Positions 1 to 64,000 of a stretch of DNA of 64,000 nucleotides are shown one piece after another. The notes beneath the pieces are model-generated. The model saw only the letters and a list, made by a program, of their open reading frames with translations, was not told where the DNA came from and ran no database searches. The position numbers and the translations under genes are program-made. The DNA comes from Thiosulfatimonas sediminis (GTDB lineage Bacteria > Pseudomonadota > Gammaproteobacteria > Thiomicrospirales > Thiomicrospiraceae), in the NCBI RefSeq assembly GCF_011398355.1, contig NZ_AP021889.1:248001-312000 (forward strand). Reading direction: 5' to 3'. Each line of letters opens with the position of its first letter. The first letter of the stretch is position 1.

Positions 1-2
1 GA

Positions 3-365
3 ATGAATGAACTGCATAACCCGCAATCCGATAAACTAGGTGCAGAGCCGACAAAAGAGCAAAAGCGCGCCAAGACTCCTCGCCCACGCTTGGAGCAGAC
101 TTCGACACAGCGAAATAATCCATTGCATGGCTTGTCGTTAAAAATCATTGTCACTGAGCTACAGGAATATTATGGCTGGCAAGGGTTGGTGGACAAAACC
201 AATATGAACTGTTTTAAAAGCAATCCAACGATTAAATCGAGTTTAACTTTTCTACGCAAAACGCCTTGGGCGCGCGACAAAATCGAACAGCTTTACCTGT
301 TTACTCAAAGGGAAATCATTCGTAATCGTAAAGCTGAAAAGCGTTCACAGTCTGCCAAAGATTAA
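3..365 (+). CDS. VF530-family (DUF2132) DNA-binding protein
   Basis: Small basic protein of about 120 residues. Residues ~40-105 carry the signature of the VF530 family: a NPLHGLSLK start, a YYGW-L segment, then CF-NP-IKSSL-FLRKTPWAR. The prototype is a small Vibrio fischeri protein regarded as DNA binding; its cellular role is not settled. The first ~38 residues are a charged, low-complexity extension rich in Lys, Arg and Pro. The window begins two bases before the ATG, so no ribosome site can be judged and the true start could lie upstream. The gene is followed, convergently, by the response regulator ending at 394. Confidence 0.8.
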   Translation: MNELHNPQSDKLGAEPTKEQKRAKTPRPRLEQTSTQRNNPLHGLSLKIIVTELQEYYGWQGLVDKTNMNCFKSNPTIKSSLTFLRKTPWARDKIEQLYLFTQREIIRNRKAEKRSQSAKD

Positions 366-393
366 GGGATGTTGCTAAGTTGTTGAGAGGTTG

Positions 394-759
394 TTATCGA
401 TTTAGAACCTGATCAACCATAAATTGAAAGATTTTTTTGTCGGTTGGTTTTTTTAAAAAGCCGGCCATTCCAACATCAAAACAGGCGTCTTTGGTTTCTT
501 GAGCATCATTACCGCTTAAGGCGATGATTGGCGTTTGGATATTCATTTGCTTAATCTGTCTGGTACATTCAATGCCGTCGATTCCTGGCAAAATTAAATC
601 CATGATAATCAAGTCAAATGAGTCTTGCTGTACGGCTTTTAAGGCCTGTTGAGCATCGGCTGCAATCACCACTTCATGGCCGAGTTGATCTAACATGTGT
701 GACTGAATTTGTTGAAGAATATCATTATCTTCAACCAATAAAAGTTTTAAGGATTGCAA
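394..759 (-). CDS. Single-domain response regulator (CheY-like receiver)
   Basis: A 121-residue stand-alone receiver domain with no output domain. The acidic pocket is E10-D11, the phospho-acceptor is D54 (IIMDLILPG), the switch Ser is S82 and the conserved Lys is K104 in LKKP, so phosphotransfer chemistry should be intact. It lies directly downstream of the PAS chemoreceptor on the same strand, which suggests it belongs to that signalling unit. A 14-bp perfect inverted repeat lies in the 73-base gap between them. Partner kinase is not in the window. It could be a CheY or a phosphorelay intermediate; the sequence alone does not decide. Confidence 0.85.
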   Translation of the reverse strand: MQSLKLLLVEDNDILQQIQSHMLDQLGHEVVIAADAQQALKAVQQDSFDLIIMDLILPGIDGIECTRQIKQMNIQTPIIALSGNDAQETKDACFDVGMAGFLKKPTDKKIFQFMVDQVLNR

Positions 760-783
760 GTTTTCTCCATAAAAATGCTTGTT

Positions 784-817
784 TTCTAGTTAATTGGGAT
801 TATCCAATTAACTAGAA
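784..817. repeat. Perfect 14-bp inverted repeat
   Basis: Arms at 784-797 and 804-817 are exact reverse complements separated by the 6-base loop GATTAT. The arms are AT-rich (TTCTAGTTAATTGG) and no T-run follows on either strand, so this is a poor intrinsic terminator. It lies between the chemoreceptor and the response regulator and could be an RNA stem affecting differential expression, or an operator. Confidence 0.7.
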
Positions 818-832
818 TGAATTAGAAGCATC

Positions 833-3010
833 TTATTTTCTGGTTAAAGAATATTTCGAGGGATCGAGTACTTGAGTCTCCCCTAAATTAAAGTATGACA
901 TTTCTTGGCTTAAGGTTTCTGCTTGATGTCTTAAGTTTTCTGCGGATGCACTGGTTTCTTCAACCAGAGCGGCATTTTGTTGGGTCACACTGTCAATTTG
1001 GCTAATTGCGAGGTGAACTTGCTGCACGCCTTCGGCTTGTTCTTTTGAGGCTTGTGCTATTTGTGAAACCATATTGGTTACCTTCTCAATTGAACGATTG
1101 ATGTCATTCAACATTTCGCCTGACTCAGCCGCTAGGACTGAACCTTGGCTGACGCGGCCAACGGTTTCATCAATCAGTGTTTTGATGTCTTTTGCTGCTT
1201 CCGCTGACTTTTGTGCCAGACTGCGGACTTCTGAAGCCACGACTGCGAAACCTCGTCCGTGTTCGCCTGCTCTTGCTGCTTCAACGGCCGCATTTAATGC
1301 CAGTAGGTTTGTTTGGAAAGCGATGCTGTCGATGAGTGTCACAATATCAGCTATTTTATGACTGGATTCTTCGATGGAGGTCATCGCTTGAATAGTCTGC
1401 TGCATCACACTAACACCCTGTTCCACTTTGTGTTGCACATCTATCGAAACTCGATTGGCTTCTTGGGCGTTATTGCTGCTGCTTTGTACTTGCGAGTTCA
1501 TCTGCTCCATGGTGGCTGAGGTTTCTTCAAGGGCAGATGCTTGCTGCTGGACTCGATTGCTCAGCGTTAAGGCGCCTTGCGCCACTTCTCGTGCCGTGGT
1601 TTCAACCGAAGCGGAAACCTCCGAAGTCATGCTCACGACTTCTTTGGTTTTTTGGGACGAGAAGTTAATGGCATTTTTTAAATCGTGGACCTGTCCTTTA
1701 AATACACCAGCAGGTAATTCTTTGGTTAAATCGCCTTGTGCTTGTGCGCTCATCACATCACTGATTGATGTCATCACGCCGCCCAACGTGGTCATGGTGC
1801 TGTTAATTGTGTTTCCGAGCTCTTCTAAATCGCCAGGGAAAACGTCAATACGGTAGTTGAAGTCGCCTTCTTCGATGTGTTTCAAAACACGAGTAATGTC
1901 ATTGATGTTTTTGATTTGGTTGGTTTTATCCAGCCACTCAACCACATAACCGGCTTTTTGATTGTGGCGAATAATCGGGACGACTGTTAGTTCCAGAATC
2001 AAATCTGAAACCTTTAGATTTCCTTGCCAAGGTTCCATTAATGCTTGCACCATTTTACGTTGGTGAGCTGGATTTTTATGGAAGATATCCATATTGGAGC
2101 CCACGACAGTGTCTGCTCTGAAATTAGGAAGGGCTTGTTGCAAACTTTTTTCATTACGTTTGAACATCTCCGCCAGAGATTGGTTGATGCTTTTAATATT
2201 AAAATCGGCATCGGCTACCATCAGGTTTGTACTGGCGCTGTTCATTGCGGTGGTTAATACGGCTGCTTGCTTGGCAGAATCGTAATTTTTCGCTTCTGAC
2301 TCGGCCACTCTAGTACGAATCATATTCATCAAAAAGCCCAGTTCGCTTGTGTCGGTAACGGCCTCTTGCAGGTTGCCATTGGAAATTTTTTCGATGCCTT
2401 TTATGATTTCTTTAGAAGGGCGACCCGCCTTTACTATTGTCCAAGCAGTGACTCCCAAAGCGGCTATACCTAAAGCAGCGGTTGCTAACGTTAGGGCGGA
2501 GATTCCCGCTTCGAAGGTCATGGTAATGATGATCAAGAGGGCGATAAATAAGCTGATAAATGGGAACAAAAACTGCTTTAACTTAGAGTCTTGCTTTGTC
2601 CAAGGAAAGCTTGCCTTACCAGCATTAATGTCGGAATAAAGACGCGTTGCGAATTGCTTTTGCTGATCGGTTGCTGGATACCTTACGGATAGATAACCGG
2701 TGATATTGCCATTTTTGATGATGGGCGAAGCGTTTGCCATTACCCAGTAGTAATCGCCGTTTTTACGTTTATTTTTGACTAAACCCTGCCAAGGGCGGCC
2801 TGCCTGCAAGGTTTTCCAGAAATCTTCAAACGCTTCTTTAGGCATATCTGGATGACGGAGAATATTGTGCGGTTTTCCCGCCAATTCAGCATCACTGTAA
2901 CCGGAAGCTTCTCTAAAACCTTCGTTATAATCAAGGATATTACCGACTTTATCTGATGTCGATAAAATGACTAAATCGTTGGCCAGTAAATATTCGTTAC
3001 CAGAACTCAT
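833..3010 (-). CDS. Aer-like PAS methyl-accepting chemotaxis protein
   Basis: 725-residue energy/redox-taxis type receptor. An N-terminal PAS domain (residues ~1-115) carries the N-LRHPDMP segment and NGDYYWV motif typical of Aer-type PAS domains that bind FAD. Two adjacent hydrophobic segments at ~145-190 make a membrane hairpin without a periplasmic sensor. A HAMP-like stretch follows, then a second PAS-like region (~255-345), another HAMP-like region and the cytoplasmic signalling domain, whose hairpin tip contains [20 protein letters not shown]. The C-terminus lacks the NWETF-type CheR pentapeptide. GGAGG precedes the ATG. Likely senses redox state or oxygen from the cytoplasm and reports to CheA/CheW. 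Confidence 0.92.
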
Positions 3011-3036
3011 TGGGGGTGGCCTCCAAGTAGGGTTTT

Positions 3037-3285
3037 TCAGTTTAAAAGTTGAATGTATAACATGATGAACCTTTTCAATAGTGTCATATGGTTATTAATG
3101 CTTAAAAAACACAAAAAATTGCTTACTTCTTGTTTTAGCTTAATGTTTGGATTGACGCATAATAAGTTGAAATGTTCAGGCATAGATGCATTTAATTGAG
3201 CAAGATGTTGGTTGGCCGTCATGTCGAGACGTGAGAAAAAAATCCATTTTGTGCGCAAATCAATGTAGATTTGTTCTGTGCTCAT
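3037..3285 (-). CDS. Small hypothetical protein (82 aa)
   Basis: Open frame of 82 residues just upstream of, and codirectional with, the chemoreceptor (26-base gap). I recognise no domain. The composition is Leu/Asn/Ile rich with a hydrophobic C-terminus. No convincing Shine-Dalgarno precedes the ATG at 3285, so it may be either a real small gene sharing the chemoreceptor promoter or a chance frame in that gene's leader region. Confidence 0.3.
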
Positions 3286-3451
3286 TGGCTTATGAGTGTG
3301 AACGAGTCAATTTTGTCTAAACTTTCTGAGCGACAGGCCTTACGCGCGCGATAACAGCGCGCAGCTTTTTTAATTTAGCCAAATCAAGACTCTTGGTGAG
3401 TGCAAAGTAAAATAAAAGCAATCGTTTACAATCAATAGGAGAAACCTTTCT

Positions 3452-4735
3452 GTGAGCACCCTAGCACAGTTGCAATCCGGCGCTTTGCACGGCGCATCCC
3501 GTATTCAAATTTCTGACAACCTTACCGAATTTCCGGCCGAACTGTATCAACACGTCAATACGCTGGAAATCTTGGATCTGTCCAATAATCAGCTTTCCGA
3601 GCTGCCGCCAGATCTACATAGTTTTAAGAAGTTAAAGATAGTTTTCTGCTCGCTGAATCCGTTTAAAGAATTGCCGACAGTGCTTAGACAGTGCGAAAAC
3701 CTAGAGATGATTGGCTTTAAAAGTTGCCAGATTGAGACGGTTTCCGAGCAGGCTTTGCCACCGAAATTACGCTGGTTGATTCTCACAGATAACCACATTT
3801 CTCAACTGCCGGACTGTTTTGATAAAACGCCCAATCTGCAAAAATTGGCGTTGGCGTGTAATCAACTTACAGCATTGCCGGAGTCCTTGGCGCAGTGCTC
3901 GCGCTTAGAATTAATTCGTGTCTCTGCCAATCGGCTGGCTGAATTTCCCGTGGTGCTGACTAAAATGCCCAGTCTTGCGTGGTGTGCCTATGCCGGCAAT
4001 CCTTTCTGCGAAGTGGATGCTCAAGATTCTGTGGACGACGAATTGCTGCTTTCTGAACTGCAAGCGTTTGAATTAAAAGAACTCTTAGGCGAGGGCGCGT
4101 CTGGGCATATCTTTCTGGCCGAAGAACTGCATAGCGGCACCGAAAAAGCGGTCAAAATTTTTAAGGGCGATGTCACTAGTGACGGTTATCCCGAAGATGA
4201 AATGCGGGCTTGTATTACTGCGGGCAGTCACCCGAATTTAGTCAAAGTCGAAGCGAAAATTCATGCCGAAAAACTCGGGCTGGTGATGGAACTGATTCCG
4301 AGCCATTATCAAAATCTCGGCTTGCCGCCGAGCTTGCAATCCTGCACGCGTGACCAATTTGCCGAAGCGTTTCGACTATCGCAAACCATGCTGATTCACC
4401 TGTTACAACAAGCCATCTCAGCACTGAATCATCTACATCAACAAGGTTTAGTGCATGGGGATTTCTATGCGCACAATGTATTGATTGATGAAGCGGGGCA
4501 TCTTCTGCTCGGCGACTTTGGCGCGGCATCGCATATGGACTGCCTAACCGACCAACAAACCCAAGCCATGTTGCGCATCGAAAAACGCGCTCTAGCGCAC
4601 TTTATCGAAGACCTATGGCAACAAACCGATGTGGATTCGGAATGTGAACAGCAGTTTCACGAATGGCATCAACAACTGCTCAATGACCAAATTGAATTGG
4701 TCGAATTGCTGTTAGAAATGGATGAAATGAAATAA
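3452..4735 (+). CDS. Leucine-rich-repeat protein with Ser/Thr kinase-like domain
   Basis: 427 residues, GTG start preceded by AGGAGA. Residues ~20-185 form about seven LRR units with the L--LDLS-N-LSELP pattern. Residues ~205-427 are a eukaryotic-type kinase fold: glycine loop GEGASG at 213-218, ATP lysine K235 in AVKIF, HGD at 335-337 in place of HRD, N342 and DFG at 355-357. The main catalytic residues are therefore kept although the catalytic loop is atypical. Probably a cytosolic kinase whose LRR domain binds a protein partner; substrate unknown. No signal peptide is visible. It ends 9 bases from the convergent nucleotidyltransferase gene. Confidence 0.85.
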   Translation: MSTLAQLQSGALHGASRIQISDNLTEFPAELYQHVNTLEILDLSNNQLSELPPDLHSFKKLKIVFCSLNPFKELPTVLRQCENLEMIGFKSCQIETVSEQALPPKLRWLILTDNHISQLPDCFDKTPNLQKLALACNQLTALPESLAQCSRLELIRVSANRLAEFPVVLTKMPSLAWCAYAGNPFCEVDAQDSVDDELLLSELQAFELKELLGEGASGHIFLAEELHSGTEKAVKIFKGDVTSDGYPEDEMRACITAGSHPNLVKVEAKIHAEKLGLVMELIPSHYQNLGLPPSLQSCTRDQFAEAFRLSQTMLIHLLQQAISALNHLHQQGLVHGDFYAHNVLIDEAGHLLLGDFGAASHMDCLTDQQTQAMLRIEKRALAHFIEDLWQQTDVDSECEQQFHEWHQQLLNDQIELVELLLEMDEMK

Positions 4736-4743
4736 CCCTTCTG

Positions 4744-5034
4744 CTATGTAATTTGAATCAGATTGGTGCTGTTTTTAATGGAGTCGGATAGCTCGTCAAG
4801 ATTATGGACATCGACCCGAAACGGGAGTTCTGAAAACTCGAAAGCGTCGCGGATTTTAAAAAGCGTTACCAGTGGAAGAGGATTTCTTGCCTGAATCGCC
4901 AAGTCTAAATCAGAGTAATCGCGTGCAGTGCCTTTGGTACGCGAGCCGTAGGCAAAGACTTTACTTTCTTCCGGCAGAAAAGGCGTCAGTGTTTTAAGCA
5001 CCTCTTGTAATTCGGAATCCGATAACTGTAACAT
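4744..5034 (-). CDS. MNT-type nucleotidyltransferase, antitoxin of HEPN/MNT pair
   Basis: 96-residue minimal nucleotidyltransferase. The motif GS-x10-DxD is exact: G30, S31, D42 and D44 (YGSRTKGT...SDLDLA). In characterised HEPN/MNT systems the MNT protein is the antitoxin and can transfer AMP units to a tyrosine of the HEPN toxin, blocking its RNase activity. Its ATG shares one base with the stop codon of the upstream HEPN gene (TAATG), the usual translational coupling for such pairs. Assignment as a toxin-antitoxin pair is from family and arrangement. Confidence 0.85.
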   Translation of the reverse strand: MLQLSDSELQEVLKTLTPFLPEESKVFAYGSRTKGTARDYSDLDLAIQARNPLPLVTLFKIRDAFEFSELPFRVDVHNLDELSDSIKNSTNLIQIT

Positions 5035-5450
5035 TAATATTTAGCCTTTAAGCGCTGCAACAATTGTTCGGCTTGTGGTAAGAACGCTTTAGCAATCGCA
5101 AAGACTTCTAACGCCTTATGTTCGTGATAAGTGTGGGAGGTTTCATTACGAGCACGGTGGAATAGCATCCAGTCATCGACTGAAACAATTAATTGATACT
5201 CAGCGGCAAGCCTGAACAGTTCGCGCCGTGAAACGCCATCCACCTGAGATGCGCCCAAGTTCTCGCCAAGCCAACGTTTCATAAACTTCCAGCTTAATTC
5301 ATAAGTGAACTCGAAGTGCTGAATGACACCGGAAATCAAGGTACGGTATAAAGGTGTGTCCTCTTGCTCAATGGCAGACACAAGATGGAGGCTTTCATCT
5401 AAACGCGCAATGGCTTTTTCTAAGGATGAAAAATCAAGTTCGGTAGTCAT
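5034..5450 (-). CDS. HEPN-domain protein (HI0074-like), toxin of HEPN/MNT pair
   Basis: About 138 residues from the ATG at 5450 (5462 is also possible). All-alpha HEPN fold with the R-x4-6-H signature in [12 protein letters not shown], where the Arg and His form the RNase active site and the following Tyr matches the residue modified in the TSHTY type of HEPN. The open frame continues upstream to 5675, but that part is a frameshifted remnant of metH and not HEPN sequence, so I start the gene internally. A TACAAT at 5486-5491 (minus strand) may be its -10 element. Coupled to the MNT gene by a one-base overlap. Confidence 0.82.
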
Positions 5451-5563
5451 AGTGTTTGGCATTGCTTTGTTATCGGAAACTAGATTGCTATTGTACCCCT
5501 GGAGGCGTTTAAGAGGAATTTCTTGGTGAGCGGCTTTTTCTAGAGGTAAGGGGGTAAGGTTGC

Positions 5564-5667
5564 TTATTGAGCAAAATCTTTCAGGGTCGTAGCCCAGATT
5601 CGGCGCTAACCATTTTTCGGCTTCTTCGATTGACCAGCCTTTGCGGTGGACGTAGTCTTCGACTTGA
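5564..5667 (-). pseudogene. Remnant of a second metH 3' end
   Basis: About 104 bases aligning with the last ~34 codons of the intact metH (6453-6555). The translation keeps [17 protein letters not shown] and the following NLGYDPE almost unchanged. One extra A after the GAA codon (near 5579) shifts the frame; removing it restores PEDFAQ and a TAA stop at 5564-5566, exactly the C-terminus of the intact gene. DNA identity is roughly 80-85 percent by eye, so it is a diverged allele and not a fresh copy. Homology stops abruptly at CAAGTCGAAG on its upstream side, next to the zeta module. Confidence 0.9.
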
Positions 5668-5671
5668 ATTC

Positions 5672-5863
5672 TCAAGAAGAGGTTGTCGAAAATAGCCTTG
5701 GTACCACGACTTTCGCAGAGAAATTTAAGGTTTTGATTTCGCCATTTTCGAAAACGACAGCATATTGCCCCATTGCTTTTTTACGTTGCAAATCGCGTTT
5801 TACCGCATCTTGCATAACGGTTTGAGCATCAAATTTAGGGCGATAGTTTGTTACTTTTTCCAT
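5672..5863 (-). CDS. Small partner protein of zeta-like kinase (putative antitoxin)
   Basis: 63 residues, starting inside the zeta-like gene (13-base overlap), so the two are translationally coupled. The body (residues 1-50) is charged with a [14 protein letters not shown] segment, a pattern I associate with small proteins encoded beside zeta-like P-loop kinases. The last residues ([12 protein letters not shown]) run up to the junction with the metH remnant and may not be the native C-terminus. Antitoxin function is inferred only from pairing; it has no recognisable fold. Confidence 0.6.
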
Positions 5864-6432
5864 AATGATTTGACCTCCAAAAAATAAGAGAACAGTTCTT
5901 CGTTCTGCTCTTTGATAATGCCTTCATTAGAACGAAATACGGTTAGTGGATTTTCGCTTTCGTTGAGTAAGCATTCAGAATAATCAACTAATGGCATATA
6001 GTCATCATAATAGTGATTCAGGCTTTTTGGAAAGCGTCTTTTGATATCCTCTTGGGGAATATTGTGCCCGCCATGCGAAACGCGTTCAGCAACGCGTGAG
6101 ATAGAAAGTTCTGGCGACGGAAGCATTAAATAGAAAAGCGATACCTTCCAACCTTTTTCTTGTAGTTTTCGGATGCGCTTAATGTGGCTTCGGCCAGACA
6201 AAGTGGTTTCAAAAGCAAAGTTAATCTCTTCTTGTTCTAGAATGGCGAGCTGTTTCAAAAATTCTCTGGAGGCTTTGATATTTGCTTTATCCATTCCAAG
6301 GTGAGCATGTTCTTTGGCAATCTCATCCGCATTTATAAAATGCTCGATATAGCCTAAATCGATAAGATTCATGGCAAAAGTTGTCTTACCTGCTCCGTTA
6401 GGGCCTGCAATGATTATGACTTCTTTTTCCAT
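5851..6432 (-). CDS. Zeta-toxin-like P-loop kinase
   Basis: 193 residues with Walker A GPNGAGKT at 10-17, a FETTLSGR segment (~75-82), and the R-aERV-HGGH-IP-EDI-RRF-KS segment typical of the zeta-like ATPase family (COG4185). Zeta toxins phosphorylate UDP-N-acetylglucosamine and so poison cell-wall synthesis; whether this branch does the same is not known. It follows metH by 20 bases and has its own AGGAG before the ATG. Downstream small gene overlaps. It sits between the intact metH end and the metH remnant, which marks it as a later arrival. Confidence 0.8.
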   Translation of the reverse strand: MEKEVIIIAGPNGAGKTTFAMNLIDLGYIEHFINADEIAKEHAHLGMDKANIKASREFLKQLAILEQEEINFAFETTLSGRSHIKRIRKLQEKGWKVSLFYLMLPSPELSISRVAERVSHGGHNIPQEDIKRRFPKSLNHYYDDYMPLVDYSECLLNESENPLTVFRSNEGIIKEQNEELFSYFLEVKSLWKK

Positions 6433-6452
6433 GAAATCTCCTATGAAGTTAT

Positions 6453-9400
6453 TTACTGCGCAAAGTCTTCAGGATCGTAACCCAAATTCGGCGCTAGCCA
6501 TTTTTCGGCTTCTTGGATGCTCCATTTTTTGCGTTTGGCGTAGTCTTCGACTTGGTCGCGACCGACCGAGCCGACACCGAAGTATTTGGATTCTGGATGC
6601 GAGAAGTAGATGCCGGAAACCGCCGCAGTTGGGAACATCGCATAGCTGGAAGTTAGCTCAAGACCGATGCTTTGTGATGGTTTGAGCAGTTCCCAAATGG
6701 TGCCTTTTTCGGTGTGTTCTGGGCAGGCCGGATAACCTGGTGCCGGGCGAATCCCTTGGTATTTTTCGCGAATCAAGGCTTCATTATCCAAGTCTTCGTC
6801 TGGCGCATAGCCCCATTCGGTTTTACGCACCATTTCATGCAGGGTTTCAGCAAAGGCTTCGGCAAAACGGTCGGCTAAGGCTTTGAGCATGATTGCATCA
6901 TAGTCATTGTGTGCCGCTTCAAATTCCGCCGCCTTTTCATCACAGCCGATACCACCGGACACCGCGAATAGACCAACATAGTCAGCAATGCCCGAAGCTT
7001 CACCATTAATGACTTTTGGCGCAATATAATCACTCAGACACTGGTTATAACCGCCGCGTTTTTTCTCCGCCTGTTGACGTAGATTATGCAGAACCGTCAG
7101 CACCTGCGTGCGTGACTCATCGGTGTAAACTTCAATGTCATCGCCAACGGCATTGGCCGGGTAGAAGCCATAAGTCGCTTTGGCGGTCAGCCATTTTTCG
7201 GCAATGATTTTTTCCAACATGGCTTGCGCATCAGCGAACACGCGCTTAGCTTCTTCACCGACAACCTTGTCTTCGAGAATACGCGGATAGAGACCGTGCA
7301 AATCCCATGATTGGAAGAACGGCGACCAGTCGAAACGTGCGACAAGTTTTTCCAGCGGGAAATCTTCTAGCACGCGTAAACCAAGGAAAGTCGGTTTTGG
7401 TGGCTGATAGCCGTTCCAGTCGATTTCGATGCGGTTTTCGCGCGCCTTGTTGATCGGGATACGCTTGACCTCTTTAGCGCGCGCTTTACGCTCTTCGCGT
7501 ACTTGCTCGTATTCGGCGCGAATTTTCGCGGCAAAATCGACTTTGAGGTCGTTGGAAATCAAGCTTTGCGCCACGCCCACCGCGCGCGAGGCATCCTTAA
7601 CGTACACTACAGGATGGTCGTATTGCGGTTCGATTTTCACCGCTGTATGTGCTTTGGAGGTGGTCGCGCCGCCGATTAATAAAGGTAGGTTCATGCCGCG
7701 CTCTTTCATCAGTTTGGCGACATTGACCATCTCTTCCAACGATGGCGTAATCAGACCGGAAAGACCGATGACGTTTGCGCCTTGTTCGATGGCAGTATCC
7801 AGGATTTTTTCGGCTGGCACCATGACGCCTAGGTCGATCACCTCGAAGTTGTTACACTGCAGTACCACGCCGACAATGTTTTTGCCGATGTCGTGCACAT
7901 CGCCTTTGACTGTAGCCATGACGATTTTGCCGTTGGCTTGTCCAACCGTTTTTGCAGCCAGAATGTATGGGTCGAGGTGCGCCACAGCGCGTTTCATAAC
8001 ACGCGCTGATTTCACCACTTGTGGCAGGAACATTTTGCCTGAACCGAATAGGTCGCCGACCACGTTCATGCCGTCCATCAGCGGCCCTTCGATAACCAAT
8101 AGTCCTGAACCCAGTTTTTGATAGGCTTCTTCGGTATCGTCTTCGATGTAGTCGGTAATCCCTTTGACTAGTGCGTGTTCTAGGCGTTTTTCAACCGGCG
8201 CATCGCGCCATGCGGTATCAGCCACTTTACTGGCGGCGGTGCCGTCGCCACGGAATTCGGCAGCGACTTCCAGCAATCGTTCGCCGGCGTCTGGGTCTTT
8301 ATTCAAGATAACGTCTTCAACGGCCAAGCGCAGTTTTTCCGGCAGATCATCGTAAATCGCCATCTGCCCAGCATTAACGATCCCCATGTCCATGCCTTCT
8401 TTGATGGCATAGTACAAGAACACCGAGTGAATCGCTTCTCGCACCGGGTTGTTGCCGCGGAACGAGAAAGATACATTGGAGACCCCGCCGGAAATCTTGG
8501 CGTGCGGCAGGTTGGCTTTAATCCACGTCACCGCGTTGATAAAGTCCAAACCGTAATTATTGTGTTCTTCGATACCGGTCGCCACCGCGAAGATGTTCGG
8601 GTCGAAAATAATGTCTTGCGGCAGGAAGCCGACTTTTTCGGTCAACACTTTATAAGAGCGTTCGCAGATTTCGATTTTACGAGCCAAGGTATCTGCTTGG
8701 CCGTCTTCGTCAAAGGCCATGATAATCGCGGCTGCGCCGTATTGTTTCACTTTACGGGCGTGTGCGATAAAGGCTTCTTCCCCTTCTTTGAGCGAGATGG
8801 AGTTGACCACACCTTTACCTTGAATGCATTTCAAACCCGCTTCGATGACCTCCCATTTTGAGGAGTCAATCATGATCGGTACACGCGATGCTTCCGGCTC
8901 GGAGGCCAGCAGGTTCAAGAAACGCACCATGCAAGCCTTGGCGTCCAGCATCCCTTCGTCCATGTTGACGTCGATAATCTGCGCGCCGTCTTGCACTTGT
9001 TTGACTGCAATCTCAATCGCTTCTTCGTAGTTTTCTTCAATAATCAGACGTTTAAAAAGTGCTGAACCAGTGACGTTATTGCGTTCGCCAACATTCACAA
9101 ATAAGGTTTTTTCGTCAATGTTCATCGGTTCCAAACCGGATAGGCGGCAGGCGGGTTTGATGTTTGGTAGCGCGCGACGCGGATGTTTTTGTGCCGCTTG
9201 CGCCATCGCTTCAACATGATCCGGCGTGGTGCCACAACAGCCGCCGATAATATTGATCCAGCCGCGCTCTGCCCAAATCGCGATCTCAGCCGCCATCTGT
9301 TCTGGGGTTTCGTCGTATTCGCCAAATTCGTTCGGTAAGCCGGCATTCGGGTGAATTGATACATAGGTTTCGCACACGCGGCTTAACTCTTGTACATACG

Positions 9401-10172
9401 GACGAAGCTCTTCTGGCCCTAAGGCACAGTTCAAACCGACGGATAGTGGCTCGGCGTGGGCGACAGCATTATAGAAGGCTTCGGTGGTTTGACCGGAAAG
9501 GGTGCGTCCGGAAGCATCCGTTATCGTCCCACTCAACATAATCGGCACTTCATAGCCAACTTCGATTTCCACTTCTTTAACCGCGAAAATGGCGGCTTTG
9601 GCATTGAGGGTATCGAATACAGTTTCGATCAGAATGGTGTCCACGCCGCCTTCTAAAAGCGCATGAGTCGCTTGTTTGTAGGCAATGACCAATTCATCAA
9701 ATGAGGTGTTGCGAAAACCCGGGTCATTGACGTCCGGCGAGATCGACGCGGTGCGGTTTGTCGGCCCTAGAACACCGGCGACAAAACGCGGTTTGCCGTC
9801 TTCGGATTCGGCAATCTCGCAGGCTTCGCGCGCCACCTTGGCGCAAGCGATATTCAGCTCGGTCACCACTGATTGCATATCGTAATCGGCTTGCGCAATG
9901 GTGGTGGCGTTGAAAGAGTTGGTCTCGATAATATCGGCGCCTTGGCGCAAAAACGCTAAGTGAATATCACGGATCACTTCCGGTTTGGTCATCGCCAGAA
10001 TGTCGTTATTGCCTTTGATATCCATGTGATAGTCGGCAAAACGCTCGCCACGGAAATCCTCTTCGGTCAAGTTCAGACCTTGAATCATGGTACCCATAGC
10101 GCCGTCTAAAACGACAACTCTTTCGGCAAGTAGTGACTTTAATTGTGAAATACGATCCGCGCGTGAACTCAT
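6453..10172 (-). CDS. metH: Cobalamin-dependent methionine synthase
   Basis: 1239 residues, full length (E. coli is 1227). Order: homocysteine-binding domain with zinc ligands in GLNCALG and GGCCGTT (~1-330); pterin-binding domain for methyltetrahydrofolate (~350-615); cobalamin cap and binding domains with GDVHDIGKN, whose His ligates cobalt (~650-890); S-adenosylmethionine reactivation domain with [12 protein letters not shown] (~910-1239). It makes methionine from homocysteine in the cytoplasm. The last ~34 codons occur again, degraded, 0.9 kb downstream, so its 3' end may have been supplied by an incoming element. I see no cobalamin riboswitch in the 281-base gap upstream. Confidence 0.97.
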
Positions 10173-10453
10173 GAACTGTTCCTGTTGTGTATTACCAGAT
10201 GACGACCAAAATAGGCCGGCTATTTTAACTGATTTTGTCGGCTAGGTGTGTTTCAGCGGCAATGCTTTGTCGAGATTCCGAATTATCTGGTGGCTTGGCG
10301 CTTTTTCGTTGCATTTCGCAACCTATGCCACGTTTGTCGCTTAGCGCTGTCTGTTGAGTGATGAATCAAGTGATTTTTTTAGCGCGGAGTGTGTGAAGTT
10401 TGGGTTTATACTATCGACGCGATTTTGCGTGTTATGGATTAATGTAAGAGAGA

Positions 10454-11395
10454 ATGTCGGTGATAAAGGGTGTAAAGCGAGTAAATTCCAGTTTTTGTTT
10501 CGCAGGACTTGTCTGTAGCGCCTTGCTTATAGCTCCTAATGTTAAAGCGGCTGAATATTATTTTGGGGTTGGAACGAGTCATATTGAAGGCGGTTTACTT
10601 GGCCTAGAAAAAGGTTTGAGCAGTGAGTCGACCACCTTTACCATGAAAAACTCGCACACCAGTCTGCTGGAGTCCCGCTTTTTCTATGACTATTCAATCA
10701 GTTACGCTTTTCCAAGTGAAGAACTTTCCTTGCAAACCTCACAATTGAGCAGTGACGGAGGGGCGGCGAATTTTCCGACAACGCAATTTAAACTGAATAT
10801 GTTCGATGCGCAGGCAACGCTAGGCTATGACATTAGGCGTTGGGGCGAGCGAGATTATATTGGTATGGGTATGTCTTTGGGTATCGCTTTTCCAACCATT
10901 GAAAACGCAGGAAGCAGCGCGAACGGTTCCGAGATCCAGAATTATTTTTCCGCGCCTGTGCCAATCGCGAATGGCGACGCGGTGGATGTGAATTTGGTTG
11001 CCAGTAAAACCGAATTTAGCGGTTATCGTTTAGGTCCAAAGTTTAATTTTATGCGTTCTTGGAATGATCGCGCCGCCTGGTATGGTGAAATCAGTTATGC
11101 GCCGCAGACTGTCAAAGTCAAAAATGAGACGTTTGGGACCTCACTGGAAGTGGATGGTGATTTTTTGTTTATGAATCTGGGGTCGCGTTATCTACTATGG
11201 AACCGCCAGCCACAAAAGCTAGGGTTATTCACGGTTGGGCCAAAAGCATTCATGGACATTGGATTTACCCATTCTCAGCTTCGTTTGGATAAATTTAGCT
11301 TGGATTTAAGTGGCAATAACTACCAGTTTGTTGAGTCGCACTTTATTTTTCGCAACACGGCTTTTTATGTGGGCTTAGTGGTGACGCTATTTTAA
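10454..11395 (+). CDS. Outer-membrane beta-barrel protein, unknown function
   Basis: 313 residues. The N-terminal hydrophobic stretch ending VKAAEYYFG is a Sec signal peptide cut near residue 33. The rest is alternating hydrophobic/aromatic beta strands and the chain ends in Phe after VGLVVTL, as expected for a BAM-assembled barrel. I do not recognise a named family; there are no plug or porin motifs. Alone on its strand, with a terminator overlapping its stop codon. Confidence 0.6.
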   Translation: MSVIKGVKRVNSSFCFAGLVCSALLIAPNVKAAEYYFGVGTSHIEGGLLGLEKGLSSESTTFTMKNSHTSLLESRFFYDYSISYAFPSEELSLQTSQLSSDGGAANFPTTQFKLNMFDAQATLGYDIRRWGERDYIGMGMSLGIAFPTIENAGSSANGSEIQNYFSAPVPIANGDAVDVNLVASKTEFSGYRLGPKFNFMRSWNDRAAWYGEISYAPQTVKVKNETFGTSLEVDGDFLFMNLGSRYLLWNRQPQKLGLFTVGPKAFMDIGFTHSQLRLDKFSLDLSGNNYQFVESHFIFRNTAFYVGLVVTLF

Positions 11396-11418
11396 AACCG
11401 TCTTTTTAAAACGGTTTT
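11394..11418. terminator. Bidirectional terminator between convergent genes
   Basis: Arms AAAACCGT (11394-11401) and ACGGTTTT (11411-11418) with a 9-base loop. The A-run and T-run flanks make it usable in both directions. It overlaps the stop codons of both the barrel gene and the diguanylate cyclase gene. Confidence 0.7.
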
Positions 11419-12662
11419 TAGCAGAGGGTAAGTTGGTTGCGTCCTGCGTTCTTTGAGCGGTACAAAGCGCTGTCTGCATTGCTAAACGCCTCGCTGATGG
11501 TTGTGCCGGTCGAACAAAGCCCAAGGCTGAGTGTGAAATGTACTCCAAGACGCTCTTGAGTGGTTTGTTCAATGGTTGTGCGCAACTGTTCGCATTGTTG
11601 TGCAAGGACGGCTTGGTTGCTTAAAGCACCGAATACACAAAATTCTTCGCCGCCAAAGCGCCCAACGAGATAGTCGCTAAAGTGGCTTTCAAGTTGTTCG
11701 GCGAGATAAATAATCGCCTCATCGCCCTTATGGTGGCCGTGGTTATCATTGACGTTTTTAAAGTGGTCAATATCGGCCATAATCACAAAAAACTGCGTGT
11801 CATTGCGTTGCAGTTGCGTAAATTTCTTCTCAGCCAGTTCAAAGAAATAGCGGCGGTTTAAGACTTGTGTTAATCCGTCGCGTTGTGAAATGTGCTCAAT
11901 CGCCTGATAAGACAAGCTTAGTTCAATGTTCTGCTTTAAACGAACGTAAAACTCTTCGGCGGTAAAAGAGGTGTTGAAAAAATCATTGACGCCGTATTTC
12001 ATCATTTTGATGGCTGAGTAAATATGTTCGCTGGATTCGCAGATCATCATTGGTAGCTGATTCTTATTGTAATCTTTGCGGACCTCTTCAATAAAATGGT
12101 AGACCTCCGATTGATGTAAATTATTGGAGTCTTCAATCAAAATAATGCTGGGGCGCTCTTTACTAAGCTGTTCTTGAATTTTTTGCGGTTTTTCAAATGT
12201 GCTCACTTGATAGCGTTGCAGATTAAGCATATTAATTAATTTTTGTGAGTAATTGGATTGATTGGAGCTTAACAACCAAACTTTGCGCTGAGGGTTTTGG
12301 CTTAGTGATAGCATAATACTGACTGCATAATCCAGTGCGGCAGGACTGTCTTTCATGACAAAATCGGCAATTTTTTTGGATTGATTATCGCTATTTTTCG
12401 GGTCATAAAAACTGGCGCTAAACACCACGGTTGGGATGTGTTTTTGCAGCAAATAATGAATCGTTTCGCCGCGCGGTGCATCCGGTAAATTTTGATCACA
12501 TAAAGCAACTTCGATTTTTATTCCTGTGGCCAACAGCATTTCGGTTTCGGCTAGGCTGTTACAAATCTTAATTGGCAAGTGGGATTGTTCGCTGAGCTTT
12601 TGTTTTAACACTTGAGCGATGGATTTTTGGTCATCGATAATTAAAAAAATAGACTGAGTCAT
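11418..12662 (-). CDS. Response regulator diguanylate cyclase (REC-REC-GGDEF)
   Basis: 414 residues. First receiver (~1-125) has IIDDQ, the acceptor Asp in LCDQNLP and the Lys in MKDSPA. The second receiver-like domain (~128-245) has SSN where the acidic pair should be, so it is probably not phosphorylated, although an Asp is kept in LIEDSN. The GGDEF domain (~255-414) has intact RFGGEEF and the DIDHFKNVND metal/substrate motif, so it should make cyclic di-GMP from two GTP. Transcribed divergently from trmA. Confidence 0.9.
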   Translation of the reverse strand: MTQSIFLIIDDQKSIAQVLKQKLSEQSHLPIKICNSLAETEMLLATGIKIEVALCDQNLPDAPRGETIHYLLQKHIPTVVFSASFYDPKNSDNQSKKIADFVMKDSPAALDYAVSIMLSLSQNPQRKVWLLSSNQSNYSQKLINMLNLQRYQVSTFEKPQKIQEQLSKERPSIILIEDSNNLHQSEVYHFIEEVRKDYNKNQLPMMICESSEHIYSAIKMMKYGVNDFFNTSFTAEEFYVRLKQNIELSLSYQAIEHISQRDGLTQVLNRRYFFELAEKKFTQLQRNDTQFFVIMADIDHFKNVNDNHGHHKGDEAIIYLAEQLESHFSDYLVGRFGGEEFCVFGALSNQAVLAQQCEQLRTTIEQTTQERLGVHFTLSLGLCSTGTTISEAFSNADSALYRSKNAGRNQLTLC

Positions 12663-13031
12663 AAGGCCTCACTAGGGGATGCTTGAAGTTCAGAATTCGG
12701 TTTTGCTGTCGCCATTTTGGCGTTCTGCCGGATTTCACATTGCGAGTTGCGGGTTAACACCTTGCAATTCGGTATGCTGTTCTCAATAAATGTTTCAGCA
12801 GTCATGGAATTACGTCTTAACGTTGAGCAAAGCTTTTGTAAAAGAATATTTACCCTTAGTTTACCGGATTTCTAGTACTTGTTTTTACTTATATTGGTAT
12901 AAGTGCGTATTTTTTTATAAAGGACTGGATTTTCGCTTTCCTGCTCAGTCTGATAGGTTCAAGTTTGATGAGTTGTTATAATAGTGGTTTTTTTGTTCGC
13001 GCCACGTTTTGGCGTAACGGAACCGATTGTT
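12663..13031. promoter_or_regulatory. Divergent intergenic region; extended -10 promoter for trmA
   Basis: 369 bases between the cyclase and trmA. TGTTATAAT at 12974-12982 is an extended -10 (TG-n-TATAAT) without a clear -35. Transcription from here would begin near 12989, which argues for the ATG at 13032 rather than the earlier in-frame codon at 12984 as the trmA start. I see no other gene; the 63-codon frame at 12790-12981 looks like chance. Confidence 0.5.
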
Positions 13032-14114
13032 ATGCTGTGCCAAGTTTTTCCTGAAAATTACTCTAGCCAACTGGCTGAGAAGGTTACGCGATTGCAGGCT
13101 TTGTTGCCGACCGCGGTGAACCTGCAAGTCTTTGCCTCTCCAACTGAAAACTATCGTGCACGTGCTGAATTTCGCATTTGGCATGAAGACGATGACGCCT
13201 ATTACATTATGTTTGATCAGGCCACTAAGCAAAAAATTCGTATTGATGCGTGTCCGATGGCGATTGCCTCGATTGCGGAATTAATGCCGCGTTTAATGGA
13301 AGCGATTCGTGCCGATGCGGCTTTGCGTTTTAAGCTTTTTGAAATCGACTTTTTGGCAACTTTGTCAGGAGAAATGCTGGTGACCTTAATTTATCGTCGG
13401 CAAATTGTTGACGATGAGGCATGGTTGGCAGCGGCAAATCGTTTACGCGAAAAGCTGCCGATTACCCACATCATCGGACGGGCGCGCAAACAGAAAATTC
13501 TGCTGGATGCCGATTTTGTCACCGAAACCCTGAATGTCGATGGTAAGACGTTTCATTATCAACAAATCGAAAACAGTTTTACCCAGCCCAATCCTTATGT
13601 GGCGCAGCAGATGTTGCATTGGGCACGCCACGTTTCCGGGCAGAATGCCGGTGATTTAATCGAGTTGTATTGCGGTAACGGCAATTTTTCGATTGCGTTG
13701 GCGGACTGCTATCGTAGGGTATTGGCGACCGAAATCTCGAAAACGTCGGTGGCCTCGGCGCAAATCAATATTGCGCATAATGGCATCGACAATTTGCAGA
13801 TTATCAAAATGGCGGCCGAAGAAGTGGCCGAGGCGTTAAGCGGGCGCGATTTTACGCGCTTGAAGAATATCGACTTGCCGTCCTACCAGTTCAGTACGAT
13901 TTTTGTCGATCCGCCGCGTTCCGGTCTGGACGATGTCACCCGCAAAATGGTCTGTGATTACGAGCGGATTATTTATATTTCCTGTCATCCAGAAACCTTG
14001 GCGCGCGATTTGGAAGTGCTGACTGTAACCCATGATATTCAACACACCGCGCTGTTTGACCAGTTTCCTTATACCCATCACATTGAAAGCGGTGTGTTTT
14101 TAACCCGAAAATAA
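13032..14114 (+). CDS. trmA: tRNA (uracil-54-C5)-methyltransferase
   Basis: About 360 residues from the ATG at 13032. Closely follows E. coli TrmA along the whole length: [11 protein letters not shown], the ENSFTQPN block, SAM-binding [23 protein letters not shown], the catalytic Cys in YISCHPETL (Asn in E. coli where His stands here), and [11 protein letters not shown] with the base Glu near the end. It methylates U54 of tRNA to ribothymidine using SAM. An upstream in-frame start at 12984 is less likely because it coincides with the promoter. Single-gene unit, divergent from the cyclase. Confidence 0.95.
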
Positions 14115-14206
14115 ATATAAGCATTTAATAATATTGTCACGATTGCCGTGACGAGGTTGGCTAGAATAACGGCCAAACAACGATTGACAGAATTTAGGAG
14201 CTTTTT

Positions 14207-14971
14207 ATGGTTTTAGCCTGGATTGGCGCATTATTTATCGGGATTACGCTTGGCCTTTTAGGTTCTGGTGGCTCCATTCTTACCGTCCCGGTTTTAAGTT
14301 ACGTGGTCGGGCAAGAGACCAAAGTGGCAATTGCCGGCTCTTTGATGATTGTCGGGATTATCAGTCTGTTTTCACTGATTCCTTACGCCAAACAGAAAAT
14401 GGTCGACTGGCGCACGGTATTTATGTTCGGTTTGCCCGGTATGGCTGGCGCCATGTTTGGTGCATGGACAGCCAATTTTGTTACCGACGCTATACAGATG
14501 CTAATTTTTACCGTCTTATTGATTATTGCGGCTTTTTTAATGTACAAACCGATGAAGCTGAGCGACGAGCCGCATGAGCCGCGAGCATTTTATAAAATTG
14601 CAGTAGACGGCTTTGTGGTTGGCGGTGTAACGGGCTTGGTCGGTGTCGGCGGCGGCTTTTTGATTATTCCGGCTCTGGTGCTGCTTGGTGGATTGTCGAT
14701 GCGTATGGCAGTCGGCACCAGTTTGGTGATTATTGCCGCGAAATCGTTCGCTGGTTTTGTTGGTTATATTCCGGTGTTGGAAAAACTCAATCTGCAACTG
14801 GATTGGAACATCATCTGGATTTTCTCGGCAATCGGTATTTTAGGCGGTTGGATCGGGCATAAGATTAGCTCTAAAATCGACCAGCAGATACTCAAGAAAG
14901 GTTTTGCGGTGTTTATGATTTTGATGGGGTTGTTTATTCTCTACAAAAATATCCCCGCCTTATTGGCGTAA
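14207..14971 (+). CDS. TSUP-family (TauE/SafE) membrane permease
   Basis: 254 residues, seven or eight hydrophobic segments, and the family's duplicated glycine-rich repeats (LGLLGSGGSILTVP near residue 18 and GLVGVGGGFLIIPAL near 143). AGGAG lies before the ATG. These inner-membrane permeases move sulfite, sulfonates or other sulfur-containing organic anions; the substrate cannot be read from sequence. In a sulfur oxidiser a role in sulfite or thiosulfate-related export is plausible. Ended by a strong terminator at 14996. Confidence 0.88.
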   Translation: MVLAWIGALFIGITLGLLGSGGSILTVPVLSYVVGQETKVAIAGSLMIVGIISLFSLIPYAKQKMVDWRTVFMFGLPGMAGAMFGAWTANFVTDAIQMLIFTVLLIIAAFLMYKPMKLSDEPHEPRAFYKIAVDGFVVGGVTGLVGVGGGFLIIPALVLLGGLSMRMAVGTSLVIIAAKSFAGFVGYIPVLEKLNLQLDWNIIWIFSAIGILGGWIGHKISSKIDQQILKKGFAVFMILMGLFILYKNIPALLA

Positions 14972-14995
14972 TTAAGCGATCACACACTGTAAAAG

Positions 14996-15031
14996 AACGG
15001 CGCAAAGAGATGAACACTTTGCGCCGTTTTT
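14996..15031 (+). terminator. Strong rho-independent terminator
   Basis: Perfect 12-bp stem: AACGGCGCAAAG (14996-15007) and CTTTGCGCCGTT (15017-15028), 9-base loop, then TTTTT-G-TTTT. It closes the permease gene and may also serve the convergent small secreted protein gene. Confidence 0.93.
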
Positions 15032-15071
15032 GTTTTCCGGTTGTTTTAACCCGATGCAGTCTTACAGCGGC

Positions 15072-15308
15072 TTAAGAGTCGCTGTGCCCGAGTTCTTGCT
15101 TGGTTTCGACCAGATTCGGATTTTGCTGCATCGCTTTTTGCAGGTCTTTTTTATAAGCTTCAATCGCTGGAGCCAGCGTTGGGTTTTCTTTGGCATAAGC
15201 TTCAAAACCGGCAAGATAGGGGTCTTTTCCTGATTTATCGGCAGCATGACCGGCGCTGGCAAGTAGGGCAGCGGTTAAGCCGAGCATAAGCGTGGTCTTT
15301 TTTGACAT
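15072..15308 (-). CDS. Small secreted protein (78 aa)
   Basis: MSKK followed by a hydrophobic core and AGHAADK gives a clear signal peptide cut after Ala-22; the mature part is about 56 residues, charged, helical and Asn/Lys/Gln rich. GGAG precedes the ATG. I recognise no family. It sits between a strong terminator and a hairpin at 15364-15399, so it appears to be its own transcription unit. Probably periplasmic; function unknown. Confidence 0.65.
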   Translation of the reverse strand: MSKKTTLMLGLTAALLASAGHAADKSGKDPYLAGFEAYAKENPTLAPAIEAYKKDLQKAMQQNPNLVETKQELGHSDS

Positions 15309-15363
15309 AGTTCAATCTCCATTTATTAGACATCTCAGTATGAAAAGCCGCGTTGGCTTAGAA

Positions 15364-15399
15364 AGACACGGAACACTTCAATGAACGTGTTCTGTGTCT
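15364..15399 (-). terminator. Long hairpin, possible terminator of the peptidase operon
   Basis: 13-bp stem with a single G-T wobble: 15364-15376 (AGACACGGAACAC) against 15387-15399, 10-base loop. On the minus strand it is followed by TTTCT only, so termination may be weak. It lies 83 bases after the stop of the GNAT/C39 gene and 55 bases before the start of the small secreted protein gene. Confidence 0.55.
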
Positions 15400-15481
15400 C
15401 CTTCGTTCGCTGTCTAATTTAAGGATGGACGGTCAAACTTCAAGAGCGAGCTTGCCGTTTTAAAGATTGCTCAAGCGGTTT

Positions 15482-16600
15482 TCAAGAATTTGGCGCAGTC
15501 GCCCCCAGCACCAATAACGCCTTGAGTTTTTGCTGGCCGAAGCTGGCCATTTTCCAAAACAACCCTTTGGCAATCGGGATTTGCTCGAAGTCGGTTTTGC
15601 TCAGATGCGGTTGCTTGTCGTCGATATCGGGGTCGTTGATATACACATAATTTTCGTCGCTGGCGGTAATCACCACCCAATGAGGGGCTTTGTCACGCGT
15701 TAATTGCCAAGTGCTGATGAGCGCCAAAATCGGCTGTTGTCGCGCCAAAATCGCGTCTAATTCTTCGGTATTCGGCCAGTCATTACGCACCTTGACGTCG
15801 CTTTCCGCCAGCTGGGTGAGAAAATCTTGATGCACCAGCTCGATCACCGCTTTTTTCTCGGCGCTGCGCACGCCGTCGATAAAAGGCGTGCCGTTGCTAT
15901 TGACGATTAATTCAACCGCCAGTGCGCGCCGCCATGCGCTTAAAGCCAGTCCGTGCGGCGAGCAGCCGCCATGTCCCGAGGTCATGAAAATAGTGGTCGC
16001 TTCGCGCCAGATTTGCAGCTCTTCGCGGCGATTGGCGCGATAATCCGTCTGTAAGGTTTGCAGCGCCATCATTAAAGAAGCCGGGCCGCAGGTAAATTCG
16101 GTGCTTTGCTCATAATAGGCAAAGTTAGGGCGTGCGCGGCGGCTTAGCGCCTTGCTGTGCAAGCGTTTTTCCATACGCCAGCCATCCGCACCGTCTTCGT
16201 AATAGGCACTGAGTTTGGCCAGCGTTTTATAGCCGCGTTGTTGATAGAGTTGATAGGCGGCGAGATTATTGACGCTGACTTCCAAACGCAGATAGACACA
16301 GCCGTGTTCGCCGGCGTATTGCTCGCCCCATGCCAGCAGTTGTTTGCCGTATCCCTTGCCCTGCGCCTCGGGCACAACCGCCAAAGAGTAAAGCCGCGCC
16401 AATCCGGTGCCGCTACGAAACAGCAGTAACACATAACCGAGCATTTGCCGCTCGTCGGCGATGATTGCCAAAGTCGAATGCTCGCCTTTTAGAAAGTGGC
16501 TGAAACTGCGGCGGCTGATTTGGTCGTAGACAAAGCATTGCTGCTCGATTTGCACAAGGGCGTTCAAGTCGTTTTTATCGGCTAAGCGAAGGGTCAGCAT
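15482..16600 (-). CDS. GNAT acetyltransferase fused to C39-like cysteine peptidase
   Basis: 372 residues. N-terminal GNAT domain (~1-150) with the acetyl-CoA loop QGKGYG at 80-85 and a RimI-like N-x-x-A--LY-Q-RGY. C-terminal C39-like domain (~155-372) with complete triad: C171 in FTCGPAS, H307 in APHWVV and D323 in YINDPD. No ABC transporter or membrane segment, so it is a cytosolic peptidase or amide hydrolase, not a bacteriocin exporter domain. It overlaps the DUF2817 gene by 7 bases and lies next to the divergent ATP-grasp gene, suggesting it acylates and cleaves a product of that ligase. Confidence 0.85.
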   Translation of the reverse strand: MLTLRLADKNDLNALVQIEQQCFVYDQISRRSFSHFLKGEHSTLAIIADERQMLGYVLLLFRSGTGLARLYSLAVVPEAQGKGYGKQLLAWGEQYAGEHGCVYLRLEVSVNNLAAYQLYQQRGYKTLAKLSAYYEDGADGWRMEKRLHSKALSRRARPNFAYYEQSTEFTCGPASLMMALQTLQTDYRANRREELQIWREATTIFMTSGHGGCSPHGLALSAWRRALAVELIVNSNGTPFIDGVRSAEKKAVIELVHQDFLTQLAESDVKVRNDWPNTEELDAILARQQPILALISTWQLTRDKAPHWVVITASDENYVYINDPDIDDKQPHLSKTDFEQIPIAKGLFWKMASFGQQKLKALLVLGATAPNS

Positions 16601-17685
16601 GAGCGTTTCTTTAGCCCGTTTTGTAGGGCAAGATTGACGACTTGGCGCGAACGCAGCAGCACTTGTTGCTGCCAGCTGGGTTCAAACGGGTAGAAAAAAT
16701 TCAGTAGGGCTTTGACAGGGGGCGCATCTAAATCGCGGGTTTGGGTGCCTAAATGGTTTTGGTAATCTTGCTCTTCCAACAGTAAGCCGACCAAGGCTTC
16801 TGGCGCAAAAGTACCGAATTCGACCGTGACAAAATGGCCGCGTTCGCCGATGAGTTGGTGCCAGAAAAAATCCACCAAACCGTTTTTCGGAGCGGAACAG
16901 GACTCGCCCAAATACGCCGAGCAGGCATTCGCGCCGTAGGTGTTGACCACCGATTCAAAACCGCGGCTGTTGGGCTGATGATCGTTAATCAGTTCGCCAT
17001 AGCCGTAAGGCCCTAAGCCGGTGTGTAAATCCAGCACGGCGATGTGCTTGGCACTCTGCCAAAAGCCTTGGCTTTTCAACTGTTGCAATACGCCGTTCGA
17101 CCAACTAGGCGCTTGCCCGCCGTAGAAAATCCCCTCGGGATTGTGATATTGCCCTTGAGTCACCGTGCCGATAAAAGGGGCGATGGATTGCGCTTGGGTT
17201 TTGCGGGTCTGCCAAATGTGCAGCGCGGTGGCGGCCAGTTCATCGTATTGTGAATTGTGCGGCAGCGGTTGGCTGAAATCGACAAAGTTACGGTTCAAGT
17301 CGATATTTTGGTGGTCGCCACGACGCTGCCAAGAAAATCCCCAAGGATTTAACGCGTGAATCAGTAATATACCTAAATCGGCATGAGCAAACAGGGGCAC
17401 TTCCAGTAGGGGTAACAAGTCACTTTGTACCGCAGAACCCATATAACCTTCAATGCCGTGAGTGGCACTCTGAATGACCAGTATTTTGCGGGGTTTTTTG
17501 GATTGCGAAAGCAGTACCATATCGCAAAACAACGCCTCGTCTTGTGCGCCGAGTAAAGGGTGCTCAAAACGCTGTTGCCATTGAATCGGTAGCGGCCGAT
17601 TTAGGTGCTCCAGAAAACAGTGGCGCGCCTCCGCATAAGAATGTTTAAAAAGACTTAAATCCAATGGCGCGAGGGCGTTAATCAC
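16594..17685 (-). CDS. DUF2817 M14-like zinc carboxypeptidase family protein
   Basis: 363 residues. Zinc ligands and catalytic residues of the M14 fold are visible: H76 and E79 in ATHGIEG, H221 in LDLHTGLG and E289 in TVEFGTF, plus NRN at 131-133 for substrate carboxylate. No signal peptide, so cytoplasmic. Members of this family are predicted to remove C-terminal residues or deacylate amide-linked compounds. The stop overlaps the start of the GNAT/C39 gene, so the two are co-translated. Its partner ligase gene is transcribed divergently 214 bases away. Confidence 0.82.
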   Translation of the reverse strand: MINALAPLDLSLFKHSYAEARHCFLEHLNRPLPIQWQQRFEHPLLGAQDEALFCDMVLLSQSKKPRKILVIQSATHGIEGYMGSAVQSDLLPLLEVPLFAHADLGILLIHALNPWGFSWQRRGDHQNIDLNRNFVDFSQPLPHNSQYDELAATALHIWQTRKTQAQSIAPFIGTVTQGQYHNPEGIFYGGQAPSWSNGVLQQLKSQGFWQSAKHIAVLDLHTGLGPYGYGELINDHQPNSRGFESVVNTYGANACSAYLGESCSAPKNGLVDFFWHQLIGERGHFVTVEFGTFAPEALVGLLLEEQDYQNHLGTQTRDLDAPPVKALLNFFYPFEPSWQQQVLLRSRQVVNLALQNGLKKRSC

Positions 17686-17899
17686 TGTAAATCTCCAAGA
17701 GATAGGGGTACATCATCTTACTGCGAAATTTATCCGCAGTGCTAAAAATAATGATTGTTAGCATCAGGTTTTTGCAGTACAAAGACATCTATTTTGCGAT
17801 TTTGGCAAAAGCGTAAAAGCGGCGAGTTTACCGGCCCTAAATGCGTTTGCTTAGAACGGTTTTGTTAGCGTTTTGCAGGGTTCTGCCAAGGAGATGGAT

Positions 17900-19384
17900 G
17901 TGAGTCAGTTTTATGTTGTGGTTGATAAACTCGCGGATTGGGAGCCTTATTTTCCCAGTCAGGATGTGATTTCGTTGGATGATTATCTCAGCGAGGTGCA
18001 TAGTAAAGCGGGTAAAAAAGTGCGCGTGATTAATCTGTGCCGTGATTATCACTATCTTAAAAGTGGCTATTACTGTTCGCTGTTGGCAGAAGCGCGCGGT
18101 CACAAAGTGATTCCGTCTTTGACCAGTATTAACGATTTAAGCCGTCAGTCGCTTTCCTCTTTACAGTTTGTTTGGGCTGATGCGTTGTTGTTAAAGTTGC
18201 CGCAACCCTCACAAGACGAGATCCATACGTTGCGTATCTGTTTTGGCCGGGTGTTGGATAAAGCGTTTAGCAAGCTGGCGGCAAAGTTGTTTGAATTACT
18301 GCCATGCCCGATTTTAGAAGCACAATTGAAATACAGTAACGGACGTTGGCAGTTAAGAAATGTGAAGCCTTTGGGATTAAAGCATCTTAGCACCAGCGCC
18401 GAGCAGACACTGTTTGCCGCAGCCTTGGAAAAATTCAGTTTGCAAATCTGGCGCAAACCCAAAGTGCGCAAAGCGTTTCGATATGATTTGGCTATTTTAG
18501 TTGATCCGCAAGAGGCTTTGCCGCCGAGTGATGAGGACGCTTTGCAGTATTTTACTAAGGCGGCTAATCAGTTAGGTATCGGGGTGGAGCGAATTACGCG
18601 GCGCGATTCGGCACGATTGGCCGAGTTTGACGCTTTGTTTATCCGCGAAACCACTTCGGTCGATCATCACACCTATCGCATGGCCAAAAAGGCTGAGGCA
18701 GAAGGGTTGGTTGTGATTGATGATTCAGCGTCGATTTTACGATGTACGAATAAAGTTTATTTGGCGGATTTATTCAGTGTCAATCAGGTGGCAACACCGA
18801 AGACGGTGTTGCTTCGTCAACCGACTGATGCGCGCCTTAAAGCGTTAGTTAAGGAAATTGGTTTGCCGATGGTCTTAAAAATACCAGACGGCGCTTTTTC
18901 GCGAGGTGTGGTGAAAGTCGAGACCGAAGCCGAACTTTTAGTACAGGCGCAACTGCTGTTAAAAGAATCGGTGATGCTATTGGTGCAGGAATTTATGTAT
19001 ACGCAGTACGATTGGCGGATTGGGATTTTGAATAATCAGCCGTTGTATGCGTGTCGTTACTATATGGTGGCCGACCATTGGCAAATTTATAAACATGAAT
19101 CTGCACAGAGTGCCAATACTGAAGCGGAATCCGGCGGTTTTGATACGCTGCCGACGTTTGAAGTTCCTAAAGCGGTTTTGGATGTTGCACTTAAAGCGAC
19201 TAAATTAATTGGCAATGGTTTTTATGGGGTGGACGTAAAGCAGAGTGGTGATCGAGTGGTGGTGATTGAGGTCAACGATAACCCGAGCATCGACCACGAA
19301 GTGGAAGATTTGTATCTGGGCGAACAGCTGTATAGCGAAGTGATGAAAGAGTTTTTGCGCCGCCTAGAAGAGCGCGGCCGTTAA
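17900..19384 (+). CDS. RimK-type ATP-grasp ligase
   Basis: About 495 residues from GTG 17900, chosen because AAGGAG (17888-17893) is 6 bases upstream; ATG 17894 abuts that site and TTG 17873 precedes it. Residues ~1-190 form the N-terminal domain found only in this RimK subfamily. The ATP-grasp domain follows: FIRETTSVDHHTYR, CTNKVYLADLF, MVLKIPDGAFSRGV, a QEF-YTQYDWRIG segment and the metal-binding EVNDNPS-DHEVED end. It should join a carboxylate to an amine with ATP. Flanked by two peptidases and an acetyltransferase, so its product is likely a peptide or a tailed protein; substrate unknown. Confidence 0.85.
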   Translation: MSQFYVVVDKLADWEPYFPSQDVISLDDYLSEVHSKAGKKVRVINLCRDYHYLKSGYYCSLLAEARGHKVIPSLTSINDLSRQSLSSLQFVWADALLLKLPQPSQDEIHTLRICFGRVLDKAFSKLAAKLFELLPCPILEAQLKYSNGRWQLRNVKPLGLKHLSTSAEQTLFAAALEKFSLQIWRKPKVRKAFRYDLAILVDPQEALPPSDEDALQYFTKAANQLGIGVERITRRDSARLAEFDALFIRETTSVDHHTYRMAKKAEAEGLVVIDDSASILRCTNKVYLADLFSVNQVATPKTVLLRQPTDARLKALVKEIGLPMVLKIPDGAFSRGVVKVETEAELLVQAQLLLKESVMLLVQEFMYTQYDWRIGILNNQPLYACRYYMVADHWQIYKHESAQSANTEAESGGFDTLPTFEVPKAVLDVALKATKLIGNGFYGVDVKQSGDRVVVIEVNDNPSIDHEVEDLYLGEQLYSEVMKEFLRRLEERGR

Positions 19385-19398
19385 TCTACTGTGATTCC

Positions 19399-20397
19399 TC
19401 AAAAAGAGCAGCGATGTTGGCGCAAATCGCCATTAATTAAACCATCCTGTACGATCAGAAATTCGACCTGTTTGTCAATAAAGCGACTGAACTGGATTCC
19501 CTCTGGTTTGCCCTCCGAAGTCGGTAAATCGCACAGTTTACGTAAGCCGTTGGCAGGGCGGTCGCTCCCCGCCAATTGATCGCTTTCATCCCAAAAATAC
19601 ACCGCATAGGCTAACGGCTGGTCACCGACCGCACCAGCGAGCAATAATTGTCCGCTTATTTTCGCATCCGTTATTTGGGACATGCCGCGTATCCCACGGC
19701 CATCGAGGTCAAGCCAGAGCCATTTGTGTTTTTGAACGGCGAACGCGCCGTCTTTTTCCGGTTTTAAGCGCAGCACCGGTATGTAGTTACCGCGCAGTAC
19801 CGGAGCGCGAAATCCGACCAGCAGTCGCTGTTTGTTGTCGCTGGAGAGCGCCTCGATATCTATTCCGTTTTCTTTACTCGGGATGCCGATAAAGGGCGCA
19901 ATAATCGGTTGTTCGGCCAGCAACTTTTGCAGTGAAATTGACTCCACCTTTTCTGCAGCCCCTTCGGCATTTAAGCGAATCCGAAACAGCTGGCGACGAG
20001 CTTCTTCCGGATAGGTTTGCGCTAAACGCTGCAAATTTTGTTTTTGGGTTTTATCGGCGTTTACTTTTTTACGCTTGGCACTGTGCGAACCCAGCGCGTA
20101 AAGATAAGGCGCTTGATAGGCCAAGGCTTCCAAATCCAGCTCAACGTTTGAATTGGCCAGCGCAAGTGTGTTTAAAATTTGCCAGCGTCCAGCGTTCTGT
20201 TGCAATAACACTAAGCTTGCGCCCTCATCAGTCACTAAAGCCATTTGGTCAGCAATGGTGACGATGCCGCTGATATTTAAACTATCAATTGGTAAATTCG
20301 GTAAAGAGAGTGGATTCGCCTGAACAGAAAAGCTGATCCAGTTAATAATGATTATCAATAGATGGCGTTTTATTGGTGATAAACCGGTTATGCTCAT
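19399..20397 (-). CDS. DUF3616 family secreted protein
   Basis: 332 residues. Hydrophobic N-terminus followed by SFSVQANP gives a likely signal peptide. The mature part has the family pattern VELDLEALAY...LYALGSHS (~85-105) and a G-DIEALS segment, and looks like a beta-propeller. Function is unknown; a periplasmic location is expected. It converges on the ATP-grasp gene with 14 bases between stops, so it is probably not part of that system. Confidence 0.75.
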   Translation of the reverse strand: MSITGLSPIKRHLLIIIINWISFSVQANPLSLPNLPIDSLNISGIVTIADQMALVTDEGASLVLLQQNAGRWQILNTLALANSNVELDLEALAYQAPYLYALGSHSAKRKKVNADKTQKQNLQRLAQTYPEEARRQLFRIRLNAEGAAEKVESISLQKLLAEQPIIAPFIGIPSKENGIDIEALSSDNKQRLLVGFRAPVLRGNYIPVLRLKPEKDGAFAVQKHKWLWLDLDGRGIRGMSQITDAKISGQLLLAGAVGDQPLAYAVYFWDESDQLAGSDRPANGLRKLCDLPTSEGKPEGIQFSRFIDKQVEFLIVQDGLINGDLRQHRCSF

Positions 20398-20528
20398 TAT
20401 TAGATCCTATCAATGCTGTCCCGTCGTTAGGGAATTGTCTTGGGCTGTCGAATGAATATTGTAAAATACCTCGGCATGCACCAAATGTGAATGAGTGAGA
20501 AAAGTTTTTCTGAGGATTGAACCTAATA

Positions 20529-21350
20529 ATGACTGATGTAAACGCAAACAGCGAATCCAAATTAACGAAATCCGAGCGCACCAAAGATTGGATTAAGCCG
20601 CCGAAGGCGATTATGAAGCCGGTTGGGCGGGCGATGGCTCAATTCAAAATGTTGCGTGATGGCGATCGCGTGCTTTTGGGATTGTCCGGCGGCAAGGATT
20701 CGTTGGCGTTGTTGGTGATTCTCAAGCATTTGCAGCGTCATGCGCCGGTCAAATTTGAATTGGCTGCCTGTACCATTGATCCAGAAATCCCCGGATTTGA
20801 TCCATCACCCTTAAAAGCGTGGGTGGAAAAACTGGGCGTGCCGTATTTTTATGAAGCCGAAGATTTGGTGGCACTTGCCAATTTGCACATGAAGGGCGAT
20901 TCGTTTTGCAGTTTCTGCGCGCGTCAGAAACGCGGAAAACTCTATACCGTCTGCCGTCGCGAAGGCTATAACGTTTTGGCGTTGGCACAACATTTGGACG
21001 ATTTGGCGGAGAGTTTTATGATGTCGGCTTTCAACGCCGGACAATTGCGAACGATGAAGGCGCATTATCTGAATGATGACGGCGATATTCGCATTATTCG
21101 TCCATTGGTTCGCGTGCGTGAAAATCAGACCCGTGATTTTGCCAAATCGGCGGATTTGCCAGTGATTCCTGATAACTGTCCGGCGTGCTACGCAAAGCCT
21201 CAAGCGCGTGCTGAAACTAAGCAGTTGTTATTGGAACAAGAGAAGAAAAATCCACATCTGTATGCCAATCTTTGGACGGCGATGCAGCCGTTAATCGCCG
21301 ATGATAATCATGCTGGTGCAGCCGATTTAAACCAAGAAAAAGCGCGGTAG
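20529..21350 (+). CDS. ttcA: tRNA 2-thiocytidine(32) synthetase
   Basis: 273 residues from ATG 20529 (an upstream TTG is in frame but too near the GAGG). PP-loop SGGKDS (~55-60) adenylates C32; the iron-sulfur cluster is held by CSFC and a later CPAC plus the family's typical spacing. Whole length follows E. coli TtcA. It thiolates cytidine 32 of some tRNAs in the cytoplasm. The acyltransferase gene begins 8 bases after its stop. Confidence 0.95.
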   Translation: MTDVNANSESKLTKSERTKDWIKPPKAIMKPVGRAMAQFKMLRDGDRVLLGLSGGKDSLALLVILKHLQRHAPVKFELAACTIDPEIPGFDPSPLKAWVEKLGVPYFYEAEDLVALANLHMKGDSFCSFCARQKRGKLYTVCRREGYNVLALAQHLDDLAESFMMSAFNAGQLRTMKAHYLNDDGDIRIIRPLVRVRENQTRDFAKSADLPVIPDNCPACYAKPQARAETKQLLLEQEKKNPHLYANLWTAMQPLIADDNHAGAADLNQEKAR

Positions 21351-21357
21351 TTTGCGC

Positions 21358-22275
21358 ATGGCAATCTCTCAAAAATTCCCTTCGGTGCGTAAAATCGGCG
21401 AGTCAATTGTGGCTTGGTTTGTCATCGGCTTTTTAAACATTTCAGCTTGGCTGCCATTTACTTGGCTGCAAGGATTGGGTCGGTTTTTTGGCGGCTTAAT
21501 GGCGCGTTTTAACAGTCATTCGCGTTTTTTGGTGCGTTGTAATTTACGTGCAGTTTACCCTCAGCTCAGCGATGCTGAACTTACGGTATTAAGCAAAGCC
21601 GTGTTGCAGCACAATGCGCAGTCGATCACGGAACTCGGTGCTATGTGGTTAGGATCGCGCCAGACATTGCAGGGTTTGATTCATAACGTGCATGGAGAAC
21701 AGTATTTGCAAAGTGCTTTTGCGCAAGGCAAGGGGGTGTTGTTATTGGCTCCGCATCTGGGTAATTGGGAGTTGGCGGGAAATTATTTGGCGATGAATTA
21801 TCCGGCGACGTTTATGTACCGGCCACCGAATTTGCGCGCTCTGGCACCTTTGATGCGTCGTTCCCGCGAGCGTTTTGGGGCTCAGTTAGCACCGACTGAT
21901 TTACGTGGTGTGCGCCAAGTGATAAAGGCGTTAAAGAGTGCGCAGGTTTCGGGAATTTTGCCAGATCAAGATGCCGGAGAGAACGGCGTGCAAGTGCCTT
22001 TTATGGGTGTGCCTGCGCGGACGATGACCTTAGCCAGTAAACTCTTGCAAAAAACCGATGCACACTGTCTGTTTATTATGGCGTTGCGTAATCAAAAGGG
22101 TGGGTTTGAGCTTCATATTTTGCCTGCGGATCGGGATGCTTTGGCGGATAAGGATCCCGTGCGAGCGGCGACGGCTTTAAACCATGGGGTTGCGCAGTGT
22201 GTGCAACAGGCACCGGAGCAATATTTGTGGGCCTATCGTCGTTTCCGAGGTGCGCCGGGTATTTATCAAAAGTAA
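21358..22275 (+). CDS. LpxL/HtrB-family lipid A-type acyltransferase
   Basis: 305 residues from ATG 21358. N-terminal hydrophobic anchor (~15-45), then the HX4E catalytic motif in APHLGNWEL (~130), MYRPPNL, and LPDQDAGENGVQVPFMG with the FMG block of the family. It should transfer a secondary acyl chain to lipid A or a related acceptor at the inner membrane. Paralogues LpxL, LpxM and LpxP cannot be told apart here. Probably cotranscribed with ttcA. Confidence 0.87.
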   Translation: MAISQKFPSVRKIGESIVAWFVIGFLNISAWLPFTWLQGLGRFFGGLMARFNSHSRFLVRCNLRAVYPQLSDAELTVLSKAVLQHNAQSITELGAMWLGSRQTLQGLIHNVHGEQYLQSAFAQGKGVLLLAPHLGNWELAGNYLAMNYPATFMYRPPNLRALAPLMRRSRERFGAQLAPTDLRGVRQVIKALKSAQVSGILPDQDAGENGVQVPFMGVPARTMTLASKLLQKTDAHCLFIMALRNQKGGFELHILPADRDALADKDPVRAATALNHGVAQCVQQAPEQYLWAYRRFRGAPGIYQK

Positions 22276-22294
22276 GTTCTGGCAGGCGAATGCG

Positions 22295-22882
22295 TTATTG
22301 TTTACGTCCAACAAACCAAGCGTAACGCTGTTTGGGTGCATGGGTTTCCAATGTGTTTTCCGACGCTAACCAACCTTCGCCATAGACTTCGCAGCGTAAA
22401 TCCTGAAACAGGTGCGTTAATTCCCCTGTTTGTAAATAAAATTCTAGGTTGCTCGGTGCATTCTGTTGCACAGGCGCTAGGAAGGTTTGATAGAAAATCC
22501 GCCCTTTGGGTTTTAAAGCGGCGACCAGCTGTTGACACAATGCGCGGTTTAAATAACGGCTGACGACGATCACATCGTATTGTTGATAGGGAAGCAGCAT
22601 CTGTTCAAGGTCGGTAATCAACGGCGTAATTGGCAGATGGTGCAAACTGGCGTAATTATTTAAAATCGTTAAGGCGTTATCGGAAATATCCCACGCATCC
22701 GTTTTTAAACCACAGCGCGCCAAAAAACGCGCATTCCCACCTAGGCCACAGGCAATTTCTAAAGCACGACCAGAAAAGGGTAATAATGTCGAGTGTTGCT
22801 GCAGCACAAAACAAGGATTGGCTGGTGTTTGCAGTGTGGCATCTGCATAGTGCAGCTCCCATTTTGGTTGTGTGCTGTGCAT
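22295..22882 (-). CDS. Class I SAM-dependent methyltransferase (TehB-like)
   Basis: 195 residues. SAM-binding motif I is ALEIACGLGGNA (~40-52) followed by an acidic residue in AWDIS and a VIVVSRYL motif IV. Resembles the TehB/UbiE-like small-molecule methyltransferases; substrate unknown. It begins 10 bases after the trkH stop on the same strand, so it may be the last gene of the def-to-trkH run. Confidence 0.75.
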   Translation of the reverse strand: MHSTQPKWELHYADATLQTPANPCFVLQQHSTLLPFSGRALEIACGLGGNARFLARCGLKTDAWDISDNALTILNNYASLHHLPITPLITDLEQMLLPYQQYDVIVVSRYLNRALCQQLVAALKPKGRIFYQTFLAPVQQNAPSNLEFYLQTGELTHLFQDLRCEVYGEGWLASENTLETHAPKQRYAWFVGRKQ

Positions 22883-22891
22883 TCGATTCCT

Positions 22892-24343
22892 TTATTTACG
22901 CCAGAAAGCGGCGGTAAAAAGCACCAGTAAGGTAAAAATTTCCAAGCGTCCGAGCAGCATAGCGAAGGTCAGTACCCATTTCACCGGATCGCTCAAGCTG
23001 GCGTAGTTGGATGAGACTGCGCCTAAGCCAGGCCCTAGATTATTCATCATCGCCGCCACGGCGGAAAAAGCCGTGATTTGATCAACGCCCAGCGCCATCA
23101 CCACCAACATAATCACCGTGAACGTAAACACGTAGACGGCTAAGAATCCCCAGACGGCCATCATCACTTTTTCCGGAATACTGCGGCCGCTGAGTTTGAC
23201 TGGCATAATTGCATTGGGATGCAACAACCCTTGAATTTCGCGTAAGACTTGTTTGCTGAGCAGCAAGAAACGAATGACTTTCATGCCACCGGCAGTCGAG
23301 CCGGCTGAACCGCCAATAAAACTGACAAAAATTAATAGCACCGGTAAAAAGCCCGGCCAAGCGGCAAAGTCGGCATTGGCAAAGCCGGTAGTGGTGGCGA
23401 TCGATACTGTTTGAAAGAGTCCGTAGCGAATCGCATCTGACCAGTCTAGGTAGACGTTATGTAGGTATAAAAAAGCACTGACAATCAAAGTGATGGTAAT
23501 CAAAATGGTGGCGTAGACTTTAAATTCCGGGTCGCTTAAATAGGCATTGGTATTGAGATTACGGAAAGCGCTAAAGTGCAGCGCAAAGTTGACGCCGGCA
23601 AGAAACATGAAGAACACCGCAACCAGTTCGATTTGGAAGCTGTCGTAATAGCCGATACTGGCGTCGTGGGTGGAAAACCCGCCGATGGCGACAGTAGAAA
23701 AACTATGGCTAAAGGCATCAAACCAGTTCATCCCAGCCAGCCAATAGGCAATTGCACAGTTAACGGTGAGCCCTAGATAGATAAACCATAAGGCCTTGGC
23801 CGTTTCTGAAATACGTGGGGCAATTTTGGAGTCTTTAATCGGTCCAGGGGTTTCCGCGCGATATAACTGCATACCACCAACACCAAGCATTGGCAGCACC
23901 GCAACCGCCAATACGATAATCCCCATACCGCCCAGCCATTGCAGTTGTTGGCGGTACCAAAGAATGGCGTGTGGCAATTCATCCAGTCCGGTCAGGACAG
24001 TTGCTCCCGTCGTGGTTAAGCCGGAAAAAGATTCAAAAATGGCATCCGTTAAACTGAGTGGCACTTCCTTTTCGATGTAAAAGGGCAGGGCGCCGACTAA
24101 GCCCAGGACGACCCAGAACATGACAACCACAAAGAAACCATCGCGAATTTTGAGGTCTTGTTTGTAATCGCGGACGGGCAACCACAACAGCAAACCGAGC
24201 ATTAAAACGCCGCCCATAACGGTTGCAAAGGCAGTTAAAGCGCCGTCACCGTAGATAAGCGCGATAATAATCGGCGGCACCAAGGTTAGGCTAAAAAGCA
24301 TTAACAGCAAGCCGATGACTTTAAGGATAATTTTGGAGTGCAT
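22892..24343 (-). CDS. trkH: Trk potassium uptake protein, membrane subunit
   Basis: 483 residues with about ten membrane segments and four selectivity-filter repeats, including SGLTTTGATVL, ATTTGFANAD and FIGGSAGSTAGG. It forms the K+ pore and works with the TrkA protein encoded 2 bases upstream, the usual pairing. K+ uptake is the first response to osmotic stress and complements the glucosylglycerate genes at the far end of this window. Confidence 0.95.
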   Translation of the reverse strand: MHSKIILKVIGLLLMLFSLTLVPPIIIALIYGDGALTAFATVMGGVLMLGLLLWLPVRDYKQDLKIRDGFFVVVMFWVVLGLVGALPFYIEKEVPLSLTDAIFESFSGLTTTGATVLTGLDELPHAILWYRQQLQWLGGMGIIVLAVAVLPMLGVGGMQLYRAETPGPIKDSKIAPRISETAKALWFIYLGLTVNCAIAYWLAGMNWFDAFSHSFSTVAIGGFSTHDASIGYYDSFQIELVAVFFMFLAGVNFALHFSAFRNLNTNAYLSDPEFKVYATILITITLIVSAFLYLHNVYLDWSDAIRYGLFQTVSIATTTGFANADFAAWPGFLPVLLIFVSFIGGSAGSTAGGMKVIRFLLLSKQVLREIQGLLHPNAIMPVKLSGRSIPEKVMMAVWGFLAVYVFTFTVIMLVVMALGVDQITAFSAVAAMMNNLGPGLGAVSSNYASLSDPVKWVLTFAMLLGRLEIFTLLVLFTAAFWRK

Positions 24344-24345
24344 AC

Positions 24346-25752
24346 TTAGTTCCAGCGAAACCAGCTGGGTTCGCTGGTGGCAAACAGTTCGGCAATCGCC
24401 GAAGCGCTGTTGGGGTCGGTTAAGAAAAGTACCACATGGTCTTCGGCTTCAATTTCTAAATCGCGGTGGGCAATAATGACATTGTCTTTGCGGATAATCG
24501 CGCCGACGGTGATGTCGCTTGGCCAAGGAATTTGCGCAATCGTTTTGCCGATGATGTCTGAGGTGTTTTCGCTGCCGTGGGCGACGACTTCCATCGCTTC
24601 GGCAGCACCTCGGCGTAAGGTTACTGCTTTAACCGTGTCTCCACGACGTGTGTGATGTAACAGGTGGCTAGTCGTAATGCTGTCAGCGGAAATTGCCACA
24701 TCAATCCCATTGAGCTGAATCAGTTCGACATAGGATTGGTTATTAACGAGCGCAATCACGCGGCGCACGCCGAGTTTTTTGGCTAACATACCAGAAATAA
24801 TATTCGCTTCATCACTGTTGGTAACGGCAATAAATAGGTCGATTTCATCAATATTTTCTTCAAGCAATAAATCTTTATCGGAAATATCGCCGCGAATGAC
24901 CACGGTTTTATCGAGCTGTTCGGCCACTTCGCGCGCTTGTTGCATATTGTGGTCGACCAATTTAACCAAGTGGTCACCTTCCAATGCTTTGGCAAGATGA
25001 AAGCCGATATTACCGCCGCCGCCAATCATAATATTGCGCGATGGTTTTTCTTTTTTCTGTCGCAGTTCTGCGATGATGGCTGGCACATGACGCGGTTCGG
25101 CAAGGAAAAATACCTCATCACCCGCACGAATCACCGTCTCACCGGTTGGCATGACAATTTCGTCTTTATTACGATAAATGGCGACTATGCGCGTTTTGAT
25201 GGCGCTTGGCAGGTGTTTTTTTAGGGTGTTGATTTGTTTATTGACCAGCAAGCCGTCTTGGTAAGCGCGCATCGCGACCATGCGTAATTTACTGTGGTGG
25301 AAGTCGATGACCTGAAGAGAGCCAGGGTATTCAATCAGCTGTAGAATGTATTCGGTCACTAAATTTTCTGGACTGATTAACAGGTCGATGTTAATCGCTT
25401 TTTCATCGAACTGGCTGCTAAATAGTTCAGGATGGTCTAAATAAGAGCGACCGCGCACCCGCGCGATTTTAGTCGGCACCTTAAACATAATTTGTGCCAG
25501 ATGACAGGCTACGATATTGGTTTCGTCGTTTTGAGTCGCAGCAATCAGCATATCCGCATCTTCTAAGCCTGCTTGGCGCAAAACATTCGGGTGCGAGGCA
25601 TGACCAAATACGGTACGGATATCTAAGCGGTCTTGCAGGCGTTGCAGATGAAGGCGGTCGATATCGACCACGGTGACATCATTATTTTCATTTGCCAAGA
25701 CTTCCGCCAGCGATGAGCCGACCTGACCGGCCCCTAAAATTACTATGTTCAT
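24346..25752 (-). CDS. trkA: Trk system NAD-binding regulatory subunit
   Basis: 468 residues with two RCK modules: the first Rossmann loop is ILGAGQVGSSLA (5-16), the second IGGGGNIGFHLA (~235), each followed by a TrkA-C domain. It gates TrkH in response to nucleotides in the cytoplasm. Two bases before trkH and 43 bases after the ntrX-like gene, in one strand run. Confidence 0.95.
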   Translation of the reverse strand: MNIVILGAGQVGSSLAEVLANENNDVTVVDIDRLHLQRLQDRLDIRTVFGHASHPNVLRQAGLEDADMLIAATQNDETNIVACHLAQIMFKVPTKIARVRGRSYLDHPELFSSQFDEKAINIDLLISPENLVTEYILQLIEYPGSLQVIDFHHSKLRMVAMRAYQDGLLVNKQINTLKKHLPSAIKTRIVAIYRNKDEIVMPTGETVIRAGDEVFFLAEPRHVPAIIAELRQKKEKPSRNIMIGGGGNIGFHLAKALEGDHLVKLVDHNMQQAREVAEQLDKTVVIRGDISDKDLLLEENIDEIDLFIAVTNSDEANIISGMLAKKLGVRRVIALVNNQSYVELIQLNGIDVAISADSITTSHLLHHTRRGDTVKAVTLRRGAAEAMEVVAHGSENTSDIIGKTIAQIPWPSDITVGAIIRKDNVIIAHRDLEIEAEDHVVLFLTDPNSASAIAELFATSEPSWFRWN

Positions 25753-25795
25753 CTGCGCTCTCGATTTTACCTACAGGAGTGAAAGAGAAAATCCG

Positions 25796-27130
25796 TCATA
25801 TTGGATTTTTTGGGTCAATCCCTAAATGTTTCAATTTCCGATATAGATTGGTTCGGTCGATACCGGAGCGTTTCGCGGTTTCCGCGACATTGCCGCTGGT
25901 CTCGCGTAAGAGTTGTGACAAATACGCGGCTTCCAGACGATCCTTGGCCTCTTTTAAGTTAACGGTGGTATCGATGCTGGCCATCTGATTGGTGTCAATT
26001 TGCGCCTCTTTTAAGTAGCTGCGAATTTCTTCATCGGTGATTTCGCCACTGCCTAAAATTAAGATACGTTGCACTAAATTTTGTAGCTCTTTTAAATTGC
26101 CCGGCCAAGCGTACTGGCGCAGGATATTTTGCGCGGGCACACTGAAATGACGATATTCTAAAGCGTCATGGGTCACATAATGGTTGGTGAAATAATCGAG
26201 TAGTTCTGGAATGTCTTCGGTGTGTTGCCGTAGTGCTGGAATGGCAATCGGCATGACTTTTAAACGCTGGTATAGCTCTTCGCGGAATTTATTGTGCTCT
26301 ACCGCCCATTCTAAATCGCCGCGACTCAGCGCAATAATACGAATATCCAACGAAATACTCTGTTCGTCCAACTGCAGTTGCTTGTTTTGGATAAGATTGG
26401 TGAGAATATTTTGAGCATCCAGACTGAGTTGTTCGATATTGGCAATGACCAAAGTCCCCATATCCGCTTGGCGTAGCTGTTGCAGAATCGCGGCTTCTTG
26501 CATCTGCTCAAGGTGGCGGTTGAAGTCATAAGCGGAGAGTTCAACGATTGCATCGTCTTTGCGGCTGCTGGTTTTATGCAGCGCGCGTGCTAAATGATGT
26601 TTGCCGCTGCCAGACTCACCTTCAATCAGTACCGGCATAGTGAATTTGCTAAGGCGTTCGATGGTTTCGCGCAGGCTAATCATCACTTTGCTTTTGCCAA
26701 TCGGTAGGAATTGTTCGGGGAGTTTTTGTTTGAGCTGGCGGTTTTCTTGGTTGAGGCGAATGTTTTCCATTGCGCGTTCGGCGGTGACAATCAATTTGGC
26801 CAGCGAGAGTGGTTTTTCGAGAAAGTCGTAAGCCCCAAGTTTGGTGGCTTCAATCGCGGTTTCGATGGTGCCGTGGCCGGACATCATAATGACTTTAGTG
26901 TGTTCCAAATAGGCGTCTTGCTGCATCTCTTTAAGTAGGCTGATGCCATCCACATCCGGCATCCAGACATCAAGAAACATAATATCTGGCAGGCTTTCGC
27001 GCCATGCTTGTTTGGCTTGCACGCCATTGGCCGCGGTGGTTACTTTGTAACCTTCTTCGGCAAAGATTTCTTGCATTAGGTTACGAATGTCTTTTTCGTC
27101 GTCAACGATCAGCAGTTTGCCGGGTTTCAT
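25796..27130 (-). CDS. NtrX-like response regulator with degenerate AAA domain
   Basis: 444 residues. Receiver domain intact: D10-D11, acceptor D54, K106. Central AAA-type domain (~145-375) keeps Walker A GESGSGK (171-177) and the RLKVMPI-IPALR and YAWPGNLKELQN blocks. It has no GAFTGA loop, and the Walker B acids are replaced (TLVIANIE, A230-N231). C-terminal Fis-type helix-turn-helix (~395-440). It should bind DNA in response to phosphorylation but is not expected to hydrolyse ATP well or activate sigma-54 polymerase. Paired with the kinase gene 2 bases upstream. Confidence 0.88.
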   Translation of the reverse strand: MKPGKLLIVDDEKDIRNLMQEIFAEEGYKVTTAANGVQAKQAWRESLPDIMFLDVWMPDVDGISLLKEMQQDAYLEHTKVIMMSGHGTIETAIEATKLGAYDFLEKPLSLAKLIVTAERAMENIRLNQENRQLKQKLPEQFLPIGKSKVMISLRETIERLSKFTMPVLIEGESGSGKHHLARALHKTSSRKDDAIVELSAYDFNRHLEQMQEAAILQQLRQADMGTLVIANIEQLSLDAQNILTNLIQNKQLQLDEQSISLDIRIIALSRGDLEWAVEHNKFREELYQRLKVMPIAIPALRQHTEDIPELLDYFTNHYVTHDALEYRHFSVPAQNILRQYAWPGNLKELQNLVQRILILGSGEITDEEIRSYLKEAQIDTNQMASIDTTVNLKEAKDRLEAAYLSQLLRETSGNVAETAKRSGIDRTNLYRKLKHLGIDPKNPI

Positions 27131-27132
27131 GG

Positions 27133-29361
27133 TTACTCGCTTGCTAAGATGGGTAGAGTGATTATAAAGCAGGTGCCTTGCATGGGTGAAGTCTTGACTC
27201 GAATTTGCCCATGATGCTCCTCGACAATTTTACGTACTATGGCGAGTCCTAAGCCCGTGCCTTTGGGTTTGTCGGTTGCATAAGGTTCAAATATCCAGTT
27301 TTGTGCTTCACGCGGAATGCCCGGCCCATTATCGCAAACAGTGATTTCAAGGTTTTTTTCGGCCGTCACTGAGGCATTGAGTTCGACACTCGGCTCGGCA
27401 ATCTCTTCGCAGGCTTCCAACGCGTTTTTAATTAGATTATGGAACAGTTGGCGTAGTCGAGATTTATCTGCCAGCACTAAAGGACAGTTTTGGTCGATAT
27501 GCGACACCACACGCCATGCGGCATTCGGATCTTGGTACATTTCGGTAATGCCGTGAATTAGGCTACAGAGCTCGGTGCGCTGGAGTTTAACTTCGGGGGT
27601 ATTGGCGTAGTCACTGAAAGCTTGTACCAGCGTTTGCATGGTGGCAACTTGTTCGATAATGGTTTGCGTTAAACGGTTTAATAAATCTCGGTCATCACCC
27701 TGTAAGCGCTCGCTTAATTTAAAGTTTAGCCGCTCAGCAGAGAGTTGAATGGGGGTTAAAGGGTTTTTGATTTCATGTGCTAAACGGCGCGCCACATCGC
27801 TCCATGCGGCGTTAACTTGCGCTTGCACGAGCTGGGTAATGTCGTCGATAACGATAATATAACCGGCGGCTTTTTTATCTAGGGTTGGCAGCGGCGAGCC
27901 ATGCAATAGCAAGATTTGTTGGCTGTTTGGCGATTGAAATTCGTACTGCATACTCCAACTGTTGTCGCTGAGGTTTTTATTGCTGTCGAGTTCTGCAAAT
28001 TGTTGCACGATTTGCGCCATCAGAAGTTTTAGGCTCTGTTGCTGCATAGCTTCGTCATCGGATAGGTTTTCCAATGATTTGGCCTGTGCCAATGATGGCA
28101 TGCTTTTTTCCAGTAACTGTTCGCTTTTGATGTTGAGAATGCGCTCTGCCGCACTGTTAAGCGTGCGAATTTGCTGTTGGGTGTCCATGGTAATCACGCC
28201 ACTGGTTAAGTTTTGGATGACCGCTTGCAAATACAGTTTTTGGACTTCGGCTTGTTGATGGCTGAGTTTAATATCGTTACGTGCTTGTGCTATACGCTGA
28301 ATCATGTCGTTAAAAGAGATGATCAATTCGCCAAATTCATCTTGCTGCTTGACGGGCATATGAATCGTGTAATCGCCACGCGAAACCGCTTTGGTTCCAC
28401 GTGCTAAGGTGCGAATTGGGCTAGTAAAGTTTTGCACGGCGCGCACGGTAAACAGCACAGCGGTCACTAAGGTGAGTAATACCACCATTGAGAGGATTAA
28501 GGTAAAGCTGGTGGTTAATGGTCCTTTGAGGTAGGACAGTTCGCTATATTGTTGCGCGGCAATTGAGACTGAGTCTGCGAGTTCGGTGATGTTTTGCGGA
28601 ATCGGAAAAATCGCCTGCAGGGCGTATTGTGAATTGAGCGAGCGGCCAACCGGAATAAAGACGCGCACAAACTGTTCTTTGTTTGTGGCACCGGGAATGG
28701 TTTCGATTGCGGCGTAGGGGGTTTCTTTTCGAACCTGTTGGAACAGATTATCGCCTGGCGCGCTGTTAGGTAAAATTTGCGTGTTGTCTTGTGCGCTAAA
28801 AGCGGCCAGTTGTTGATTGGTTTGGTAGAGGGCGATTTCTTGCGCATTCAGTAAAATACGGATGGTGTCAACGGTTAGAATCGGATTGAATTCAAGCCCA
28901 ATCTGCTGTTGACTGACCACGCTCTGAGTGAGTTTTAAGCTGTCGCGAGTTTTATTGTCTAAAGTGACCGATGCTAAGTTGGCCGCTTTATTTAGGGCTT
29001 CTTCGGTGGTGACATCAAACCATTGGTTAATCCCTTGTTGAATGAAGTTAAGGGAAAACGCAAAGATGGTAATCGCCGGTACACCCATTAATAGCGTCGC
29101 TAAAACGGTCAGGCGAATGGTGATTTTGATGCCTGGGATATTTTGCTTGAATTGCTGGTAAAGAATCCAGAGCGCGCGGAAAAATAAAAACAATAAGACG
29201 CCGACACCTAGCCAGGTAATGACCAGCAATACTGAGTAGGCTTCTTCAAATTTAGAGGCATTTTGTAGAATCTGACTCATCATCACCAGCATCAGCATCA
29301 GCACACTGAAAAGCAGGCTGACCCAGCCAAATTGTTTGATAAAACGTCCAAATGCCGCCAT
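27133..29361 (-). CDS. NtrY-like sensor histidine kinase
   Basis: 742 residues. Three N-terminal membrane segments (~13-110), an extracytoplasmic region, a fourth segment near ~285-310, HAMP, PAS (~385-500), HisKA with the phospho-His in RRLAHEIKNPLTPIQ, and a HATPase with N box HNLIKNALEA, G1 DNGPGIP and G2 KGTGLGLA. NtrY-type kinases respond to redox or nitrogen status in other proteobacteria. It donates phosphate to the next gene's product, two bases downstream. The signal here is unknown. Confidence 0.92.
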   Translation of the reverse strand: MAAFGRFIKQFGWVSLLFSVLMLMLVMMSQILQNASKFEEAYSVLLVITWLGVGVLLFLFFRALWILYQQFKQNIPGIKITIRLTVLATLLMGVPAITIFAFSLNFIQQGINQWFDVTTEEALNKAANLASVTLDNKTRDSLKLTQSVVSQQQIGLEFNPILTVDTIRILLNAQEIALYQTNQQLAAFSAQDNTQILPNSAPGDNLFQQVRKETPYAAIETIPGATNKEQFVRVFIPVGRSLNSQYALQAIFPIPQNITELADSVSIAAQQYSELSYLKGPLTTSFTLILSMVVLLTLVTAVLFTVRAVQNFTSPIRTLARGTKAVSRGDYTIHMPVKQQDEFGELIISFNDMIQRIAQARNDIKLSHQQAEVQKLYLQAVIQNLTSGVITMDTQQQIRTLNSAAERILNIKSEQLLEKSMPSLAQAKSLENLSDDEAMQQQSLKLLMAQIVQQFAELDSNKNLSDNSWSMQYEFQSPNSQQILLLHGSPLPTLDKKAAGYIIVIDDITQLVQAQVNAAWSDVARRLAHEIKNPLTPIQLSAERLNFKLSERLQGDDRDLLNRLTQTIIEQVATMQTLVQAFSDYANTPEVKLQRTELCSLIHGITEMYQDPNAAWRVVSHIDQNCPLVLADKSRLRQLFHNLIKNALEACEEIAEPSVELNASVTAEKNLEITVCDNGPGIPREAQNWIFEPYATDKPKGTGLGLAIVRKIVEEHHGQIRVKTSPMQGTCFIITLPILASE

Positions 29362-29373
29362 GTTGTTCTTCCG

Positions 29374-30135
29374 TTATTGCCAACTTAATGGGGTGGTTAA
29401 GTTAACCTCAAACCAGTCGCTGTCTAAGCGCCAAGTTGGGTCGAGTAGCGCGTCCAGCAGTAATGGCGATGGTAATGCCCAGTAATCCAGATAAATACGC
29501 ACGCGTAGGCGATATTTTTGGGTGGGGTGTAACTCTTTTAGGCTGGCGATTTCAAAATCTTCCAAGGTGCCCATGGTCTCCAAAGCACGTTCAATCGAAC
29601 TGAAGCGCTGCCGTTTGTCATTGCGGTTGTTAAACAGCACATATTGGCGGTTTAGCCCGAAGCTGGTTAATTCGGTATGGTAGCGGACGTGTTTGCGCGT
29701 GCGCTGATAGGGTATTCCTAAAAATGAACTGCCTTCGGTGAGTAAAATTTCGGTTCTAAACTTTAAACTGATGCCGTGATTAATGGCGTCGATTTGCGTT
29801 TTACCGAGTTTAAAACGGCTGATGGAGTCGATTTTAAGTTGCATATGGTCACGATAATCAACAACTTTGAGCAGGGTAATGCCCGGTTGGCTGACCGCAT
29901 CCAATACACTGCTTTGCTCGGCAAGCATCTCGTCTAAATCAATATTTAAGATGCGGCTTTGTGGCGCTTCGCTGTTTGGTAAAGTGTTGGGCGCGTTGTC
30001 TTCGGTAGCGGTTAATTGTGAAAAAGGGTCAAGTCGCAAGGGTTTTTGTAGCGCTTCGGCGTGGCTAAATGACGGCAATAAGAGGCTGGCTATCACACTC
30101 AATAGAAAAGATGCTGTGACAATGCGCAACCTCAT
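29374..30135 (-). CDS. DUF4390 domain protein
   Basis: 253 residues with an N-terminal signal sequence (SLLLPSFSHAEA). The DUF4390 core is at ~85-250: H-GISL-F, then Y-LF-N, Y-LR-RI-LD and W-L-SPLLL. This family is regularly encoded between rsmB and an NtrY-type kinase in gammaproteobacteria and beta-proteobacteria. It is probably periplasmic and could modulate the kinase's external domain; that is inference from context. Confidence 0.82.
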   Translation of the reverse strand: MRLRIVTASFLLSVIASLLLPSFSHAEALQKPLRLDPFSQLTATEDNAPNTLPNSEAPQSRILNIDLDEMLAEQSSVLDAVSQPGITLLKVVDYRDHMQLKIDSISRFKLGKTQIDAINHGISLKFRTEILLTEGSSFLGIPYQRTRKHVRYHTELTSFGLNRQYVLFNNRNDKRQRFSSIERALETMGTLEDFEIASLKELHPTQKYRLRVRIYLDYWALPSPLLLDALLDPTWRLDSDWFEVNLTTPLSWQ

Positions 30136-30150
30136 AGTCGGTTTTGATCC

Positions 30151-31485
30151 TTAGCTGTTTTGCTTGTGCAGCAGACAGTAGTAGAAACCGTCCATGCCGT
30201 CTTGGCCGGGAAGAATCTGACGACCGATTTGGCTGCCAGGCCACCCCCATGTGACATTCAATGGCAGCAATTTTGCATCGGCGGTGCGTGCTAGAAAAGC
30301 GCGCATCTGCTCACTGTTTTCTTGCGGTAATACCGAACAGGTGGCATATAGCATCTGTCCACCGGGCTTAAGAGTGGGCCAAAGGGCGTCCAAAATGTGC
30401 TGTTGAATCTCGACTAATTCATCAATGTCTTCAGGAATACGGTGCCATTTAATGTCTGGATGGCGGCGAATAATACCGGTTGCAGAACAGGGGGCGTCAA
30501 GCAATATTTTGTCGAACTGACGACCGTCCCACCAGGCTTGTGGTTGCCCAGCATCGCCGACACGATAGTCGCACTGTAAGTTTAGGCGATGCAGGTTTTC
30601 TGCTAAACGGTCTAAGCGTTCGGGCTCTTTTTCTAAAGCCAGTAAATCTAAGTCGCCTTGCGCTGATTCGAGCAGATGGCTGGTTTTACCGCCTGGTGCG
30701 GCGCAGGCATCTAAAATTCGTTCTCCAGCCCGCGGTTGCAGTAAGAATGCAGCCTGTTGTGCGGCGGCATCTTGTACGCTAAAACCGCCTTCATGATAAG
30801 TGGGTAGTTGGCTTATGTCGCAACTTTGCGTTAAGACAATCCCTTGCGAGCAGTGCGGATGTGCGCTGGCTGCTACTTCGGCGCGAGTGAGAATGTCGAG
30901 CAGCTGTGCGCGTGTTTGTTGTAAGGCGTTATTACGTAAAGTCAGCGGCGCGATTTGGTTATTGGCCTCTAATACCGATTGCCAATTGTCTGGGTAAGCT
31001 TCACGCATGGCTTTAAAAAACCATTGGGGATGCGCGTATTTTTGTGCTGGTTTGAGATCCACGGCGGCGCAAATAGACTCTTGTTCGCGCATGAAGTTCC
31101 GTAATAAACCGTTCACCAAGCCTTTTGCCCAAGGCTTTTTGAGTTTGGCGCTGACATTGACGGTTTCGGAAACTGCCGCATGATTTGCAGTTTCTGAATA
31201 CAGCAATTGAAACAGACCGATGAGAATCAGTTGGTTAACGTCTTCGTCTTTCGCTTTGAGTTTTTTCTTGAGCAGCAGATCGCGAATGGCCATCAAGCGG
31301 AACTGCCAACGTAGCGTGCCGAGCACCAGATTTTGCACAAAAGCACGTTCGCGGCGGTCTTCAAATTGCGCCAAGCCTTCGGGCAAAACCTGGCTCAGGG
31401 AACGACCATGTTCAATCACGTTTAAACACATTTTTAAAGCAACGAAACGGGTATGTACGCCGCTGTTGGTTTGCGGTGAACTCAT
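30151..31485 (-). CDS. rsmB: 16S rRNA (cytosine-967-C5)-methyltransferase
   Basis: 444 residues. N-terminal NusB-like RNA-binding domain (~10-140), then a RsmB/NOP methylase domain: CAAPGGKTSHLL for SAM, LDAPCSATGIIRRHPDIKW with the first Cys and YATCSVLPQEN with the catalytic Cys. Methylates C967 of 16S rRNA. Its start overlaps the fmt stop by 4 bases, the conserved def-fmt-rsmB order. Confidence 0.96.
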   Translation of the reverse strand: MSSPQTNSGVHTRFVALKMCLNVIEHGRSLSQVLPEGLAQFEDRRERAFVQNLVLGTLRWQFRLMAIRDLLLKKKLKAKDEDVNQLILIGLFQLLYSETANHAAVSETVNVSAKLKKPWAKGLVNGLLRNFMREQESICAAVDLKPAQKYAHPQWFFKAMREAYPDNWQSVLEANNQIAPLTLRNNALQQTRAQLLDILTRAEVAASAHPHCSQGIVLTQSCDISQLPTYHEGGFSVQDAAAQQAAFLLQPRAGERILDACAAPGGKTSHLLESAQGDLDLLALEKEPERLDRLAENLHRLNLQCDYRVGDAGQPQAWWDGRQFDKILLDAPCSATGIIRRHPDIKWHRIPEDIDELVEIQQHILDALWPTLKPGGQMLYATCSVLPQENSEQMRAFLARTADAKLLPLNVTWGWPGSQIGRQILPGQDGMDGFYYCLLHKQNS

Positions 31486-32426
31486 TGCAGTTGTTGTCCT
31501 TGCAGTTGGCGCGCTTGCGCAAAGTCGTATGCGGCCATCGCTTTTTTACCTGCGGGTTGGACTTGCATAAGGCACAAAATGCCTTTGCCGGTTTGCACCT
31601 GAACACCGTCTTTTTGGATGGCTAATATCGTGCCTGGAGTGGCGCTTTTGTCCGTCTTGCTGTCGATAACACGGCTGCTCCAAATACGCAGTGGCTGTTC
31701 TTGAAATTGACAAAAAGCGACAGGCCAAGGGTTGTAAGCCTGAACCTCACGTTGTAATTCTTGTGCGGATTTGTGCCAATCAATTTGCGCTTCCGCTTTG
31801 CTGAGTTTTTCCGCATAAGTGACTTGAGTTTCGTCTTGTACTTGTGCGTTTTGTTGCAGTTCGGGTAAGTTCGATAAGGCTTCTATAATCGCCGTTGCGC
31901 CCATTCCCATTAAGCGGTCATGCAAAATCTGCGCGTTGTCTTGATGGTCAATCGGGGTGGTAATTTTATAGAGCATATCACCGGTATCCAAACCGATATC
32001 CATCTGCATAATGGTGATGCCGGTTTGGGCATCCCCAGATTGAATCGCGCGCTGAATCGGTGCAGCACCGCGCCAACGCGGCAGAAGAGAAGCATGGATG
32101 TTCAAACAGCCGAGTTTGGGCATTTCCAAGACCGCTTTGGGCAGAATCAAGCCGTAGGCGACGACAATCATGATGTCTGCGTCCAAAGCCGCTAATTCAG
32201 CTTGTGCGGCGGGCTCTTTTAGGCTTAAAGGCTGATAAACCGGCAACTGGTTTTGTAGGGCGAGTGCTTTGACTGGGCTGGCGGTGAGTTTGCGTCCACG
32301 TCCCGCCGGACGGTCAGGCTGAGTGTATACCGCAATGACTTGATGTTCAGAGTCCAACAAAGCTTGCAGCGGTGCGACAGAAAATTCGGGCGTGCCGGCA
32401 AAAATGATTTTTAGAGGTTGAGTCAT
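31482..32426 (-). CDS. fmt: Methionyl-tRNA formyltransferase
   Basis: 314 residues. Rossmann-fold formyltransferase domain with HASLLPRWRGAAPIQRAI (the Asn/His/Asp catalytic region, ~110-150) and an OB-like C-terminal domain from ~205. Formylates the initiator Met-tRNA. Overlaps def upstream and rsmB downstream by 4 bases each. Confidence 0.97.
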   Translation of the reverse strand: MTQPLKIIFAGTPEFSVAPLQALLDSEHQVIAVYTQPDRPAGRGRKLTASPVKALALQNQLPVYQPLSLKEPAAQAELAALDADIMIVVAYGLILPKAVLEMPKLGCLNIHASLLPRWRGAAPIQRAIQSGDAQTGITIMQMDIGLDTGDMLYKITTPIDHQDNAQILHDRLMGMGATAIIEALSNLPELQQNAQVQDETQVTYAEKLSKAEAQIDWHKSAQELQREVQAYNPWPVAFCQFQEQPLRIWSSRVIDSKTDKSATPGTILAIQKDGVQVQTGKGILCLMQVQPAGKKAMAAYDFAQARQLQGQQLQ

Positions 32427-32944
32427 TCGTTTTCGCCTTGTGCCTGCAGTTTACGGTATTTTTGCAACACGCGAGTGCGCTTGAGATTGGAAAGGTGGTC
32501 GGTAAACATCACCCCGTTTAAGTGGTCGATTTCGTGTTGCAGGCAGACGGCAAGCAGCTCGCTGGCTTCGATTTGAATAATTTTGCCATCGCGATTCATG
32601 CCTTCGACTAAGATGTCGCTTGGACGGGTTACTTTGCCGTACACACCTGGTAATGAAAGACAGCCCTCCTCCCAAGTAATACGGCCACTTTGTTGCAGAA
32701 TTTTGGGGTTGATTAAGGCAATCGGTTGGTCTTTGCTTTCTGATACATCGACCACAATGACGCGTTCTTGCACGGCAATTTGCGGCGCGGCTAAGCCGAT
32801 GCCCGGCGCGTCGTACATGGTGTAGAACATATCGTCAATAAGTTGGTCGATGCGGTCATCCATCATTTTTACCGGCTTACACATGTCACGTAAGCCTTGG
32901 TCTGGGTAGAGAACAATGTCCAGTAAATCGGCGTGTTTTTCCAT
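32423..32944 (-). CDS. def: Peptide deformylase
   Basis: 173 residues with all three family motifs: GIGLAAPQI (~49-57), EEGCLSLPG (~92-100) whose Cys binds the metal, and QHEIDHLNG whose two His complete the site and Glu is catalytic. Removes the formyl group added through Fmt. First gene of the long minus-strand run and divergent from dprA. Confidence 0.97.
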   Translation of the reverse strand: MEKHADLLDIVLYPDQGLRDMCKPVKMMDDRIDQLIDDMFYTMYDAPGIGLAAPQIAVQERVIVVDVSESKDQPIALINPKILQQSGRITWEEGCLSLPGVYGKVTRPSDILVEGMNRDGKIIQIEASELLAVCLQHEIDHLNGVMFTDHLSNLKRTRVLQKYRKLQAQGENE

Positions 32945-33087
32945 TAAGATGCTCTTTTGCTTCCGAGGGCGGTAAACTCGGGTGTTATTTACCGCTTGCT
33001 ATGTACTTTTCTGCAGGCTGGATTGGCCGTTACAGTCTGAATGATTCATAATGGTGTGCATTATAGCGGAATTGTAAGTTGAATTTT

Positions 33088-34215
33088 ATGTCTGCGTTTT
33101 TAGAACTCCCACAACTTTTACGCCTGCACCAAGCGCAGCCGAAACTCAGCCAGCTGCAAGCCTTGCTTGAACAGTTTGGCAGTTTTGTGGATGCTTTGAA
33201 GGCCAGTGATTCGCAAATCCAACAGGTTGCGGGTTTTAACGCTTGGCAAATGCAGCAGATTACAACGAGTTTTGCAGAGCCTTTGGTTGCACAAGCGCTG
33301 GCATGGCAAGCCGACAACAGCGGTTTCCAGCAGTCTTGGTTGACTTATTGGGATAGCGATTACCCGTCGCTTTTGCAACAAATTGACGATGCGCCGCCGA
33401 TTTTAGCGGTGCGAGGCCAAGTCGCTTTGTTGAATGATCCTCAGATCGCTCTGGTTGGCAGTCGTAATGCCTCGAAAACCGGATTGGCGAATGCGCGAGA
33501 TTTTGCGACATTTCTCTCTAAGCAGGGGTTGACGATTACTTCAGGGTTGGCGGCCGGTATTGATGCGGCAGCGCATCAAGGCGGTTTGCAAGGCAGCGGC
33601 AAAACGATTGCGGTATTGGGCACTGGGCTGGATCGGGTTTATCCAGCGGAAAACCAAACCTTGGCGCGGCAAATTGCGGCGGAAGGGGCGATGATTTCGG
33701 AATATCCATTGGGCACGCGCCCTTTGGCGCGTAACTTTCCGCAGCGCAATCGGATTATCAGCGGTTTGAGTGTTGGCACCTTAGTGGTTGAAGCCAGTTT
33801 AAACAGTGGTTCGTTGATTACAGCGCGTACCGCCAATGAACAAGGGCGTGAGGTGTTCGCTATTCCGGGTTCGATTCATAATCCGCAAGCCAAAGGGTGT
33901 CATCAATTGATAAAGCAAGGCGCTAAGTTAGTTGAATCCGGCGAGGATGTGTTTGCCGAATTGGGTGCAATTTTACAATTATCACTCTCTTTTGAGGCGG
34001 ATTCAACGCCTCGATTGGCACAGTCGCAAGAGCAGAGCCTGAGTGAATCGGCGCAACAACTGTTGCAGTTGATTGAATTTGAACCGATTTCGTTGGATGA
34101 ATTGGTGGTATTGAGCAAAATGCCGATTTCATCGTTGCAGACCGAATTAACCCTATTGGAAATCAAAGGACTGATTGAAAAACTTTCCCTTGGGCGTTGG
34201 CAGCGTTTGCGTTGA
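33088..34215 (+). CDS. dprA: DNA processing protein, ssDNA-binding RecA loader
   Basis: 375 residues from ATG 33088. N-terminal helical/SAM-like region (~1-80), Rossmann-fold core with GSRNASKTG, GLTITSGLAAGIDAAAH and the LGTGLDRVYPAEN block, and a C-terminal winged-helix domain (~300-375). In transformable bacteria it protects incoming single strands and loads RecA. With the comM-like gene at 41.6 kb it hints at natural transformation capacity, although both are widespread. Confidence 0.95.
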   Translation: MSAFLELPQLLRLHQAQPKLSQLQALLEQFGSFVDALKASDSQIQQVAGFNAWQMQQITTSFAEPLVAQALAWQADNSGFQQSWLTYWDSDYPSLLQQIDDAPPILAVRGQVALLNDPQIALVGSRNASKTGLANARDFATFLSKQGLTITSGLAAGIDAAAHQGGLQGSGKTIAVLGTGLDRVYPAENQTLARQIAAEGAMISEYPLGTRPLARNFPQRNRIISGLSVGTLVVEASLNSGSLITARTANEQGREVFAIPGSIHNPQAKGCHQLIKQGAKLVESGEDVFAELGAILQLSLSFEADSTPRLAQSQEQSLSESAQQLLQLIEFEPISLDELVVLSKMPISSLQTELTLLEIKGLIEKLSLGRWQRLR

Positions 34216-34344
34216 TGACGTTGAAATTTTCGGTGCGTAAATAAAATTGATTGCAAATCTGAAAAAAATTATGCACCCTAAAAAAAGATGAATCCTTCAA
34301 ACCTCTGGCAAAATTGGCTTTGAGAAAACACGTATTGGAACTAT

Positions 34345-36897
34345 ATGACAAACTTGGTGATTGTGGAGTCGCCGGCCAAGGCTAAAACCATTGAAAAGTA
34401 TTTGGGCAAAGACTTTGTTGTGCGCTCAAGCTACGGCCATATCCGAGATATTCAAAAGAAAGGCATGGGCATTGATTTGGCGAATCGTTTTGAGCCAAAT
34501 TATGAAATCTCGGTCGATAAAAAGAAAAATGTTGCCGAGTTACGCAAGCTAACCAAAGAGGCTGATGCGGTCTGGTTGGCAACGGATGAGGACCGCGAGG
34601 GGGAGGCCATTGCTTGGCATCTTGCGGAAGCATTAAATCTGGATGTTAAGCACACCAAGCGTATTGTGTTTCATGAAATCACAAAACCGGCTATTCAACA
34701 TGCGGTGGCAAATCCGCGTCTGGTCGATATGGATTTGGTGAACGCACAGCAGGCGCGGCGTATTCTCGATCGTATTGTGGGTTTTGAGCTGTCGCCGATT
34801 TTATGGAAAAAAATCCGCACGGGCTTGTCTGCTGGACGAGTTCAATCTGTGGCGGTACGTTTGATTGTTGAGCGCGAGTTAGAAATCGAAGCTTTTGAAG
34901 CCAGTTACAGTTTTAAAGTTCAAGGGCAATTGGACTTGCTGGATGAAACTGGCGCGGTATGTGGCAACATTGATGTAAAACGCAACGCCAGTTTTGATAC
35001 TGAAGAACAAGCGCAAGTGTTTTTGATGGCGCTAGGCAAAGCGCAATTGAGTGTTCAGTCACTGGAAGAGAAACCCGCAAAACGTACCCCTAAAGCGCCG
35101 TTCACAACCTCGACTTTACAGCAGGAAGCCGCGTCAAAACTGGGCTTCTCGGTAAAGCAGACGATGATGATTGCGCAGCGTTTGTATGAGTCGGGAAAAA
35201 TCACTTACATGCGTACCGATTCGGTCAATTTGTCGGAAACGGCGATTGCACAAGCCAAAGACGTGGTCAGCGCAAACTATGGTCAAAACTACAGTCATAG
35301 TCGCCGCTACAAGACGAAAAATGCCGATGCGCAAGAGGCGCATGAAGCGATTCGTCCAACCGACTTTAATGTTGATGCCGTTGATGGCGAACGTAATGAA
35401 CAGCGTCTTTATCAGTTGATTTGGCGTCGGGCCATTGCTTCGCAGATGGCGGATGCATTATTGCAACGTACTACGGTGGAAATTGCGATTAGCAATTTGG
35501 TCGAGGATAAGTTGATTGCCAAAGGTGAGGTGATTACCTTTGATGGCTTTTTGAAAGTTTACGATTTTGGCAATAAAGAAGACGAGGGCATTTTACCTCC
35601 GATGCGCGTCGGACAGGCATTGGCACTCGGCGAACTGGCTGCACGTCAAAGTTTTGCCCGTCCGCCGGCACGTTATAACGAAGCCAGTTTGGTACGAACG
35701 CTTGAAGAGATGGGGATTGGTCGCCCATCTACCTATGCGCCCACCATTGATACCGTGCAGCAGCGTGGTTATGTGGTTAAAGAGGATCGCGAAGGTACAC
35801 CGCGAGAATATCGCCAGTTAACTCTTAATGCTGCCGGTATGGATGCGCAAACCTTAACGGAAGTGGCCGGTTCAGAAAAGAATAAACTGTTTCCAACCGA
35901 TATTGCACGTGTCGTCACCAATTTTTTAACCAAGCATTTCGGCGATGTTCTGGATTATCAATTTACCGCTAAGGTGGAAGATAAATTTGACGTAATTGCC
36001 AAAGGTAAATTGCATTGGCAGGATATGTTGGCGGAGTTTTATAGCCAATTTCATCCGAAAGTTGAATCGGCGGAAGATGTTTCGCGAGAAGAGGCTGGAC
36101 AAGCGCGCTTATTGGGCAATGATCCAAAAAGCGGCCAGCCGATGTACGTCAAAATTGGTCGTTTTGGGCCTTATGTGCAGTTGGGCGACGGCGAAAACGA
36201 AGAGAAGCCGCAATTTGCCAGTTTAATGCCTGGGCAGAAGATGGATTTACTCAAACTGGAAGACGCTTTAGAGTTGTTTAAGTTGCCGCGTCATGTCGGT
36301 GATATGCCTGAATCTTACAGTGCTACGGCGGTGGATGGTTCGCAGTTTTCGGTTGAAGCAGGCCAGGCGTTGATTGCTAAGCAAGGGCCGTTTGGTCCTT
36401 ATTTGGAGTATGGCGTAAAGCAATATGCACCGATTAAAGGCTATGATCCGTTAAGTATTACGCTCGAAGAAGCGGTCTTACTGGTGGAGGCTAAGATTCA
36501 GGCTGAGGCAGAAAAAATCGTAAAAACTTTTGCAGAAAATGGCGATGTTAAAATTCTTAAAGGGCGTTGGGGACCGTATATTACGGATTTAACCACTAAG
36601 AAAAACGCCAAAATTGCTAAGGATGAAGATGCGCAGCAATTAACCTTGGAAGAGTGTATTAAGCGCTTGGATGAGGCGCCAGAGCCAAAACGTCGCGGTG
36701 GGCGAGCAAAAGCAAGTGCTGCAAAAGCGCCGGTTAAAAAAGCAGTGGCCGCTACAAAAAAGGCACCTGCAAAGAAAGCGGTAGCTAAGAAGTCCCCTGC
36801 TAAAAAAGCACCCGCCAAAAAAGCACCCGCCAAAAAAGCACCCGCTAAAAAAGCGGCGGCTAAAAAAGCGGCGGCTAAAAAAACCACTGAGGCGTAA
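34345..36897 (+). CDS. topA: DNA topoisomerase I with lysine-rich C-terminal tail
   Basis: 850 residues. Toprim domain with [17 protein letters not shown] and [13 protein letters not shown]; active-site Tyr in [13 protein letters not shown] (~290); PSTYAPTID block. Instead of the Cys4 zinc ribbons of E. coli TopA, the C-terminus has repeated modules ([30 protein letters not shown]). The last ~60 residues are KKAPAKKA-type repeats. It relaxes negative supercoils. The basic tail is expected to bind DNA non-specifically. A terminator follows at 36960. Confidence 0.96.
36795..36885 (+). repeat. Tandem 15-bp coding repeats in topA tail
   Basis: Near-identical units of AAAAAAGCACCCGCC/T encode KKAPA, followed by AAAAAAGCGGCGGCT units encoding KKAAA. 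Tract length could vary between strains through slippage. Confidence 0.8.
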
Positions 36898-37218
36898 TGG
36901 TGAAATTTTCACTCTAAGCGCCAAACAGTGTGGTTGAATTCGATACCCTGTTTACCTTGAACCGCTTGCCTTTTTGGGTAAGCGGTTTTTGTTTTTTCAG
37001 AGAGGCGGTTGTTGGCTGTAGGCTTGGCAATTTTTTATTTGAGGGTATCAATCCATTATGGCGTTGACTTAGTGGCAACAATATCCGTTGGAATCTAAGC
37101 CATCTGTAGGGAAATCGGTTATCATATCCGGTTTGGTTTTAGCCGGCGGTTTGGTTGTCTTGTCAATCGCCTTAACACGCTATTTTAACTTTTGCATATT
37201 ATTGAAAGAGAACAGCCC
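36898..37218. other. Intergenic region topA-argS
   Basis: 321 bases. Holds the topA terminator at 36960-36997. Beyond it I see no gene; a weak promoter-like TTGTCA (37160-37165) with TATTTT 15 bases on may serve argS, but spacing and sequence are poor. Confidence 0.4.
36960..36997 (+). terminator. Rho-independent terminator after topA
   Basis: 11-bp stem with one G-U pair: AACCGCTTGCC (36960-36970) and GGTAAGCGGTT (36977-36987), 6-base loop, then TTTTT-G-TTTTTT. Confidence 0.92.
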
Positions 37219-38979
37219 ATGAAGCAACAACTTGCGCAAATTTTGACCGATGTGGTGCAACAACTTAAAGATCAAGGTGTGATTCCGGAAGATGTCGCGC
37301 CGCGCATCCATGTTGAGAACACTCGCGATAAAGCGCATGGTGATTTTGCGAGTAATTTAGCGATGATGTTGACTAAGCAAGCTGGGATGCCGCCGCGTGA
37401 TTTGGCACAGAAAATCATCGAACTGTTGCAAGATAATCCGATTATCGACAAGGTAGAAATCGCTGGTCCTGGCTTTATTAACTTTTTTGTTAATGATTTC
37501 GCTAAGTTTGATGTGGTTGCAAAGGTATTTGCGCAAGGCGAAGATTTTGGTCGTTGTAATGTGGGTCAAGGCAAGTCTGTTTTGGTTGAGTTTGTATCGG
37601 CTAATCCAACCGGCCCATTGCACGTTGGGCATGGTCGTGGTGCAGCTTATGGTGCGAGTGTCGCGAATTTGTTGGATGCCGCAGGCTTTGTGGTGAGTCG
37701 TGAATATTACGTCAACGATGCTGGGCGGCAAATGGATATTTTGGCGACTTCGGTTTGGTTGCGTTATTTGGCGCAGTGCGGCGAGGAGATTGTTTTCCCA
37801 AGCAACGGTTATAAAGGCGATTATATTTTTGAGATTGCTGATGCACTGCGTTCGCAATTTTCTGAAATTTTGCAAAAACCCGCGTTTGAAGTGTTTGCAG
37901 GAATCATTCCGGATGAAGGGCAAGAAAACGGCGACAAAGAAAAGCATATTGATGCGTTGATTGAGAAAGCCAAACATTTGTTGGGCAGCCAATATTTTGC
38001 GGTATTGCAGCTTGCGATTAATGCCATTTTGGCGGACATTAAAGATGATTTGGAAGGTTTTCAAGTACGCTTTGATAATTGGTTTTCAGAGCGCTCGTTA
38101 ATGGATACTGGTGTGATTGATGCGGCCTTAGAGAAATTGCAGAAGGCCGGCAAAATTTATGAAAAAGACGGTGCTTTATGGTTCCGTTCGACCGATTATG
38201 GCGATGAAAAAGATCGCGTTGTCGTGCGCGATAACGGCTTGAAAACCTATTTTGCTTCTGATATTGCTTACCACTTTAATAAGCTGGAACGCGGTTTCGA
38301 TGTGTTGATTGATATTTGGGGTTCTGATCACCACGGGTATATTCCACGCGTACGCGCAGCCATGGATGCTATGGGAACCAATCCTGAACAGTTAGAAGTG
38401 TTGTTGGTGCAATTTGCGGTTTTGTATCGCGGTGCTGAAAAAGTCCAGATGTCAACGCGCAGTGGTCAGTTTGTGACTTTGCGTGAATTGCGTGATGAAG
38501 TCGGTGTGGATGCGGCGCGGTTCTTTTACGTGCAGCGTAAATCTGAGCAGCATATGGATTTTGATTTGGATTTGGCGAAGTCGCAATCCAATGATAATCC
38601 AGTGTATTACATTCAATATGCGCACGCGCGTATCTGTCGGGTGTTAGAACAAGTAATCGAAAAAGGGTATACGCTCGATCTTCAGCAGGGGATGAGTCAT
38701 TTGTCATTGCTGACCGCTGAACATGAAACCGCGTTGGCGATTGAGTTGGCCAAATATCCAGAAATTATTGCCCGTGCTGCGGTGGTGTATGAGCCACATC
38801 AGATTGCCTATTATTTAAAGGATTTGGCAAATGCATTGCACTCGTACTATAACGCTAGTCAGTTTATTGTGGAAGATGAGCCGTTACGACAAGCGCGTCT
38901 AACCCTAATCAGCGCGGTTAAGCAGGTGCTGAAGAATGGTTTAGCATTGTTGGATGTTTCTGCACCGCAATCTATGTGA
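37219..38979 (+). CDS. argS: Arginyl-tRNA synthetase
   Basis: About 586 residues from ATG 37219, with AAAGAGAA upstream. N-terminal additional domain for tRNA D-loop (~1-110), class I HIGH variant HVGHG in PTGPLHVGHGRGA, KMSKS variant KVQMSTR, and a DALR anticodon-binding C-terminus. Charges tRNA-Arg. The SPOR gene starts 28 bases after its stop, and is likely cotranscribed. Confidence 0.97.
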   Translation: MKQQLAQILTDVVQQLKDQGVIPEDVAPRIHVENTRDKAHGDFASNLAMMLTKQAGMPPRDLAQKIIELLQDNPIIDKVEIAGPGFINFFVNDFAKFDVVAKVFAQGEDFGRCNVGQGKSVLVEFVSANPTGPLHVGHGRGAAYGASVANLLDAAGFVVSREYYVNDAGRQMDILATSVWLRYLAQCGEEIVFPSNGYKGDYIFEIADALRSQFSEILQKPAFEVFAGIIPDEGQENGDKEKHIDALIEKAKHLLGSQYFAVLQLAINAILADIKDDLEGFQVRFDNWFSERSLMDTGVIDAALEKLQKAGKIYEKDGALWFRSTDYGDEKDRVVVRDNGLKTYFASDIAYHFNKLERGFDVLIDIWGSDHHGYIPRVRAAMDAMGTNPEQLEVLLVQFAVLYRGAEKVQMSTRSGQFVTLRELRDEVGVDAARFFYVQRKSEQHMDFDLDLAKSQSNDNPVYYIQYAHARICRVLEQVIEKGYTLDLQQGMSHLSLLTAEHETALAIELAKYPEIIARAAVVYEPHQIAYYLKDLANALHSYYNASQFIVEDEPLRQARLTLISAVKQVLKNGLALLDVSAPQSM

Positions 38980-39007
38980 TTTAGTCATTTTAAACTTAGG
39001 TAGTTGT

Positions 39008-39811
39008 ATGGCTCGCGATTATCGACCACGACAAGAAAAAATGCTCGACTCCCATTCTGCGCGGCAAACTCGGCATGATAAGCGTAGTGGTCGTCGTAGT
39101 TTGTGGCTGTCGATGCTATTAGTGCTGGCACTGTTTTTCTTAGGTTTTTGGGTGGTTACGCATTTTGCGAGTTTTGGCATTAAATCGAGCGAAAAAGCAG
39201 CTTTAACCCAGGCCCAAAATGCGGCGGCCTCAGCTGAGTTTCTCCTGCCGGACGGGCCGATAGAAACACATCAAGAGTTTAAAGCCGAGAGTCAGGTTAG
39301 TAGTGCTTCCTTGCCTAGAGATAAGGAGCCATTAGATTGGTTGCGCGAACCGACTCAGCCATCCTCGTCGGTGTCTTCGCTTGCGAAAGAAACGGTGGAT
39401 GAGGAGTCGAATGCCGGTATCTTTGTTGATGCTCTTCCGATGCCTGAAGCGGCGAAGTTGTATGCGGATCCGGAAATAACTTTTTACGGCACAATGAATG
39501 ACTTTGAGGTGATACCGGATGATACCACGCCGATTTCGGTTGCTTTAGACACGCCGAAATACCTTTTAGCGGGTGCTTTCTTTTCGAAAGAAGCCGCGCA
39601 ACGGGCTTTAAATCAATTAAGTCTGAAAGGCCAGAAGCTGTTTATGCGTGAGACGTGGAGTAAGAGCCGTAATCGCGCGGTTTATGTGTTATATACCGCG
39701 CCTTATACCAATCGGCTTGAGCTGAATGCCCGTAAAAATGAACTACGTGTTTTGAATGCTGGCGTTATGGAAAAAGATTATCAGTCTGAGGCTACAAAGC
39801 AAACGCCTTAA
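39008..39811 (+). CDS. SPOR-domain membrane protein (FtsN-like)
   Basis: About 267 residues from ATG 39008, with TTAGG upstream. Basic cytoplasmic N-terminus, a single membrane span (~33-55), a long low-complexity acidic/Ser linker and a C-terminal SPOR domain (~185-260: YLLAGAFFSKEAAQRAL). SPOR domains bind denuded peptidoglycan at the septum. The position after argS matches that of FtsN-like proteins in many gammaproteobacteria. Inner membrane, facing the periplasm. Confidence 0.85.
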   Translation: MARDYRPRQEKMLDSHSARQTRHDKRSGRRSLWLSMLLVLALFFLGFWVVTHFASFGIKSSEKAALTQAQNAAASAEFLLPDGPIETHQEFKAESQVSSASLPRDKEPLDWLREPTQPSSSVSSLAKETVDEESNAGIFVDALPMPEAAKLYADPEITFYGTMNDFEVIPDDTTPISVALDTPKYLLAGAFFSKEAAQRALNQLSLKGQKLFMRETWSKSRNRAVYVLYTAPYTNRLELNARKNELRVLNAGVMEKDYQSEATKQTP

Positions 39812-39824
39812 AGAACCGTGGGTA

Positions 39825-40856
39825 TTATTCGTCCTGTTCGGTTATAACGCGGTTGCGTCCTTCTCGTTTAGCTTGGTATAACGCTTTGTCGGCACGGGCA
39901 AATATGCTGTCTTGATTGTCTTGTTCAGGTTGCAGTTCGGCGATACCAAATGAGGCAGTAATCATTTTAATTTCTTGATTAGAATTTTTTAGCTTTAGAT
40001 GCGCACTGGAGACTTGGTTGCGTAAATCTTCTGCGCGCTGGTAGGCTTCTTGCAGTGTTGTGTTTTTAAGAATTAAGACAAATTCTTCACCGCCGTAACG
40101 AAAAATTTGCTCATTTGAGCCTTGGTTACGTTTGATGACCTTTGCAAAATAACGCAATACACTGTCACCGATAAGATGACCGTAGGTGTCGTTGAATTTC
40201 TTGAAATGGTCGATGTCGGTGATGACCAAACAGAATTTTGTTCCATACTCTTTGGCTTCTTCGAGTGCCTGTTCCATCGCCATATTGAGGGCTTTACGAT
40301 TCCCCACTTCGGTTAATTCATCTTGTAACGATTCGGTTTGAACGGCCAGAAGTTGTTGTCTGAGTTTCTGTATTTCTTGGGAGTTTTCCAACATCGCTTG
40401 TTGAAATTCGATATTGGTCTGTTGCATAGAGTTGGCTGTATTCAGCACATTACTGGTGATTTGGCGTACATCATCAATATTTAAATTTTGCTCTTTCAGA
40501 CGCGCGGTAGAGTCTTCCAGCTCGTGGGAATGGGTATCGAGTTTTTCGTTCCAAACATGGATTTTTTTGACCATCAAATTGATTAGTCGGCGGAGCGCCT
40601 TGTCAAATTCAGAAGTGGTCGTATCGACGGCAAAATAGTCGTTATAAAGACGGCGTCCAATCCGGTCGCTGTAGCCCATTTCATCTTTTAAGATGGCGTC
40701 CATCTCTTGTCGGAATTGCGGGTTATCGCCTTTATAGTATTGATACCAAAGGTAATAATTGAGCGGAATCGGATTAATGTCCTGTTCTTCAAATGCGGCT
40801 TTTATGTATTGAAAAAGACGTAGAGCAACCTTTGGACTGTCTTGGATGCGGTACAT
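39825..40856 (-). CDS. Diguanylate cyclase with alpha-helical N-terminal region
   Basis: 343 residues. Residues 1-~170 are helical with a coiled-coil stretch (~100-165) and no membrane segment; the GGDEF domain (~178-340) has intact RYGGEEF and DIDHFKKFND. Should make cyclic di-GMP in the cytoplasm. The N-terminal region, rich in aromatic residues around YYLWYQYYKG, is the likely sensor or oligomerisation part; I do not recognise its ligand. Converges on the SPOR gene with a 13-base gap. Confidence 0.88.
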   Translation of the reverse strand: MYRIQDSPKVALRLFQYIKAAFEEQDINPIPLNYYLWYQYYKGDNPQFRQEMDAILKDEMGYSDRIGRRLYNDYFAVDTTTSEFDKALRRLINLMVKKIHVWNEKLDTHSHELEDSTARLKEQNLNIDDVRQITSNVLNTANSMQQTNIEFQQAMLENSQEIQKLRQQLLAVQTESLQDELTEVGNRKALNMAMEQALEEAKEYGTKFCLVITDIDHFKKFNDTYGHLIGDSVLRYFAKVIKRNQGSNEQIFRYGGEEFVLILKNTTLQEAYQRAEDLRNQVSSAHLKLKNSNQEIKMITASFGIAELQPEQDNQDSIFARADKALYQAKREGRNRVITEQDE

Positions 40857-41329
40857 GGCTATTTCCCTTGTTTTTTTGTTATTTTAAGCAAACATATCAT
40901 CTTATAAAACTAAGCGGTAAGTAAATTCTACTTCTGGTTATCATTTTTTTGGTTTAGGGTCGCATTCATTTTATTAACGGCCTTTGTTTGTAAAATTTAA
41001 ATACAAAATCAATCACTCTTTTTTTAGATCAACCAAAGCGGGTTCGATTAGCAAAAATGAGTAGCAAGGCAGCGTATAGATATGGTCTCGACATCTGACA
41101 AAATTAGGCCGTAATGCTTAGGCTAATTTTATCTAGCTGTTATCCGCTGAAGGGATTCAGTCGCTCTGTATTTCCTAAAGATTAAAATCAATAATTTTAC
41201 GCTGTTGAGAACGCAAAAATACGTTCTTTAAAGGAAAAATTCCCCCAAAATCAACCCAGGTCATTTTTGCCCTAGCCTTAATGAAGTTGAGTGGGTATAG
41301 TTACGTTTAATCAAGCGTTAGGAGGCATA
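40857..41329. other. Long divergent intergenic region
   Basis: 473 bases between the diguanylate cyclase and ubiK. AT-rich. It contains an inverted repeat at 41100-41130: AAAATTA-g-GCC against GGCTAATTTT with a 10-base loop. I find no open frame, tRNA or recognised riboswitch. It could hold both divergent promoters or a small RNA ending at the hairpin. Confidence 0.45.
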
Positions 41330-41578
41330 ATGTTTAATCCTGCATTTATCGAAGAAGCGGCCAAAAAACTCGCTGAAGTTATTCCACCGGGGTTTGCTGA
41401 GTTACCCGAAGAAGGTAAGAAGCAGTTGCAACTTAATTTGCAGCGCGCGTTGGAGCGCTTAGAAATGGTTTCGCGTGAAGAGTTTGAGGTTCAAAAAGCG
41501 GTGTTGGCCAAAACCCGTGCCAAACTTGAAGCTTTAGAGGCGCGTGTCAATGAACTTGAACGCCAAGTAGACCTTTAA
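41330..41578 (+). CDS. ubiK: Ubiquinone biosynthesis accessory factor
   Basis: 82 residues from ATG 41330, set by a strong GGAGG seven bases upstream. The BMFP/YqiC pattern is clear: an amphipathic N-terminus (FNPAFIEEAAKKLAEVIP) and a C-terminal coiled coil (EEFEVQKAVLAKTRAKLEAL). UbiK binds UbiJ and lipids and helps the soluble Ubi complex make ubiquinone. 10 bases before the comM-like gene. Confidence 0.88.
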   Translation: MFNPAFIEEAAKKLAEVIPPGFAELPEEGKKQLQLNLQRALERLEMVSREEFEVQKAVLAKTRAKLEALEARVNELERQVDL

Positions 41579-41588
41579 GCATGTTTAT

Positions 41589-43121
41589 ATGGGGTTAGCC
41601 AGAGTTTATAGTCGAGCCATCTTGGGAATGGACGCACCGCGCGTCATTGTTGAGGTGCACGTTAGTTCCGGATTGCCCTGTTTATCGATTGTTGGCTTGC
41701 CGGAAGCTTCGGTTAAGGAGAGTAAAGAGCGGGTTCGCAGCGCTTTGCTGAACTCCGGATTTGAGATGCCTGCAAAACGAATCACCGTTAATTTGGCACC
41801 GGCAGATCTTCCCAAAACGGGCGGTCGCTATGACTTGGCCATTGCGATTGGTATCTTAATTGCGACTGAGCAAATCTCTGCGGTACTGAATCCACAAATC
41901 GAACTCTATGGTGAACTGGCTTTAACGGGCGAGTTAATGCCGGTGAATGGTCTATTACCTAGCTTATTGCAGTTAGCACATGATGAGGGCCAAGCTCTTA
42001 TTCCCGAGGCGAATCGTGCCGAGCAGCAGTTGTTAGCGCAAACTTCACCGCAGTTAAGTATCGCCTGCCCTGCAAGCTTACGGGAAGCCAGTTTATTTCT
42101 TGTTGGACAAGCTCCGTTCTCTGAAGAAGTTGTTCAGCAAAGGCAGTATTTTGATCAACCATATGAACTCTGTTTATCAGATGTACAAGGGCAGGTTCAG
42201 GCGAAACGCTTATTGGAGATTTGTGCGACTGGCAGTCATTCATTGTTGATGGTCGGTGAGCCTGGTGCGGGCAAAAGTATGTTGGCGGCACGCCTGATTA
42301 CTTTACTTCCCCCCTTAAATGAGCAACAAGCGTTACAGAATGCTTCTTTACGCTCATTGGCTGGCGGAGGCTTGGAAATTGAACGATTCTATCATCGTCC
42401 GTTTTTGTCGCCACATCACTCTGCTTCGGCCGCCGCGGTCATTGGTGGCGGAAAGTTTCCTAAGCCCGGCGCGATTTCTCTAGCCAATCACGGTGTGCTG
42501 TTTTTGGATGAGTTACCGGAGTTTAATCGTGATGTGTTAGAAGCGTTGCGTGAACCTTTGGAGACTGGTCGAGTTGATATTGCACGGGTACAACAGCAGG
42601 TTTCCTACCCTGCGCAGGTACAGTTAATTGCGGCTTTCAATCCGACTCCAAGCGGTTACTTTCCTGATGATCCTTTAGGACGCTGTAAAGATACGCCGGC
42701 ACAAATTTCACGTTATCTCAAAAAACTATCAGGCCCTTTGTTGGACCGAATTGATTGTCATCTTGAAGTTCCTGCGGTCAATATTGAATCTTTGCAGAGT
42801 GCCAGGCCGGATGGAGAGAGTAGTGCACAGATTCGTGCACGCGTTACGGTTAATCAGCAGCGTCAGTTTGCTCGACAAGCGTGTTTAAATGCGCATTTAT
42901 CCAATCGACAACTTAATAAGCTGGTTAAGCTCGATGCGAGTACCCAGGATTTGCTTGCTCAGTCGATTAAACGTTTTGGCCTGTCAGCACGCAGTTATTA
43001 TCGTATTTTACGTTTGGCATTAACCATTGCCGATATGGCGGGCTGTGACGGAGTGAAGATTGAGCATCTTGCCGAAGCGTTAAGCTACCGTCTTTCGCAG
43101 CGATTAGCGGATCTCTTTTAA
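41589..43121 (+). CDS. comM: ComM/YifB-family AAA+ helicase
   Basis: 510 residues. N-terminal Lon-protease-like domain (~20-170; degenerate), Mg-chelatase-type AAA+ domain with Walker A GEPGAGKSMLA (~220), Walker B VLFLDELPEF, and a C-terminal domain with RLALTIADMAG. ComM drives branch migration during natural transformation. Operon-like spacing with ubiK and the next membrane protein. Confidence 0.92.
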   Translation: MGLARVYSRAILGMDAPRVIVEVHVSSGLPCLSIVGLPEASVKESKERVRSALLNSGFEMPAKRITVNLAPADLPKTGGRYDLAIAIGILIATEQISAVLNPQIELYGELALTGELMPVNGLLPSLLQLAHDEGQALIPEANRAEQQLLAQTSPQLSIACPASLREASLFLVGQAPFSEEVVQQRQYFDQPYELCLSDVQGQVQAKRLLEICATGSHSLLMVGEPGAGKSMLAARLITLLPPLNEQQALQNASLRSLAGGGLEIERFYHRPFLSPHHSASAAAVIGGGKFPKPGAISLANHGVLFLDELPEFNRDVLEALREPLETGRVDIARVQQQVSYPAQVQLIAAFNPTPSGYFPDDPLGRCKDTPAQISRYLKKLSGPLLDRIDCHLEVPAVNIESLQSARPDGESSAQIRARVTVNQQRQFARQACLNAHLSNRQLNKLVKLDASTQDLLAQSIKRFGLSARSYYRILRLALTIADMAGCDGVKIEHLAEALSYRLSQRLADLF

Positions 43122-43126
43122 AGCGG

Positions 43127-43822
43127 ATGATAGAAAGTATTTATTTTGCGGCTCTGCTGACAGGATTTTTGGGTGGCGTGCACTGCCTAGGGATGTGTGG
43201 AGGAGTGGTCGGCGCTTTGGCTTTTAGTTTGGAAGTGCGTAATCAGTCGAGTTGGTGGCGGATGCTGCCGTTTCAGTTGGCTTATAATGCCGGACGAATT
43301 GCAAGTTACATGGTAATTGGTGCTTTGTTTGGCGCTTTGGGAATGTTACTCAATCACTCTTTGGCGAGTTTTTTGCCTTTGCAGCAAGGGTTACAGATGG
43401 CCGCTGGAATTTTTATGTTGGCACTTGGTTTGTATCTGGCTGGTTGGTGGAGAGGCTTGGTGCTGATTGAACTTGCTGGGCGGAGCCTGTGGCATAAATT
43501 GGCTCCATTTGCCCAACGAATGCGGACGGTTAAAAACTATCGACAGGCCGGCTTGTATGGCCTTGTATGGGGCTGGTTACCTTGTGGTTTGGTGTACAGT
43601 ATGTTGATACTGGCGTTAACCTCTGGCGGAGCCTTAGAGGGTGCATTGGTGATGCTGGCGTTTGGCTTAGGGACTCTGCCTAATTTGCTGTTGATGGGCG
43701 CATTCGCTTTCTTTTTTACTCGGTTAAGTCGTAATGTTTGGGTGAAAAGCATCGCGGGGCTATCGGTGATGATGATGGGGATTTATCAAATTTATCTTGC
43801 TTTCGTTGTTTCGATTGTTTGA
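43127..43822 (+). CDS. TauE/DsbD-like membrane protein (COG2836 type)
   Basis: 231 residues, about six membrane segments, with paired Cys motifs GGVHCLGMCGG (~17-27) and GWLPCGLVYS (~148). This family resembles the DsbD core and is frequent near cytochrome oxidase assembly and copper genes; proposed to carry electrons or metal across the inner membrane. Starts 5 bases after comM. Substrate not determinable. Confidence 0.8.
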   Translation: MIESIYFAALLTGFLGGVHCLGMCGGVVGALAFSLEVRNQSSWWRMLPFQLAYNAGRIASYMVIGALFGALGMLLNHSLASFLPLQQGLQMAAGIFMLALGLYLAGWWRGLVLIELAGRSLWHKLAPFAQRMRTVKNYRQAGLYGLVWGWLPCGLVYSMLILALTSGGALEGALVMLAFGLGTLPNLLLMGAFAFFFTRLSRNVWVKSIAGLSVMMMGIYQIYLAFVVSIV

Positions 43823-43960
43823 ACATTGATTTAATAAAGGCTGGTTAAGTAAGAAGGCTTTAGATAGAGCAAAGTGAGCATTGTTTTGTCGGAGATTTAT
43901 TCTGACTTTTCTTAGTTAAAACGCGGTCAGCACGATTGGTAAAACGTATTAAACGGTAAT

Positions 43961-43998
43961 AAAAAAGCCCGAGGTAAAAACGAACCTCAGGCTTTTTT
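43961..43998. terminator. Bidirectional terminator
   Basis: Stem AGCCCGAGGT (43966-43975) against ACCTCAGGCT, 8-base loop, flanked by A6 on one side and T6 on the other. One position is C-A on the plus transcript and U-G on the minus transcript, so it fits best as the terminator of the tolC-like gene. Confidence 0.88.
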
Positions 43999-44019
43999 GA
44001 TTTTTACCGCACTAAAAAT

Positions 44020-45348
44020 TTATTTTTGAGCAACGGTTTGGTCGTAGTTGACTTTGATGCCAAGGGTATCGACTAAGGTTCCCATTCCATTTTGCACACG
44101 GAATTTAGCAACCATGTAATCGGTTTCGCTAGTAATGAAACCGATTTTTGCACGAACGTATTCATCTTCGGTGTTCAATAGGTCAAGCAATGAGCGACGC
44201 CCTAGACTAAACTGTTGGCGATAACCTTTTAAGGTTTCCAAAGTGGAGTCAATTTGTTGTTGTTGGAAAATCAACTGTTCGCCTAGGAAGTTTGTTGCTT
44301 CCCATGCATAGCGTAGATTTTCAATCGTTTCACGACGAGTATTATTGCGTACTTCTGCAGATTGATAAATGTCGCTGGCAGTGCGGTCAATAATTGCTTG
44401 GTCTTTACCGCCGTTAAATAGGTTGTAACGTAAACGAAGCATTGCTTGGAAATCTTTGTATTCACCTTGAACACGGTTTACGTTGTCGTCATAAGTTTGT
44501 GAAATTTCAATATCAACGCGAGGATACATCAATTTATTCGCTGCTTGGTATTGTGCACGAGCTTCTGAAATATCCGCATTAGCTGAGCGCAATGTAGGGT
44601 GAAGCATCAGCGCAGTGTTAATCGCTTCTTCCAATGTATTTGGAATGTTGATGTCCATGTTCGGTTTTACCAAATCGCTATCAGGGAAACGGCCTAGAAC
44701 ACGGTGGAAACGAGTTAACACGTCTTGGTAGTTATTTTTCGATGCAGTTACATTCGCATTAGCCAATGCCAAACGAGCTTTTGCTTGATCAACTTCAACT
44801 TGGTTACCTACGCCCGCTTGGCTACGTTGAATAATCTGGTCAAGAATGCGTTCATGAGTTAAACGGTTTTCTTCGGCAAGATTAAGCAACTGTTGCTCTT
44901 TAAGAAGGTTCATGTAAGAGGTAACCATATCCAAAGCGATTTTGTTTGCTGCAGCTTCGGTAGCATGTCGCGATGATTCTAAACGCGCTTCTTGGCGTTT
45001 AATTTCATTTTGAGTGCCAAAACCTTCAAATAAGTTTTGAGTAACACGAATGGACGCTTCACGACGTGTTTCATCCCAATCGGTAGCGAAAGCATCGGCT
45101 TCGATTTTTTCTTTGCCAATACCGGCTGCTAAGTCAACAGAAGGAAGCCAGCCGCCTTCAGCACCACGAAGATCTGCTTGCACACCTTGCTTTTCTTTAA
45201 CCTGTTGACGGAATTCTGGGCTATGTAAGATTGCATCTTCAACGGTTGGTACTAACTCAATTGCTTGCGCAGAAGTCGAGAAACCATTGATTGCTATCAC
45301 ACTGCTTAGTGCGAGAAGTAGTTTTGGTATGCGTTTGTTCATAATCAT
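44020..45348 (-). CDS. TolC-family type I secretion outer-membrane protein (LapE-like)
   Basis: 442 residues; signal peptide ending STSAQA (~29). Two repeats of the outer membrane efflux protein fold with long coiled-coil helices; NLFEG and NLFNGG strand motifs. It forms the outer-membrane tunnel for the secretion system whose adaptor and ABC transporter lie just upstream. Split from them only by the LuxR-type regulator. Terminator at 43961. Confidence 0.92.
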   Translation of the reverse strand: MIMNKRIPKLLLALSSVIAINGFSTSAQAIELVPTVEDAILHSPEFRQQVKEKQGVQADLRGAEGGWLPSVDLAAGIGKEKIEADAFATDWDETRREASIRVTQNLFEGFGTQNEIKRQEARLESSRHATEAAANKIALDMVTSYMNLLKEQQLLNLAEENRLTHERILDQIIQRSQAGVGNQVEVDQAKARLALANANVTASKNNYQDVLTRFHRVLGRFPDSDLVKPNMDINIPNTLEEAINTALMLHPTLRSANADISEARAQYQAANKLMYPRVDIEISQTYDDNVNRVQGEYKDFQAMLRLRYNLFNGGKDQAIIDRTASDIYQSAEVRNNTRRETIENLRYAWEATNFLGEQLIFQQQQIDSTLETLKGYRQQFSLGRRSLLDLLNTEDEYVRAKIGFITSETDYMVAKFRVQNGMGTLVDTLGIKVNYDQTVAQK

Positions 45349-45398
45349 CGTCTCTGTCAGTCCAAAATCTAATGTATTTAAAGAGTAAGTTTGTTAGT

Positions 45399-46004
45399 TT
45401 ACGACCAATTTTTTATTTTTAAAACTAGAGAAAGTCGGTCTGTCACTTCTAGTTTTTCAAAGACATTCCGCAGATGCGCTTTAACGGTTCTTTCGGTAAT
45501 GCCAAGTTTCTCAGCTATTTCGCGGTTGCTCATCGATTCTAAAACGAGGTTAGTCGTTTCAATTTCTCTATCAGTCAGCGACTTTTGCCATTCGTTATTT
45601 GGCAGTTTATTTTGCAATAACGAAGCAAACATCGCTTGCATAATTGACGGCCCAAGCCAGATACTGCCGGCTTTTACGGTAGAAATAATTTGTTCAATAC
45701 GCGGTTTAGCAGCGAAAGTATTGGCATAACCACGAACACCATTCTGGAATAACCTGATGCCTTCGGCATCGTTGGGTGTATTACTCAGCGCGACAATGCC
45801 TAAGCCTAATTTAGCAAATTCAATAATATTGTTAACTGTAACATCATCATTTATTTGAATAAATAGTAATTGCTGTTCACTCTGACTGCCCAGTAGTTGG
45901 GTTAATTGGGCTAAACTTTCAACCTCAAAACATTCATCCTCGCAAACCGTTAACCAGTTATGCCGCGCATTCTGGTCTTTAATAAACAGTAAAAGAGGTT
46001 TCAT
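45399..46004 (-). CDS. LuxR-type regulator with pseudo-receiver domain
   Basis: 201 residues. C-terminal LuxR helix-turn-helix (~140-200: LTDREIETTNLVLESMSNREIAEKLGI). The N-terminal half has receiver topology but the acidic pair is missing (FIKDQ) and the acceptor position in LLFIQINDD has no proper Asp-x-x-P site. So it is likely not controlled by phosphorylation. Embedded between the adaptor and TolC genes on the same strand, it probably regulates this secretion locus. Confidence 0.85.
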   Translation of the reverse strand: MKPLLLFIKDQNARHNWLTVCEDECFEVESLAQLTQLLGSQSEQQLLFIQINDDVTVNNIIEFAKLGLGIVALSNTPNDAEGIRLFQNGVRGYANTFAAKPRIEQIISTVKAGSIWLGPSIMQAMFASLLQNKLPNNEWQKSLTDREIETTNLVLESMSNREIAEKLGITERTVKAHLRNVFEKLEVTDRLSLVLKIKNWS

Positions 46005-46153
46005 CTACAATCGTACCAATATTTTATATGTAAAATGTTGCCATATGCAATGCGTAGAATAGCCTACAGAATTACAAGATGGTAGCTTTTCTTGCCCAAA
46101 ATCACTAATTAATATTATTAATATGTTTATTTTTACGTAGTGATCGTCCGATT

Positions 46154-47539
46154 TTATGATTCTCTCAAGGCAAGGTCTTTGGCCTTGATAATGGGTTTAA
46201 GAATATAGTCTAGAACCGTATGTTTACCGACGATGATGTCCACATTGGCGGTCATCCCAGGAAGAAGGTACAGCGGGTCTTTTTCGGTACCCAAGTGGTT
46301 GCGCACGGTTTCAATTTTAGCTAAATAATAACTATTGCCTTCTTCATCGTTGATCGTATCGGCCGAAATGCTGATCACTTTAGCGTCAAGGCCGCCGTAG
46401 ATGGCAAAGTCGTAAGCTGTGAATTTTACTTTAGCGGCTAAACCGGGGTATAAGAAGCCGATGTCGGCAGGTTTAATTCGAGTTTCTAATACCAAGGTGT
46501 CATCGTCAGGAACAATTTCTACCATATTACTACCTGGCTGAACAACGCCTCCTATGGTATTCACAAAGACTTGTTTAATGGTTCCGTGCACGGGTGATTT
46601 GACGTCAGTTCTCTGAACACGATCTTCTAATGCCACTTTAGATTGCTCCAATTGGGCTTTTTCAGACAGGACATCATTAAGTTCCTGTTGCGATTGATTC
46701 ATGAAGTCTTCTTTCGCTTCGACACGTTTGGCACGGTATTCGGTAATGACGGAACGTAATTGCGGAATGGTGCTTTGTACGTCTTTCAGCTTGGATAAAA
46801 CTTCATTTTGATCACGTTGCAAACGCAATAAATCAACCTCTGAGGCAACGCCTTTGGCAACCAATGGGCGCATTAGATTCACTTCTTGGGTGATTAGGTC
46901 TAAAGACCGCTTTAATTGCGTCTGCTGTTGGTAAGTACCATTCAATTCCATTTTCTTCTGTTCAATCTGTTCAACAATAATTGTATCGTTACTGGTGAAT
47001 TGCTTTTGTCGTGTTTGGTAAAGCTCATATTCGCGATTAAACAAATCTTGAATTTTTGGATCGGTAAATGTTGTTGGTGGGTTTAATTTTTTGTCATTCG
47101 CTTCGGCAGCCAAGCGTTGTGCTCGCGCGATAAGTTGCGATTCGCGAATTTGGCTTTCACCAAATGAACTGGCGAACTGAGTATTATCCAGTTTTAGCAG
47201 AGTTTGCCCTTTTTCGACCTTATCACCAGATTTAACAAACAGCTGTTCAACAATACCGCCTTCCAAGTTTTGGATGACCTGAATTTGTGTGGAAGGAACG
47301 ACCTTACCGTCGCCACGAATGATTTTGTCCAATTCAGCATAGTTCGCCCAAGCAAGCAACCAGATGACAACCAATAAGATAATCCAAACCACTAATTGTG
47401 AACGGAAAGTCGGTTTTTCCAAGCTGGCTTGGCTTAGGCTGGACATAAATTCAATGTCTTTCGATTGAATTTTGTCTTTGTCAGTGGATTCAGTGGCCAA
47501 TTGTTGCTGAGACGCTGTTTTTATATTTGCTAGTTTCAT
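46154..47539 (-). CDS. HlyD-family type I secretion adaptor (LapC-like)
   Basis: 461 residues. Cytoplasmic N-terminus, one membrane span (~48-68), lipoyl half (GKVVPSTQIQVIQNLEGGIV), long coiled-coil hairpin (~125-310), second lipoyl half (VKSPVHGTIKQVFV) and a beta-barrel C-terminus. Bridges ABC transporter and TolC-type tunnel. The ABC gene lies 3 bases upstream. Confidence 0.94.
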   Translation of the reverse strand: MKLANIKTASQQQLATESTDKDKIQSKDIEFMSSLSQASLEKPTFRSQLVVWIILLVVIWLLAWANYAELDKIIRGDGKVVPSTQIQVIQNLEGGIVEQLFVKSGDKVEKGQTLLKLDNTQFASSFGESQIRESQLIARAQRLAAEANDKKLNPPTTFTDPKIQDLFNREYELYQTRQKQFTSNDTIIVEQIEQKKMELNGTYQQQTQLKRSLDLITQEVNLMRPLVAKGVASEVDLLRLQRDQNEVLSKLKDVQSTIPQLRSVITEYRAKRVEAKEDFMNQSQQELNDVLSEKAQLEQSKVALEDRVQRTDVKSPVHGTIKQVFVNTIGGVVQPGSNMVEIVPDDDTLVLETRIKPADIGFLYPGLAAKVKFTAYDFAIYGGLDAKVISISADTINDEEGNSYYLAKIETVRNHLGTEKDPLYLLPGMTANVDIIVGKHTVLDYILKPIIKAKDLALRES

Positions 47540-47542
47540 TGA

Positions 47543-49741
47543 TTACTGACTCTTTTGAATTTTGCCGGCTTTCAAAGCTTCCAGAACCGTTTTCTTAGAA
47601 CCGTCTGCAAGCAATTTACCATTTTCCATAACCATCAAACGATCGGTTAGTTGCAGTATGCTCATTTTGTGAGTAACGACCAGTAAGGTGTTTTTAGACA
47701 GACTTTCGCTAAGGCGTTCAATCAAAATCTGTTCTGATTTGGCATCCATGGCATTAGTCGGCTCATCGAACATGTATATTGGTGCATCAATCAACAGTGC
47801 GCGCGCAACTCCGATGCTTTGGCGTTGGCCACCGGAGAGCGATTTACCGCCTTCGGTAATGCGCATGCTGTAGCCAGCAGGGTGTAGTTTAACGAAGTCA
47901 TCCACCCCAGCAGTACGAGCTGCTTGTAAAATTTTGGCATCATCAATGAAAGGCGCGCGATAGGCGATATTTTCTCGGACATCGCCACTGAACAAGGTGA
48001 CATCTTGCTGAACATAGTTAATGTTACGGCGTAGCTCGGCAGGGTCGAGCTGGGTAATGTCGATGCCATCAATTAAAATACTGCCTTCATCGGGTCGGTA
48101 GAAGCCCAGTATCAGCTTTTGAATAGTCGATTTACCAGAGCCGATACGCCCGATAATTCCTACGCGCTCTTGTGGGTTGATGGTAAAGCTGACATTGTGG
48201 AGAGCCGGCTTACTTTCGTTCGGATAGGTGAAGGTAACGTTAATAAATTCAATCTTGCCTTCAAAGTTAGGGTGTTGGATAAAACGCTTTTTAATTGGGC
48301 GTTCAACCTCTTTTTCCATTAAGTTGTTCAGCGAGGTTAAGGCAGTGCGTGTTTGCAAATAGGATGTCGCCAAGTTGGCAAATTGCCCCATAGGGCTTAC
48401 GGCACGTTGTCCAAGCATCACCGCAGCAATTAAACCACCCATGGTTAAATCGCCGTCGGTAATCATGTAAACGCCAGCGATAATAATCACCACCGTGCTT
48501 AATTGAGAAAGAAACTCGGTTGCACGACCAATTGAGGCTTGCAACATTTTCGATCTTAGGCCGACACGAGCAATTTCTCCAACGGCTTGCTCCCATTGCC
48601 ATTGCGAGCGAGCTTCTACCCCCATGGATTTAATTGTGTCCATGGCGGTCAGCGTTTCAATCAGAATCGCATTTTTTTCGTTATTTGCTTCATAAGTGGC
48701 TTCAATACTGCGCTGAATCGGTTTCATCATGACGATGCTATAAAGCATGATAATGACAATAATTGCCAGCGGAACCAAAAAAATCCAACCGGAGATGAAA
48801 TAGATTACTGCCAAGAAAATCAAAACAAAAGGCAAGTCAATAATCGCAGTTACACTGGCGGAAGTGAAGAAGCTACGGATACTATCAAATTCGCGCAAAA
48901 TATTGGCAAAAGCGCCAATTGAACCAACACGATTTGGCATGGTTAAACCGAGCGTTTGTTCAAATAGTTTAGATGACATGATGACATCGCTTTTCTTACC
49001 GGCAATTTCTAAAAAGTAAGAGCGCAGATACTTGAGCACCAAGTCAAAAACATAAATTACGATAATCCCGATGGCTAAAACCCAGAGGGATTCGACGGCA
49101 TTGTTCGGGACGATTCGATCGTACACGTTCATCACAAACAGGGGTGTTGCGATAATGAAAAGGTTGACTAAAAAAGAGGCAATTAACACATCACGATAAA
49201 TTGATTTTGACTGCCACATGGTGCTCCAAAACCAATGGCCTTCTTCAAAGCCAAGTAAATTTTCTTGTTTTTTCTCCAGGTTATGCTTCTGTGTTAGATA
49301 GATAACATAGCCAGTAAAATCTTGTTCCAACTTCTCCAAGCTCAGTTCTGTTAAGCCATCGCAACTCGTTTCTGGAGATAATATTTTCGCGGTACCCTGT
49401 GCTTTGTCGATCGAATCTAAAATACACGCTTGGCGATCTTTCAGCACCAAAATGCAGGGCAGTACAAGATTGGAAATATCGTCAAGTTTACGCTGTTTGA
49501 AGGCCGCGTTTAAGTTGGCTCTTTCCGCAGCACGCTGGAAAATTTCCGGAGTTATTTTTTCGTCTTGAATCGGTAAGCCGGAGATTAAGGCATCTTTTGT
49601 ATAGGGCTTACGATTGAGTTTGGTATAGATAACCAAGCAGTCCAATAACGGGCTTTTTAGCTCAATATGACTAGTCTTTGTGGTGTTTTTTTGCTCAGCT
49701 GGTGGTGTTGCAACAGCTGGGACCTCTGATTTTTCTGTCAT
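47543..49741 (-). CDS. Type I secretion ABC transporter (LapB-like)
   Basis: 732 residues. N-terminal C39-like domain (~25-150) without the catalytic His and with only a non-catalytic-position Cys, so it is a substrate-docking domain, not a protease. Six-span membrane domain (~180-460) and ATPase with Walker A GRIGSGKST, signature LSGGQRQ and Walker B MFDEPTNAMD. This is the architecture of transporters for large RTX/Lap adhesins. Substrate not found in the window. Confidence 0.94.
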   Translation of the reverse strand: MTEKSEVPAVATPPAEQKNTTKTSHIELKSPLLDCLVIYTKLNRKPYTKDALISGLPIQDEKITPEIFQRAAERANLNAAFKQRKLDDISNLVLPCILVLKDRQACILDSIDKAQGTAKILSPETSCDGLTELSLEKLEQDFTGYVIYLTQKHNLEKKQENLLGFEEGHWFWSTMWQSKSIYRDVLIASFLVNLFIIATPLFVMNVYDRIVPNNAVESLWVLAIGIIVIYVFDLVLKYLRSYFLEIAGKKSDVIMSSKLFEQTLGLTMPNRVGSIGAFANILREFDSIRSFFTSASVTAIIDLPFVLIFLAVIYFISGWIFLVPLAIIVIIMLYSIVMMKPIQRSIEATYEANNEKNAILIETLTAMDTIKSMGVEARSQWQWEQAVGEIARVGLRSKMLQASIGRATEFLSQLSTVVIIIAGVYMITDGDLTMGGLIAAVMLGQRAVSPMGQFANLATSYLQTRTALTSLNNLMEKEVERPIKKRFIQHPNFEGKIEFINVTFTYPNESKPALHNVSFTINPQERVGIIGRIGSGKSTIQKLILGFYRPDEGSILIDGIDITQLDPAELRRNINYVQQDVTLFSGDVRENIAYRAPFIDDAKILQAARTAGVDDFVKLHPAGYSMRITEGGKSLSGGQRQSIGVARALLIDAPIYMFDEPTNAMDAKSEQILIERLSESLSKNTLLVVTHKMSILQLTDRLMVMENGKLLADGSKKTVLEALKAGKIQKSQ

Positions 49742-49977
49742 GGATAATTTCTTTGTTCAAGAGAATCGTGAGGAGTTTATTTTTTTGAATAAAGCATCCA
49801 GATGAAATTTTTTTGTTTTCAAAGTATAGCAAATAAAGCTTTCTGTAAAACGCTTACAAGCATTGATATCCGTAAAATTATGGCCTTTTTTTACGTGATA
49901 CAAACAAAGTTGATCTTCTGCAAGTAGGGTTCACTCATATCTCTTACTATTGTGCATAGAAAGTTTTTTAAGGGCAT

Positions 49978-50016
49978 AAAAAAACGCCAGAAAGCGAGTT
50001 GCTTGTCTGGCGTTTT
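49978..50016 (-). terminator. Terminator of the OmpA-family gene
   Basis: AAAACGCCAGA (49981-49991) pairs perfectly with TCTGGCGTTTT (50006-50016); inner AAGC/GCTT extend the stem around GAGTT. On the minus strand it ends in a T7 run (from 49981 downward). Confidence 0.92.
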
Positions 50017-50038
50017 GTTAACGCTGAAATCAACAAAA

Positions 50039-50767
50039 TTATTTGCGTTTATCCATTCCGGCCGGCATGGTTTGAGTTGCATCACTTGGCAGGATTTGGT
50101 TACCAGGTAGTACGCGCAGTTCTACACGACGGTTTTGCTGGCGATTGGCTTCGCTGGTGTTAGATACCATTGGTTCTTGTTCGCCACGACCGACGATGTA
50201 AATGCGATTGGCTAGGTTAGGTTTCTCCATCTCGATGAAGTTTTTAACCGAATTAGCACGGCGCCATGATAGACGCATATTATAAGCGTCTGGCCCTAAG
50301 TCACAGGTATGGCCCATAATCAGCAAGTTGTCGTTCGCTTTCATGTTATCTAGGGCGCTTAGATTGGCTCGCAGTGTATTGATTGCACTTGGGCGAAGGG
50401 TTGCTTTGTCCAAGTCAAAGAAAGCACTGTTCATCGTGAAGATTGGTTCTGGCAAAGGCGCATTAATTTTTTGTTCTACAACGGGTTCGTAGATGGTGAC
50501 CGCTTCAACGGCAGTATTGATTTCTGGCTCAATAACCGGAGTACAACCAGTTGCGTCAACGGTTGCGCCGCGTGCTGAGTTTGGACAGTGATCACTGCTA
50601 TCGTTAACACCATCTTGGTCTAAGTCATCGTACAATTTAATTTGTGCTTCAACATCGTTCGAGTTGAGGCTTTTCATAGCGTTGCTTTCAGCATGAGCGC
50701 CTGTGGTTACAAAGGCAATTCCTGCAGCAATCAATCCAAGTTTGAATGCATTGTTCTGAACTTTCAT
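50039..50767 (-). CDS. OmpA-family outer-membrane-associated protein
   Basis: 242 residues; signal peptide to GAHA (~26). A thrombospondin type-3-like calcium repeat (DLDQDGVNDSSDHCP, ~48-62) precedes the C-terminal OmpA peptidoglycan-binding domain (~110-225: GHTCD-GP-YN--LSWRRA, NRRVEL). No N-terminal barrel. OmpA proteins of this type are often next to Lap-type secretion genes and may anchor the envelope at the export site. It ends at a strong terminator, so it is transcribed separately from the ABC gene. Confidence 0.9.
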   Translation of the reverse strand: MKVQNNAFKLGLIAAGIAFVTTGAHAESNAMKSLNSNDVEAQIKLYDDLDQDGVNDSSDHCPNSARGATVDATGCTPVIEPEINTAVEAVTIYEPVVEQKINAPLPEPIFTMNSAFFDLDKATLRPSAINTLRANLSALDNMKANDNLLIMGHTCDLGPDAYNMRLSWRRANSVKNFIEMEKPNLANRIYIVGRGEQEPMVSNTSEANRQQNRRVELRVLPGNQILPSDATQTMPAGMDKRK

Positions 50768-50980
50768 GAGTATTCTTCTCTCAATTGGTTAGATTTATCG
50801 TTTTTGTCTGTCGTTGTGTCTGCAAGTGAATGACTCAATCAAGTTTAAAACCTTGAAAGTATTGTCAGAAGACACAAAATTTCATTCATCATACACGCAA
50901 TACCAAGAAAAAGGCAAAGCTTGCTCGGCTTAACTGGTATTTTTTTACATAAATTTAATTCACTGTTAGATAAGCATTAT

Positions 50981-52207
50981 TTATAGGCTACTGACAATCG
51001 CGTAACGTAGTACTTCATCGGATAGGGTTAAGGGGTTGCCGAGCATACTTCCGCTGCGGCAATTTTCAATCACCACCTCAATATTATTTGATTTCAGTCC
51101 ATATTCTGCTAGGCCTTGTGGAACGTAGCGGCTGCTTAAGTCTTGTAAGTAGTCGAGTAAACATTGCTGCGCTTCGTTATCACTTAAATTATTTTTTTGG
51201 CTGATTAAGCGGCCTATTTGAGCGAATTTGTGTAAGAACGGTGCACAAAATTCGATATTGTCGTGCTGCTTTAAAGCACGGATATTAGCGGCGGTAATCG
51301 GGCTGAGGAGTTTGGCGCAAACGACGCCATGTGGCGCTGTGAAAAAAGCGCCGATTGGTCCCGCTAAACCGTGCACTGCGCCAAGGCCGGCATTGGCAAG
51401 GGTGGTGCCGGAGAGCATGGCAGCGAGCATTAAATTACCATAACCAATCTGCTGCTGTTGCGCATCTACGCTGTCAATCAATTCAAAAGCGCCAATAAAT
51501 TTTTGCATTCCTTGCCACGCCAGTGCGTCGCTCATGGGGTTGGATTTTAACGTGGTGTAGCTTTCCAATAACTGAGTGAAAGCATCCATTCCAGTGGTAT
51601 GCAGAATCTCTTTAGGGCAGGTTTGCAGTAGTTCTGGATCTAACCACGCGGCCTTAGCCAATAATTTATTGTCGCGGAATGATTTTTTGAAGGCGCCAAT
51701 ACGAGATAAAACTGCATTTTTAGTGGTTTCGCTGCCGGTCCCTGCGGTGGTTGGCACTGCGATAAACGGGCATGTGTCAACATTAAATGGTTTACCTGCG
51801 CCAACACCTTCGAGATAGTCCATGACGGATGTTTGTGATGGAAGTAAACCGGCAATCGCTTTCGCGGCATCTAAGACACTGCCGCCGCCGATGCCAATAA
51901 CCGCATCGCTATGGTGTGCGCATTGTTGTACGATGTTGTCGACCAATTCAGGCGAAGGTTCGCCGCTGACAATAAACGTTTGAACTTGGCAATGGTTAGC
52001 AAGGCTGTCGATCAACTCGGCGGCAAATTGTCCTGGTTGCGCTAAAAAGCGGCTGCTAATCACAACGATATGCTGGTATTGGCGGCATTGCTCGCTTAAA
52101 CGATGGCGACAGCCCCAGCCGAAATGGATATGTGGCATGGGAGCATATTCAAAAGGCGTAATGGCCGTCATCGGTTCAGTCATCTTAAATCCGTTGTTAT
52201 TCATCAT
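50981..52207 (-). CDS. Iron-containing alcohol dehydrogenase
   Basis: 408 residues. NAD(P)-binding GGGSVLDAAKA (~106-116), PTTAGTGSE, and metal-binding His residues in TTGMDAFTQLLE, GLGAVHGLAGPIG and APHGVVCA. Group III iron-type dehydrogenase; the natural alcohol or aldehyde cannot be specified. Several Met codons cluster at the N-terminus, so the exact start is uncertain. Starts directly at the stop codon of rep. Confidence 0.9.
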   Translation of the reverse strand: MMNNNGFKMTEPMTAITPFEYAPMPHIHFGWGCRHRLSEQCRQYQHIVVISSRFLAQPGQFAAELIDSLANHCQVQTFIVSGEPSPELVDNIVQQCAHHSDAVIGIGGGSVLDAAKAIAGLLPSQTSVMDYLEGVGAGKPFNVDTCPFIAVPTTAGTGSETTKNAVLSRIGAFKKSFRDNKLLAKAAWLDPELLQTCPKEILHTTGMDAFTQLLESYTTLKSNPMSDALAWQGMQKFIGAFELIDSVDAQQQQIGYGNLMLAAMLSGTTLANAGLGAVHGLAGPIGAFFTAPHGVVCAKLLSPITAANIRALKQHDNIEFCAPFLHKFAQIGRLISQKNNLSDNEAQQCLLDYLQDLSSRYVPQGLAEYGLKSNNIEVVIENCRSGSMLGNPLTLSDEVLRYAIVSSL

Positions 52208-54241
52208 TTAACTACCTGAGAGCATTGAGCGCAGGTTGGCAAGGTTTTCATTGCCATGTTTGAGTTTTTCTTCTTGGCTGACCACGACACCCGGTTTGCC
52301 TTCCCAGTGAAGGAGTTCTTCCGGCAGTTCGTATAAAAAACGACTTGGTTCACATATCATATCTTCACCGTATTTGCGGCGTTTGCTGGCGTAGGTCATG
52401 GTAAGAGTATGTTTGGCTCGGGTGATGCCAACATAAGCTAAGCGTCGTTCTTCTTCTAAGCCCGGTGACTCTAAATTTTGTTTATGCGGCAGTAATTCTT
52501 CTTCCATGCCGATTAAGAACACGAATGGAAACTCCAAGCCTTTAGAAGCGTGCAGGGTCATTAAGCTGATCATGTCATGCTCTTGGTCGGACTCATTGCG
52601 TTCCATCATGTCCATCAAGGTCATATGAGCGACAATCGAGGCGAGTTTTTTCTCTTCACCGTCTTCTTGCTGGGCCTTGTTGATAATTCGCTCTATCCAT
52701 AGGGTTAAATCGCGTACATTATTAATCCGTCTTTCGGTGGCTTTAGGCGAATTGGTGGTTTCATGCAGCCAGTTGTCGTAATCAATTTCCTCAATTAAAC
52801 CGCGCACAAAATGGGTGACTTCTTCACCCTGCGCCGCTTCTGCTTGTTGAGCCCACTTGAGCAAGTTTTCGCCAAATAATTGAACTCGGCGTAGCGCTTT
52901 ATCGCTGAGAATGTTGGTGATGCCAAACTCTTGCGTAGCATCAAACAGGCTGATCCCTCGATGAGTTGCGTAGGTGGCCAGTTTTTCTAGCGTTGAGGCA
53001 CCAATCTCTCGGCGTGGTGTGTTGACTACGCGCAAAAAAGCCGCATCGTCATCGGGGTTGACGATGAGCTTGAGGTACGACATTACATCTTTAATCTCAG
53101 CATGGTCAAAAAAAGATTTTCCGCCGGAAATAACATAAGGCAAGTTGTTTTCGCGCAGAGCGCGTTCGATTAAGCGCGCTTGATGATTGCCTCGATAAAG
53201 AATCGCATAGTCACGATTTTTACCGCGATGTTTGAATTTATGTAAGATGATTTCTGATACCACGCGTTCGGCTTCTTGGTTCTCATTGGCGCAAGCAATG
53301 ACGCGGAGGTGGTCGCCCATCCCCATGTCCGACCAGAGACTTTTCTCAAATACGTGTGGATTATTCGCAATCAAATGGTTGGCAGATTGTAAGATTCGGT
53401 TACTCGAACGGTAATTTTGCTCCAACTTAATTAACTCTAAAGCCGGAAAATCTTGTTTGAGCATCGCTAAGTTTTCTGGTTGAGCACCGCGCCAAGCATA
53501 GATAGATTGGTCGTCATCGCCAACCACGGTAAAACGCGCTTGCACCCCAACTAATTGTTTGACTAGCTCATACTGAGCGGCATTGGTGTCTTGATATTCA
53601 TCCACCAGTAAATAGCGTACACGGTTTTGCCATTTATCCAAAATGCGCGGCTGCTCTTTGAATAAGCGTACAGGCAGGCCAATCAAATCGTCAAAATCGA
53701 CCGCATTGTAGGCTTTTAGCTGTTTTTCATAGGCTTGGAATAACAGAGCGCGGGCTTGTTGCATTTCGTCTTGCGCCATTTCCAACGCTTGTTGCGGCGA
53801 AAGGTAAGCATTTTTCCAGTTGGAAATGTCCCACTGAACGCCATCAACAATCTCTGGGTCAACATTCTGTTTATGCATTAACTCTTTAATAATTTGCGCG
53901 GCATCGGTCGCATCCATAATACTAAAGTTGGCCTTGTAACCCAGCGCGGCGTATTCGCGGCGGATAATGTTTAAGCCAAGATTATGGAAAGTGGAGACAT
54001 TTAAACCTTTGGCATTGTCGTCTTTCAATAGCTTGGTTACCCGCTCCTTCATCTCTTTAGCGGATTTGTTCGTAAAAGTTACGGCATAAATCGTGTGCGG
54101 TTTATAGTCGTGCTTGCGAATCAGGTAGGCGATTTTTTCGGTGATGACGCGTGTTTTGCCCGAGCCTGCCCCTGCCAAAACTAAGGTTGGCGTGTCAACG
54201 TGTAAGACAGCTTGCCTTTGTCGCTCATTTAATCCGTGCAT
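52208..54241 (-). CDS. rep: ATP-dependent DNA helicase Rep
   Basis: 677 residues (E. coli Rep 673). UvrD/Rep superfamily 1A: Walker A GAGSGKTRV (~22-30), DEYQDTN motif II, GDDDQSIYAWRGA, MTLHASKGLEF and VGITRAK. Clears proteins ahead of the replication fork and restarts stalled forks. Length and N-terminus LNERQRQAV fit Rep rather than UvrD. Confidence 0.95.
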   Translation of the reverse strand: MHGLNERQRQAVLHVDTPTLVLAGAGSGKTRVITEKIAYLIRKHDYKPHTIYAVTFTNKSAKEMKERVTKLLKDDNAKGLNVSTFHNLGLNIIRREYAALGYKANFSIMDATDAAQIIKELMHKQNVDPEIVDGVQWDISNWKNAYLSPQQALEMAQDEMQQARALLFQAYEKQLKAYNAVDFDDLIGLPVRLFKEQPRILDKWQNRVRYLLVDEYQDTNAAQYELVKQLVGVQARFTVVGDDDQSIYAWRGAQPENLAMLKQDFPALELIKLEQNYRSSNRILQSANHLIANNPHVFEKSLWSDMGMGDHLRVIACANENQEAERVVSEIILHKFKHRGKNRDYAILYRGNHQARLIERALRENNLPYVISGGKSFFDHAEIKDVMSYLKLIVNPDDDAAFLRVVNTPRREIGASTLEKLATYATHRGISLFDATQEFGITNILSDKALRRVQLFGENLLKWAQQAEAAQGEEVTHFVRGLIEEIDYDNWLHETTNSPKATERRINNVRDLTLWIERIINKAQQEDGEEKKLASIVAHMTLMDMMERNESDQEHDMISLMTLHASKGLEFPFVFLIGMEEELLPHKQNLESPGLEEERRLAYVGITRAKHTLTMTYASKRRKYGEDMICEPSRFLYELPEELLHWEGKPGVVVSQEEKLKHGNENLANLRSMLSGS

Positions 54242-54525
54242 AAATGGTGTTCGCTCTAGGGTCTTAATTGGCCAGTTTTCTTAATGCAAACGTTTATCGA
54301 GGCACAGAACAAGTTCAATCGGGGCTTTAAGAAATTTAAGTGCGCGGTGTTGCCATGACAAAAACAGGCGTCTTGCTCAGTTAAATTCCTCTGTGCCCGA
54401 AACCATTCGAACTTGTTCCGTATCTCCTTAGTGATGTCGCACCGAGATACAGGCAAAAATCAGAAAAAAGAAAGTACAATATTCTATCAAAAACTGACCA
54501 AGTAAACAGCTTAGGAAAAGACATT

Positions 54526-55107
54526 GTGGCCACTATTGCAGAGCTAAAAAAAGACTTATACATCGATACTCAATTAATGGGTAAACCGCTAAAATTTTCT
54601 ACCACCTGGGGGATTTTTAGTCCGCGGGACATTGATTCCGGAACCGATCTTTTATTACGCTATTTAGAAATTACCGAATCAGAAATTGCGCTCGATATCG
54701 GTTGCGGTTATGGGCCGATTGGTTTGGCGATTGCGGCAAATGCACCTAAAGGCCAAGTCCATATGGTGGATAAAGACTTTGTGGCAGTGGATTATGCCAA
54801 TAAGAATGCAGCTCAGAATCATTTGAATCATGCAAAAGCTTATTTATCGAATGGACTAAGTCATGTCCCAAAAGACATTCAATTCACCACGGTCGTGTCG
54901 AATATTCCAGCCAAAGTGGGTAAAGAAATGCTCAGTATTTTGTTGCATGACATTCACGCGCAGATGGCGCCGAATGGACAGTTAGTGGTAGTCACCATCA
55001 ACGGACTGCGCGACTACATGAAACGGAATTTCAAAGAAGTTTTTGGGAATTACGAAAAAGTGAAGCAGGGCAAAGACTACACTATCTCGCGCTGCATCAA
55101 GGAGTAG
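54526..55107 (+). CDS. RsmC/YbxB-like methyltransferase
   Basis: 193 residues, GTG start with TTAGGA upstream. SAM motif I ALDIGCGYGPIGLAIA (~60-75). The motif IV position reads SNIPAKVGKE, close to the NPPIRAGK of YbxB-type enzymes but with Ile replacing the first Pro of NPP. Probably modifies a guanine or related base in RNA; target unknown. Divergent from rep. Confidence 0.8.
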   Translation: MATIAELKKDLYIDTQLMGKPLKFSTTWGIFSPRDIDSGTDLLLRYLEITESEIALDIGCGYGPIGLAIAANAPKGQVHMVDKDFVAVDYANKNAAQNHLNHAKAYLSNGLSHVPKDIQFTTVVSNIPAKVGKEMLSILLHDIHAQMAPNGQLVVVTINGLRDYMKRNFKEVFGNYEKVKQGKDYTISRCIKE

Positions 55108-55287
55108 TCTGTAATCCGATCGGTTTTGGAAAACAAAACAAATGTAAATGTTTTCTGAGGGCGGTGGCGGATTAAGTCAGAGACTTCTTAAGCTTTTCTT
55201 CATAAGATTTGTTTATTCTTTTATCTAAAATTTACTTATATTTAGGTAAAATACTAAAGATTCACGTCCTCAATAGGAGATTTTTTT

Positions 55288-56265
55288 ATGACCTCGATTC
55301 AAGCACGTTTACCGCTGTTATTTATTGCGCTGTTTACTTTGCTATTTGCTTTTAGCCAAGTGGCGGAAGCAAAGCGCATGGGTGGCGGCGGTTCTTTTGG
55401 ATATAACAAGCAAGTTGCGCCAAAATCGTTTAGCCAAAAATCGAATACCACCGATTCCAAATCGAGCAGTACTGCGCCAGCAGCAGGAGCCGGTGCGGCA
55501 GCAGCAGGTTCGACAGCTGCAAAATCCGGCGCTTCTAAGTGGTTAGGGCCTTTAGCCGGTTTAGCAGTAGGTGGTTTATTGGCGGCAATGCTTTTTGGTG
55601 ATGGTTTTGAGGGCATTCAGATTATGGACATACTGTTGTTTGCTTTGATTGCATTTATCTTATTTAAATTGTTTATGCGTAAAAAGCAGCAAGCCCAGCC
55701 ACAGCCGGCTTATGAAACTTATCAGCGTGAACAGTATGAGCCGCAACAAGCTTCGCCACAGCCGCAAGCGGTATCGGTTCAACAGCGTGAGACTTCGGCA
55801 GCTTATGACCCGAATGCGACGGGTTCCATTATTGGTTCTGGGCTTTCTGGAGAGGCTCCTTCAGAGATGGCTCAAACGGTTACACAAACGCCGGATTGGT
55901 TTAATGAAGACGGCTTTAAGCAAGCCGCTACTGAACATTTTATTGCGTTGCAAAAAGCTTGGGATAATGTCGATTTAGCCGCGTTGCAAGACTATTGTGC
56001 CCCTGCGCTTTATCAAGCGTTAGCAGCAGATTTGCAAGGTGTTGCTGTCGGTGATAATCAAACTCGAGTGGATGCCGTTTCGGCTGAAATCGTTGATAAG
56101 GTGATTGAAGATAATTACTTCATTGTCAGCGTGCGTTACAGTGGCTTCATTGAAGAAGATGCCAACGAAGGCGCGCACGCCTTTAGCGAAATTTGGCATA
56201 TTCGCCGCTTGCAAGAGGGTGAAGGAAACTGGCAAGTCGCTGGGATTCAGCAAGAGCAGCGTTAA
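55288..56265 (+). CDS. Tim44-like domain protein
   Basis: 325 residues. Signal peptide/anchor ending VAEAKR (~28), a glycine-rich segment GGGGSFGYNK, an Ala-rich linker, two membrane segments (~88-130), a Gln/Pro-rich linker and a C-terminal Tim44-like domain (~205-325: FNEDGFKQAATEHFIALQKAWD). Common in proteobacteria; inner-membrane associated; function unknown, proposed membrane-assembly scaffold. AGGAG upstream and a terminator at 56294. Confidence 0.87.
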   Translation: MTSIQARLPLLFIALFTLLFAFSQVAEAKRMGGGGSFGYNKQVAPKSFSQKSNTTDSKSSSTAPAAGAGAAAAGSTAAKSGASKWLGPLAGLAVGGLLAAMLFGDGFEGIQIMDILLFALIAFILFKLFMRKKQQAQPQPAYETYQREQYEPQQASPQPQAVSVQQRETSAAYDPNATGSIIGSGLSGEAPSEMAQTVTQTPDWFNEDGFKQAATEHFIALQKAWDNVDLAALQDYCAPALYQALAADLQGVAVGDNQTRVDAVSAEIVDKVIEDNYFIVSVRYSGFIEEDANEGAHAFSEIWHIRRLQEGEGNWQVAGIQQEQR

Positions 56266-56293
56266 ATTTTACGCAACATTCCCTTTTGCAAAG

Positions 56294-56324
56294 CCTTAAG
56301 ATGGTGACATCTTAGGGTTTTTTT
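56294..56324 (+). terminator. Terminator after the Tim44-like gene
   Basis: CCTTAAGATG (56294-56303) with CATCTTAGGG (56308-56317), GTGA tetraloop, one U-G pair, then T7. Confidence 0.92.
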
Positions 56325-56354
56325 AATTGCGATAGAGTTAAAAGGGGGATGCTT

Positions 56355-56816
56355 ATGCACTACCAGATTGCGCCAAGATTTTATGTTTTTCTGCTATTGG
56401 CAATCAGTTCGCTTTTTGCCTTACAGGGTTGTACGAAAGCGCCGGTAAAAATCGTTAGCGCGCAGATGGTGGATAATCTTGATCGCGGTTCGGGTAACTT
56501 TGATCGAGTATTTCAGCTTTGTTTAGATCAGCCTTTAAGCTCGACCTACTATCATCGTATCGTGATGATTTCCAAGGAGAATGTCAAAATCGAGGGTGAT
56601 GGCCTATTAAAGCCGATGGCCTCAGATCCTGACAATCCGTGTTATTTGCGTAATGTGTATCTTTATATCAATAAAGACTCGCCAGTTGATGCGCGCGCCT
56701 TAATCAAAGATTATATGGTGCCAGGGAATGTGCGCCAACTACTGGTGCAGATTTACACCGAAAAACCGCAAGGCAAAGAGCTGCCGATTGCAGAAAAGGT
56801 ATTTAATAACCTTTAG
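56355..56816 (+). CDS. Lipoprotein of unknown function
   Basis: About 153 residues. Hydrophobic N-terminus ending in the lipobox LQGC (~26), then Thr-Lys, so a lipid-anchored protein; Thr at +2 favours the outer membrane under the E. coli rule. The mature part is beta-rich, with Cys residues at FQLCLDQ and NPCYLRN that could form a disulfide. No family recognised. Either ATG 56349 or 56355 may start it; AAGGGGG spacing favours the second. Confidence 0.75.
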   Translation: MHYQIAPRFYVFLLLAISSLFALQGCTKAPVKIVSAQMVDNLDRGSGNFDRVFQLCLDQPLSSTYYHRIVMISKENVKIEGDGLLKPMASDPDNPCYLRNVYLYINKDSPVDARALIKDYMVPGNVRQLLVQIYTEKPQGKELPIAEKVFNNL

Positions 56817-56840
56817 CAGTCATGCTTCCCTTACAATAAG

Positions 56841-56879
56841 AAACCCGAATCGGTTGATTGCCGAATTCGGGTTTTTTTA
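56841..56879 (+). terminator. Terminator after the lipoprotein gene
   Basis: AAACCCGAATCGG pairs with CCGAATTCGGGTTT around TTGATTG with one bulged base, followed by T7. Lies immediately before truD. Confidence 0.9.
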
Positions 56880-56899
56880 TTTCTTAGAAGATTTTATTG

Positions 56900-58015
56900 A
56901 TGTCCTCAAACACTCATTCTCCAGTTGATTTTTCCTCACTTGCTTATGCCAATGGGGCGCCACAAATTAAAGCCGATTTTAAAGTTCTTGCTGAAGATTT
57001 TCAGGTGCAAGAGCAGCACGCCTATAGCTTAAGCGGCGAAGGTGAGCATCTTTGGTTATATCTGCAGAAATGCGGTGAAAACAGCGAATGGATGGCGAAA
57101 CAGATTGCAAAATGGGCGGGGGTTCCACGTTCTGCGGTTGGTATGGCCGGACAGAAAGACAGGCACGCGGTAACCCAACAGTGGCTTAGTGTGCATCTGC
57201 CAGGCAAGCCCGATCCGGATTGGAGTCAGTGGACTTATCCACAAGTACAATTGCTGGACAGTATGCGCCATAACCGTAAGCTGCAAACCGGAGGTCTCAG
57301 TGGTAATCGTTTTAGTTTGCGTCTGCGTAATTTGCGTCAACTTACGGATGGTGCAATCGATAATACGTTGCAAGTGATTGCCGATCTCAGTATCCGTTTA
57401 GAGCAGATTAAGTTAGGCGTTCCGAATTATTACGGCGAGCAGCGCTTCGGTAAAAATGGGGCGAATATTCCGAACGCTGTGCAAATGTTGTTGCAAGGTA
57501 AGCGAGTACCACGCGAGAAACGAAGCTTGTATCTGTCGGCGCTGCGTTCTTGGGCTTTTAATCGTTACCTTGCACAGCGAATTACTGCCGATAATTGGAA
57601 TCAATATGTGGTTGGGGATATCTTTCAGTTACAAGGCTCTAGTCGTTGTTTTAGCGATGATGGGAGTGCTGATTTAGAGTCGCGTTTGGCGCAGGGCGAT
57701 ATTCATCCAGTTGGTTTGTTGATTGGCGAAATAGGGGTGAAACTATTGCAACCCAGTGCGGCAGCTGAGCAGTTACAAGCGGCTTGGATAAGCGAATTTA
57801 GCACTTGGCAGCAAGCGCTGAGTGACGCCCGAGTGGCAGCCGATTATCGGGCGCTACGCCTTATTCCACAAGACTTACAGTGGCAATGGTTGCCAGATGC
57901 TCAGGCACAAACGCTGGATTTGCAGTTGCAATTTACGTTGCCGGCGGGTACGTTTGCAACAATGTTATTGCGTGAGCTTTTGGTTGCAGTTGAACCGACG
58001 CGACAATTTGCATAA
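56900..58015 (+). CDS. truD: tRNA pseudouridine(13) synthase
   Basis: 371 residues. Catalytic Asp in AGQKDRHAVT (~75-84), the NYYGEQRFG block and RFSLRLRNL. Converts U13 of tRNA-Glu to pseudouridine. It starts just after a terminator, so it has its own promoter or relies on read-through. The upstream TTG in frame is not needed. Confidence 0.95.
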   Translation: MSSNTHSPVDFSSLAYANGAPQIKADFKVLAEDFQVQEQHAYSLSGEGEHLWLYLQKCGENSEWMAKQIAKWAGVPRSAVGMAGQKDRHAVTQQWLSVHLPGKPDPDWSQWTYPQVQLLDSMRHNRKLQTGGLSGNRFSLRLRNLRQLTDGAIDNTLQVIADLSIRLEQIKLGVPNYYGEQRFGKNGANIPNAVQMLLQGKRVPREKRSLYLSALRSWAFNRYLAQRITADNWNQYVVGDIFQLQGSSRCFSDDGSADLESRLAQGDIHPVGLLIGEIGVKLLQPSAAAEQLQAAWISEFSTWQQALSDARVAADYRALRLIPQDLQWQWLPDAQAQTLDLQLQFTLPAGTFATMLLRELLVAVEPTRQFA

Positions 58016-58072
58016 TCCATCGATTGGCTTGATGGTCCATTTAAATATTGCTCGGTATTGCGGCAAGAAATT

Positions 58073-58105
58073 TGTGTATAAAAGTGTGGATAAGTCTGTG
58101 GATGT
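58073..58105 (+). promoter_or_regulatory. Three DnaA-box-like 9-mers at 12-bp spacing
   Basis: TGTGTATAA (58073-58081), TGTGGATAA (58085-58093, exact reverse complement of the consensus TTATCCACA) and TGTGGATGT (58097-58105). All have the same orientation and start 12 bases apart, in the gap between truD and hisI. Function is inferred only from the match. Confidence 0.5.
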
Positions 58106-58107
58106 TA

Positions 58108-58137
58108 TTTACTTGGGCTTTGAATTTCCCAAGTAAA
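58108..58137. repeat. 10-bp inverted repeat between convergent genes
   Basis: TTTACTTGGG (58108-58117) and CCCAAGTAAA (58128-58137) are exact complements with a 10-base loop. No T-run on either side; may still slow polymerase between truD and hisI. Confidence 0.6.
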
Positions 58138-58149
58138 CACTGGCAAGGG

Positions 58150-58590
58150 TTACTTTTTGTAAAGCGTGTCTGGTGAAATCAACGGTGCACTGGTGATGGT
58201 TGCCTTATCGTCATCAATAAGCGTATAAAAGCAGCTGCGTCGTCCGGTATGGCAAGCTGGGCCAGTTTGGTCAACCAACAGCAGAATGGCATCACCGTCA
58301 CAATCAAAACGCAGTTCTTTTAATAATTGAATCTGTCCTGATTCTTCGCCTTTGCGCCAGTAGTTTTGACGGGAACGAGACCAGTAGCAGACGCGGCCGG
58401 TTTGCAAGGTTTCTTGCAGCGACTGGTTGTTCATCCAAGCCATCATCAATACTTCTTTGGTATCGAATTGTTGAGCAATGGCTGGAATCAAGCCATCTTG
58501 GTCAAATTTCACTTTGCTCTGTAGGTTTTGCCATTCAACAGTGTCGCCGATATTGGCTTTTTCCAGTTGTTTGAAGTTCACATCGCACAT
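58150..58590 (-). CDS. hisI: Phosphoribosyl-AMP cyclohydrolase
   Basis: 146 residues, the single-domain form without HisE. Metal-binding FDCDGDA and [15 protein letters not shown] (~92-122) carry the Cys/Asp ligands; VLMMAWMN and [11 protein letters not shown] are conserved. Third step of histidine biosynthesis. Located away from other his genes, 11 bases after the exonuclease gene. Confidence 0.95.
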
Positions 58591-58601
58591 CGCAGGATTC
58601 C

Positions 58602-59681
58602 TTAGCTACGTTTGGCGTTGGCAAACGCCGCCGCAAACGGATTATTGGTGATGATGTCACTTACTTGTTTCGGTTTTTTCTTTTCTTCGATTTGTGATTT
58701 ACGCCCCTTGTCGAGCATGGCGTTGAACAATTCGATGGTTGCAACAGCATCCGCTAGTGCGTCATGCGCGTCACCTGGAAAGGGCTTGCCAAGAACTTGT
58801 TCATAAGAAGCCGTCAGTTTTGGGGTTTTATAAAACCAGTACATGCGCTCAGAATGCCAACGAATGGCACCGTTTAAATCGCGACTCAGTTCAGCCACAT
58901 CCAGCCATTTGTTATAGTCTAATTCAAAACGCAGCATTTTCTTTTCGGCGCTTTTTTCAAGATACATAAAATCGCTTTCGGTACTGTAGGCCAAAACCAC
59001 ATCGGCGTCGCGCAGTTGGTCATGAATTTCATCCCATACATGCCCTAACAAAGGCTCACCCTGCACCATTTCCGTGGTGATATTGTGTTTCTCATTTTCG
59101 GGGATGTCATAGCCTGGATTAATCAATTGATTAAATAACGTTTTGCCTTCGCCATCGCAAGCAGACAGTTGGATAATGTCGGCTTGTGGATCAGTCGAGA
59201 TATTCGTCGCTTCGATATCGATGCAGACAATTTTTTTGCCTTTGAGTTCTTTAGCGTGTTCTTTGAGTTTATAAAGCACGTCGTTGCGGCGTTCTAAAAT
59301 TAACGGAATCACTTCTGAATCCAGAAACTCTTTTAATAAAGCTTCGATTTTTTTGCGCAATTTCGGCACAGATTTGCTTAGCGCGTCGCGAACAGCTTCA
59401 TCTTCGGAACATTGCGCGATAAACTCATCCACGGTCATGATTTCGTCTTTCACACTGACGGCGTTCAAGGTTGCGTTAACCAGCTTTTTCATATCAAAAT
59501 CAAACGCTTCCAAAGGCGGAATTAACACCTGTGCATTCAGTAGCGATGTTTCGCCTTTGGCCGGAGACGCCATGATCTCCACACCCTTAATGTTTAAGCC
59601 ATCGGAAGCCGCCACCGCGACGATGTATTCTTTCAGCGGTTGGTTGCGTTTATCAATCAGAATCAGTTGTGCGTTGCTCAT
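58602..59681 (-). CDS. DEDDh 3'-5' exonuclease with unusual N-terminal domain
   Basis: 359 residues. The exonuclease domain (~150-325) has the whole DEDDh set: D155 and E157 in CIDIEATN, D237 in STESDF, H306 and D311 in HDALADA. DnaQ/ExoX-like. Residues 1-150 are a domain I do not recognise: a beta-rich start (~1-60) and a charged helical part (~85-148). A C-terminal tail of ~30 Lys-rich residues follows. Probably acts on DNA or RNA ends in repair. Upstream of hisI in the same unit. Confidence 0.82.
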
Positions 59682-59962
59682 GAGAATGGAGTCTAAGCCT
59701 AGAAAAACAAAAAAGAGTATTCTAACAGCCTACTCAAGAAAAAGGCCGTAAATGATTATGGTATTGCGTGATTAAGTTCTCTGTTGTCTGGGTGTTGTGT
59801 TCATCTTCGCTAAGTTGAATGACTCAATTTATCCGCTCCAATTAATGATGTCTTTATGCACTAAAATTGAGCGTTTTGCACCGCATTGATTCAATCTGAT
59901 CGCATCTTACTGGCGTTTTGGCATGGCGCCTGCTTGATAAAACTGAATACGTAAACCCAAAG

Positions 59963-60865
59963 ATGTACTCAATGCTTACTTTTCCTGTGCCTTATAACCC
60001 CACCGGTATTTTTGTCTTTACCGATTTAGATGGCACCCTCCTTGGTCATCATGACTATGCTTATCAACCGGTGATGCCGGTAATCAAGCGTTTACAAAGC
60101 CTGGCGATTCCGGTGATTCTTAACTCCAGTAAAACGTTTTCCGAGATGAGTGAATGGCTTGAACGCTTAGGCTTAGAGCCGCCTTTTATCGCTGAAAACG
60201 GCGGGGTGATTTACTTTTCCAGCACGGATTCTGCAGATAAACAGCTTCTTGGGATGGACTATGCGCGCATCTGTGCGATTTTGGCGAAATTGCGTTTAGA
60301 GCAGGGGTTTCAATTTGCAGGTTTTTCCGATCTTGGCGTGGAGGGCGTGATGCAAGCCACGTCGTTGGATCGCGCCAGTGCGAGTAAAGCGATGCAGCGC
60401 GCGGTAAGTGAACCGATTATTTGGTTGGACACACCGTCACGTTTAGCGATGTTTAAAGTGTGTTTGGCGCAACAGGGCTTGCAGCTACAAAAAGGGGGTC
60501 GCTTTTATCATGTGATGGCGCACCATGACAAAGCGAATGCACTAAAGTGGGTCGTTGAGCAGTCAATTATGCCGGTGACTCCGAGCGAGTCTGCGCCAAA
60601 CGGAGCCTTGCAAAGTAATTTAGCACAGGGTGTGTTTGCGCAATCGCCTTGGGTGGTTGCACTGGGTGATGGTGGCAACGATCAGCGGATGTTGGAACAA
60701 GCCGATTTGGGGATTATTTTGCCTGCGGCGAATGGCGAGAATCTAGCGAAAACCAAAGTATCGTTATTTTTAGCGAAAAACGCCGCGCCTGATGGTTGGT
60801 CTGAGTCTCTACAAACGCATCTTATCAAGCCGCTCGAGTGCTACCTAAACCGAACGAGCGAATAG
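59963..60865 (+). CDS. gpgP: HAD-IIB phosphatase, glucosyl-3-phosphoglycerate phosphatase-like
   Basis: About 301 residues from ATG 59963 (59972 also possible; neither has a strong ribosome site). HAD motif I FTDLDGTLLG, motif II in ILNSSKT, motif IV ALGDGGNDQRML. Belongs to the mannosyl/glucosyl-3-phosphoglycerate phosphatase family, which removes the phosphate to give glucosylglycerate or mannosylglycerate. Context with a GpgS-like transferase supports the glucosyl substrate. Confidence 0.8.
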   Translation: MYSMLTFPVPYNPTGIFVFTDLDGTLLGHHDYAYQPVMPVIKRLQSLAIPVILNSSKTFSEMSEWLERLGLEPPFIAENGGVIYFSSTDSADKQLLGMDYARICAILAKLRLEQGFQFAGFSDLGVEGVMQATSLDRASASKAMQRAVSEPIIWLDTPSRLAMFKVCLAQQGLQLQKGGRFYHVMAHHDKANALKWVVEQSIMPVTPSESAPNGALQSNLAQGVFAQSPWVVALGDGGNDQRMLEQADLGIILPAANGENLAKTKVSLFLAKNAAPDGWSESLQTHLIKPLECYLNRTSE

Positions 60866-60916
60866 CCATTAACGTCATAGCGACGGGCTCAATTTACCGA
60901 TTAGGACGATTTATCT

Positions 60917-62128
60917 ATGAGTGATTTTTTTCAAAATGGAACCGTAACGACTTTTCACAATTTAACGGATCGAAAAGTCGAGGAGTTGGAATCGGACTTG
61001 CTGAAATTCTCCCAGCAGAATCGGTTGGGATTGATTCTTCCTTCGTTATTTAGTGAGCTGGAGGCACCCGCACTCAAGAATATTGTGCAGGAACTTTCCA
61101 AAGTGCCGTATCTTTCTCAAACCGTGATTGGTTTGGATCGCGCTGATGCGAAGCAGTTTGATTTCGCTAAAGGCTTTTTTGCCGACCTAGGGCAAGCGCA
61201 TCAAATTCTATGGAATGATGGTCCACGGTTGCAAAAAGTGTGGAACAAGCTGAAGGATAAGGGATTGGCTCCAACCGAACCAGGAAAAGGAACGAATGTT
61301 TGGGGGTGTTATGGTTATGTCTTGGCAGCAGACCAAGTGGATGTGGTTGCGTTACATGATTGTGACATTATCACTTATCAACGTGACTTACTCGCACGTC
61401 TCCTCTACCCCGTCGCGCATCCCACGTTTAATTTTGTGTTTTCCAAGGGGTATTACGCTCGCCACGCCGATGGCAAGTTAAACGGTCGTGTGGCTCGTTT
61501 ACTGGTTACGCCTTTATTGCGCGCTTTGGAACAAGTGGTCGGTCCAGATGAATTGCTCTGTTACCTAGACAGCTTTCGTTATCCGCTGGCTGGTGAATTT
61601 GCGATGAATGTGCAAGCGCTTAAAGATATGCGGATTCCGGCAGATTGGGGGTTGGAAATAGGTATTTTGGCCGAGATGCGTCGTAACTATTCTAACCGTC
61701 GGATTTGTCAGGTGGATATTGCCGATGTTTACGACCATAAACATCAGGATTTGTCGGTGCAGGACCAAACCCAAGGGCTGGCACGGATGAGCCAAGATAT
61801 TTCCAAATCGCTTTTTCGTAAATTAGCAACACGTGGTCATGTGTTTTCACGTGGAACCATGCGTTCGGTGCGCGCGGTCTATTTGCGCACGGCCTTGGAT
61901 CAGTTAGAAAGCTACGCTTTTGATGCCGAGATGAATGGTTTAACGTTGGATTTGCACGCTGAAGAGCAAGCGATAGAGATGTTTGCGCGCAGTATTATGG
62001 CCGCAGGCGATGTGTATTTGGACAACACGGAAGAGCGTCCGTTTTTACCTAATTGGAACCGTGTCGCCAGTGCTTGCCCGACAGTGCTGGAGGAACTGTT
62101 TGAAGCGGTCGCGCTAGACAATCAATAA
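60917..62128 (+). CDS. gpgS: Glucosyl-3-phosphoglycerate synthase-like glycosyltransferase
   Basis: 403 residues, AGGACG before ATG. GT-A fold retaining transferase: LILPSLFSE (nucleotide-sugar site), GKGTNVWGCYGY, DxD motif DCD in ALHDCDIIT (~145-150) and a FAMN-Q loop with DWGLEIGIL. It should transfer glucose from a nucleotide sugar to 3-phosphoglycerate. 51 bases after the phosphatase gene and 21 before the GH13 gene. Could in principle use mannose; the neighbours argue for glucose. Confidence 0.78.
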   Translation: MSDFFQNGTVTTFHNLTDRKVEELESDLLKFSQQNRLGLILPSLFSELEAPALKNIVQELSKVPYLSQTVIGLDRADAKQFDFAKGFFADLGQAHQILWNDGPRLQKVWNKLKDKGLAPTEPGKGTNVWGCYGYVLAADQVDVVALHDCDIITYQRDLLARLLYPVAHPTFNFVFSKGYYARHADGKLNGRVARLLVTPLLRALEQVVGPDELLCYLDSFRYPLAGEFAMNVQALKDMRIPADWGLEIGILAEMRRNYSNRRICQVDIADVYDHKHQDLSVQDQTQGLARMSQDISKSLFRKLATRGHVFSRGTMRSVRAVYLRTALDQLESYAFDAEMNGLTLDLHAEEQAIEMFARSIMAAGDVYLDNTEERPFLPNWNRVASACPTVLEELFEAVALDNQ

Positions 62129-62149
62129 TCAAACTCGGCGAGGTAGGCT

Positions 62150-63925
62150 ATGACCCAAGCTAATTTAGCGCGTATCAAAGCGCATCTGCAGAACATTTAT
62201 GAAGATTCCATCAAGGTCGAAATTGCCTACCAAGGCATTGTTGAGTTGCTTGTACAACAGAGTAAAAGCAACGAACAACGCCCCAAAAAATGGGATCAAA
62301 AAGATGCACTTCTCATTACTTATGGCGACAGTTTTTTGCAGGATGGCGAAATGCCTTTAGTTACCTTGCAGCGTTTTTTGGATGAGTATGTTAAAGACTC
62401 TATTAATTGTGTGCATATTTTGCCATTCTTTCCCTATAGCTCTGACGATGGTTTTTCGGTTATTGACTATCTGATGGTTGATCCCGATTTGGGTGACTGG
62501 ACGGATATTGCACAACTAAATAAACATTATGATCTGATGTTTGATTTGGTGATTAACCATGTCTCGCGTGAAAGTCTTTGGTTTACCGATTACAAAGCCG
62601 GACGCGCGCCTTACACCGACTTTTTTATTGACGTAGCGGGTGATCCCGATTTGTCGCAGGTCACTCGGCCGCGCAATACGCCCTTGCTGGTGCCGGCTTA
62701 TACCCATCATGGGCGTAAAAAAGTTTGGGCGACGTTTAGCGCCGATCAGATTGACCTGAATTTTGCTAATCCGTTGGTGTTGGTGAAAATGTTGCAGGTA
62801 TTGATGTTTTATGTGCAGCAAGGATCGCGCATTATCCGTCTGGATGCCATTGCGTTTTTGTGGAAGAAAATCGGCACTCCTTGTGTGCATCTGCTACAAA
62901 CACATGAAGCGGTTAAGTTAATGCGTAGCTTGTTGGATCTGGTCGCCCCCGATGTCATTTTACTGACTGAAACCAATGTGCCGCATCAAGAAAATCTTAG
63001 CTATTTTGGCGAAAGCGATGAAGCGCATATGGTCTATCAATTCAGCTTAGCGCCGTTGATTTTGCACGCTCTGCACCGTGGTGACGGCAGCTATTTAACC
63101 GATTGGGCGAGTCATTTAGAACCGCCGCCGGACAATTGCACTTTCCTTAACTTTACTGCATCGCATGACGGGGTGGGGTTGCGTCCGGTAGAGGGGATTC
63201 TGCCGCAACGTGAAGTCGAGGATTTGGTTAATAACATGCACCGTCTGGGTGGCTTTGTGTCGATGAAGTCCAATCCAGACGGCACGCAAAGCCCGTATGA
63301 AATCAATATCACTTACTTTAGCGCCTTGCGCGAAACCCATAACAGTAACGGCCCTGACCAATGGCAAGTAGAGCGCTTTATCTGCTCGCAAAATATGATG
63401 ATGTGTTTACAAGGCGTTCCGGCTTTTTATGTGCATTCTTTAACGGCAACGCCGAATGACAGAGATGGGGTTGAAAAGACTGGGCGAACACGCTCGATTA
63501 ACCGTCGTAAATGGGATTATTCTTACTTACAAGCCTTGATTGGCAGTGAGCGAAGTTCCAACGCGGAAGTGATTAAGCGATTAACTAATTTAATTAAACA
63601 GCGCAAAAAACATAAAGCGTTTGATCCGCACACGCCACAAAGGGTGGTTGACTTAGGATCGAATTTCTTCATTTTGTGGCGCGCTGGCGATGGCGTAAAA
63701 TTTCCGCTGCTGGCGGTGCATAATCTTACTGCAGAGATTCAACCGTTGGATTTAACCCTGATAGATGGATTTACCGCGCACAAAGCGTGGGTGGATTTGC
63801 TTGCCGCCGGTCAAATTATTAGCCTGCAAAGTTCAAAAGCCATGCTGCAACCTTACCAATCGATGTGGTTAATGCCACAGGAGATTGACGGCGAAAGTGC
63901 GCTTTGGGCGATTTCAACAAATTAA
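62150..63925 (+). CDS. GH13 sucrose-phosphorylase-type enzyme, likely glucosylglycerate phosphorylase
   Basis: 591 residues, GAGGTAGG before ATG. GH13 subfamily-18 architecture: FFPYSSDDGFSVIDY, nucleophile Asp in RIIRLDAIAFLWK, acid/base Glu in LLTETNVPH, and transition-state HD in TASHDGVGLRP. Relatives split sucrose, glucosylglycerol or glucosylglycerate with phosphate. Neighbouring synthesis genes and the glycerate kinase directly downstream favour glucosylglycerate, giving glucose-1-phosphate and glycerate. Cytoplasmic; no signal peptide. Confidence 0.82.
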   Translation: MTQANLARIKAHLQNIYEDSIKVEIAYQGIVELLVQQSKSNEQRPKKWDQKDALLITYGDSFLQDGEMPLVTLQRFLDEYVKDSINCVHILPFFPYSSDDGFSVIDYLMVDPDLGDWTDIAQLNKHYDLMFDLVINHVSRESLWFTDYKAGRAPYTDFFIDVAGDPDLSQVTRPRNTPLLVPAYTHHGRKKVWATFSADQIDLNFANPLVLVKMLQVLMFYVQQGSRIIRLDAIAFLWKKIGTPCVHLLQTHEAVKLMRSLLDLVAPDVILLTETNVPHQENLSYFGESDEAHMVYQFSLAPLILHALHRGDGSYLTDWASHLEPPPDNCTFLNFTASHDGVGLRPVEGILPQREVEDLVNNMHRLGGFVSMKSNPDGTQSPYEINITYFSALRETHNSNGPDQWQVERFICSQNMMMCLQGVPAFYVHSLTATPNDRDGVEKTGRTRSINRRKWDYSYLQALIGSERSSNAEVIKRLTNLIKQRKKHKAFDPHTPQRVVDLGSNFFILWRAGDGVKFPLLAVHNLTAEIQPLDLTLIDGFTAHKAWVDLLAAGQIISLQSSKAMLQPYQSMWLMPQEIDGESALWAISTN

Positions 63926-63934
63926 GGATAAGCC

Positions 63935-64000
63935 ATGCCTCGCATATTGATTGCTCCGGATAGTTTTAAGGGGTCTCTAACCGCTGTGCAGTTTTGTCAA
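63935..64000 (+). CDS. Glycerate kinase, N-terminal fragment (cut by window end)
   Basis: First 22 codons only. ATG at 63935 with AAGGAT upstream, nine bases after the GH13 stop. The start reads PRILIAPDSFKGSLTA, the hallmark N-terminus of the GarK/GlxK glycerate kinase family (type I, 2-phosphoglycerate forming). It would phosphorylate the glycerate released by the phosphorylase. Confidence 0.85.
   Translation, partial: MPRILIAPDSFKGSLTAVQFCQ

What the first reader, a model, noticed from the sequence alone, without database searches (positions are those of the whole stretch)
5564..6555. A zeta-like module wedged between two copies of the metH 3' end
The intact metH ends at 6453. A ~104-base second copy of its last ~34 codons lies at 5564-5667, with a single-base insertion that breaks the frame and a TAA in the matching place. 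The two copies differ at roughly 15-20 percent of bases, so this is not a recent tandem duplication. The simplest reading is that an element carrying a zeta-like kinase, a small partner and a foreign metH 3' end recombined into metH, replacing the resident end and leaving it as debris. This mimics how integrative elements restore their target gene, but no integrase is present, so homologous exchange (for example after transformation) is also possible.
Basis: partly seen in the sequence, partly recalled or inferred. Interest (0 to 1): 0.75.

Follow-up and report, generated by a model that had tools for sequence, protein, structure and literature searches.

The report
Defence genes nested behind metH ends
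A small toxin-like gene pair sits between a working methionine-synthase gene and a broken extra copy of that gene's end, and some related bacteria carry other genes at the same spot, in part with the same cut point and with no recombinase gene nearby.

Summary
Window 5564-5666 (minus strand) is a 103-nt copy of the last 102 nt of metH: 83% identical, one inserted base, TAA in place. A zeta-like P-loop kinase and a small conserved partner lie between the two ends; a HEPN-MNT pair follows the copy.

It recurs. Of 54 metH 3' regions from the family, five carry metH-end copies downstream, all in metH's orientation. In three (G000, G031, G059; two genera, unrelated cargo of 0.79, 0.80 and 2.87 kb) the copy begins 102-107 nt before the end of metH. 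In the other two it begins elsewhere. Of 426 other gene ends tested as a control, none has such a detached end fragment.

The genes behind metH differ between species; in five of nine close relatives they are toxin-antitoxin-like or candidate defence genes. No tyrosine-integrase gene was found within 33 kb of the metH 3' end on its contig in 22 genomes. Some metH ends are mosaic, so homologous exchange acts here too.

Best reading: integrase-less cassettes, each restoring the metH end, inserted at a preferred point. The recombinase is unknown, and which copy is foreign is unresolved. New variant of a known kind; small sample.

The parts
6453..10172 (-). metH, intact; its last 102 nt (6453-6554) are the restored 3' end
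   Evidence: ORF of 1239 aa; five methionine-synthase Pfam domains
5851..6432 (-). zeta-like P-loop kinase, 193 aa, starting 21 nt behind the metH stop
   Evidence: Pfam Zeta_toxin 40.8 bits against a cut-off of 22.3, AAA_33 40.8 against 27
5672..5863 (-). small partner, 63 aa, overlapping the kinase gene by 13 nt
   Evidence: no Pfam or NCBIfam family; residues 1-49 (or most of them) are found beside 9 of 17 other zeta-like loci of the family; the last 14 residues are not shared
5564..5666 (-). displaced copy of the metH 3' end, out of frame through one inserted base, TAA kept
   Evidence: E 3.5e-22; 2.7e-26 with a profile of 52 metH ends, itself included
5034..5447 (-). HEPN-type gene behind the displaced end (start codon at 5447 chosen by me; the longest ORF runs through the copy to 5675)
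   Evidence: Pfam NTase_sub_bind 2.7e-35; NCBIfam HI0074 family over its cut-off
4744..5034 (-). MNT-type nucleotidyltransferase gene
   Evidence: Pfam Polbeta and NTP_transf_2 over cut-off; NCBIfam MntA 36.4 bits, below its cut-off of 60
3452..4735 (+). leucine-rich-repeat protein kinase gene; end of the variable stretch towards metH
   Evidence: Pfam; same gene, same orientation, at a like place in G013 and G026

Best explanation
The 3' end of metH is a landing spot for very small gene cassettes in this family. A cassette carries its own version of the last ~34 codons of metH. It joins the chromosome at a preferred point inside metH, at codons ...Gly-Arg-Asp|Gln-Val-Glu-Asp-Tyr. The incoming end keeps metH whole (the activation domain needs it; established knowledge), and the former end is pushed behind the cargo, where it decays. 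In the window the latest cargo is the zeta-like kinase and its partner; behind the displaced end sits an earlier tenant, HEPN-MNT. Shown: two ends, cargo between them, recurrence, a shared break point in three genomes, no tyrosine integrase nearby, mosaic metH ends. Inferred: that a site-specific recombinase acting from elsewhere in the genome, or since lost, made the join; and that recombination between the repeated ends later swaps or deletes cargo.
For: Copies start at profile positions 138 (G000), 135 (G059) and 134 (G031) of 240, although their cargo is unrelated; chance of such agreement in a simple simulation 0.0013 for 3 of 3 and 0.010 for 3 of 5. All five genomes have the copies downstream and in metH's orientation. 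Control: 4 of 52 metH ends but none of 426 other gene ends show a detached end fragment within 8 kb. Nearest tyrosine integrase to the metH 3' end: 163 kb in the window's genome, 33.6 kb the closest on one contig among 21 others. Behind metH the first genes differ in the nine nearest species. HEPN-MNT of G000 and G020, both at this spot, are 60% alike although their metH bodies are 83% alike, so they look like separate arrivals.
Against: Only three coinciding break points; G008 (position 175) and the array of G033 (196-199) do not share them. No recombinase, no shared motif seen by eye at the cargo ends, and no integrase-bearing metH island found in this family. In a draw of 370 genomes of the class, three genomes outside the family had two matches, all on separate contigs. 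G059 is a draft whose contig breaks inside the metH end, so its intact metH was not seen.
Confidence: 0.48

Rival explanations
1. Homologous recombination alone. Linear DNA from a relative pairs with the metH body on one side and is joined illegitimately on the other (homology-facilitated illegitimate recombination), or a circle carrying a metH end integrates by one crossover. The equal left edges are coincidence or inheritance.
For: metH ends are mosaic: third codon positions of G014 and G031 differ at 2 of 33 in the end but 50 of 123 in the body (p 0.0001 among 36 pairs); G000 and G021 at 5 of 33 against 50 of 123 (p 0.0044, not significant after correction for 36 pairs). Integrase-free hotspots with recombining core flanks are described (PMC5635113, passages), as is one-sided joining (PMC3240628, abstract start in listing).
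Against: Does not by itself explain why three unrelated cargoes share the break point to within 5 nt, nor why no other tested gene end shows such debris.
Confidence: 0.3
2. Decayed genomic islands: each cassette is the leftover of a larger element that used a metH-targeting integrase and has lost it (a CIME-like remnant).
For: Regenerated and displaced gene ends are the island signature (PMC4383910, abstract and passages). The closest zeta-like relative, in G008, starts 4 nt behind an integrase gene.
Against: No integrase near metH in any of 22 genomes. The cargo genes end close to the copy in G000 and G031, which suggests small complete units rather than scars. Serine recombinases were not searched.
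Confidence: 0.13
3. The metH end was duplicated in place in an ancestor and cargo later entered between the copies.
For: Two ends of one genome held as sisters are not formally rejected (AU p 0.083). G033 shows that the metH end can be amplified in tandem.
Against: That tree is 20 log units worse; each end is closer to other species' ends than to the other.
Confidence: 0.07
4. Chance similarity or assembly error.
For: None found.
Against: E 3.5e-22 in a one-contig genome; recurrence in four other genomes; control.
Confidence: 0.02

Closest known systems
Integrative genomic islands that regenerate their target gene (tRNA/tmRNA islands, and islands in the ends of protein genes such as trmE)
   Same: Intact target plus displaced 3' fragment on the proper side and in the proper orientation, cargo between (PMC4383910, abstract and passages).
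   Different: No integrase, and in G000 and G031 under 1 kb. Islander's filters, as quoted, reject candidates without an integrase or under 2 kb and look only at tRNA/tmRNA genes, so such units would escape it.
CIMEs and tandem accretion of ICE relatives
   Same: Integrase-less cargo between two attachment-like repeats; possible stacking (recalled; one search gave listings only).
   Different: No integrase-bearing relative with the same ends was found.
Insertion with long target duplication (restriction-modification genes; Nobusato et al. 2000)
   Same: A selfish or defence-like gene pair flanked by a long direct repeat of the target, no recombinase (passages of PMC3031569; the 2000 paper itself not read).
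   Different: The two ends here are 83% alike and nearest to other species, and the left edge recurs; in that work duplications are described as long and variable.
Integrase-free hotspots and core defence hotspots
   Same: Turnover of defence-type genes next to a core gene; recombination at the flank (PMC5635113 passages; PMC10250203 passages).
   Different: Those reports concern flanking core genes; in the passages I saw there is no restored and displaced gene end.
Zeta toxins (PF06414)
   Same: Family score over the curated cut-off.
   Different: Partner is 63 aa without a known family; toxicity unknown; only one PDB chain matched by sequence, weakly, over 16 residues.

Membership tests
Target-regenerating integrative genomic island | Intact target gene and displaced 3' fragment flank the cargo, same orientation | tested here: met
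Target-regenerating integrative genomic island | Integrase gene inside the element | tested here: not met
   only two ORFs of 60 aa or more called between the ends; nearest PF00589 match 163 kb away; serine recombinases not searched
Target-regenerating integrative genomic island | Fixed crossover point in the target | tested here: inconclusive
   3 of 5 genomes share it within 5 nt, 2 do not
Target-regenerating integrative genomic island | Excised circular form | not testable with these tools
   needs PCR or reads
CIME | A related ICE or IME with integrase uses the same attachment site | tested here: not met
   no PF00589 match within 33 kb of the metH 3' end on its contig in 22 genomes
Insertion with long target duplication | Long direct repeat of target flanks the insert | tested here: met
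   103 nt
Insertion with long target duplication | Repeat is a duplicate of the resident target | tested here: inconclusive
   83% alike, each nearer to other species; sister tree not rejected
Zeta toxin family | PF06414 over cut-off | tested here: met
   40.8 against 22.3 bits
Zeta toxin family | Toxicity neutralised by the partner | not testable with these tools
   needs expression in a laboratory strain
HEPN-MNT pair (HI0074/HI0073; type VII toxin-antitoxin) | HEPN partner and adjacent MNT nucleotidyltransferase | tested here: met
   PF08780, TIGR01987, PF18765 and PF01909 over cut-off
HEPN-MNT pair (HI0074/HI0073; type VII toxin-antitoxin) | NCBIfam MntA antitoxin equivalog | tested here: not met
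   36.4 bits, cut-off 60

The most novel reading that the evidence does not exclude
metH-end cassettes are a class of integrase-less mobile units in which the regenerated end of a housekeeping gene serves as the attachment site: one or two toxin-antitoxin or defence genes plus ~104 nt of metH, moved by a recombinase supplied from elsewhere, stacking and replacing each other at one spot much as integron cassettes do.
Probability: 0.2. Interest if true: 0.85.

Novelty: new variant of a known kind. Interest (0 to 1): 0.57.

Why it matters
How toxin-antitoxin and defence genes reach integrase-free hotspots is an open question. A hotspot where the insertion leaves the displaced gene end as a dated scar, with a repeating cut point, gives a place where the joining mechanism can be read from sequence and tested. 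Island finders that demand an integrase or a tRNA gene would miss units this small.

Tried and rejected
Stand-alone metH ends on plasmids and phages: 47 and 11 records matched the end peptide (40 and 11 rows seen). Rows with annotation name metH or methionine synthase; unannotated rows were not inspected one by one, so absence is not shown. Viral contigs: one locus, matching a longer metH piece at its edge; not pursued.

Wider spread: in 370 genomes drawn from the class, 238 matched the end peptide and 4 had two matches, one of them the window's genome. In the other three the two matches lie on different contigs; one is a pair of long metH frames, two are weak second matches. Not pursued. The order holds the same 62 genomes as the family.

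Chance coincidence of the copy was rejected by the control. In one search three further matches arose among non-metH ends: an 80-nt match in G014 that does not reach the gene end, and a reciprocal pair in G020 between two ORFs of over 150 codons each; I do not count these as detached ends.

A shared arm motif at the cargo ends of G000, G031 and G059: none seen by eye. A GGTC..GACC palindrome lies beside the break point in the metH of G000, G013, G020, G024, G031 and G060 but not of G021 and G032 (8 examined); in G013 it also occurs elsewhere. Kept as a lead only.

Structure prediction was not run; the question was about the insertion.

Full report
What is there. metH ends at 6453 on the minus strand. 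Behind it, reading on the minus strand, come a zeta-like kinase (6432-5851), a 63-aa partner (5863-5672), a 103-nt copy of the metH end (5666-5564), a HEPN gene (5447-5034), an MNT gene (5034-4744) and, convergent, a leucine-rich-repeat kinase gene (3452-4735). The copy is 83% identical to the window's own metH end, carries one inserted base and keeps the TAA. The longest ORF for HEPN runs on into the copy (5034-5675), but the HEPN family match lies in the part read from 5447.

Recurrence. The family, which is also the whole order held, has 62 genomes; 56 match the metH-end peptide and three of these match it twice: G000, G031, G059. I took the DNA behind metH from 53 genomes with a locatable metH stop, plus the G059 contig: 54 regions. 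Downstream length is at least 3 kb in 48 of the 53 and 0.9-2.6 kb in the other five. G006 was fetched but has no stop in view; G076 was not fetched because its contig ends there. A profile of 52 metH ends finds detached copies in five regions: G000, G059, G031, G008 and, as five ~45-nt pieces in a tandem array, G033. Weaker matches in the same search concern the first 60 positions of the profile or reach E 0.05 or worse, and I do not count them. All counted copies lie downstream and run in metH's orientation.

The break point. Copies begin at profile position 138 in G000, 135 in G059 and 134 in G031, out of 240, which is 102-107 nt before the end. The cargo is unrelated: kinase and partner; a methyltransferase; a TPR protein and an AAA_15 ATPase. 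In G008 (position 175) and G033 (196-199) the edge differs. A simple simulation gives 0.0013 for three of three within 5 nt and 0.010 for three of five. The edges of G031, whose copy is only 74% identical, and of G059 are uncertain by a few bases.

Control. Of 478 ends of ORFs of at least 150 codons in these regions and the window, 52 are metH ends and 426 are others. Detached end copies within 8 kb were found for metH in four genomes and for none of the others; three non-metH matches that I set aside are described under Tried and rejected.

The spot turns over. In the nine close species (G000, G003, G013, G014, G020, G021, G024, G026, G031) the first genes behind metH fall into different clusters except that G013 and G020 both have HEPN-MNT, and these two are only 36% alike in protein. 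Annotation of the first genes: kinase with partner (G000); HEPN-MNT (G013, G020); RelA_SpoT domain, PADLOC PDC-S33 at 8.7e-104 (G014); HipA_C and HIRAN, PADLOC PDC-M03A and B (G024); methyltransferase (G031); lipocalin (G021); no family found (G026; G003, where one of two ORFs was scanned). So five of nine are toxin-antitoxin-like or candidate defence genes. Further out, G018 has HEC-01A and B, G010 and G033 have HEPN-MNT and G009 a remnant, and G059 an OLD/GajA-like ATPase. I did not annotate the first genes of all 54 regions; several (for example G005, G022, G027) show no such gene in the gene-cluster table. The PADLOC names are candidates, not tested functions.

Separate arrivals. HEPN-MNT of G000 and G020 is 60.2% identical while their metH bodies are 83.3%; G020 and G033, of different genera, are 78.4% against 72.2%. 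The G020-G033 match is continuous over 794 nt and begins 36 nt inside the metH end, in G033 inside one of its extra ends. That fits a module that travels with a piece of metH end, although for G020 and G010 (73.3% against 73.2%) inheritance is as good an explanation.

Mosaic ends. Third codon positions: G014 and G031 differ at 2 of 33 in the last 33 codons and 50 of 123 upstream (p 0.0001, 36 pairs tested); G000 and G021 at 5 of 33 against 50 of 123 (p 0.0044). The metH-end tree groups G000, G013 and G021 with good support and puts the debris outside that group. Holding debris and present end of G000 together costs 20 log units, AU p 0.083. Hence foreign origin of one of the ends is likely but not proven, and I cannot say which.

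No recombinase. The window's genome has eight PF00589 matches, the nearest 163 kb from the metH 3' end. Among 21 further genomes the closest on the metH contig is 33.6 kb from the metH 3' end, in G033. Some of these assemblies are drafts, and serine recombinases were not searched. The closest zeta-like relative, in G008 (62% identical), starts 4 nt behind an integrase gene with arm-binding, middle and catalytic domains, on another contig than metH.

The cargo. The kinase scores over the Pfam cut-off for Zeta_toxin and AAA_33. The partner has no named family, but relatives of it lie next to 9 of 17 other zeta-like loci in the family, so the two look like a unit. Toxin and antitoxin roles are inference.

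Mechanism. Shown: restored and displaced ends, recurrence, a break point shared by three of five, no tyrosine integrase nearby, mosaic ends. Inferred: cassettes joined at a preferred point by an enzyme acting from elsewhere or since lost, then exchanged or lost by recombination between the repeated ends. Homologous recombination alone remains the main rival.

Literature. The island signature and Islander's filters come from the abstract and passages of PMC4383910; integrase-free hotspots from passages of PMC5635113; core defence hotspots from passages of PMC10250203; long target duplications from passages of PMC3031569; one-sided joining from the start of an abstract, PMC3240628, in a listing. 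Eight literature searches ran; no listed title describes cassettes at the metH end. That is not proof that none is in print.

Noticed in passing
L045 (G033) 1098-2600: Tandem array behind metH: ~140-bp units, each with ~45 nt of metH end and an inverted repeat (GGCTAAAGCCTGCGCCCC ... GGGGCGAAGGCTTTAGCC), with HEPN-MNT sitting between two units.
   Followed up: partly
L103 (G008:C32) 222-2174: An integrase gene ends 4 nt before the closest zeta-like relative and its partner; whether this element targets a gene end was not determined because the contig begins there.
   Followed up: partly
L042 (G018) 1202-2973: Behind metH: an AAA_21 ATPase and a DUF4276 protein matching PADLOC HEC-01A and HEC-01B at 1.7e-158 and 3.4e-86.
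   Followed up: no
L109 (G029:C50) 2252-5083: Two zeta-like pieces ~1.9 kb apart, one broken into two frames with an intact partner beside what looks like dnaX, one truncated; the gene name is from memory.
   Followed up: no
window 5564-5666 and L102 (G059) copy: Both displaced ends carry a single inserted base within a few nt of each other, near the end of the copy; may be coincidence.
   Followed up: no
L032 (G014) and L036 (G031), metH 3' ends: The last ~65 nt of metH are identical in two species whose metH bodies are about 85% alike, yet the genes behind differ.
   Followed up: partly
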